In this document: piece after piece, positions 1-30,613 of the stretch
Position numbering within the stretch: the stretch's first letter is position 1
Layout: each line of letters begins with the position of its first letter
Virus record (IMG/VR): IMGVR_UViG_3300043434_000034
Location: 1-30,613 of that record
Strand: one strand, 5' to 3'
Origin: a virus
DNA length: 30,613 nt
The notes under the pieces: model-generated
The model's input: the letters and a program-made list of their open reading frames with translations, nothing else
What the model was told of the DNA's origin: nothing
The model's database searches: none
Translations under genes and position numbers: made by a program

Positions 1-238
1 TAAACCAATCGCGCCATTCTTCGCTACCCTTACGGCGGTTGCAATTACGGCAGGCTGGGACAAGGTTAGTTGTTACCGTAGCACCACCTTTGTGGCGCGG
101 TCTGACGTGATCTAACGTATCTGCCGACTCGCCACAGTAGGCGCATTGATGTTGCCAAGCCTCGAAGATCTCTTGCCTGAATTTGTGTTTTGCACTGCGT
201 TTTGGGACAAGGTTTGCGCCATCAATGCAATGATCCAC
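1..238 (-). CDS. HNH endonuclease, 3' end cut by window edge
   Basis: Reading leftwards from GTG at 238, the frame stays open to base 1, giving 79 residues without a stop. The HNH/zinc pattern is clear: CAYCG at residues 32-36, LDHVRPRHKGG at 42-52, NLVPACRNCNRRKG at 58-71. This is the beta-beta-alpha metal fold with two CxxC pairs that nick or cut DNA. The GTG lies 9 bases after the endolysin stop, and no ATG exists in this frame before the first CxxC, which is why a simple ORF search misses it. Phage HNH proteins act in terminase-linked packaging or as homing nucleases; which applies here is unknown. The family call is firm, the exact start less so. Confidence 0.85.
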   Translation of the reverse strand, partial: MDHCIDGANLVPKRSAKHKFRQEIFEAWQHQCAYCGESADTLDHVRPRHKGGATVTTNLVPACRNCNRRKGSEEWRDWF

Positions 239-247
239 GCAGTGGAG

Positions 248-1306
248 TCAGTAGTCCCATCGTACGCGCGGCTTGTTGCGCCTGATACCAAGATGCACAA
301 ATCCATTAGGTGCGCCGTAGCCAAGTGAATACGGCCAGTGCTCATCGCACCAATCTTGCACGTGGTTGATATTGACCTCGCGGATGTAAAAATCAACGGC
401 GCCGACATTGGGCGCATCGTATAGATGCTCACTCCCGCTGGAGCCGCCTACCGCTGCATTGATGGCACGCGGGCGGTAACCGCTGGTGATGACCACAGGT
501 TTACCGCCAAACTTGACGCGGGCACGTTCAAGAAATGCCGCAAGCTCGGCTGCGGTGTCAACTTGATATTGATGGTCGAAGCGGCGTGCCTCTTGAAATA
601 ACGCAAACTCACCAAGCTGCACGTGTGGCGTGATGCGTGCAGTAAATGGGCTGTTGGGTGATAGCTTTGCTGGATCCTGCTGCTGCTCACCAGTCCATAG
701 GCGACCTTCCGCGCGGCGCCGACGCAGCAGTCCGGCTTCTACTGCTGTGCCAGGGTTGCGGTACAGCTCCATGGCAGCGGGCACTGCCGCCCAGTCTTTG
801 TCCTTCAGTCGCTTGCTAATGGTTTCAAAGCCTGCACTGCCATAAAAGCTAGCGCCAAGGTTGTAGGCAAAACTAATCAATGCGCATTGCTTGTTGCCGC
901 TCATCGCGCCCCAAAATGGCACGCTGCTGCGTAGCTTGTCTGCAATGCGTGCTACCTCAAGGTCCAGGAGTTCATTGGCGTCAATGACGGTGATTTTGTC
1001 ACCGCGTTGCACCTTGCGCCCATCTGGGTAGCGCGTGGTGCCATAGCCAATGGTCGCTACATCCCAGCCATGTAGCGGATCAGGGTAGGCGCTGAGATGC
1101 ACACCCTCAAACTCTTTAATGAGTTTTACCGCTGCGTCATAATTATGCAGTTTGCCGCCTGCTTGCCAAGTTTTATACCAAGGCTGATTCCTATTAAAGA
1201 CTTGCGGTGCAACCTTTAATAACTCAGCTTCTAATTCAGATACCGCTGCCATTTGATGCGGTGTGCCGTGCTTGTAATACTTAAACAAGTCGCTTAGTTT
1301 GACCAT
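248..1306 (-). CDS. Bimodular endolysin: GH24 lysozyme plus M15-type peptidase
   Basis: A 352-residue cell-wall lytic enzyme. The N-terminal half carries a T4/lambdoid-type GH24 lysozyme motif: EFEG (65-68, Glu67 likely catalytic), then YPDP (74-77) and TIGYGTT (85-91), followed by the helical NLGASFYGS region. The C-terminal part (about 265-345) looks like an M15 peptidase (VanY/Peptidase_M15_3 group): SGYRP (275-279), H294, D305 and FVHLG with H338 form a zinc-ligand pattern. The two modules should cut glycan strands and peptide stems. No signal peptide is seen, so export probably depends on a holin. Its ATG overlaps the end of the upstream frameshifted lysis gene by 13 bases, which suggests coupled translation. 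Confidence 0.9.
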   Translation of the reverse strand: MVKLSDLFKYYKHGTPHQMAAVSELEAELLKVAPQVFNRNQPWYKTWQAGGKLHNYDAAVKLIKEFEGVHLSAYPDPLHGWDVATIGYGTTRYPDGRKVQRGDKITVIDANELLDLEVARIADKLRSSVPFWGAMSGNKQCALISFAYNLGASFYGSAGFETISKRLKDKDWAAVPAAMELYRNPGTAVEAGLLRRRRAEGRLWTGEQQQDPAKLSPNSPFTARITPHVQLGEFALFQEARRFDHQYQVDTAAELAAFLERARVKFGGKPVVITSGYRPRAINAAVGGSSGSEHLYDAPNVGAVDFYIREVNINHVQDWCDEHWPYSLGYGAPNGFVHLGIRRNKPRVRWDY

Positions 1307-1643
1307 GGCGCTTTGATCTCCATTGCGCCGCCAAGCTTGCGGCTTTCGCCTGTCTGCAGGTTATCGTCAACCGGGTAATGCGTGATCACTGCCTCTGTCT
1401 CTGCAGGTTGCGCTGCGTGCCATTCGGCTTCGGCATCATCTAACCGGCCAGGGAGCATGGCCTCAAACCACCACTCCCTAGCAGCTTGCTCCCAAGTTTT
1501 GCCTAGAGCTTTTTTCCTTTAATGGCACGCAGTGCGTGAAACACCAGCTGGATGATGCTGTTATCGCGCAGCGGCGACAGTGCGATCAGCTCGCTGGCAG
1601 CAGCAACGCAAATCCAAAAAGCGGGATGCGAAAGGAAGTCCAT
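1294..1643 (-). CDS. Small membrane protein extended by putative -1 frameshift (lysis module)
   Basis: The 46-codon gene starting at 1643 contains the heptamer A-AAA-AAG at 1515-1509 in the zero frame, two codons before its TAG stop. A -1 slip there continues through 71 more codons (ALGKTWEQAAREWWFEAMLP at the start) to TAA at 1296-1294, giving 116 residues. The -1 frame is closed by TAA just upstream of the heptamer and has no ATG, GTG or TTG before residue 18 of the extension, yet that stretch looks like real protein (Trp-rich, acidic). This is the pattern expected of programmed frameshifting of the dnaX type. Alternatives are an internal ATG start at 1458 giving a separate 54-residue protein, or a sequencing error in the six-base A run. 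Confidence 0.65.
1503..1643 (-). CDS. Small membrane protein, unshifted 46-residue form (holin-like candidate)
   Basis: ATG at 1643 comes two bases after the stop of the preceding gene. The 46-residue product has one hydrophobic stretch (about residues 7-24, including FWICVAAASELIAL) and a basic tail ending KGKKL. It sits directly before the endolysin, where holins and lysis regulators usually lie. No holin family is recognised, so holin is an inference from size, hydrophobicity and place. The last codons hold the slippery sequence, so this may be the terminated product of a gene that also makes a 116-residue form. Confidence 0.7.
   Translation of the reverse strand: MDFLSHPAFWICVAAASELIALSPLRDNSIIQLVFHALRAIKGKKL
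1509..1515 (-). promoter_or_regulatory. Slippery heptamer A-AAA-AAG (putative -1 frameshift site)
   Basis: Read on the minus strand, the bases are AAAAAAG in the codon phasing A-AAA-AAG, the same heptamer used by E. coli dnaX. The zero-frame TAG follows one codon later (CTC TAG). After a slip the next codons are GCT CTA GGC. I see only a weak hairpin downstream (AGCA-AGC-TGCT) and no well-placed Shine-Dalgarno-like stimulator, so efficiency cannot be guessed. Confidence 0.6.
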
Positions 1644-1645
1644 GG

Positions 1646-1894
1646 CTATGCAAATGGCCGTGCTTCTAGCTTAGTGACTCTCTGCTCCACCGTATTTAAC
1701 CGCGTGAACGTTTCCTTGCGGTCTTCTTTAATGTCCGTATGCAACACCTCAAGCTGCGTTGCGATGTGCTCTACGGCGCTTGTGAGGCGAATAACTGCAT
1801 CACGCGCTTCATCGTTGCGGCGACTAAATCCCATCGCGCCCATTGCGGCAACGGAGATCGAGGCTCCAGCAACAGCGGCAATTAGCTCGATCAT
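1646..1894 (-). CDS. Membrane-anchored coiled-coil protein, putative holin or lysis accessory
   Basis: An 82-residue protein with an N-terminal hydrophobic segment (residues 2-22, IELIAAVAGASISVAAMGAM) followed by a charged helical part (about 30-78; heptad-like RLTSAVEHIATQLEVLHTDI, then RLNTVEQRVTKLEA). One membrane helix plus a cytoplasmic or periplasmic coiled coil recalls XhlA-type phage lysis proteins, but I do not recognise a specific family. Its position in the lysis cassette supports a role in membrane disruption. It starts nine bases after the stop of the small basic gene and ends two bases before the next start, so the cassette is translated as one unit. Confidence 0.75.
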   Translation of the reverse strand: MIELIAAVAGASISVAAMGAMGFSRRNDEARDAVIRLTSAVEHIATQLEVLHTDIKEDRKETFTRLNTVEQRVTKLEARPFA

Positions 1895-1903
1895 GCCATC
1901 AGC

Positions 1904-2041
1904 TTATCGCCCTTGGCCCCGCAGAGGTTTCTTGCCACGGCGGCGCGGGCGTGAATGCTGCCCGTAGCCCTGCCGCGTTGTCTTAGGTGGTCCGGCTTGG
2001 TGGTCAAGCCTAGCGGTGCCAGTCTTACTTTTTACGGCCAT
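1904..2041 (-). CDS. Small very basic phage protein (45 residues)
   Basis: ATG at 2041 to TAA at 1904 encodes 45 residues. It begins MAVKSKTGTARLDHQAGPPK and ends KKPLRGQGR, and is dominated by Lys, Arg and Gly. It overlaps the end of the fibre gene by 10 bases in another frame. From memory, short proteins with the KSKTGT...TRQG...RGQG layout recur in cyanobacterial phages, with no assigned function. The composition suggests RNA, DNA or ribosome binding, but nothing proves this. No membrane segment or cysteine is present. Confidence 0.7.
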   Translation of the reverse strand: MAVKSKTGTARLDHQAGPPKTTRQGYGQHSRPRRRGKKPLRGQGR

Positions 2042-3132
2042 GTGCTGATTGCCACTCGCTTCCAGGTGTCAGTGGCCGTGCAAATGTAGATGTAATCTGC
2101 ATCCCACGCAATCTCACCTGCAATGCCGGTGTCGGTTGCACTGCTAGGCGTGTGCGTCGGGATGATTGGGCGCCCACTCAAGGTCACGTTGGCAGCAGTG
2201 ATTGCCACCTCAGTGGTCAGAGTGCCAGCGGCTTGGACCTGCAACTCCAGCTTGCCGTCTTCAGTGGTGCTGCTGGCGTCAACAATGCTGGCCTGGATTG
2301 CTGCGTAATCCGTAGGAACTGGCGTGCCGGCGTCGTTGTTGCTGCGGAAGTAAACGCCGCTGATTACGTCGTTGTCCTGCCCAGCTGCACCATTGCGGTG
2401 GTGGTACAGCGTGATATCACCAGCGCTGGCAGAATCAACAAGCTTGGATTCAACTTGAAACGCTGTGCCGGCAATGGCGCTATAGGTGAGATGCAGCGGA
2501 TAGGCCGGAGCAGACTCACCGATGCCAACATTGCTGCCAAACAGACGCACGCGGCTGGCAGTTGCACCAGCTGCGGAAGACATCAGATCGAGGATGCCGT
2601 CTTCAGTGCCGTTGGTGGCTACCTTGATGCCGCCGGTAATTTGCGCGTAGGCGTGAGTATTACCAGCGGAATCCTTGCCGCGATACTCCAGGTTGCCGAG
2701 GTTGTCGTTAGCAGCAGGGCTGGCACTGTTGCGATACAACACCACGTCGGGTGCAGTGTCTAAACCAGCATCGGTGTTCTCGATGATGACCTGATCGGTC
2801 GTGTCGCTGCTGAAAAGATGCAGCTGTGCCGCAGCTGTACCAGAACCAAGCTGGAAGCCAGCGGTGGTGAACTTGCCGGTGAATGTGCTGTTGTTGCTAA
2901 CCGCAAGTTCGTTGGTGCCAGTGCGGTAGATCCCGGTGACGCCTAGATCACTGAGCCAACCGATTGATGGTGCACCAACACTTCCATCAGGAAGACGCCG
3001 CAGCAAAGTGCTGTACTGGATCTTTTTGTTCTTGGCGGCGTTGGTGGGTTCGCTGGTGTCGACAATCGGCAGAACATCATCCGCAGCAGGTGCGGTCAGT
3101 TCCGTGAGGTCGGTGGTCTTGCGGTCAGCCAT
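2032..3132 (-). CDS. Tail fibre / appendage protein 2
   Basis: A 366-residue protein rich in Thr, Ser, Ala, Asp and Gly with the short beta-strand texture of trimeric phage fibres. The N-terminus (MADRKTTDLTELTAPAADDV, followed by KNKKIQYSTLLRRLPDG) is a conserved attachment-type start seen on phage appendages, from memory often in cyanophage-like genomes. The middle has NVGIGESAPAYPLHL, a repeat-like motif of fibre shafts, and the C-terminus ends in an aromatic WDADYIYICTATDTWKRV segment shared by many fibre ends. It probably binds a surface receptor or caps a fibre. Its ATG overlaps the previous stop (TAATG). Receptor unknown. Confidence 0.8.
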   Translation of the reverse strand: MADRKTTDLTELTAPAADDVLPIVDTSEPTNAAKNKKIQYSTLLRRLPDGSVGAPSIGWLSDLGVTGIYRTGTNELAVSNNSTFTGKFTTAGFQLGSGTAAAQLHLFSSDTTDQVIIENTDAGLDTAPDVVLYRNSASPAANDNLGNLEYRGKDSAGNTHAYAQITGGIKVATNGTEDGILDLMSSAAGATASRVRLFGSNVGIGESAPAYPLHLTYSAIAGTAFQVESKLVDSASAGDITLYHHRNGAAGQDNDVISGVYFRSNNDAGTPVPTDYAAIQASIVDASSTTEDGKLELQVQAAGTLTTEVAITAANVTLSGRPIIPTHTPSSATDTGIAGEIAWDADYIYICTATDTWKRVAISTWP

Positions 3133-3374
3133 TATTCAAGTCCAAACAATTCCCGCAGCTCCGCCACGGTCAACCCAGCGGCTTCCAGCTTCTGCTCAGT
3201 GGTGAGCACTGGGGCGGGTTCAGGTTCAGGGGCAGGCTCGGGGGTGTTGCCTTCGGAGAGCCACGCCAGATAGGCGGCGTAGTCGGTGTTGGCCGGGTCA
3301 GGGGGGATGAAGGCGTTGTCCGCGAGGCGAAGGATGGTGTCGCCGGTGGTGAGTTGGTACATGGCGTTAGTCAT
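3132..3374 (-). CDS. Small protein between fibre genes, possible fibre chaperone or linker
   Basis: An 80-residue protein. The N-terminal part (about 5-45) contains YQLTTGDTILRLADNAFIPP and DYAAYLAWLSEGNTP, a motif found in many small proteins next to tail fibre genes. A proline-glutamate spacer (EPAPEPEPAP, about 46-55) leads to a helix ending ELRELFGLE. Its position between two fibre genes suggests a fibre assembly or attachment role, which is inference. The start may be Met1 (3374) or Met5 (3362). The stop overlaps the next start as TAATG. Confidence 0.7.
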   Translation of the reverse strand: MTNAMYQLTTGDTILRLADNAFIPPDPANTDYAAYLAWLSEGNTPEPAPEPEPAPVLTTEQKLEAAGLTVAELRELFGLE

Positions 3375-3387
3375 GGTTGGTTATGGG

Positions 3388-4881
3388 TTACAGCTCGGCA
3401 GAAGCTTGCCATGTGAAAATGTAAACACCAGCTTTATCGTTACCTGTGCCGCCACTATTAAGGCTGAATCCGCTTGCCAAACTGTTTAAGACGCTTACGC
3501 TGACGTTTGCTCCTCCGCCGCTGCCAACATACTGACGGTGCGCCTTCGCGGAAGCATTTGCTAGATCATAAACGGTCACCGTAGGAGTGGCTCGTTTTTG
3601 GACTAAATACGTTAATGCCGTACTCCCAAGTTGATCATCGATTGTAGAGAAGGCAGTAAGACGAACAACACCAGCCGCTTGGTTTGCTGGATTCACTGCT
3701 TCGTAATACCTCTGACACAACGCCAGCTCCTGCCCGTAGCTCCTGCGTTCAAACGGGGTGGCGACGGTGCCGGGCTCTAGCTGCACATCAGTGATATACA
3801 AAAAATCGCCTGCAGTCGTATCTGTAACATCAGACCAAATGAATACGATAATGTTTTTAGTACTAGCCGTATCAATGTTCGCAGATAGCGAATAGGTAGC
3901 GTAACTTGTAGTGACATTCAAGTTGGCAGGCGTATTCTCGTACGTGGCATTAGCAATCAGCGTTGGATTGGTGCCTTCCGCGCCCCATGCGCTAATAATG
4001 TCGCTGGTCACGGTATCAGCAGTGCCAGACCATGCAATAATCGCAGCCTTTACGTTATCCAGCTTGGTGGCAGAGCTAACCTTCGCCTTAAAACTCAGCG
4101 TGACATTGCCGCCGGTTAGTCCAACGCAGTTAACACTTTCAATAATTTGAGCAATACCAAACTTTTTGTTTGTTGTCTCAACATCAAGCGCAATGGCATA
4201 TTTTTGATTGGTCGGTACTGTTGATGTTTCCTGCGTTACGTCAATAGCATCGTTGCCATCGCTGAGGATGTACCAGCGGTCGAGCGTATAGGCATCATTA
4301 TTGTTGGCACTGCTTACAAAACTTGTGCCACGCTGCGCAACGGAAAAGTCCCCGTTGATGATGCGGTTACGGGCACCAGCAAGCGGTCCGCCGTTGAGGT
4401 TGGCTACCTGAACTTGATCGGTGCCAGCGTCGATTTTGAACAGGTCGGGGTTGGTGTCACCCTCAATCCTGAAGTCAACATCAGCGCCGCCATCATTGAA
4501 CACCACCTCAGTGGAGCCATTGAAGTTGACGCGCTGCACGCCAGCGGTCGTAATACCAACCTGATCAGTGCCAGGGCTGTAGACGCCGGTATCAGTGCCG
4601 CTGTCCTTGAAGTAGATCGACGGGCTAGCGGCAGTGCCGTTTTCCAGTGCCAAGCTGGTCCACTCGCCGTCCAGCTGAAACATCGTGATCCAAGCGCTGT
4701 TGGCTGCATTGCGCAGCTTCATCACGCCATTGATCGTGTCCGCCCACCACTGATAGGCGTAGGTCGTGCTGGGTTCAGTAGCGCCGCTGTGGTTGGTGAA
4801 GACAGCAGCAAGCTGATTGTTCAGGTCTGCCCGTACCGCAGCACCTGAGGCGTTACTGACGATGCCGTCTGCTTGTGCCAT
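3388..4881 (-). CDS. Tail fibre protein 1 with jelly-roll-like C-terminal region
   Basis: A 497-residue protein. The N-terminal 170 residues (MAQADGIVSNASGAAVRADL, then WWADTINGVMKLRN and repeats such as DSGTDTGVYSPGTDQVGITT) look like a fibre base and shaft. At about 172-215 there is a junction motif, RNRIINGDFSVAQRG followed by YTLDRWYI, that in many phage fibres begins a carbohydrate-binding-like beta-sandwich. The rest (about 200-497) includes FLYITDVQLEPGTVATPFE and RSYGQELALCQRYYE, typical of that domain. It probably recognises the host surface. It starts three bases after the J-like gene ends, as expected for a tip-attached fibre. Confidence 0.85.
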   Translation of the reverse strand: MAQADGIVSNASGAAVRADLNNQLAAVFTNHSGATEPSTTYAYQWWADTINGVMKLRNAANSAWITMFQLDGEWTSLALENGTAASPSIYFKDSGTDTGVYSPGTDQVGITTAGVQRVNFNGSTEVVFNDGGADVDFRIEGDTNPDLFKIDAGTDQVQVANLNGGPLAGARNRIINGDFSVAQRGTSFVSSANNNDAYTLDRWYILSDGNDAIDVTQETSTVPTNQKYAIALDVETTNKKFGIAQIIESVNCVGLTGGNVTLSFKAKVSSATKLDNVKAAIIAWSGTADTVTSDIISAWGAEGTNPTLIANATYENTPANLNVTTSYATYSLSANIDTASTKNIIVFIWSDVTDTTAGDFLYITDVQLEPGTVATPFERRSYGQELALCQRYYEAVNPANQAAGVVRLTAFSTIDDQLGSTALTYLVQKRATPTVTVYDLANASAKAHRQYVGSGGGANVSVSVLNSLASGFSLNSGGTGNDKAGVYIFTWQASAEL

Positions 4882-4883
4882 GT

Positions 4884-7800
4884 TTAGACGAGTGCGCCGT
4901 AACCGGCGGCCTGATACTGGAAGTTCCGATCAACAATGGTGCCAGCACTGTTGCGAAAGGTCACAGTGAAGCCAGTCCTGGTTGGGGAAGTCACCTCATA
5001 GTAGTCCCCTGTGCCCAAATTGAAAGCCGTGATTCCCAAGGCAGGCGTTTCATAGAAGGCGTTGGTATATGTGACAACCTTGGCAGTCGTGCCTGACGCA
5101 ATCGTGCCGCTGCGTTCAGTGCGACTCTCCAGCTGCATTACATAACCCAGCTCGTCGACGATGGGTGTCTGGTCGCTGGCGGTGCTGGTTAGTTCCACCT
5201 TGAACTGGAACTGGCGTCCGGTGTAGCGGCCTGCTCGCATCGGCACCCAATCGCCAAAATCAATATCAGACTCCAGCTCAAAATCGTCGCCGTCTTCCAG
5301 CAGCAGCTTGTCGCCGTCTTCCAGCAGCAGCAACTCATCGACAGTGGCGTCGGGGCTGGTGCGGAAATAGATCTCGGCGCTGGTGTCGTCTGGAATGTCG
5401 CCGTCAAAGTCGCTCCAGCGGTCGATCTCAGCGGTGCGGCTGTCGATGGTGGCGGCGGGGTACAAGCCGCGAGTGGCAAGGATGCGACTGAAAACAACGC
5501 TGTAGTTGCCGCCCAGATCAAGAATGTTCTGGAAGTAGTAGCGACCGCTCAGGCCACGAGTGCCGATGAAGTCGAAGCTGTCCCAAGTGTCGATCAGCTC
5601 AACCTTATCGTCGATGGTTTCGCTGCCATCAAGCACCAAGCCGTCGTATTCATCCGAATAGAACGTGCCGTCGTATTGACCAGGGAAGTTGCCGGTTTCT
5701 TCGCGGACGGTTGTGATGTCGTAGCGCGGGATTGGATTGGGCAGATCAATCGTTGCACTGACTGCATTGGCACTGCGCAGTCCAGCCTTGTCTTGAAACT
5801 TGATCAGATATTCGCCTTCTACCAAGGGCAAAATTGCTTGCGCCGTGTTGGCCGTAATCGACTCGGATAGCAGCGTGCTGTTGCTCCATTCGCCGGTGCC
5901 GTCTGTTTTGCTGCTATGGCGGATAATGGCGATGAACTCGTAGCTGTTGTAATTGATGGGTTTGTCCCATCGCAGCATCACTTGATCGTTGCCGTATGCC
6001 TCAATGCGGACGTTGACAGGATCAGGCGGCAGAACAGTAATCGAGCCGCTGTTGTTTTCTGGTGTGATTGTTGTCTGCAGGGTCCAGGGTGATCTCTTTT
6101 GCAGTGGCGCTTGACCAACGGAGCGAACCTCAAATGTCAGCGCAGTGTTAGGCGGTACGGCGTCGATGTAAAACTCGGAATCAGTTGTTTGCGTGATGAC
6201 GTAGTTGCCGTTGCTGACCTTGAAGCGAACCTCATAGCTGAACGCATTGCCAGCTTCGCCGCGTGTCCACGATGCAGTAATGCGGTTAAAGATGTTGGCG
6301 CCGCTGCTGATTTGGCTGGTCGTCAGCGTCAACCCAGTAGGTGCAGGTGGCGTCTCGTCGTAACGGCTGATTGGCTCAAAGATCAGATTTGTGCCGGTAT
6401 CAACAGCGGTGTAAAGGCTGTCGTTATGCACCAAGCCAGTGATACTGAACTGACCGTCGCCGTTGTCGGCAATCGAAATGCAGCGGAATTTTTGCTGCGC
6501 TATCGCGCTGCTGGTGATTGAATACAGCGCCTGTGCTTGTGGTGCTTGACTGAACTCGGAAGCAATGTTGACCGTGGAACTGGCAACGCTGGTAATGGCG
6601 CGGGTTTCAAGCGTTCCATCGGGCAGCAAGCACGTCAACTGGTGGCTGCTGCCGCTAGGGAGCGTGACGGTTTGATCAGCCACAACTGCTGTGCCAACCG
6701 CGCTGCTAATGCGACCTGAGATGCGTTGCCCTTGACGCAGCTGATCCGCAACGGCAAAGATCTGCCCTGGCAGAACAACAGCACCTTGCAAGCCAGTAGT
6801 AAAGGTGACGGTCTCGCCGTCCAGCTCTTCTGTTTTAAGCACCCAGCGACCCACGCGCTGCGCCTGCCATTTAGACGTGCAACCGAAGGCAACAATCTCT
6901 TTGACTTGGTAGCCGTATTTGGTGATCAGCGCTGAGTCTTCAACAACGACGTAGTTGGATTTGTAGAAGTTTTCGGGGTCGTTGTAACGAACACGGACAC
7001 TAGTGCTGCGGGTTTTTAGCGAGCTGCCGGAGTACTCAAAGACGCCATCGATGACGTTGGCGTTGTTGTAAAGATGAACAGGCGACAACGCAGTGCCATC
7101 AAGGTTACCGTGATCGGCGGCTGCTTGGATTACATCAGCGGACCAGTACAGCAAACCACGGAAGACGCTGGCGAGATCCTGTAGGACGTTGTAAGCCTCT
7201 GCCTGATCACCAATCAGGACATTGCAGGCAAAGCGTGGTTCGCTCGTGCCGTCTGGGTTGGTGATTAGCTGGTTGGCGTAACGCACCAGTGGGTAGAGAT
7301 CAACCCAGCTCAGGTTTGCTGCAGTGACAAAATCACCGGCGCCGTAGCGACCATTGGTGAGCATGTCGTAGAAACAGCAGACCGGGCATGTCGTCCACAC
7401 CGGACCACGCAAGCTGCCGTCGAACGCACCATCAAGCTGCAGGCTGCCGTCAGCACGAACCGTGGCGTTGCTCGGGATCATCACCCGGCGGCCACGGATT
7501 AGGTAGGCGCGACTTGGCAGGCTATCGAACTGCCGCGTTGAAACCGACAGACCAGCAACAGCACAGAATGGATAGCCAGTGCGGATGTACTGCTCTTCGA
7601 TCAGGCTGGACCACAGCAGCTGATTACCGCGATCATTGGCAACACTGACGTTTTGCGGTGTGTCGCGGAAGCTGGTGTATTTGACCTCAAAGCTGTCTTC
7701 ACCAAGATCTTCTTTAATGACCTTGATGTTCCAAGGGCCACTGCCGGTTAAGTTGATGCGCGGTGTTTTGAACTGATAGCTCGTAGTTGATATACCTGTG

Positions 7801-8297
7801 ACGCGGCGGCTGTAGACCGTGTTGTAGCTTTGGCCGCGTGCTTGCACTTGCACAATGATGCCAATAGTGGCGCTAAATGCCTGACCTTGCGCCAGTCCTT
7901 CCTTGGCGATTGAAAACAGACGTGGAACGGTAAACAGAATTTGGAAGGAATCTACATCCGTGTCGGTAATTTGACGAACAACAGCTCCACCGCCATAACG
8001 ACGAGCGATTACTTCATCGTTTGCGTTGAGATCTTCTTCGTAGTTTTTGCCGACTTCTGTGTTTACATCCGTGACTGTTGACGTAACGCCAGGTGCAGTG
8101 CTGGGTGGACTTTGTGTTGCAGTGCCTTCGCGGTATTCGTAGTTAACGTCTTGCGCTGGAAAGTTGCGTTCACCGCTGCTGCTAAAGATCGGCGTTTCGT
8201 TGAGGTAGACACCAGCCTCCTGCCCGACAATGCCATCAATCGGGCCCTCGCAAAGAAGGTCAAGAATCTTGATGGTAGAAGTCGAATTCAGCGCCAT
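4884..8297 (-). CDS. Lambda gpJ-like tail tip / host specificity protein
   Basis: At 1137 residues this is the largest protein in the window. The N-terminal two thirds matches the plan of the central tail hub (gpJ): STIKILDLLCEGPIDGIVG near the start, then the LFSIAKEGLAQGQAF and DLASVFRGLLYWSAD regions. Two fibronectin-III-like beta domains follow (about 655-860; PPAPTGLTLTT and PPDPVNVRIEAYGNDQVMLRW). The C-terminal part contains an eight-residue repeat LLLEDGDK/LLLEDGDD and a beta-rich end. It caps the tail and forms the base for fibres. Start and preceding stop overlap as TAATG. Lambda J is similar in size (1132 residues). Confidence 0.93.
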   Translation of the reverse strand: MALNSTSTIKILDLLCEGPIDGIVGQEAGVYLNETPIFSSSGERNFPAQDVNYEYREGTATQSPPSTAPGVTSTVTDVNTEVGKNYEEDLNANDEVIARRYGGGAVVRQITDTDVDSFQILFTVPRLFSIAKEGLAQGQAFSATIGIIVQVQARGQSYNTVYSRRVTGISTTSYQFKTPRINLTGSGPWNIKVIKEDLGEDSFEVKYTSFRDTPQNVSVANDRGNQLLWSSLIEEQYIRTGYPFCAVAGLSVSTRQFDSLPSRAYLIRGRRVMIPSNATVRADGSLQLDGAFDGSLRGPVWTTCPVCCFYDMLTNGRYGAGDFVTAANLSWVDLYPLVRYANQLITNPDGTSEPRFACNVLIGDQAEAYNVLQDLASVFRGLLYWSADVIQAAADHGNLDGTALSPVHLYNNANVIDGVFEYSGSSLKTRSTSVRVRYNDPENFYKSNYVVVEDSALITKYGYQVKEIVAFGCTSKWQAQRVGRWVLKTEELDGETVTFTTGLQGAVVLPGQIFAVADQLRQGQRISGRISSAVGTAVVADQTVTLPSGSSHQLTCLLPDGTLETRAITSVASSTVNIASEFSQAPQAQALYSITSSAIAQQKFRCISIADNGDGQFSITGLVHNDSLYTAVDTGTNLIFEPISRYDETPPAPTGLTLTTSQISSGANIFNRITASWTRGEAGNAFSYEVRFKVSNGNYVITQTTDSEFYIDAVPPNTALTFEVRSVGQAPLQKRSPWTLQTTITPENNSGSITVLPPDPVNVRIEAYGNDQVMLRWDKPINYNSYEFIAIIRHSSKTDGTGEWSNSTLLSESITANTAQAILPLVEGEYLIKFQDKAGLRSANAVSATIDLPNPIPRYDITTVREETGNFPGQYDGTFYSDEYDGLVLDGSETIDDKVELIDTWDSFDFIGTRGLSGRYYFQNILDLGGNYSVVFSRILATRGLYPAATIDSRTAEIDRWSDFDGDIPDDTSAEIYFRTSPDATVDELLLLEDGDKLLLEDGDDFELESDIDFGDWVPMRAGRYTGRQFQFKVELTSTASDQTPIVDELGYVMQLESRTERSGTIASGTTAKVVTYTNAFYETPALGITAFNLGTGDYYEVTSPTRTGFTVTFRNSAGTIVDRNFQYQAAGYGALV
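5286..5330 (-). repeat. 24-bp period repeat inside the J-like gene
   Basis: A 21-base sequence (beginning gtcgccgtcttcc on the plus strand) occurs at 5286-5306 and again, identical, at 5310-5330. In protein it gives two copies of LLLEDGD. In-frame units of this kind can expand or shrink by slippage and change the length of a tip segment. Confidence 0.85.
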
Positions 8298-9517
8298 TAG
8301 AAGAGATACCCCGCTGCTTGCAGTTGAATATAGACATCGCCTTCGCAGCGAAAATCAATAATCTCCAATCTTACCTGAGCGTCGTCACTTGGGTTTTGTG
8401 CATGTGCAAACTTATGGATCCAGCGGTAGTGGTTTAAGGTCAGACCTTGTATCGTTGCCTGTACCGAACCAAGCAAATCTTGTGTGCGTTTGCGTGTAAC
8501 TGACACACGATAGGTAATAAAACCATCAACAAGAGTTGTGCCAGCGCCGGCCACGCGATCACGCAAACCAACTGGCAAGCCTAGACATACGCAAAAATCG
8601 CCGCGATCATCATTTTTTGTGTCAAAAAGGTATTTGGTTTCTGCGCCATTCGACAGCGGCCTGATGTCGTAATACAGGTTGTAGCGGTTAGTGCCGCTTT
8701 TAGGTGGGAATGATGTTTCCTCCGTGCGGCGTGTTGAAATGCCTTGTACGTCTGCATAACCCCAGCTAACCGGATCGCCGCCGATGCGAATTGTTTCGCT
8801 GCTTGGTGTACGAATTGCAGTTTGCAGTGGATCCGATTCGTCGGTGACTTCGACGTTGGCAGACAATAACTGGCTGCCGATCAAAACTTTGCCGTAAGCC
8901 ACGGGGATAGTTTGACCCACGCCAACCGTGTTAGCTGCGCCGGTGTAGGCATAGGACTGCTGACCATCAGCGCCACGGGTCAGGCTTTGCGGTCCACGGG
9001 TGCTGGCGTTAGTGCCGCTGCCAAAGCGTTGGTTGCCGAGGCTTGGTAGTTGAGGTTGCGGCGACAACATTTGTGCCACGCCTCCAATCGCCAAACTCAA
9101 ACCAATGGCTCCGATAGCGCTAGATGCTGCTGCGCCAAGCGTAAAAGTGCCAGCAGTAGCGCCAAGGCCAAGACCTAGAAAGCCAGCGCCTGCACCAGCC
9201 GTCAAAATTGAAAACGCTACCAAACCAATACCTGCAAGGATTTGTCCCGCACCACGACCCGAACCAGCAATAACCGGCACCAGCACCAGATCGTTTTGAC
9301 CCAGCGGTAGCCGTAGGTCGCTGTAGCCCATGTCCTGATCGGCCTGCAGGACTCGGTAGCCAATGCCCCGCTCGTGGGCAGTCATCAGCTCTTGCTGTAG
9401 TTCCGGCATGTTGATGCACAGCAGCTTGATCGCGTCCGCTGGTGTGCGCAGGTTGTAGTAGGTGTGCTCGGTGCCGTACCGTTCGCCTAACTCACCCAGC
9501 AGACGAACCCGCTGCAT
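8297..9517 (-). CDS. Lambda gpI-like tail assembly protein with long C-terminal extension
   Basis: From ATG at 9517 the product has 406 residues; an earlier TTG at 9535 is less likely. The N-terminus (MQRVRLLGELGERYGTEHTY, then RTPADAIKLLCINMP) is the conserved start of lambda gpI-type proteins, with a Gly/Ala-rich hydrophobic middle (about 85-155, AGIGLVAFSILTAGAGAGF) as in that family. Lambda gpI has about 220 residues; here another 180-200 residues follow QTIPVAYGKVLIGSQLLSA, ending near FRCEGDVYIQLQAAGYLF. gpI works in tail-tip initiation with J, K and L. The extension may be a second tip domain whose function I do not recognise. It overlaps the NlpC-like gene by 26 bases. Confidence 0.88.
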   Translation of the reverse strand: MQRVRLLGELGERYGTEHTYYNLRTPADAIKLLCINMPELQQELMTAHERGIGYRVLQADQDMGYSDLRLPLGQNDLVLVPVIAGSGRGAGQILAGIGLVAFSILTAGAGAGFLGLGLGATAGTFTLGAAASSAIGAIGLSLAIGGVAQMLSPQPQLPSLGNQRFGSGTNASTRGPQSLTRGADGQQSYAYTGAANTVGVGQTIPVAYGKVLIGSQLLSANVEVTDESDPLQTAIRTPSSETIRIGGDPVSWGYADVQGISTRRTEETSFPPKSGTNRYNLYYDIRPLSNGAETKYLFDTKNDDRGDFCVCLGLPVGLRDRVAGAGTTLVDGFITYRVSVTRKRTQDLLGSVQATIQGLTLNHYRWIHKFAHAQNPSDDAQVRLEIIDFRCEGDVYIQLQAAGYLF

Positions 9518-9881
9518 ATCGGAACACCGCAGCAATGCTCCTTACATAGTAACTGCGCAGATCCTCCACGGCGCTAGGACTTTCGTCTAGATGATGCAAA
9601 ATCCGGTCGTAATCCACTAGCACAGCAGCGTGCATGGGATGCCGTGTCCCAAGCCGCATGATCAGCACGTCGCCCGGTTGGCGCTCACCGAATGCCACCT
9701 GCTTAAACCCCAGTGCTACCGCCTCGCGCAGGTAGATGCTGGGACTGGATTCCAGCTCATTGGGGCGGTCAAAGTTTGGCAGCGTGATGCCCTGCAGCGC
9801 AAAGTAGTCGCGCACAATCGTGTAGCAATCCTGCTTGCCGTAGTTCCACTCGCGGCCAATCAAGGATCGATAGTCAGCCAT
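9492..9881 (-). CDS. NlpC/P60-type peptidase (lambda gpK C-terminal half)
   Basis: From ATG at 9881 the product has 129 residues. Cys19 in GKQDCYTIVRDYF and His84 in HPMHAAVLVD fit the cysteine-histidine pair of NlpC/P60 peptidases, with a further His at 96 or 97. In lambda this domain is the second half of gpK; here it is a separate gene that overlaps the JAMM-like gene by 22 bases. Such tail-tip peptidases are thought to cut peptidoglycan during entry or to process tip proteins. An in-frame start at 9932 would add 17 residues of no recognisable quality. Confidence 0.88.
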   Translation of the reverse strand: MADYRSLIGREWNYGKQDCYTIVRDYFALQGITLPNFDRPNELESSPSIYLREAVALGFKQVAFGERQPGDVLIMRLGTRHPMHAAVLVDYDRILHHLDESPSAVEDLRSYYVRSIAAVFRYAAGSSAG

Positions 9882-10180
9882 TGCACAGTGCCGGGTTGGT
9901 AGATATGCCACCGCAGTTTGGACTGCTTGCAAGCGGATAGGTCAGCCGGGCTGGGCGGCGTGTTTTCCGGGTGGCTGTGGATGACGGCTTCGATGGTGCC
10001 GGACAGCGCAGCCGCTAGATAATCGCGGGGATCCAGCACAAAATCAGCGCAAGGATCTGCAGCCACATTGCGGCACCGCCAATACTTGCCATCCACCACA
10101 AGGCCACAGGATTCACGCGGAAACTCAGCCAAGGCGTGCGCCTCAGCGTCAGATCTGCAGTCGTGCTCCAGGGAATCCAC
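9860..10180 (-). CDS. JAMM/Mov34-type metalloprotease (lambda gpK N-terminal half)
   Basis: About 106 residues if GTG at 10180 is the start (TTG at 10183 also possible). The motif HSHP (68-71) with Ser77 and Asp80 (PPSPADL), plus Glu in AEFPRESCG (19-25), is the zinc-binding JAMM pattern. The order AEFPRE-CG, RN-AADP, DPRDY, IHSHP follows lambda gpK closely. The frame is open further upstream, but that part overlaps the L gene out of frame and looks like a shadow. Lambda carries both enzyme domains in one polypeptide; this phage has them as two overlapping genes. Confidence 0.87.
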   Translation of the reverse strand: MDSLEHDCRSDAEAHALAEFPRESCGLVVDGKYWRCRNVAADPCADFVLDPRDYLAAALSGTIEAVIHSHPENTPPSPADLSACKQSKLRWHIYQPGTVQWLTIDP

Positions 10181-10856
10181 CAAAGGGGAGGTTGCCGGTA
10201 GGAAAGCGTTTGGCGCAGCTGTTGTACCGCTTGCCGCATACATCTTGGCTGGCACTGGCAACGCTGTTGTCGTTGATGTCAAAGTAGGCGCTGCCGGTAT
10301 AGCCACACTCCTCGCCGCGATACTTCCACGGGCAGTGCTCCAGCACCTGACGGCGAGGCAAAACAAGGTTGATCAGATCCAGCTTGCTGATCAGTTCTAG
10401 CTCTACTAGCTGGATGTTTTCGCGGACTACGCGGTCCACATACCAAACCTCGTCAGTGAACTTGGCCGTTGGATCAGCTGTTGGGTTGACGCCGCCGCTG
10501 AAGTTGACAGCATCAAGGAATTTCTGACAAGTGCGGATGCGGGTGACTTTGGCGTTGAGAACGTTGTAGACCAGCAGCAATGCCGTAATCGTTCCAGCAA
10601 CGTTGGAAATGCGCATTGTCGGACGCGGCAGTGTACCTTTCGATGTCAAATCAAAGCCTTCAACCTCAATCGGAAACGGCGTGTAGGTAATGCCGGCGAA
10701 TACGACGCTGGTGGTTAGACCGTTGGTGCCAGCGTGGTAGTAGAACGTCTCGTCAACGCCGTTGACCGCTTCGGTGAGCTGCATCTGAAACAGCTCAATG
10801 ATGGCTGATGGATTAAGGAGCTGGATCTGCTCCTGTATCGACTGCGGAACGGTCAT
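10149..10856 (-). CDS. Lambda gpL-like minor tail protein, probable Fe-S site
   Basis: A 235-residue tail-tip protein of the Phage_tail_L type. The C-terminal third has four cysteines in the family layout: Cys175 (EHCPWKYRG), Cys184 (EECGY), Cys207 (DVCGKRY) and Cys214 (NSCAKRF). Proteins of this family from lambda-like phages have been reported to bind an iron-sulfur cluster through such cysteines, so the same is inferred here. The N-terminal part (about 35-110; FYYHAGTNGLTTSVVFAGIT, then PRPTMRISN) fits the conserved beta region. Its ATG overlaps the previous TGA (ATGA), and its stop lies inside the JAMM-like gene. Confidence 0.92.
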   Translation of the reverse strand: MTVPQSIQEQIQLLNPSAIIELFQMQLTEAVNGVDETFYYHAGTNGLTTSVVFAGITYTPFPIEVEGFDLTSKGTLPRPTMRISNVAGTITALLLVYNVLNAKVTRIRTCQKFLDAVNFSGGVNPTADPTAKFTDEVWYVDRVVRENIQLVELELISKLDLINLVLPRRQVLEHCPWKYRGEECGYTGSAYFDINDNSVASASQDVCGKRYNSCAKRFPTGNLPFGGFPGARLQI

Positions 10857-11197
10857 GCTTCAAATACTTGACGGAAGGTGGCAGTGATCGTTGCTCTATT
10901 CGTGTAGTTGATCTGCTTGTCCCATTCCATGCAAACCCACTTGTAGCTTGTAGATTCATCCGGTGGCGTCCAGTCAAAACTAGAGCCATCAGTAGCGCGA
11001 GCATTTAAAAAGGTTTCAATGCTGTCAGCATCGGTTTCGCTGATATTTTGCCAGCTTAGGTTCCACTCCTTAGGATTTTGATTGATGCCAAAGCTTGTGC
11101 GTTGCTCGTAACCATCACCAAAGCGGGCAATCCGCATTTGCGGACGGCTGCTCTTCTGTGCGCCGTAGCTAGGGGTAACAGCAGGAAAGGTTGCCAT
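10853..11197 (-). CDS. Lambda gpM-like minor tail protein
   Basis: A 114-residue protein. The signature elements are an N-terminal PQMRIARFGDGYEQR, the middle NPKEWNLSWQNIS and a C-terminal region with SFDWTPPDES and YKWVCMEWDK. This matches Phage_min_tail / lambda gpM proteins of about 110 residues, which join the tail tip near the tube. It follows the tape measure gene with a TAATG overlap and precedes L with ATGA, the same order as lambda H-M-L. Confidence 0.92.
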   Translation of the reverse strand: MATFPAVTPSYGAQKSSRPQMRIARFGDGYEQRTSFGINQNPKEWNLSWQNISETDADSIETFLNARATDGSSFDWTPPDESTSYKWVCMEWDKQINYTNRATITATFRQVFEA

Positions 11198-13170
11198 TAT
11201 GCGAGAAGACCACCAGGCCGCTTTTGCTTCACCAATTCTGCCTGCACTGCAGCGGCGATGGCAGCACCAAGCTGGCGACCTTGCGAACCATTGCCTTGTA
11301 CGTTGCTACCAGTTGCGTCAACGTTAACCACGATATTGGCGCCACCGCCAAAGCTACCTGTGGGTGCAATGCCACCGCTGCGACCTGGCATGAACAGCTC
11401 AGGGCCGCGCTCGCCCACAAGGTATGGCTGGCCGGCCATGACGCTGCCGCCGTTAGCGCGTGCGCCTAGGAATGGAAGACTAAATCCAGTGGAGCCCATA
11501 CCCGCACCGCTAAATGCGGATGCGCCATATTTTGCGCCGCCAGTAGCTGCAGACGATGGAACACCTGCAAACATGCGGGCTACACCGATTGCGATGTATT
11601 GAGCAATCATCTGCGCCGCAGACTTCATCAAAATGTCAACAATGCTGTTTAGAAAATCAGCGAATACTTGTTGGGCACTTTTAGTTCCATTGATCATTTC
11701 CATCGTGCCCTGTGTGGCAAGTTGACTCGCTGCACTTGCCGCTTCGCCTATCTGTGGGTATTTATCAAGCACGCTCTGCAATGCCTTGTCTTGCTGCCCG
11801 AGCAAATCAATATCAGTACGGAATGCGCCAGCGCCGCCGCCATATACCTGAGCAACTAATCCGGCGCGTTTAAGGAATAAATCGTTTTGTGCTTTTAGTT
11901 CTTCCGTCGTTAACCTCTGCAGATCTAATCTGCGAATCTCATCATTTAGCGCGGCCAAGTTGACGCGCTGCTCAGCGTTTTTTAATTCACCGATTTGGCG
12001 AGCGCGATCTTCGTACTCAAATTGAATCTTAAATCTTTCACGTTCTTGTTCGTTAATGCTAGCAAGTAAAATGGTTTGCCGTGAGAACTCACGTCCTAGC
12101 TGATCGCCTGTTTCTAGTGATCTTTTAAGTTCATCCGCTAGTTTTTTGGCTTCACTTGCTGCACTACGACCACCGCGTGTTCCGCCAGTTGGGCTCAGCA
12201 GCGCAGGGGGGGCAGCGCTAGCTTCAGCGGTTTGCGGCGTTTTCGCTGCCTGCACAAGACGACCAGTAATTGTGCTATAAACATTGCCTTGCGCGTCTTT
12301 GTAGGTCCTACCAACGCCTACGCGTTGTAATCGCTGTCCGGCTGCACGCTGTCTTATTTCTTCGCTAGCACCAGCAAATCCTCGGTTGAGCCTATTGATT
12401 AACTCATCAGTGCGATTAATCAAAAATTTAAAGACCGGCGCAAAAAAGCTACCAATATTTTGAGCAAGTCGCTGGAAGGAATCTTGCAGCGTGCTCAACC
12501 TGCCTTGCAATGTATCGCTTTGCGCAACGGCACCATTTGCATATTTGCCACCAGCATTTGTTAGATTGATGATTGCCTGCTCTACGGCTGCCGCGCTGAA
12601 TCTTCCTTTTTCTAGCGATTGACGAAATTCCTCTCCGGACATTCCATACATGCGCTGCAATTCCTTTTGCAGTGCAATGCCACGCTCTTGGAACTGCAAA
12701 AGCTCTTCACCTTGCAGTCTGCCTTTTGCTTGGACTTGCCCAAAAGCAGTAACTAAGCCTTGAAGCTCGGCGCCAGTTGCGCCGGAAACATCAGCCAATC
12801 GCCTTGTTGTATCAACAACTTTGTTGGCCTCAATGCCAAACGCTTGCAGTCTTTTTGCAGCGTCAATTAACTCTGCGCTTGTAAATGGAGTCGCCGCACC
12901 AAGAGCCTGAAGTTCTTTAACGATTTGCTTGGCTTGTTCAACGCTGCCGGTTAATACTTGAAGGCTGCGCGTTTGCGATTCAATTTCTGCCGTCTGCACA
13001 AATACAAATTTAACCGCCTGAAATGCTGCATACGCTTTTATTAAACCACCAACAGCCGAGCTGAGCTGATTAATTCCGGTTTGCGCCTGTTTTGATGCGC
13101 TATTGATTTCACGCAGGCGATTGACAGCACCTTGACTATTTACCTGTACGTCAACGACAGCAACAGCCAC
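11197..13170 (-). CDS. Tail tape measure protein
   Basis: A 657-residue protein. The N-terminal 250 residues form the conserved tape-measure core (ATPFTSAELIDAAKRLQAFG, then SGEEFRQSLEKGRFSAAAVE). The middle is helical and charged (about 330-470). A hydrophobic segment lies near 515-550 (FLNSIVDILMKSAAQMIAQY) and the C-terminus has LVGERGPELFMPG, a lambda-type hallmark. The start is GTG at 13170 with a good Shine-Dalgarno, GGGAGGTG, 4 bases before it. From the known scaling of about 0.15 nm per residue, a tail near 100 nm is expected. It sets tail length and leaves with the DNA at infection. Confidence 0.95.
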   Translation of the reverse strand: MAVAVVDVQVNSQGAVNRLREINSASKQAQTGINQLSSAVGGLIKAYAAFQAVKFVFVQTAEIESQTRSLQVLTGSVEQAKQIVKELQALGAATPFTSAELIDAAKRLQAFGIEANKVVDTTRRLADVSGATGAELQGLVTAFGQVQAKGRLQGEELLQFQERGIALQKELQRMYGMSGEEFRQSLEKGRFSAAAVEQAIINLTNAGGKYANGAVAQSDTLQGRLSTLQDSFQRLAQNIGSFFAPVFKFLINRTDELINRLNRGFAGASEEIRQRAAGQRLQRVGVGRTYKDAQGNVYSTITGRLVQAAKTPQTAEASAAPPALLSPTGGTRGGRSAASEAKKLADELKRSLETGDQLGREFSRQTILLASINEQERERFKIQFEYEDRARQIGELKNAEQRVNLAALNDEIRRLDLQRLTTEELKAQNDLFLKRAGLVAQVYGGGAGAFRTDIDLLGQQDKALQSVLDKYPQIGEAASAASQLATQGTMEMINGTKSAQQVFADFLNSIVDILMKSAAQMIAQYIAIGVARMFAGVPSSAATGGAKYGASAFSGAGMGSTGFSLPFLGARANGGSVMAGQPYLVGERGPELFMPGRSGGIAPTGSFGGGANIVVNVDATGSNVQGNGSQGRQLGAAIAAAVQAELVKQKRPGGLLA

Positions 13171-13195
13171 AGAAGCACCTCCCTATGCGTTCAGT

Positions 13196-13725
13196 TTACC
13201 GGTGCCGCGCTTTGTCTATCTCAATCTTCTCGCGCTTGCCTTTCACTTCGTAGTAGGCGGCAAAATGCACAAACTCGGAATCAGTTAGCTCAGTGCGTAA
13301 CTTGCTAACGGTCATGCCAAGCTCTGTAGCAAGGAAGAACTCAAAGAATAACCAAGAGTCTTCCTCTAGTCTTTTTTTGCTTCTTCAATACCGGCTTCGC
13401 CGCCAAGGCCGAACAGGAACAGTTCCAGTTCGTTTAGCACGCGCTCCGGCAGCTCGCGTTGCAGCTTGGCGGCATCAGCAGCTGCGAATGCCTTGGTGCC
13501 GTTCTCAAGCTCTGCCATCTGGCACAGCATCTGCGTGCTGATCTCTAGCGCCTCATCAGAGCCGGCAAGCGTAGTTGCCCTTTTGCGGTCAGCGCGGGTG
13601 ATGGGCTTGAAATAGAGATCCAGCACCACATCGCCAGCGTCGTTGGTAACGCTGAATTTACGGCGCTGGTTCAGATCAAAAGCGCCCGTGAGCAGATCAA
13701 CCGGGCGCTGGCTGTTGGCGGGCAT
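13196..13725 (-). CDS. Tail assembly chaperone GT, made by -1 frameshift
   Basis: The 119-codon G gene ends GIEEAKKD-TAG. The codons GCA-AAA-AAA contain a run of seven A. A -1 slip there continues as RLEEDSWLFFEFFLATELGM and on to a TAA at 13198-13196, adding 58 residues for a 176-residue product. The extension contains LRTELTDSEFVHFAAYYEVK, typical of the T part of lambda GT chaperones. GT links the tape measure to the tail tube subunits and keeps both in an assembly-ready state. The position just before the tape measure is universal for this pair. Frame, slippery site and family all agree. Confidence 0.88.
13366..13725 (-). CDS. Tail assembly chaperone G (unshifted form)
   Basis: The zero-frame product has 119 residues, starting MPANSQRPVDLLTGAFDLNQ and ending in an acidic Glu/Lys-rich helix. 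It is the abundant short form of the G/GT pair and is not part of the mature virion in lambda. ATG at 13725 overlaps the stop of the second tube gene (TGATG). The conserved part is a beta-rich domain (RRKFSVTNDAGDVVLDLYFK) followed by helices. Confidence 0.85.
   Translation of the reverse strand: MPANSQRPVDLLTGAFDLNQRRKFSVTNDAGDVVLDLYFKPITRADRKRATTLAGSDEALEISTQMLCQMAELENGTKAFAAADAAKLQRELPERVLNELELFLFGLGGEAGIEEAKKD
13372..13378 (-). promoter_or_regulatory. Slippery run A-AAA-AAA for GT frameshift
   Basis: Seven consecutive A on the minus strand in phase A-AAA-AAA, followed by G-AC-TAG. The zero-frame stop is only one codon downstream of the run. A short hairpin, AGAG-GAAGA-CTCT, starts right after that stop and might stimulate the slip; it is small and its effect is a guess. 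Confidence 0.8.
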
Positions 13726-14144
13726 CAGATGCTAAGTGTCAGAGTACCGCTTGAGACGAAGTTGATCGTCACAATCTCGATCTCGCCAACCGTAGCACCG
13801 TATTCAGTGCTCGTCACCACGATCGTTCCGGTGATCTTCTTGCCGCCGGTTTCATCCAGATACAACTCAACGGCTGCATCAGCTTCGTCGGTGGCTTGGT
13901 TGGCGTCCTTGATCAGATCCAGCTTGTCGCCGGATCCAGGCGCGTCGTACATCACCTCAATGGTGCCGGAGCCACTGATCAGTCCGCCAATGTTGGCGCG
14001 GTAAGTGGCGCCATGGGAGGTTGCGTCATACGACTCCTTTTCAACGGTCATGCTCCAAGACCGCACTGCCGCGATCTCCGAGAGACCGCCAGCGCCAGCC
14101 TTATCAAAGAAGACTGTGCCTTGTTGTCCGCGATAAAAAGCCAT
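13725..14144 (-). CDS. Major tail tube protein, paralogue B
   Basis: A 139-residue beta-rich protein with the tail tube signature: MAFYRGQQGTVFFDK, RSWSMTVEKESYDAT, YRANIGGLISGSGTIEVMY, ending TVGEIEIVTINFVSSGTLTL. The family (lambda gpV-like, TP901-1-like) forms the hexameric rings of the tail tube. It lies immediately after a close paralogue, three bases separating the genes, and before the G chaperone. Which of the two is the main subunit cannot be told from sequence. There is no Ig-like C-terminal domain such as lambda gpV has. Confidence 0.88.
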   Translation of the reverse strand: MAFYRGQQGTVFFDKAGAGGLSEIAAVRSWSMTVEKESYDATSHGATYRANIGGLISGSGTIEVMYDAPGSGDKLDLIKDANQATDEADAAVELYLDETGGKKITGTIVVTSTEYGATVGEIEIVTINFVSSGTLTLSI

Positions 14145-14146
14145 GA

Positions 14147-14563
14147 TCAGATGTCCATCGTGATGGTGCCGTTTGTCACGAAGTTAATCGTGATCACCTC
14201 GATCTCGCCAACGGTAGCCGAGTATTCAGCTGATGTGATGACGCCATCGAAGCTAATCTTCTTAGTGCCAGTCGTGTCAAGGAACAGCTCAAACAGAGCA
14301 GTGCCTTCGTCGTTAGCAGTATTGACGTATTCGATGAAGGTGTTAGTTTCATCGGCGCTGCTTGCGGTGTAAAGCAGCTCTACGGTGCCGCTGCCGCTGA
14401 TCAGACCACCGACGTTTGCTCGGTAGGTGGCGCCCAGCGCAGTAGTGTCAAGCGATTCCTTTTCGACGGTCAGCGACCAAGAACGGGTGCTCGCGATTGC
14501 AACGCCAGTAGCACCGCCGTCGTCAAATTTGACGCTGCCTTGCTGCCCTCGGTAAAAAGCCAT
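14147..14563 (-). CDS. Major tail tube protein, paralogue A
   Basis: A 138-residue protein aligned end to end with paralogue B: the same MAFYRGQQG start, RSWSLTVEKES, ATYRANVGGLISGSGT and ATVGEIEVITINF blocks. Differences cluster in the middle loop (residues about 65-95). It arose by tandem duplication and has diverged clearly. Location between the tail terminator and the chaperone is the standard tail tube slot, so both copies occupy one slot. They might assemble into a mixed tube, or one might have taken a cap or end-ring role; both ideas are inference. Confidence 0.88.
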   Translation of the reverse strand: MAFYRGQQGSVKFDDGGATGVAIASTRSWSLTVEKESLDTTALGATYRANVGGLISGSGTVELLYTASSADETNTFIEYVNTANDEGTALFELFLDTTGTKKISFDGVITSAEYSATVGEIEVITINFVTNGTITMDI

Positions 14564-14565
14564 GG

Positions 14566-14991
14566 CTAGAGATCCTCGAAGGTTTCAAAGGTCATTCTGA
14601 CCTGAGTTTGGAAATAGCCCTCGGGAGCTGGCGCGGCCACCACCTCGGGTCCGGTTGGCGGGTCAAAATGAACACCGCTAACGATAACCCTATTGTAAAG
14701 GTCACGGATGCGCTTTCCGATTGTGTAGTTAGCGCCGGGGCCTACACCTTTAGCGGTAAAGATATTTACAAGTACCAGCCCGATGACGCTATTGCTGCTG
14801 CCGGTAGTGCCGCCCATGGTCAAGTAGTTGTTATTGCCAAAGCTCACTAAACATTGCACCCACGAGCTGCCGGGTGTTGGCGTGTAAGGCTGGTTATGAA
14901 ACACAACCGGAATAGCCGGTGCCAGCGCCAGCTCAGTTGCCAGTCGCCCTTCAATAGTGGCGCGGACGGTGTTTAAGTTGACGGCTGCCAT
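14566..14991 (-). CDS. Tail terminator-like protein
   Basis: A 141-residue protein with a start helix (VNLNTVRATIEGRLATELAL) followed by beta strands: FHNQPYTPTPGSSWVQCLVS, VIGLVLVNIFTAKGVGPG, and a C-terminal YFQTQVRMTFETFE. Length, fold pattern and place just before the tube genes fit lambda gpU / DUF4128-type tail terminators, which stop tube growth and bind the head connector. The start overlaps the preceding stop (TAATG). Confidence 0.78.
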   Translation of the reverse strand: MAAVNLNTVRATIEGRLATELALAPAIPVVFHNQPYTPTPGSSWVQCLVSFGNNNYLTMGGTTGSSNSVIGLVLVNIFTAKGVGPGANYTIGKRIRDLYNRVIVSGVHFDPPTGPEVVAAPAPEGYFQTQVRMTFETFEDL

Positions 14992-15431
14992 TAATCTTGC
15001 CTCCCGATACGCTCAGCCTGCTGTTTAGCCCATGCTGTCATCTCACGAGCGATCACATCGGGATAGCCCTTGGTGATCTGATTGTTTTTTGACCGCCACT
15101 GCCCCTGCCACGATGCAGGCAGGTTATTGCCGTACAGCACGGGCTCTGCATAGGGCAGGTTGTTGTGGATGTGGTAGACGTTGCCAGCCCGTTCCACTTG
15201 GTAGTCAAGCCGCCGCGCTGGAGCGATGCCCGCTACACCACTTTGCGGCCCTGGGTCGTAGCCCGGCGTGCCTTGCTCACTGATGGCCCACGCAAGTCGC
15301 AATCTACCAGTGTCAACTGGGCTGGCTTCCTTGAGCCGTTTGTCAGTTTCCAGCACCGTGACGCGCAGCAACTGCTCGTACTTCTCGGTTGCGTAACTGC
15401 CGATGTCAGATAGGTTAATGCGGCGTGCCAT
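14991..15431 (-). CDS. HK97 gp10-like tail completion protein
   Basis: A 146-residue protein. The characteristic motif is EASPVDTGRLRLAWAIS (about 35-51), followed by YHIHNNLPYAEPVLYGNN, the core of HK97 gp10-like neck and tail proteins. These join the tail terminator to the head closure ring. The gene stands in the expected order: adaptor, closure, gp10-like, terminator, tube. It begins three bases after the closure gene ends. Confidence 0.85.
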   Translation of the reverse strand: MARRINLSDIGSYATEKYEQLLRVTVLETDKRLKEASPVDTGRLRLAWAISEQGTPGYDPGPQSGVAGIAPARRLDYQVERAGNVYHIHNNLPYAEPVLYGNNLPASWQGQWRSKNNQITKGYPDVIAREMTAWAKQQAERIGRQD

Positions 15432-15433
15432 CG

Positions 15434-15790
15434 CTATGCCCTCAGGATCAACTCGTAGGTGATAGCTGTGTTGTCCTGCTCAATCGTGACCACGCGAATC
15501 ACTTGATGGCTGATATTGCTGATTACAACGCGATCAGCGGTGCTTGGTACAGCTGCGGTATCTGCTGCGGCGATAATCAATCGCTTGTCACCAGCCTGCA
15601 CTAATTCGTTGACTTCGCGTGCATTAACATCCTCCAAGACGCCACGCACCGCTGTATCAGATACGGTTTCAGTGATTGCACCTGTAGTGGTGTTGTAAGC
15701 ACCGGGTGTTACGGTGCGAATTGTTACTTCACCGCCGAACTTAGCCATCAGCTTGCTGGCGACCTTGCGTAGCGGTGTGGATAATGTCAT
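15434..15790 (-). CDS. Head closure / head-tail joining protein
   Basis: A 118-residue small beta-barrel type protein: start helix LRKVASKLMAKFG, then EVTIRTVTPGAYNTTTGAIT, AVRGVLEDVNAREVNE and a C-terminal ITYELILRA. Length and pattern fit the head-tail joining (stopper) family, SPP1 gp16 or HK97 gp7-like, that seals the portal after packaging. It is separated from the adaptor gene by an inserted fibre cassette, which is unusual. A 116-bp repeat-bearing gap lies upstream of its ATG, so it may have its own promoter. Confidence 0.75.
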   Translation of the reverse strand: MTLSTPLRKVASKLMAKFGGEVTIRTVTPGAYNTTTGAITETVSDTAVRGVLEDVNAREVNELVQAGDKRLIIAAADTAAVPSTADRVVISNISHQVIRVVTIEQDNTAITYELILRA

Positions 15791-15802
15791 GCGTTTATCT
15801 TA

Positions 15803-15914
15803 GGGCTGGCTAAATATCAGGGAACGGCGCAGTCGGTGGGGTGATCAGTCATTGCGACTAGTGGGGCTGGCTAGATGTCAGGGAACGGGGCAGTGGGCGG
15901 GGCTGGCTAGGGAA
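15803..15914 (-). repeat. Degenerate direct repeats at a gene end
   Basis: Two 39-base copies (15803-15841 and 15864-15902) share GGGCTGGCTA and CAGGGAACGG blocks; a third shortened copy (15900-15914) contains the stop of the neighbouring gene. On the minus strand each carries TAGCCAGCCC. The first two can be read as PPTAPFPDI followed by TAG, and the copy at 15864-15902 is in frame with the gene just above it. This looks like a scar of duplicated and lost gene ends. No full gene lies in 15791-15906. Confidence 0.8.
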
Positions 15915-16668
15915 TAGCTGCCGCGATAGCGTTGATCAGGTCGGTGACGCGGGCATCGAGGAGGGCGAGGTCTAGGGATTCTCCGATGGAGTAGAAGGCT
16001 AGGCGGGCGTTGGTGAATAGAGGAGTACCACTACCTCTTTTGAACAAGGTTATATCAGAGTTCCCACTATTACTAGTCTCAGATACTGTAATATTCGTGC
16101 CATTGAAGCGAGTCAGGTAGCTACTTGCAAGATTGCGCGAAGAACCAGCAAATCCCGTATTCCCACCCAATCCAGAATAAGTTGACCCTGTGCCACTTGG
16201 CCTCATATTTCGTATCTTGAAGTCGGCTCCCGCTCGGTAAATATCATGTCCGTCTCCTCCAAGATACATTGCAGTATCAACGCTTGCATGAGCAGAGGAT
16301 ACATAGACAGAAAGATGATTGTTGTTTAGTTGTTGTGATTGCTGCGTGGTGCCAGTGGCTATGAACTTCGTGGTCCCATCCCCCACCAGCCCCGTCTTCC
16401 GGTTGTAATCACCAGAGAGGAAGTTAAAGTTTGTGGGGGCAGCACCAACAAGTGGAACCAGCGCACCAGCCAGAGTCCGGGCACCAGCCAAGATGCAGGA
16501 TGCCTTGATCGCATCCCAGATGCCGTCCTGCTTACAGCCGATGACAAAGTTGTTGATGGCGTAGCGGGTGGCAGTTTCCAGCGCTTGGCCGTCTGCCACC
16601 TCCACGGCGTCGATATAAGCCGAGGCGTCGGTGTCAAAGTTAAACCCAGGACGCCAGACGAGGCTCAT
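15907..16668 (-). CDS. Phage structural protein of the inserted fibre cassette
   Basis: A 253-residue protein. The N-terminal part (FDTDASAYIDAVEVADGQAL, NFVIGCKQDGIWDAIKASCI) is a helical module, then LVGAAPTNFNFLSGDYNRKT leads into a beta-sandwich of about 130 residues (LNNNHLSVYVSSAHAS, DIYRAGADFKIRN, FYSIGESLDLALLDARV). The layout resembles LamG/concanavalin-like carbohydrate-binding proteins of phages and is common, from memory, in environmental phage contigs. It probably decorates the virion or binds glycans; this is inference. Its ATG overlaps the preceding stop (ATGA). Duplicated gene-end repeats follow its stop. Confidence 0.72.
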   Translation of the reverse strand: MSLVWRPGFNFDTDASAYIDAVEVADGQALETATRYAINNFVIGCKQDGIWDAIKASCILAGARTLAGALVPLVGAAPTNFNFLSGDYNRKTGLVGDGTTKFIATGTTQQSQQLNNNHLSVYVSSAHASVDTAMYLGGDGHDIYRAGADFKIRNMRPSGTGSTYSGLGGNTGFAGSSRNLASSYLTRFNGTNITVSETSNSGNSDITLFKRGSGTPLFTNARLAFYSIGESLDLALLDARVTDLINAIAAAIP

Positions 16669-16913
16669 ACCTCACCCCCAGTAGTAGTGTCCTGATCTTC
16701 GAGGGTTGGTGCAACGTAAGGCGTGCCGTCTTGGTTGAACCGTGGTTCAGGCATCGCCCAATAGGGTCCCACCTGGTAGTCCTGACAAGCCTTATTGGCT
16801 GCAGTGGTGGCGTATTCCTGTACTACATCCTCAGGTTGACGACCTTCGGTGTAGGCAATGGCGACGATGCCAGGGATCAGCTCGTCAGCAATGGTGATAG
16901 AAAATTGAGCCAT
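16665..16913 (-). CDS. Small hypothetical protein of the fibre cassette
   Basis: From ATG at 16913 the product has 82 residues: MAQFSITIADELIPGIVAIA, a helix EDVVQEYATTAANKACQDYQ, and an acidic end. An earlier in-frame start at 16958 would run into the preceding gene. It starts five bases after that gene's stop and overlaps the next by ATGA, so it belongs to the cassette. Small proteins beginning FTITIADE accompany appendage genes in other phages, but no function is known to me. Confidence 0.7.
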   Translation of the reverse strand: MAQFSITIADELIPGIVAIAYTEGRQPEDVVQEYATTAANKACQDYQVGPYWAMPEPRFNQDGTPYVAPTLEDQDTTTGGEV

Positions 16914-16918
16914 GGTGA

Positions 16919-18034
16919 TCAAACTCCGATAACAGTCCAGTTGGCGCCGTTGTACCAAACAAGGGCAGCGGCAGCGCCACCACCTGCGACGGTTGAGCCC
17001 ACGGCAGGGGCAGTTGCGTCAGTGACGCGGGTAAGCATCCCAACCGCAGGAGCAGCAGGGAGATTGGCGACAGTGCTGGAGACAGCGACTTCGGCCACGC
17101 TGTTGACCTTGACGGTGCCGGCGCCTGCAGCAGTCAGGTTGAGCGGGATGTCATCAGCGCCTGTGCCAGCGGTTTCAGCAGCCAGGGTGACGGCGGTGCT
17201 GGTGCTACTCAGCGCAGCGCGGACGTAGTTACTGGCGTCGGTAAAGGTGCCGTAGCAGCGGAAGGTCTGGGCGTTGGTAGAACGACGTTGAGCAAGGATG
17301 TCAGAGGCGTCTTGCCTTAGCTCTAAATTAGTAGAGCCAATTTGCAATGCTCCGTCAACCCTGGTATTGCCATTTGTTCTAATATTGGTAACAGTTAGTA
17401 TTTGACTGCCATCAACTCGGCAGACGCTCGTCCCATTCAACTGCAGATCCAGCAGGTTCCCCGCAAACCCACTCGCCGCATTGACGCCCAGACCCGTGCC
17501 GCTGGTGCTCCATGCCGTGGAGGTGGCCCCGGTCGGCTCGATCAGCACCTGAGGCTTGGTGGTGGTCGCGGTGCCGCCTGTGAACCATGTGCCGGTGAAG
17601 GCGCCCGGAGGTGCCGATGCAGCGCCGTTCAGGCTGGAGATGAACCGGCTGCCGAGGGTGATGTTGCCGGTGGCGCTGTCAACTGAGCTATTCGCAACGC
17701 CCGCATAAGCGCCGCTCTGATTAGCAACAAGATTGCCACTAGACCCAGCAACTAAGGCGACCGTTCCAGTTGCATCGGGGAACGACACAGTGCGGTTAGC
17801 TGTAGGAGTGACGCACTGGACGGTAGTTGTAAAACTGCCGCCGTCGTCGAGGTTGATGTCGCCGCCGACGCCCAACTCCTTGCCGGTGTCGTCCCAGGTC
17901 AGGTCAGCAGAGCCGCCAAGAGATCCGCTGTCGTTGAACTGGATCTGAGTGTTAGAACCGCCAGCGTTTGCAGCCTCATCAGTCCCGATATTATCGAGAC
18001 CAGCCGCCACAAGTGGGTTGTAGACGTATTTCAC
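16919..18034 (-). CDS. Fibre / adhesin-like structural protein in the connector region
   Basis: A 371-residue protein with a GTG start at 18034. It is rich in Ser, Thr, Gly, Ala and Asn with fibre-like beta repeats: NTQIQFNDSGSLGGSADLTW, DDTGKELGVGGDINLDD, then ANRTVSFPDATGTVALVAG, and a C-terminal YNGANWTVIGV. This texture is that of phage tail fibres and head fibres. It lies between head-tail connector genes rather than in the distal fibre region, so a head fibre or whisker is as likely as a tail fibre. Upstream spacing is four bases. Confidence 0.75.
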   Translation of the reverse strand: MKYVYNPLVAAGLDNIGTDEAANAGGSNTQIQFNDSGSLGGSADLTWDDTGKELGVGGDINLDDGGSFTTTVQCVTPTANRTVSFPDATGTVALVAGSSGNLVANQSGAYAGVANSSVDSATGNITLGSRFISSLNGAASAPPGAFTGTWFTGGTATTTKPQVLIEPTGATSTAWSTSGTGLGVNAASGFAGNLLDLQLNGTSVCRVDGSQILTVTNIRTNGNTRVDGALQIGSTNLELRQDASDILAQRRSTNAQTFRCYGTFTDASNYVRAALSSTSTAVTLAAETAGTGADDIPLNLTAAGAGTVKVNSVAEVAVSSTVANLPAAPAVGMLTRVTDATAPAVGSTVAGGGAAAALVWYNGANWTVIGV

Positions 18035-18038
18035 GATC

Positions 18039-18242
18039 TCAGCTCCGGGTAACGGTCAGAAGGTTGTTGCTGCCGTCATAGGTCATATCAAGCGTCGCCA
18101 CGATTTTGCCGCTAGCGCCACCACGCTTGAATTCAACCTTTGTCAGGTTGCTGCCGGTGTAGGTGTTAACGATGTAATCGTGCGTTGGGATCTCCAGCCC
18201 ATCACGACTGACAGCATCACCCCCTCCTAGAAAGACTGTCAT
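18039..18242 (-). CDS. Small beta-rich cassette protein
   Basis: A 67-residue protein: MTVFLGGGDAVSRDGLEIPT, then HDYIVNTYTGSNLTKVEFKR, GGASGKIVATLDMTYDGSNN. The DYI-NTY-GSNLTKVEFKRGGASG block is familiar from small proteins placed before phage fibre genes; no function is assigned to my knowledge. A Shine-Dalgarno-like GGAG lies six bases ahead of its ATG. It may be a base or attachment element for the following fibre protein. Confidence 0.7.
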   Translation of the reverse strand: MTVFLGGGDAVSRDGLEIPTHDYIVNTYTGSNLTKVEFKRGGASGKIVATLDMTYDGSNNLLTVTRS

Positions 18243-18244
18243 GG

Positions 18245-18805
18245 TCAGCTCCGGCGAATAGCAATGTTGCCTGGTCCACTAATTCTAAGCCCTGTCAAAT
18301 ATCGTTCATAAAGCGGTGGCACCTTGTCCGCACCAACAGCGCCCTCAAGATTTGGCGTCACGTCAAGGCTGCCGATTTTGACGTTTTTGTAATCTTCGAG
18401 CCCGCTAAGACCTAGGCCGTCCGTGTTGTTGTGTAGGTAAACAGCAAGGACCACCTGCGCGTACTTAATCTGCGTTGGGATTTCGGTGTCGGTAAAATAA
18501 TCCGTCGTGATGCGAAACGGGAAGCCGACGGCGTACGTATTGATGTAGGTATCAGGCTTGCGCACACCAGTACGCGGCCATTGCAAGGCTTGCGTATCCG
18601 TAGCACGAGCACCTAGAAACCGCTCGCGGTCTAGCCGTTGCGTTGCGGTGAACAATGCGCGGTTGCGGCTGTCTGTGTTGCCGCTGTTCCAGTGCTGCAC
18701 GTCAGCATTCTCCACAAAACCATCAATGATGGCTGTGGCATCAGCCAGCGTCAGGTAGCTGTTGGCGTTTGCGCCGCCCACCGTTGCGTCGATTACTACT
18801 GCCAT
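18245..18805 (-). CDS. Head-tail adaptor (DnaT-like domain family)
   Basis: A 186-residue protein starting MAVVIDATVGGANANSYLTL, with ATQRLDRERFLGARA, ALQWPRTG and helix PTQIKYAQVVLAVYLHNN. This is the pattern often labelled putative DnaT-like ssDNA-binding protein in phage annotations; by position after the capsid genes it more likely serves as the head-tail adaptor below the portal. A strong Shine-Dalgarno (AGGAGG) lies nine bases before its ATG, inside the overlapping 59-residue gene. Confidence 0.78.
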   Translation of the reverse strand: MAVVIDATVGGANANSYLTLADATAIIDGFVENADVQHWNSGNTDSRNRALFTATQRLDRERFLGARATDTQALQWPRTGVRKPDTYINTYAVGFPFRITTDYFTDTEIPTQIKYAQVVLAVYLHNNTDGLGLSGLEDYKNVKIGSLDVTPNLEGAVGADKVPPLYERYLTGLRISGPGNIAIRRS

Positions 18806-18920
18806 CAGCGGGCGCCTCCTGTGGTTCTAGTTTAGGTGCGGGCTCTGCAATAGAAAGAGAGGCTGCCTCGCTAGAAGCAGCCTCTAGTTCACGCAGTCGC
18901 CGAAAGGCGAACAGGCCCAT
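18741..18920 (-). CDS. Short low-complexity protein overlapping the adaptor gene
   Basis: ATG at 18920 to TGA at 18741 encodes 59 residues in a frame free of stops. The start has a helix MGLFAFRRLRELEAASSEAA, the middle is Pro/Glu/Ala-rich (AEPAPKLEPQEAPADG) and the end is strongly basic (RRNGGRRKRQQ). Its ATG overlaps the preceding gene's TGA (TGATG), and its last 65 bases overlap the adaptor gene. Short proteins with an amphipathic start, Pro/Glu spacer and basic tail occur at this place in other phages. Function unknown. Confidence 0.65.
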   Translation of the reverse strand: MGLFAFRRLRELEAASSEAASLSIAEPAPKLEPQEAPADGSSNRRNGGRRKRQQLPDAG

Positions 18921-19321
18921 CAGACGCGCTTCAGCAGCACGGTCAGGATCACGCCAGTCAAGTTGGTTGTGGTGCCGGTTACGTCCAAAGACAGACGGTT
19001 GCCAGCATCAAGCGTGAGGTTGGCCGTGGTGTCGGTCAACGCAGGGGTCTGCTCGGTAAGAGCAGTGCCCTTGAAGTTGATCTTGGTGCTACCAAGCAAA
19101 TCATCACCAGCAGTAGCGGCTTCAGTGCCTTGGCAACGACGGATCGTGCCGGTAACAGCACCGGAGTCGTCACCAGCAACAGCGTGAACCTCACGTACTG
19201 CAACCACTTCGCATTTCACCGGAGCAGTCCAGAACTGCACATCAGCCACCGTAGAGGCGATGTAAAAGTTAGCGGAAAGGTACTGCTCCGTGGAGAGTTC
19301 AAACTGGGAAGGTTGTGCCAT
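18920..19321 (-). CDS. Probable head decoration protein
   Basis: A 133-residue, beta-rich, Thr/Ala/Val-rich protein directly after the major capsid gene (11 bases apart). Recognisable stretches are FELSTEQYLSANFYIAST, GAVTGTIRRCQGTE and LDAGNRLSLDVTGTTTNLTG. The DAGNRLSLDVTG turn followed by a final strand VILTVLLKRV suggests a small jelly-roll. Position and composition fit a capsid decoration or cement protein. No family is firmly recognised, so the role is inference. Confidence 0.65.
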   Translation of the reverse strand: MAQPSQFELSTEQYLSANFYIASTVADVQFWTAPVKCEVVAVREVHAVAGDDSGAVTGTIRRCQGTEAATAGDDLLGSTKINFKGTALTEQTPALTDTTANLTLDAGNRLSLDVTGTTTNLTGVILTVLLKRV

Positions 19322-19332
19322 GGTTAGTTACC

Positions 19333-20364
19333 TCAGTAGTTAGAAGTGACGGTGGCACGCACGATACCAATATTCTTGGTTTCGTACACCTTGCTCCAGT
19401 TACCAACCGTTGCCAGTTGCGCCGGAGTGGGGTTGGTGGTGCCAACGACCCACTTAGCGCCAATGGGATGATAGACATAGTGCAGGTCAATCGACATGGC
19501 ATCACTCTTAGCGAGGATGTCACGGTCGGTTTCGGTCTGCATCGCCATCTGTTCACCACTGGCGATTGCGCCTTGGGTGAAGAAATAGATGGGATAGTTG
19601 GTGCTGGTAGGCGCCAGATCATCACTGATCAAGACACGCAGCCCCATGTACACGGGGATGTTGACCTCGCCGTAAGCAGCCATTACGGAGCCGCCAATAG
19701 CATTGATGGTGCTGGCGCCGCTAGCAGGAGTGCTAAGGCGTGCCTCGGTGTTGGTGACGTAATCAATGGCCTTGCGTTCCACCAAGTCGTAATACACATC
19801 ACTGTGCATTGCAACGGCGGTCAGCTTATCGCCTTGATCGCCCAGCTTGGCGCGTGCCTTGCTGACGGTACGAGGAGACAAAATGCCACGAGTGTCGCCG
19901 GATTCAGAGTCAACGGCCAGTTCAAAGAATGCCGAGCTAGAGGTGTTAGCAGTCAGGCTGCCGAACACGCCTTCAAGGCACTTGATCAGGTCCTTTTGAC
20001 GCTGGTTTGCCACGTAATCAGCCACTTTGGCACCGATAGCAGCCATGGGGTCTGAGCCAGCGGCAAGGGCTGCAAGATCACGAGCCTCAAATGCACGGCC
20101 ACGGTGCAGGATCACGCCGACTTGCTTGTCAGCGGTGATCTTGCCAGGAGTCAGTGAAGTGCTATCGGTCAGCACCTCAAAGTCGCCGGTCAGGTTGGCT
20201 TTCCAGAAGGGAACGTTGATGTAATCACCACCCTCGGTAGCATTCAGCTCCGCCATGGGCTGCACCACGCCGGATGCCAGGAAGGCATCACGCTGGGTGG
20301 TTTGCTCAATGACGTACGGAGTAAAAACCTCGGGGATGATGATGTCAGAGCGAAGGGTCGCCAT
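19333..20364 (-). CDS. Major capsid protein
   Basis: A 343-residue protein of the HK97-fold type. The N-terminus MATLRSDIIIPEVFTPYVIE and the segment FLASGVVQPMAELNATEGGD match a widespread phage coat protein group. Further blocks are AFEARDLAALAAGSDPMAA, the spine-like region VADYVANQRQKDLIKCLEG, MHSDVYYDLVERKAIDYV and the C-terminal YHPIGAKWV. It follows the scaffold gene after an 88-base gap, which carries a stem TGGGC-GCA-GCCCA at 20394-20406 and a possible promoter. A GGTGA lies six bases before the ATG. Confidence 0.93.
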   Translation of the reverse strand: MATLRSDIIIPEVFTPYVIEQTTQRDAFLASGVVQPMAELNATEGGDYINVPFWKANLTGDFEVLTDSTSLTPGKITADKQVGVILHRGRAFEARDLAALAAGSDPMAAIGAKVADYVANQRQKDLIKCLEGVFGSLTANTSSSAFFELAVDSESGDTRGILSPRTVSKARAKLGDQGDKLTAVAMHSDVYYDLVERKAIDYVTNTEARLSTPASGASTINAIGGSVMAAYGEVNIPVYMGLRVLISDDLAPTSTNYPIYFFTQGAIASGEQMAMQTETDRDILAKSDAMSIDLHYVYHPIGAKWVVGTTNPTPAQLATVGNWSKVYETKNIGIVRATVTSNY

Positions 20365-20452
20365 GATGAATCACCAGAAATGGTTTACGGATGTGGGCGC
20401 AGCCCAGCAGAGGCTCAATGCGGCGCAGCCATCACGAGCAGGCACTGAAATA

Positions 20453-21127
20453 CTAACGGTTAGCGGTAGCTTTCATTCGCTCGTATAGGTCGCGGTCGGT
20501 TTTGTATAGCCGCGCTTGCTCGGTGAGGTTGAAGCTATCCCGGCTGAATGGATTGCTCATGCCAGCTGGAATAGCGCCACTGCTGCCGCCAGTTGGTGCA
20601 CCGCTGCCTTGTGGTTTCGGTTGCTTCTGCATCCATGCTGGTAGCGTCTTGGCCCACTCAGCAACAGGCTTGCGCTCATAGCCGTCGACTACTACGACAG
20701 TGCCATCGGCTTCTCGCTCAATGGACTCGGGCTTGAGCTTGGTCTTGAGCACAAGATCGGGATCATGCACGATCTCGGCCAGTGCCGTGACTGCCGGTGT
20801 GACCAGCTCTAGCTCGCGGACACGGGCTTCAAGTTCTGAGATGCGCTTGTCCTTCTCCGCCGTCGCCTCACGGAACTGCTGCTCCAAAGCTTGCCGTGCC
20901 TCTTGGTACTTGCCTTGTGATTCGAGCTGCTGTTGCTCGTAGTTGCGCTTGAACTCCAGCAGTTCATCGACGTTTACCCCATCTGGCGCCTTGGATTTCT
21001 TGGCTTGCCGCAATTCAGCGATCAGTTCTTGATTCTTGCGTTCTAGCGCCTCAACACTGCGCTGCAGTGCATCAGTGCTTGCACCCTCGGTAGCCGCAGG
21101 CTCCTGGGTTTGCTGTTCATCAGACAT
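20453..21127 (-). CDS. Capsid scaffolding protein
   Basis: A 224-residue acidic, helical protein. A long coiled coil spans about 20-120 (LQRSVEALERKNQELIAELR, EQQFREATAEKDKRISELEA), followed by VVDGYERKPVAEWAKTLPAW and a Gly/Ser linker (PQGSGAPTGGSSGAIPAGMS), with a short charged C-terminal helix ending RDLYERMKATANR that likely binds the capsid protein. Coiled-coil length and location directly upstream of the capsid gene define the role. There is no clear Shine-Dalgarno; a hairpin abuts the start codon. Confidence 0.88.
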   Translation of the reverse strand: MSDEQQTQEPAATEGASTDALQRSVEALERKNQELIAELRQAKKSKAPDGVNVDELLEFKRNYEQQQLESQGKYQEARQALEQQFREATAEKDKRISELEARVRELELVTPAVTALAEIVHDPDLVLKTKLKPESIEREADGTVVVVDGYERKPVAEWAKTLPAWMQKQPKPQGSGAPTGGSSGAIPAGMSNPFSRDSFNLTEQARLYKTDRDLYERMKATANR

Positions 21128-21130
21128 GGA

Positions 21131-21145
21131 TAAGCCGCAGGCTTA
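21131..21145. promoter_or_regulatory. Perfect hairpin between divergent genes
   Basis: TAAGCC-GCA-GGCTTA is a 6-bp inverted repeat with a 3-base loop. It lies three bases upstream of the scaffold ATG on the minus strand and 33 bases upstream of the rightward gene. It could fold over the scaffold ribosome-binding region or be an operator for either gene. Confidence 0.5.
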
Positions 21146-21177
21146 ATTACGCTGCCATCGTACCAGCAGCCAAAACA

Positions 21178-21411
21178 ATGGCCCGCGAGTGGAATACACC
21201 AATCCGCGAACCTTGGAATCCACTGATTAAAGAACTACTCAATGCAATCGACCGCCATGAGCGGTTATATCGCCAGACTGGTGCCGGATGGCACGCCGCA
21301 AAAGCACAAGATCTGCGCTGGTATGTCGCAGAACTAAAGGACTGGATTCATTGCGAGGAGGCTACCATTTCTCCTTGTCAGCCCAGTACGCAGCAGACAT
21401 CTTGCCCTTAG
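21178..21411 (+). CDS. Small hypothetical protein on the opposite strand
   Basis: The only rightward gene I support. It encodes 77 residues: MAREWNTPIREPWNPLIKEL, then a helical HERLYRQTGAGWHAAKAQDL and RWYVAELKDWIHCEEA. The helix-turn-helix-like pattern with spaced Trp, Arg and Leu looks like protein, and from memory resembles a small family (LY-TG-WHA-A-LR-YV-ELK-WI) in cyanobacterial phages. The minus strand here has no ORF that could fill the space. Its last 50 bases overlap the leftward gene tail to tail. No Shine-Dalgarno is seen. Function unknown. Confidence 0.62.
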   Translation: MAREWNTPIREPWNPLIKELLNAIDRHERLYRQTGAGWHAAKAQDLRWYVAELKDWIHCEEATISPCQPSTQQTSCP

Positions 21412-21637
21412 CGATATTGCTGGCGTGTCGCGCTTTGAATGATGCACGCCGCGCTTTTGCTGCAGCGGATTCACCCTCGCGTGCTGGGCTGCCGCTAACA
21501 CCCTGCTGACCGAATCGGATCAGTTTTACCTTGTCACCTTCTTTGGCTAATACCGCGTGCGACTTGTTCGGATGCTTTGGCGTCCGCTTGGGCTTGTTAT
21601 AGCCGTCGAATTGCTCGCCGCGGTAGGTGATACTCAT
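21362..21637 (-). CDS. Conserved small basic phage protein (91 residues)
   Basis: The product starts MSITYRGEQFDGYNKPKRTP and contains KSHAVLAKEGDKVKLIRFGQ, GVSGSP and a C-terminal AKGKMSAAYWADKEKW. This order (FDGYNKPKRTP, SHAVLAKEG, LIRFGQQGV, SAAYWA-KW) is a well-conserved small protein in many phages, including cyanophages, from memory; its function is not established. The ATG overlaps the previous stop as ATGA, giving translational coupling. It is basic, soluble and without membrane segments, which may fit a nucleic-acid or capsid-interior role; that is speculative. Confidence 0.8.
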   Translation of the reverse strand: MSITYRGEQFDGYNKPKRTPKHPNKSHAVLAKEGDKVKLIRFGQQGVSGSPAREGESAAAKARRASFKARHASNIAKGKMSAAYWADKEKW

Positions 21638-21798
21638 TTGCGCTTTGGCTTCTTTGCAGTCTTTGCGGCAGCCTTGAAATCAGCAGCACTCGGGCGATCG
21701 GGGTCACCCTTGCGCGACATGCGCTCCTTGCTGCCAGCTTCAATGCGCTTGCGCTTGGCGTTGATGTTGGCGTAAAGGCCAGGCTTCTTTGCTTTCAT
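21634..21798 (-). CDS. Very small basic phage protein (54 residues)
   Basis: ATG at 21798 to TGA at 21634 reads without a stop through 54 codons: MKAKKPGLYANINAKRKRIE, then AGSKERMSRKGDPDRPSAAD and a lysine-rich tail. The KPGLYANI-AKRKRI-AG-SGE style start is familiar from short phage proteins. Both ends overlap neighbours by ATGA, the same coupling as the rest of the operon, which is strong evidence that it is translated. Function unknown. Confidence 0.8.
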   Translation of the reverse strand: MKAKKPGLYANINAKRKRIEAGSKERMSRKGDPDRPSAADFKAAAKTAKKPKRK

Positions 21799-21935
21799 TG
21801 CTTTTTACCCTTGCGTGATTTGCCGGCTTTTGCGAGTGCGATTGCTACCGCTTGCTTTTGCGGTTTCCCTTTTTTCATCTCGCTTTTGATGTTGGCTGAT
21901 ACTACAGCCTGTGACTTGCCCCGTTTCAACGGCAT
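21795..21935 (-). CDS. Very small basic phage protein (46 residues)
   Basis: Internal ATG at 21935 gives MPLKRGKSQAVVSANIKSEM and a tail KKGKPQKQAVAIALAKAGKS. The pattern MPLK-GKS-VIS-NIK-EM--GKPQKQAVAIAL-KAGKS is a recurrent short phage and bacterial protein of unknown function. A longer start at 22040 would add 35 unlikely residues. It overlaps the upstream 100-residue gene by 131 bases in another frame and the next gene by ATGA. Confidence 0.78.
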   Translation of the reverse strand: MPLKRGKSQAVVSANIKSEMKKGKPQKQAVAIALAKAGKSRKGKKQ

Positions 21936-22107
21936 GGCGCCAATCTTCAACTGCAGGTAGTTTATCAAGGCTGGCCGTAGCCCAATAATGGCTGCCATCT
22001 TCGCGTTGGCATAAAACTGCAGGCATCCATGCCTCGCCAATTAAAACCTCAACTTGATCGCTGATTAAAAGGCCATTGCGTTGATGCAATGCATTAGGCA
22101 GGTCCAT
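21805..22107 (-). CDS. Hypothetical protein overlapping a second reading frame
   Basis: A 100-residue product. The first 57 residues (ISDQVEVLIGEAWMPAVLCQ, GSHYWATASLDKLPAVEDW) look like a compact beta domain. The last 43 overlap the 46-residue basic gene out of frame and are low-complexity (Lys, Arg, Ser), so they may be unconstrained. The start at 22107 overlaps the head-protein stop by 14 bases. No family is recognised. An indel that moved the true stop is an alternative explanation for the long overlap. Confidence 0.55.
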   Translation of the reverse strand: MDLPNALHQRNGLLISDQVEVLIGEAWMPAVLCQREDGSHYWATASLDKLPAVEDWRHAVETGQVTGCSISQHQKRDEKRETAKASGSNRTRKSRQITQG

Positions 22108-23308
22108 ATCGTGCGCGTAGCTGTTCTAAGGTTAACTCTGACCCATCATCGCGGACTAGTTTGGCGATGGCTTGCGATGGCCCGCGATCTTTTGCAATTC
22201 TTCTGAAGTATTTTGCCTTTTGAGCGCCCAGTGCTTGCGCTTGCCGGGCTAAAAGATCTGCGTCGGATTCGCCCTTTTGCTTGTTTGCTAGCCAATCACC
22301 ATAAGACACATCCGCCGGCACCATGCCGCCCGCTGCTGCACGCTTGCTTGGCGGTGGTGGGTCAAAGCCCAGCTCTTTATAGTCGATTACCGGGACTGTA
22401 GTCGACCTGCAGTTAAAGTGCTGCGGCGGTGTTGGACCCTTGCCGTATTTAAACTCTTTGCCATCCAATGCACGGCAAATGCTGCTGGTGCGGGTGTCCA
22501 GTGTTGCCACATAACGATACTTCTTAGTGATGTCTTGATTCGCTTCGTACACCTGCTGGCTAGCTGCATTAGCTACTTGGTTAATGCTGGTGCGCACTAG
22601 CGTAACGATCTGGTTGTCGGCTACTGCTGTTGCTTGCCCGCCTGCTGCTACCAGCTGCTTCACGGTCTTGGCCTGCTCGCCAAACTCAAGATTGCCAACT
22701 AGCCGCTTGGCAATAGCTGGCGTCGGTTCACCGGTTAGCAAGCCTTGCCGTACCACCTGCGAGAACCGCTCGGACTGGTCAACTGCAATGCCACGGAATG
22801 ATTTGCTGACAACCTCGCCGTTGGGCAGCGTGATGGTGGCACCTTGCGCTGCGGTGAGGCTGAATGTTTGCGGTGCACCTTGCACGGCTGCAAACAGGTC
22901 ATCGCTTAATGCGACCACGTTGATTTGCGTTGGATCCGTGGTGACCACGGACTGTGCAAACTGCGGGCTGATTTCAACGGTGCGCACTGCATCACGAGCG
23001 CCTGCCGGCAATGCACGCCGCAGTTGATCGGTTACAAATTCTGATTGCAATTGCGCGATGCCTTGCAACTCCAACGCAGTCAGCTCTGTTGCATCGCCCG
23101 CCCATGTACCGAGCGAGTCCTTGAGCTGCGCAAGGATCGCCCGCAGCCGTGCTGCCTTGACTGGCGCCGACAGCTCATCAATGGTGCGCAGTTGATTGAC
23201 TGCATCAATGATGATGTCGTTGTAGGCATTGATGACACGCCGCGCAACGCTATTGCTGTAGCGATTTAAGTCGATTGCATTGCGGTATAGCGCTTCCGGT
23301 GTGCTCAT
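22094..23308 (-). CDS. Mu gpF / SPP1 gp7-like minor head protein
   Basis: A 404-residue protein. The C-terminal half has the Phage_Mu_F motif: YVATLDTRTSSICRALDGKE (267-286), GPTPPQHFNCRSTTVPVI (291-308), with Cys278, His297 and Cys300 in the expected order. The N-terminal 250 residues are helical. These proteins enter the procapsid with the portal and help head assembly or DNA injection. The gene sits after the portal, as in SPP1 and Mu-like phages, and overlaps the small upstream gene by ATGA. Confidence 0.9.
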   Translation of the reverse strand: MSTPEALYRNAIDLNRYSNSVARRVINAYNDIIIDAVNQLRTIDELSAPVKAARLRAILAQLKDSLGTWAGDATELTALELQGIAQLQSEFVTDQLRRALPAGARDAVRTVEISPQFAQSVVTTDPTQINVVALSDDLFAAVQGAPQTFSLTAAQGATITLPNGEVVSKSFRGIAVDQSERFSQVVRQGLLTGEPTPAIAKRLVGNLEFGEQAKTVKQLVAAGGQATAVADNQIVTLVRTSINQVANAASQQVYEANQDITKKYRYVATLDTRTSSICRALDGKEFKYGKGPTPPQHFNCRSTTVPVIDYKELGFDPPPPSKRAAAGGMVPADVSYGDWLANKQKGESDADLLARQAQALGAQKAKYFRRIAKDRGPSQAIAKLVRDDGSELTLEQLRARYGPA

Positions 23309-23559
23309 CGTTCGATGCCAAGATCTTCCGGTTGATAGCCGCTGCGGATGCTGACATTAGCGCCTTGATTCAATGCGGTGCCAACCAATGCCGCAAATGC
23401 GTCGTAACCGTTCTGGCCATCTTCAAACAAGATGGTTTCGTCTACTTCATCAGGCTTGCCTTGCTTGTACCAGCTGATGCGCACGATCGCTAAAACATCT
23501 TCCGGCAATGCGCTGACGTGATAATCAAGCTCTTGCCTCCTCGGTTTCTTCGGTTCCAT
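23305..23559 (-). CDS. Small hypothetical protein after the portal
   Basis: The open frame extends to 23625, but the likely start is ATG 23559 (84 residues) or 23568; earlier codons lie inside the portal gene. Content: PRRQELDYHVSALPEDVLAI, VRISWYKQGKPDEVDETILF, GYDAFAALVGTALNQG and SIRSGYQPEDLGI. It is a compact alpha/beta protein without a recognisable family. It overlaps the portal by about 35 bases and the next gene by ATGA. Start uncertain, existence likely. Confidence 0.62.
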   Translation of the reverse strand: MEPKKPRRQELDYHVSALPEDVLAIVRISWYKQGKPDEVDETILFEDGQNGYDAFAALVGTALNQGANVSIRSGYQPEDLGIER

Positions 23560-24970
23560 CCAGATCATCAGGTCCACTAGGCGGTCGGTTGTCCAGTCCA
23601 GCAGGTTGAAGATCAAGCCCCGCATTGGCCGTAGCCTCCAGCTCTTCGTCTACGTTAAAGTCATCGCCTAGGACATCACCCTCAGCAAGCTCACGCAACA
23701 GGGTCTCTTGCGTGATGGTGCCTGCAGTGTAAAGCTGCAGCAGCGCCTGGATTTCTTGCGGCTCAAGGCGTGTGCCGAGGAAGTCGCGGTTGACGTAGGC
23801 GCTGCCAGGCGCGGTGTTGTTGCCGATGTACTGCGCATGAAATTGCAGGCAGTTGTCGATCATGTCCTGCACGTTTTGCGCAATGACCATCATGGTGCTG
23901 TCGCCTTGACTGCGGTCGATGCGTTTTGCCTCAGCAGTCTCCGCCGATAACTTCTGCCCGAGCACTGCCGATAGGCCCAACTCGTTGATCTGCGCTGCCA
24001 GCTGCTCAAGCCGACGGAACTGATAGTCAAAACTGCGTCCTTGGGGCTCGATGTATTCCGCGCGGCCATCAGCTGGAAATGCAATCGCTTCACCCGGTCC
24101 AGCGCTGACTTCCTCTGCAGCAGATGGGAAGCCATAGAACGCCAGCATCGGCACAGCGCTGATGTGCAGCTGGTTATCAAGATCGCTCTGGATCTGATAC
24201 GCCTTGAGATTCAGCTCTGCAATGTCCTCTAGCGGCGGGCGTGACTCCATGAAACCATGACGCTGCGCATAGGCAACCGAAAATGGAATCTCGCTCAGGC
24301 TGGTGCGGCCTTCGTCGATGATCTCGAACTCGCCGTTGTCTTGCTTCTGGTGTAACTGAAACTCACCTGGCGTCAGTACGCGGATTTGCTCAACTGCCTT
24401 TTCGCCAAATTCCCCATCGGGCACGTTGACCATTTCAGCCAACCGCAACTGCGTCAATACCTGCCGACCTTCCTGCTGCTCGGCACGCCAGCCAAGGATC
24501 TGCCGTGGCGTGTAGGTCACCCAGTAGGGTCGACCGCCATCAGCAGGTGCATCCACCAGTACACCAACGTGGCCATAACGGACCATCTTGCGGGTGGTTT
24601 CATAGGTCCAGACGTTGAGGTCATTGCCTTGCAGGTCAACATCAAACAACTGCTCGCGGATCACATCTGCAGTGTCATCAAGCCTTACGGGCTTGCGCGT
24701 CAACATGCCAGCCAGCATCCGCTCTAGCCGTTGATAGAACGGCGGGCATACGCTGCGTGCTAAGCGGTTGTCGTAGGACTCATCAAGCTCGCGCGGCTCC
24801 TGCGGCAGATAACGCCGATGCTTGCGGCGCATCCCGTAGGTGCCCTGCAGTAAGTCCTCGATCAGGATCCAATGCGCTTCCTGTGCATACCACGCCGTAT
24901 TGGCATCTTGCACGCGGGTAACACGACGCTGTGCAATCGGACGGTCGTATGCGTTGAAGCCTGTGTACAT
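23525..24970 (-). CDS. Portal protein
   Basis: A 481-residue protein two bases after the large terminase stop. Typical portal content (DUF4055-like group, from memory) includes RRKHRRYLPQEPRELDESYD, PPFYQRLERMLAGMLTRKPV, WVTYTPRQILGWRAEQQEGR and a stem/crown region with QSDLDNQLHISAVPMLAFYG. The C-terminus is acidic and Asp/Glu-rich. It forms the dodecameric DNA gate at the capsid vertex and is the dock for the terminase. Position between terminase and the Mu-F-like protein is standard. Confidence 0.9.
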   Translation of the reverse strand: MYTGFNAYDRPIAQRRVTRVQDANTAWYAQEAHWILIEDLLQGTYGMRRKHRRYLPQEPRELDESYDNRLARSVCPPFYQRLERMLAGMLTRKPVRLDDTADVIREQLFDVDLQGNDLNVWTYETTRKMVRYGHVGVLVDAPADGGRPYWVTYTPRQILGWRAEQQEGRQVLTQLRLAEMVNVPDGEFGEKAVEQIRVLTPGEFQLHQKQDNGEFEIIDEGRTSLSEIPFSVAYAQRHGFMESRPPLEDIAELNLKAYQIQSDLDNQLHISAVPMLAFYGFPSAAEEVSAGPGEAIAFPADGRAEYIEPQGRSFDYQFRRLEQLAAQINELGLSAVLGQKLSAETAEAKRIDRSQGDSTMMVIAQNVQDMIDNCLQFHAQYIGNNTAPGSAYVNRDFLGTRLEPQEIQALLQLYTAGTITQETLLRELAEGDVLGDDFNVDEELEATANAGLDLQPAGLDNRPPSGPDDLDGTEETEEARA

Positions 24971-24972
24971 GA

Positions 24973-26322
24973 TCAGTACAAGCGGATACCCGTGCTGCGT
25001 CCAGCGCCGGCATGGAGTGGGTTGAACTCACGCCACACGAGATAGCCTAATGCGTCATTCATGTGGTCATGCCCGGCATCCTTGTCGGGGTCGCCCTTGT
25101 CGGTGTAGCACTGCAGCTCTAGGCATTCGATCAACCGCTTGCAGCGTTGGTGGATGGTGAGCCGGACTTGACCCTTGCCGTTTTCCAACAAAGCCTGAAC
25201 AGCAGCCACGCGATCACGGACGGGAGGATTTGCGCGTGGTGACTGGTTTGACATGCCGTAGGACTCCAAGATCTGGATATCGGTCTGGCTTGCGTTGGTG
25301 CTGCGGTTGCCACCTGAGGCATCTGGATAGATGTAAATACGCCGCTGCGGATAACGCGCTTGGATTTCTTGCGCCAAGGTGTCCGTGTCATGGGCGCCGC
25401 TGATCTCATCAATCACTAGCAGACTGCTGCCGGTGCGGACGCCGATGATGGCGGACATGTTGCCAATGTTGAAGTCAACGCCGATGCGTAATGGCTCGCG
25501 GTCAAGGTCGGGCAGATCTGATACGACGTGCTTCTCACGGCTGAAGCGGTCGTAAATGGTGCCTGTGGTGAGGTTGACGAACTCTCCATCCAAGTACGCA
25601 CGCAGCAGGTTGGGGTCGTAGTTGGCCTGCAGCCGCTCGATGAAGTCCGGCGGCAGATGTGGGTTGTCTGCTGACCGCATCTTGATCAGCTTGCGGTCTT
25701 GCCGATCCTTGGCATCCTCACTGCCAAACGTGTTCCACATCCAGCGGAACCCCTCTGGCGTGCTAGCAGCCCCAAACTGCCGCACGTTACCGGCACGCAA
25801 GCGGCCAAGGATCTTTGGGAATGCCTTGTTTGCAATGCTGGGCGTCACGGTGTCGATCTCATCCGCAAGCACCCATGCAAGGTTCAAGCCGATGATGCGG
25901 CTCCAGTTCTCGAAGCTGCGGCACAGGATCTTGGTGTCACCGCCTGGCAGGTGCAGCATGTACTCAGGCAATGGGCTAGCGCGGAAGGTGTACGGGATGT
26001 CATACGCCTCCAAGAACTGCTCAAAGTCGTTCTGCCAGATGTCGCGGATTAGCGGGCCGGTAGGTTCCATCACGGCGCCGATAAAGCCTTGATTGGCCGC
26101 AGCCAGCATCACCGCTTTAGCGCACAACGCACGTGTCTTGCCGGCGCCGTAACCAGCTGAGATGCCAATGATCTCAGTGGCAGTGTCATCAACAAACGCA
26201 AGCTGTCCAGGATGCAGGTCAGCGCGGATGCGTTGGATTAAATCGCCGGTATCTTCCTGCGTGGTGACATCCATAAACCCAAGCAGCTTGCCGGGTTCAA
26301 CAATGCCGGCTAGCAGGCTCAC
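24973..26322 (-). CDS. terL: Terminase large subunit
   Basis: A 449-residue ATP-driven packaging motor with a nuclease. Walker A is GYGAGKTR (57-64), Walker B is WVLADEID (150-157) and the coupling region SRSFENW-SRIIGLN lies between them. The RNase H-like nuclease part shows Asp283 (IGVDFN), Glu306 and Asp334 (YPDASG), with a later DHMNDALGYL. The start is GTG at 26322, overlapping the small subunit stop as GTGA; an ATG at residue 17 is possible. The length is normal for the family. Confidence 0.95.
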   Translation of the reverse strand: MSLLAGIVEPGKLLGFMDVTTQEDTGDLIQRIRADLHPGQLAFVDDTATEIIGISAGYGAGKTRALCAKAVMLAAANQGFIGAVMEPTGPLIRDIWQNDFEQFLEAYDIPYTFRASPLPEYMLHLPGGDTKILCRSFENWSRIIGLNLAWVLADEIDTVTPSIANKAFPKILGRLRAGNVRQFGAASTPEGFRWMWNTFGSEDAKDRQDRKLIKMRSADNPHLPPDFIERLQANYDPNLLRAYLDGEFVNLTTGTIYDRFSREKHVVSDLPDLDREPLRIGVDFNIGNMSAIIGVRTGSSLLVIDEISGAHDTDTLAQEIQARYPQRRIYIYPDASGGNRSTNASQTDIQILESYGMSNQSPRANPPVRDRVAAVQALLENGKGQVRLTIHQRCKRLIECLELQCYTDKGDPDKDAGHDHMNDALGYLVWREFNPLHAGAGRSTGIRLY

Positions 26323-26642
26323 GAGATTTCAAACCGCAGCAACTTGGCTTGGTCTTCTAAGGCTTTGATTGCAATGCTCAGATTGCCTTTATCGCGTGCA
26401 AGCCGCTCGTAGTCCTGCAGCCTTGAGATAGCAGAAGCCAGCCACTGCGGGCGTTCCAACTCCGCATCAAGCTGCTGGAGTTGGCGAGCGCGGGCCATGT
26501 AATTTTCGGCTTGGCGCTCGCCAACATTCCACTGCTCCGCACAGTATCGAATGATTTGTGTGCGGCTATAAGCACGCAACAGGAGATCGTAAACGGTGTT
26601 AATCCGCTCGTCGATCTCCACGTTGGTGCTTTTTTTCGCCAC
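26319..26642 (-). CDS. terS: Terminase small subunit-like protein
   Basis: A 107-residue helical protein directly ahead of the large subunit. An N-terminal helix-turn-helix-like part (about 12-50: VYDLLLRAYSRTQIIRYCAE, WNVGERQAENYMARA) is followed by a helical oligomerisation region and an end AIKALEDQAKLLRFEIS often seen in TerS-like proteins. It should recognise the packaging site and load the large subunit. The start is GTG at 26642, four bases after the clamp gene stop. Confidence 0.82.
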   Translation of the reverse strand: MAKKSTNVEIDERINTVYDLLLRAYSRTQIIRYCAEQWNVGERQAENYMARARQLQQLDAELERPQWLASAISRLQDYERLARDKGNLSIAIKALEDQAKLLRFEIS

Positions 26643-26646
26643 CGTC

Positions 26647-27690
26647 TTACCCTTTAATTTGCACAGGCATTACCAGATAAGTTACACCATCCATGCCACT
26701 AGGTGTCAGCACCACGGGTGAGGTTGCCGTATTGGCGTGCAGGGTGATGGATTCTGCGGGCTTGAAAGCCTTGATGCCGTCTAGCAGGTAGTGGGCGTTG
26801 AATGCCCATGTGCCCTTTGCGGTGCCTTCCATTGCCAGCAGCTCATGGCCGTTGTTGGCATCGGCTTCAGCGCTGATTTCAAGCCCGATGTTGGTGGCGG
26901 TGAACTTGACGATGGAGTTGTGGGCATCGGCGATGACGGCAACGCGCTCTAGTGCGCGGGTCAAAAGGCGACGATCAACGGTGATGGTGCTGGTGAAGTC
27001 AGTGGGCAGCAGCTTAGCTACATCTGGATAGGTGCCATCTAGCACGCGGCTGTAGATGGTGATGCCATCGCCGGCATCAATGACGGCTTGACCGGCTGCC
27101 ATGGCGATCGTGACCACGCGATCCTGCAGCAGCCGCATGGTGCTGGCGGGCAGTACTACGTCGAGGCCGGCGGGCAGGTCAGTGGGGTAGCGCATGAGGC
27201 GATGCCCGTCAGTGGCTTCCATGTGGCCGCTGCCGAGGTGGATGCCTTGGAGCAGTTGCTTGCTGGCATCAGTGCTGGCAGCTGCCATGCAGGCGCGAAT
27301 ACCAGCGGATAGGTGCAGCTCGCTCGTAGCGGCATCCACAACAGGCAATGCGGGGTAATCCGCCGCATCAGCCGCTGCTAGCCCGTAGGAGCCGCTGAAA
27401 GCGGTTAGAGCGCCATCTGCGAGGGTCAGAGCCTCGTCACCCTCAAAGCGGCTTACAAGGCCAGCTAGGAGCCGATACGGCAGCGCTACAGCGCCATCGG
27501 TCTCCACTGCAGCAGGCAGACCGCTGACGGTAATGCCGAGGTCAAGGTTGAAGCCAGTGATGGACATGGTGCCACCAGCGGCTTGGATGAGGCAGCAGTC
27601 AAGTATCGGGTGTGAGCTGCGCACGCCGACGGCTGGCGCGATGGTACGCAGCGCGTAATCAAGATCAGATTGACAGGTTGTGAGTTTCAT
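26647..27690 (-). CDS. dnaN: DNA polymerase III beta sliding clamp
   Basis: A 347-residue protein with three clamp-like domains, slightly shorter than bacterial DnaN (about 366-390). Family marks: HPIL (27-30), ATDGHRL (159-165), DGTYPDV (218-224), RALERVAVIAD with NSIVKF (245-263), FNAHYLLDGIKAF (297-309) and a C-terminal TYLVMPVQI corresponding to the AYVVMPMRL end of E. coli beta. It should be a ring that tethers a polymerase to DNA. The start overlaps the preceding stop (ATGA). No polymerase or clamp loader lies in the window, so it may work with host components. Confidence 0.93.
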   Translation of the reverse strand: MKLTTCQSDLDYALRTIAPAVGVRSSHPILDCCLIQAAGGTMSITGFNLDLGITVSGLPAAVETDGAVALPYRLLAGLVSRFEGDEALTLADGALTAFSGSYGLAAADAADYPALPVVDAATSELHLSAGIRACMAAASTDASKQLLQGIHLGSGHMEATDGHRLMRYPTDLPAGLDVVLPASTMRLLQDRVVTIAMAAGQAVIDAGDGITIYSRVLDGTYPDVAKLLPTDFTSTITVDRRLLTRALERVAVIADAHNSIVKFTATNIGLEISAEADANNGHELLAMEGTAKGTWAFNAHYLLDGIKAFKPAESITLHANTATSPVVLTPSGMDGVTYLVMPVQIKG

Positions 27691-27893
27691 TGTCCGGCAG
27701 CACGGGTGAGGCTGGTGATGATGCGGTCGTAATCGCTCTGGAAACTGGCGACAAGCTCAGCCGGTATTGGCTGCCGGTCATCAATGGCGTTGTCTTCTAT
27801 TGCAGCGGCGTATGCCACTGCTTGGGTCATGGCGTCATGCAGCCGATTGATCACCGGTTGCTGTTTGGCTGGGATGTAAATGAGCGATGACAT
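27687..27893 (-). CDS. Small hypothetical protein before the clamp gene
   Basis: From ATG at 27893 the product has 68 residues: MSSLIYIPAKQQPVINRLHD, then AMTQAVAYAAAIEDNAIDD and a C-terminal helix VASFQSDYDRIITSLTRAAG. It is mostly helical and unrecognised. The longer frame from 27968 runs antisense-like through the RHH gene and looks less natural. It overlaps the RHH-like gene by 59 bases and the clamp gene by ATGA. Possibly a replication accessory, by place only. Confidence 0.6.
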   Translation of the reverse strand: MSSLIYIPAKQQPVINRLHDAMTQAVAYAAAIEDNAIDDRQPIPAELVASFQSDYDRIITSLTRAAGQ

Positions 27894-28116
27894 ATGCAAC
27901 AAGAGTTTCCACGTGTCGGCGGTTGAGGTCACCACGCATGAACGTGCAGGCGTCCGCAACCAGCGCATGGTAAGCCGCCGTGCTCAATCCTGCAACACCC
28001 CCAGCACTCAACGCACGCTGCCGGATCAGATGCGCACGTGGGATGCCATGGGCAGCAGCTTCGGCGTTCAGCCGCGCCAAGTCGGCGTTGGTGACATTGA
28101 GCTTGATTTCGGGCAT
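27835..28116 (-). CDS. Ribbon-helix-helix-like DNA-binding protein
   Basis: A 93-residue protein. Residues 1-37 (MPEIKLNVTNADLARLNAEA, then HGIPRAHLIRQRAL) show a short beta strand, a helix, a turn and a second helix in the ribbon-helix-helix order of CopG/Arc/MobC-like regulators (compare the common GRSRSELIREAL ending). The rest is helical. It lies next to an array of short repeats just upstream, the usual arrangement for an RHH protein and its operator or partition site. Autoregulation or replication control is inferred. Confidence 0.68.
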   Translation of the reverse strand: MPEIKLNVTNADLARLNAEAAAHGIPRAHLIRQRALSAGGVAGLSTAAYHALVADACTFMRGDLNRRHVETLVAYVIAHLHPSQTATGDQSAA

Positions 28117-28264
28117 TTGGATTTGGTGGCTGGCGGCGAATCGTAGCTGTAGCGCGGTTTCTGACGGTTCTGACGGTCTCTTACGGTAAGCGTAAGACTC
28201 TAAAACCGCTGCGCCGCAAGGGGTTTGCCCTCCTTCTTACGTTTCTAACGGTAAAAAAGGTATA

Positions 28265-28273
28265 TGTGTATAA
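28265..28273 (-). promoter_or_regulatory. DnaA box match TTATACACA
   Basis: On the minus strand the bases read TTATACACA, which fits the consensus TTATNCACA exactly and is the same as one of the E. coli oriC boxes. It lies in the AT-rich part of the repeat region. A single 9-base match can occur by chance, so weight comes from the context. Confidence 0.55.
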
Positions 28274-28319
28274 GAGAAAACCACCTACCTGTGCAACCCT
28301 GCTCTCCTCTTCTCTTATA
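28269..28319. repeat. 10-bp perfect inverted repeat
   Basis: TATAAGAGAA (28269-28278) and TTCTCTTATA (28310-28319) are perfect inverted copies with a 31-base spacer. The left arm overlaps the DnaA-box match. It may be part of an origin, a dimeric operator or a cruciform. Confidence 0.8.
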
Positions 28320-28408
28320 GGGGATATGTTTCCAGAAACCGTCAGAAACGTCAGAAACGTCAGAACCCGCACCAGCACTGGGCTGGGGGGTCTTACGCCT
28401 TCTTACGG

Positions 28409-30613
28409 TCAGGCGCTTTGGATCGGGATTTTGACCGCTCGACCGCTCAAGCCAGTGCCGCGGAAGTAGACGGTGCCAGCTTTGGCTGCACCAGGCAATC
28501 GGGCCAGCACGGTGGACCAGCAGTTGGCCCATGCGGTGTCGCGCAGCATGGTGGCGATGGCTTCGGCGGTGTTAGAGATAAACACGTAGCCATCATCTGC
28601 CTTAATTCCGTTTCTACCTAGAACCGCTTGCGCAATGGTGGATGTGATATCTGCATCAGCGGCATAATGCGTAGCAATATCTACCAGCTCCCCGATGGTT
28701 CTGGTAACAACCTTATCAGCTTCAACGCGAATTTGCTGCTGCAAGATGCGTTGCAGGCACCGTTTTTCATCCGGCACCTCTGTGGTTTGCGAGTAAGATT
28801 CCCAGTCATTTTGATCAATCAACGCAAACGCTTGATCGCGTGTTGCTACCTCGCTGGACTGCAAAGACCATGCACCGGCTAGCAGTGTGCCGTACTGATC
28901 GCCAAGGCGCTGGCTATCAAAAGCCTCTGCTGCTGCACGGGTAAAGACCTTAACCGACTGGCGAATTACTGGTATCAGTGATATGGTTCGAGCTTGTAAA
29001 CGCTGGCCAACTTGATCAGTCACATAGCGATCAAGATCACGGTCTAGCGCTTCCCAGTGATCCAATCTTGCCTGCTTGGCGAACTCATTTGGGTTGCGTA
29101 ATGTGAGCTGCGCAAAGCGTGATTTATCGGCGCCTTGCTTGAGCGCAGTGGCAATGCTGCTCATCAAAAACATGCTGCGTATGGTGTAGCGCTGCGCATC
29201 GCCTTCAGCGCTACCCTTAATGGTTTGCGCTCGTGACTCACTACTGGCCACACGCGCTAGCGACAGAACGGACTGCATCCGCTGCTGGTCTGGTCGCTCG
29301 TTTGACTCGGCTTCGTCAAACACGACTGGCAGCGCATCAGCACGCAGGGTCTGCCGCAAGCCGGCTTCACTGGTGTTGCCAGCAACGTGAAGTGCTAGGT
29401 CACCGAGCAGTGGGGCGATGTAGCGATCAAGGATGGCGGATTTGCCAGAGCCGGCGCCTGCTGTTAGCCAGATATGTGGCCGCCAGTCAAGAGCACCGCA
29501 GATCGGCGCCAGTGCGGCCCAACCGGCAATAAGCAGGCCAGATGCTGGCACTTCCCACTTGAAACGACCTGCCAGTTCCAACAACAGATACGCATCTTGA
29601 TCAGCAAGTGGCGCTGCCTTGCCAGGGCCACGCAAGCTGCCAAGTCGCTGATACAGGTATCGACTGCCGGCGATGCCAGCAGCCACTGAGGCATCGGTGC
29701 CGCCGACCACTAGGCGATCACCAAGGTGCAATACGGACTGCTTTTGATCCCACCATGCGCCACGGCCACGGATCCGATCTGGTGAATAAATACCAGCAGC
29801 CGCTTGGCGTTCAAACAAGCTGCTAGCCGCTGCGGTCCAGTTGGCGCCGGTCCTTGATGGGTAAAGGGACTCCCAATAGGCAAGCGGTGCAATGGCGCAA
29901 AGGTTGGTGCCGGTGTGAGCACTACGCGACAGCCGTGTTACCTGGCCGGTGCTGTGCGGCTGGTAGTAGAAAGCATCATGGTCAAAGCCAAGGCACGTGA
30001 AGTAGTCATTGCCATCCGGTAGCGGCTCGGGTTCAACGATGGGCTCCGGTTCTGGCTCTGGCGCTAGTTTGGGCAGCAGGATTGGCGCCGAGCGGTTGTG
30101 CTTGAGGTATGCGGCAGCGGCACCGACGCTCCAATCGGCATCAGCTAGATCCCAACCTTCGGGCACATCTGCTGGTGGATGCACGATGCGCACCTGATCG
30201 GCGCCAGCTTTCAAAAGCCGGATCGCCAGTTTTGCCATGGCTTCACGGCCAACGGCATCAGCATCAGGCCATAGGACGCAACGCCTGCCAGCTAGTGGTG
30301 ACCAGTCGGCTTTGTCGATGGCCTTGCAGCCGCTTGGCCAAGTGATGACTACAGCCGATGGGTAGAGCAGTGCTGCGGCATCAGCGGTTTTCTCGCCTTC
30401 GACCACCAGCACCGGTGCATCAGGTTTGAGCGCTAGTTGGCGCTTGCCATACAGCGGGCGTGGTGCTGGCGGTGCTTTCCATTTCCAGCCGCTGCCATCC
30501 CACCACAGCGGAAGGATGTCTTTACCGCCATCAGGCTTGTCTTTACGGACAACGTAAAACGTGCTGCTGTATTGCCAAGACTGCCTGCCGCGTGGCAATG
30601 GCGGCTCCGGAAC
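28409..30613 (-). CDS. TOPRIM-helicase replication protein, 5' end cut by window edge
   Basis: The frame is open from the right edge; the first available start, TTG 30598, is not convincing, so the N-terminus probably lies outside. Numbered from that TTG: TOPRIM motif VEGEKTADA (66-74) and WPDADAVG (110-117); a Pro-Glu linker (180-194); a P-loop ATPase with Walker A GAGSGKS (381-387) and Walker B VVFDEAE (425-431), in the style of DUF927/primase-associated helicases. This is the phage primase-helicase arrangement that opens and primes DNA at the fork. A zinc-binding primase domain may lie in the missing part. The stop touches the repeat array. Confidence 0.88.
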   Translation of the reverse strand, partial: VPEPPLPRGRQSWQYSSTFYVVRKDKPDGGKDILPLWWDGSGWKWKAPPAPRPLYGKRQLALKPDAPVLVVEGEKTADAAALLYPSAVVITWPSGCKAIDKADWSPLAGRRCVLWPDADAVGREAMAKLAIRLLKAGADQVRIVHPPADVPEGWDLADADWSVGAAAAYLKHNRSAPILLPKLAPEPEPEPIVEPEPLPDGNDYFTCLGFDHDAFYYQPHSTGQVTRLSRSAHTGTNLCAIAPLAYWESLYPSRTGANWTAAASSLFERQAAAGIYSPDRIRGRGAWWDQKQSVLHLGDRLVVGGTDASVAAGIAGSRYLYQRLGSLRGPGKAAPLADQDAYLLLELAGRFKWEVPASGLLIAGWAALAPICGALDWRPHIWLTAGAGSGKSAILDRYIAPLLGDLALHVAGNTSEAGLRQTLRADALPVVFDEAESNERPDQQRMQSVLSLARVASSESRAQTIKGSAEGDAQRYTIRSMFLMSSIATALKQGADKSRFAQLTLRNPNEFAKQARLDHWEALDRDLDRYVTDQVGQRLQARTISLIPVIRQSVKVFTRAAAEAFDSQRLGDQYGTLLAGAWSLQSSEVATRDQAFALIDQNDWESYSQTTEVPDEKRCLQRILQQQIRVEADKVVTRTIGELVDIATHYAADADITSTIAQAVLGRNGIKADDGYVFISNTAEAIATMLRDTAWANCWSTVLARLPGAAKAGTVYFRGTGLSGRAVKIPIQSA

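Follow-up and report, generated by a model that had tools for sequence, protein, structure and literature searches.

Comparative evidence for conserved −1 frameshifting in a small membrane protein gene of cyanophage lysis cassettes

A small membrane protein gene of cyanophages almost certainly directs conserved −1 frameshifting close to its 3′ end, as judged by comparison of 244 distinct loci; the rate of the event was not measured. The gene came to light in a viral record of 30,613 bases, the whole of which was analyzed and is referred to here as the window. Its best annotated relatives at the lysis locus are Synechococcus phages S-CBS3 and S-CBS1 and cyanophage KBS-S-2A, and its source is a cyanosiphovirus akin to S-CBS3 and S-CBS1. 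The order of genes on the minus strand is an 82-aa protein, the 46-codon membrane protein gene, its −1 extension and an endolysin.

The 46-codon gene (1503..1643, minus strand), which was defined by its ORF and translation and whose short product is read in frame 0, ends in GGA AAA AAG CTC TAG. As the first-pass annotation, made from the window alone, had reported, this places a dnaX-type heptamer, A_AAA_AAG (1509..1515, minus strand), in the right phase near the stop, with one sense codon between them. The other details it gave also hold. The −1 frame is closed just 5′ of the heptamer by a TAA at 1521-1519, has no start codon before the heptamer, and is then open to 1297, adding 71 residues after Lys45 (extension 1294..1515, minus strand, stop at 1296-1294). 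The ATG of the endolysin (248..1306, minus strand; Phage_lysozyme and Peptidase_M15_3, from Pfam and PHROG matches) lies at 1306, giving a 13-base overlap. Assignment of the extension draws on its translation, a search against its own genome, selection, a survey of starts and an AF2 model. Upstream, the 82-aa protein (1646..1894, minus strand; phrog_26178) has an N-terminal hydrophobic stretch followed by a predicted coiled coil and gives weak matches to phrog_937 and phrog_8821, which are hemolysin (XhlA-type) and Rz-like spanin families; a homologue precedes the membrane gene in 139 of 241 distinct regions.

Elsewhere in the window, a candidate tail assembly chaperone gene (13366-13725, minus strand) ends in GCA AAA AAA GAC TAG and has a −1 extension, beginning KKRLEEDSWLFFEFF and running to about 13190, that stops just ahead of the following large gene, as is usual for G/GT. 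By eye only, a 347-aa product (26647-27690, minus strand) resembles the DNA polymerase III sliding clamp, which is unusual at this phage size.

To gauge chance, we counted in-phase heptamers of the form X_XXY_YYZ (Y = A or T) in the window's other genes and found 8 in 9,488 codons, one of them in the tail chaperone gene. Given the amino acids and the codon usage of this phage, A_AAA_AAG after Gly is expected in ∼2% of cases, and the chance of a heptamer, again from the window phage's codon usage, is roughly 1–12% per case. Among relatives the residue ahead of A_AAA_AAG varies (Gly, Ala, Pro, Ser, Gln, Val, Glu, Thr, Lys or Arg), with the third base of its codon staying A.

When the fused 116-aa sequence was used to query viral contigs, 80 loci were retrieved. 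In each, the frame-0 gene is 46 codons long, with one codon between AAG and its stop, and a related −1 extension is present, in many cases with an 8-residue insertion directly past the junction. All of the loci carry A_AAA_AAG except L071 (GGG AAA AAG) and one other. Scans of viral contigs combined with profile searches brought the collection to 244 distinct complete loci and one truncated locus. The extension was sought with a separate profile, seeded from heptamer-bearing loci and run against all three frames of every locus. It was found in 230 of the 244, always in the −1 frame, and an in-phase heptamer accompanied it in 228 of these 230. The heptamers are A_AAA_AAG (164 loci), C_CCA_AAG (46), G_GGA_AAG (17) and A_AAA_AAC (1), such that the A-site codon is AAG in all but one. 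Both exceptions, L071 (G_AAA_AAG) and L321 (C_CCG_AAG), depart from a heptamer by one base. None of the 14 homologues without the extension has a heptamer. The association between heptamer and extension gives a Fisher P value of 6e-21, which serves only to rank the effect because the loci share ancestry. The heptamer-bearing loci fall into 61 clusters when the 3′-terminal 123 bases of the gene are compared with a nucleotide identity threshold of 85%; as only heptamer-bearing loci were clustered, this number measures diversity and not retention.

The layout recurs across siphoviruses, S-EIV1-like phages and Autographiviridae. KBS-S-2A and S-CBS1 retain A_AAA_AAG and the extension, S-EIV1 has G_GGA_AAG, and the Autographiviridae S-B28, 7B11-B and WH11-B have A_AAA_AAG followed at once by TAA and a shorter extension. 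In MedDCM-OCT-S37-C6, Lys-Lys is encoded by AAG AAA, and both heptamer and extension are missing. Four further loci, all in metagenome bins, came from bacterial genome contigs; the extension and the heptamer occur together in three of them and are both missing from the fourth. Neither the viral contigs and phage records nor these genome contigs yielded a homologue with the two parts fused in frame 0. Loci L404, L406 and L407, which carry the membrane gene, heptamer and extension, come from bins labelled Hyphomonadaceae, bacterium TMED88 and Planctomycetota and look like misbinned cyanophage-type contigs. A short, unannotated homologue of the 46-aa protein, lacking heptamer and extension, occurs in Microviridae sp. 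SD_MC_44 from Ciona gut (L091:1186-1326).

Selection acts on the extension as a protein. Across five clades, median dN/dS was 0.07–0.16 for the frame-0 part and 0.15–0.47 for the extension, the value of 0.47 coming from 8 podovirus sequences; by this measure, both parts are under purifying selection. The extensions differ strongly among clades, the constant features being an Asp in (R/K)(L/I)D, a proline after WHxxQ and a C-terminal I-x-(A/S)-P-W. The peptide TWEQAAREWWFEAM, whose conservation the first-pass annotation had proposed to check, is conserved within the window's clade but not outside it. Its broader check, whether homologues of the 46-residue protein conserve the heptamer and the −1 extension, showed the two to be kept together, and neither of the patterns that it said would refute frameshifting, a homologue with both parts in one frame or loss of the heptamer alongside a conserved start for the extension, was encountered. 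The programmed −1 frameshift that it proposed is strongly supported by three canonical heptamers at one position, none in homologues without the extension, and an extension under selection.

AF2 models the extension as a long helix and two short strands (pLDDT 84.5). The fold had no match among solved structures, comparison with known folds and curated families likewise gave no match, and the window-clade extension has none in PHROG. A BFVD search returned a weak match to S-PM2 Q5GQH8 and two short viral ORFs, which, judged by length and identity, are apparently annotated fragments of the extension. The podovirus tail weakly matches phrog_6464 (E 7e-4), a T4-like cyanophage protein of unknown function; we take this as a lead only. 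Proteins of the phrog_6464 type in the T4-like cyanophages P-RSM1 (L241:1267-1662) and S-SSM7 (L243:1267-1653) have the motif ETGxFGDEGWSI in common with the podovirus extension, and are encoded in a single frame without a membrane part.

The short form is 46–50 aa long, with a hydrophobic stretch at 7–25 and a C-terminal KK. The hydrophobicity of this stretch is no more than moderate (Kyte-Doolittle 19-mer mean 1.5–2.3), and a conserved Glu lies inside it. AF2 models the 46-aa protein as two helices, 7–22 and 29–43 (pLDDT 78). A holin is expected to be small, to have one membrane helix or more and to end in basic residues, and the protein conforms to this, its hydrophobicity being moderate. 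No described holin family was matched in scans of Pfam, NCBIfam and PHROG. In PHROG, the 46-aa protein falls into phrog_22542 (E 4.5e-29), to which phrog_15106 (P60 gp39) is related; no function is recorded for either.

Position also bears on function. In 187 of 214 loci the extension is followed by an ORF homologous to the endolysin, which upholds the placement in a lysis cassette made in the first-pass annotation. In P60, S-SRP01 and S-CBP1, a related stand-alone protein lies near a lysozyme or glycoside hydrolase gene. In the Autographiviridae S-B28 and WH11-B, the membrane gene immediately precedes the terminase small subunit gene, the same position as that of the T7 holin gene 17.5. The positional criterion for a holin, location beside the endolysin or at an established holin position, is fulfilled. 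One suggestion of the first-pass annotation, that the extended protein might be a partner linked to the endolysin, is weakened, because the Autographiviridae keep the extension without an adjoining endolysin.

In two loci (L409:2501-2982 and L410:2501-2982), the same extension follows, by a −1 step, a non-homologous hydrophobic protein of 62 aa (phrog_9685-like). The junction there is TCA AAG only, at which P-site re-pairing would be poor. Neighboring genes encode a coiled-coil/membrane protein and a hydrolase-like protein, the hydrolase and coiled-coil calls being made by eye. That the tail is attached to small membrane proteins of two unrelated kinds, in both cases within a lysis-type cassette, suggests that it acts on a role which these proteins share.

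From position, and without any measurement of lysis, we infer that the membrane gene quite probably has a role in lysis. The short form would then probably be a small holin-type protein, and the long form, which shares its membrane helix, would probably co-assemble with it at a ratio set by the frequency of slippage, so as to delay or tune the formation of holes in the manner of an antiholin. That the long form modulates the short form is a plausible inference, held with some doubt. The frameshift model as a whole, with a holin-type short form and a co-assembling modulator, is the one that we favor on balance. One caveat here is that the holin-like and dosage-set modulator roles are inferred from gene position and anatomy, without data on lysis activity, and production of both forms is itself inferred, as no −1 product was measured.

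Both products may be made and yet serve another purpose, such as envelope remodelling, superinfection exclusion or membrane-associated assembly. The lack of matches to holin families leaves room for this, as do the related stand-alone proteins found in a microvirus and, away from any obvious endolysin, in Oinezvirus-like phages. Relatives of the alternative 62-aa membrane protein, moreover, lie unannotated in the capsid regions of Pseudomonas and Rhizobium phages and hence provide no proof of a holin role. We nevertheless think a non-holin function unlikely, given the constant placement beside lysis genes over several phage types and the T7 gp17.5-like position in Autographiviridae.

Alternatively, the frameshift could act mainly to bring ribosomes to the endolysin start, so that endolysin is made by coupled translation as a fixed fraction of the membrane protein and the tail is secondary, in a way that recalls coupled expression of the MS2 lysis gene. 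The frame-0 stop lies ∼200 bases 5′ of the endolysin start, and the overlap between the end of the extension and the next start codon is usually 1–59 bases, both of which would suit such delivery; coupling, however, needs no conserved 71-residue tail, and the extension is selected as a protein, conserves its C-terminal motif and persists in Autographiviridae and S-EIV1, where a gene other than an endolysin comes next. These data make delivery a rather improbable main function.

Under the frameshift model, most ribosomes would stay in frame 0 through A AAA AAG NNN to the stop, and the membrane protein of 46–50 aa would be released. A minority would slip to −1 as the two tRNAs re-pair, at AAA, CCA or GGA in the P site and from AAG to AAA in the A site, thereby bypassing the frame-0 stop and adding a tail of about 50–100 residues, probably on the cytoplasmic side. 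The latter placement is inferred from the positive-inside rule, the C terminus of the short form being basic. In 217 of 217 loci the frame-0 stop comes 0 or 1 codon after the heptamer, and hence the end point of the short product does not vary. Having the stop so close might promote slippage, or might do no more than define where the short product ends.

Stimulatory signals were sought on both sides of the heptamer. SD-like 4-mers located 5–20 bases upstream were absent from 215 of 217 loci, the other two having one; frameshift genes do not require such an upstream stimulator. In the window's clade a hairpin was predicted far 3′ of the heptamer, at a distance of about 30 bases (mean z −2.0); it has almost no covariation and is absent from the other clades. 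We found no downstream structure common to the whole family, in a survey that did not extend to pseudoknots.

An indel or sequencing error was considered and rejected, as the same −1 layout is seen in independent isolates and hundreds of contigs. More generally, the heptamers, selection, the start survey, recurrence and L409/L410 make sequencing error, separate initiation and transcriptional slippage unlikely.

Separate initiation would have the extension translated from its own start, via reinitiation after the frame-0 stop and without frameshifting. Annotators have indeed given parts of the extension separate ORFs in S-CBS3, S-CBS1 and S-EIV1, and 99 of 226 distinct extensions contain some ATG, GTG or TTG within 20 codons. 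However, only 1 of the 226 has an ATG within the first 10 codons, the open −1 stretch has no start 5′ of the heptamer in 202 of 219 cases, conservation begins at the heptamer, and reinitiation offers no reason for the heptamer to persist as three forms. We consider it very improbable. The ORFs in question are S-CBS3 gp22 (L083:3186-3353), S-CBS1 gp23 (L086:3159-3371) and that of S-EIV1 (L084:3171-3407); their annotated starts are internal and non-conserved, and the frame-0 membrane protein of S-EIV1 is absent from the deposited annotation. Transcriptional slippage, possible in principle on the A6G run, is extremely improbable as a source of the long form and is rejected for the C_CCA_AAG and G_GGA_AAG clades, which have no run longer than 3. 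The codon phase is constant, as tandem tRNA slippage requires, and tandem tRNA slippage accounts for all three motifs, as transcriptional slippage does not.

The mechanism belongs to a known class; the setting and the gene family appear to be new. Conserved frameshifts in tailed phages are known mainly from the tail chaperones, and the dosage of lysis proteins is known to be set mainly by dual starts. A_AAA_AAG is the E. coli dnaX site and, according to a review, among the most shift-prone heptamers in that organism (PMC5009743). The dnaX gene resembles the window gene in heptamer, phase and the making of a short and a long product with a common N terminus, and differs in that its shifted product is the shorter one (PMC5009743). 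The upstream Shine-Dalgarno-like stimulator of the dnaX type was not found in the cyanophage family, whose members also use C_CCA_AAG and G_GGA_AAG. The tail chaperones G/GT of lambda and other phages likewise involve a conserved −1 shift late in a small phage gene and a less abundant long form that gains a domain, like the predicted cyanophage long form (PMC5009743). The membrane gene differs in identity, place and likely role, preceding the endolysin and not the tape-measure gene.

Among lysis genes, the dual-start holin/antiholin S105/S107 of lambda makes an effector and a co-assembling modulator from one gene (PMC9841429), a likeness that remains a hypothesis here. The lambda forms arise from two starts two residues apart, whereas two products are predicted from the membrane gene by a slip site near its 3′ end, the longer carrying a 71-residue C-terminal tail. 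Expression of the MS2 lysis gene has been ascribed to frameshifting or termination coupling (PMC5009743, PMC10885494). Like the cyanophage locus, MS2 ties a change of reading frame to a lysis gene and overlaps the next start; in the cyanophages, by contrast, the shifted frame encodes a long, selected protein and there is a canonical heptamer. In full-text searches that did not cover subscription papers, and in a 2013 survey of frame transitions in prokaryotes, a 2024 frameshift-prediction paper and part of a 2016 recoding review, we found no frameshifted holin, antiholin or lysis membrane protein; MS2 was the lysis-related case mentioned there. The first-pass annotation had likewise known of no described lysis gene with this layout. 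Papers on S-LBS1 and KBS2A mention neither a holin nor a frameshift. It is possible, though we put it forward only tentatively, that this widespread cyanophage family makes from one gene a holin-type protein and an extended modulator, at a ratio fixed by frameshifting and with a portable tail, and is the first frameshift-set holin/antiholin as far as we could find.

The products of the gene are at present mis-annotated as separate ORFs or missed. Cultured isolates with the layout (S-CBS3, KBS-S-2A, S-B28 and S-EIV1) make direct testing possible, and the three natural heptamers with a shared A-site codon form a series for the study of frameshifting in cyanobacteria. A conserved frameshift in cyanophage lysis cassettes would add a control point for lysis timing, in phages whose hosts are abundant aquatic photosynthetic bacteria.
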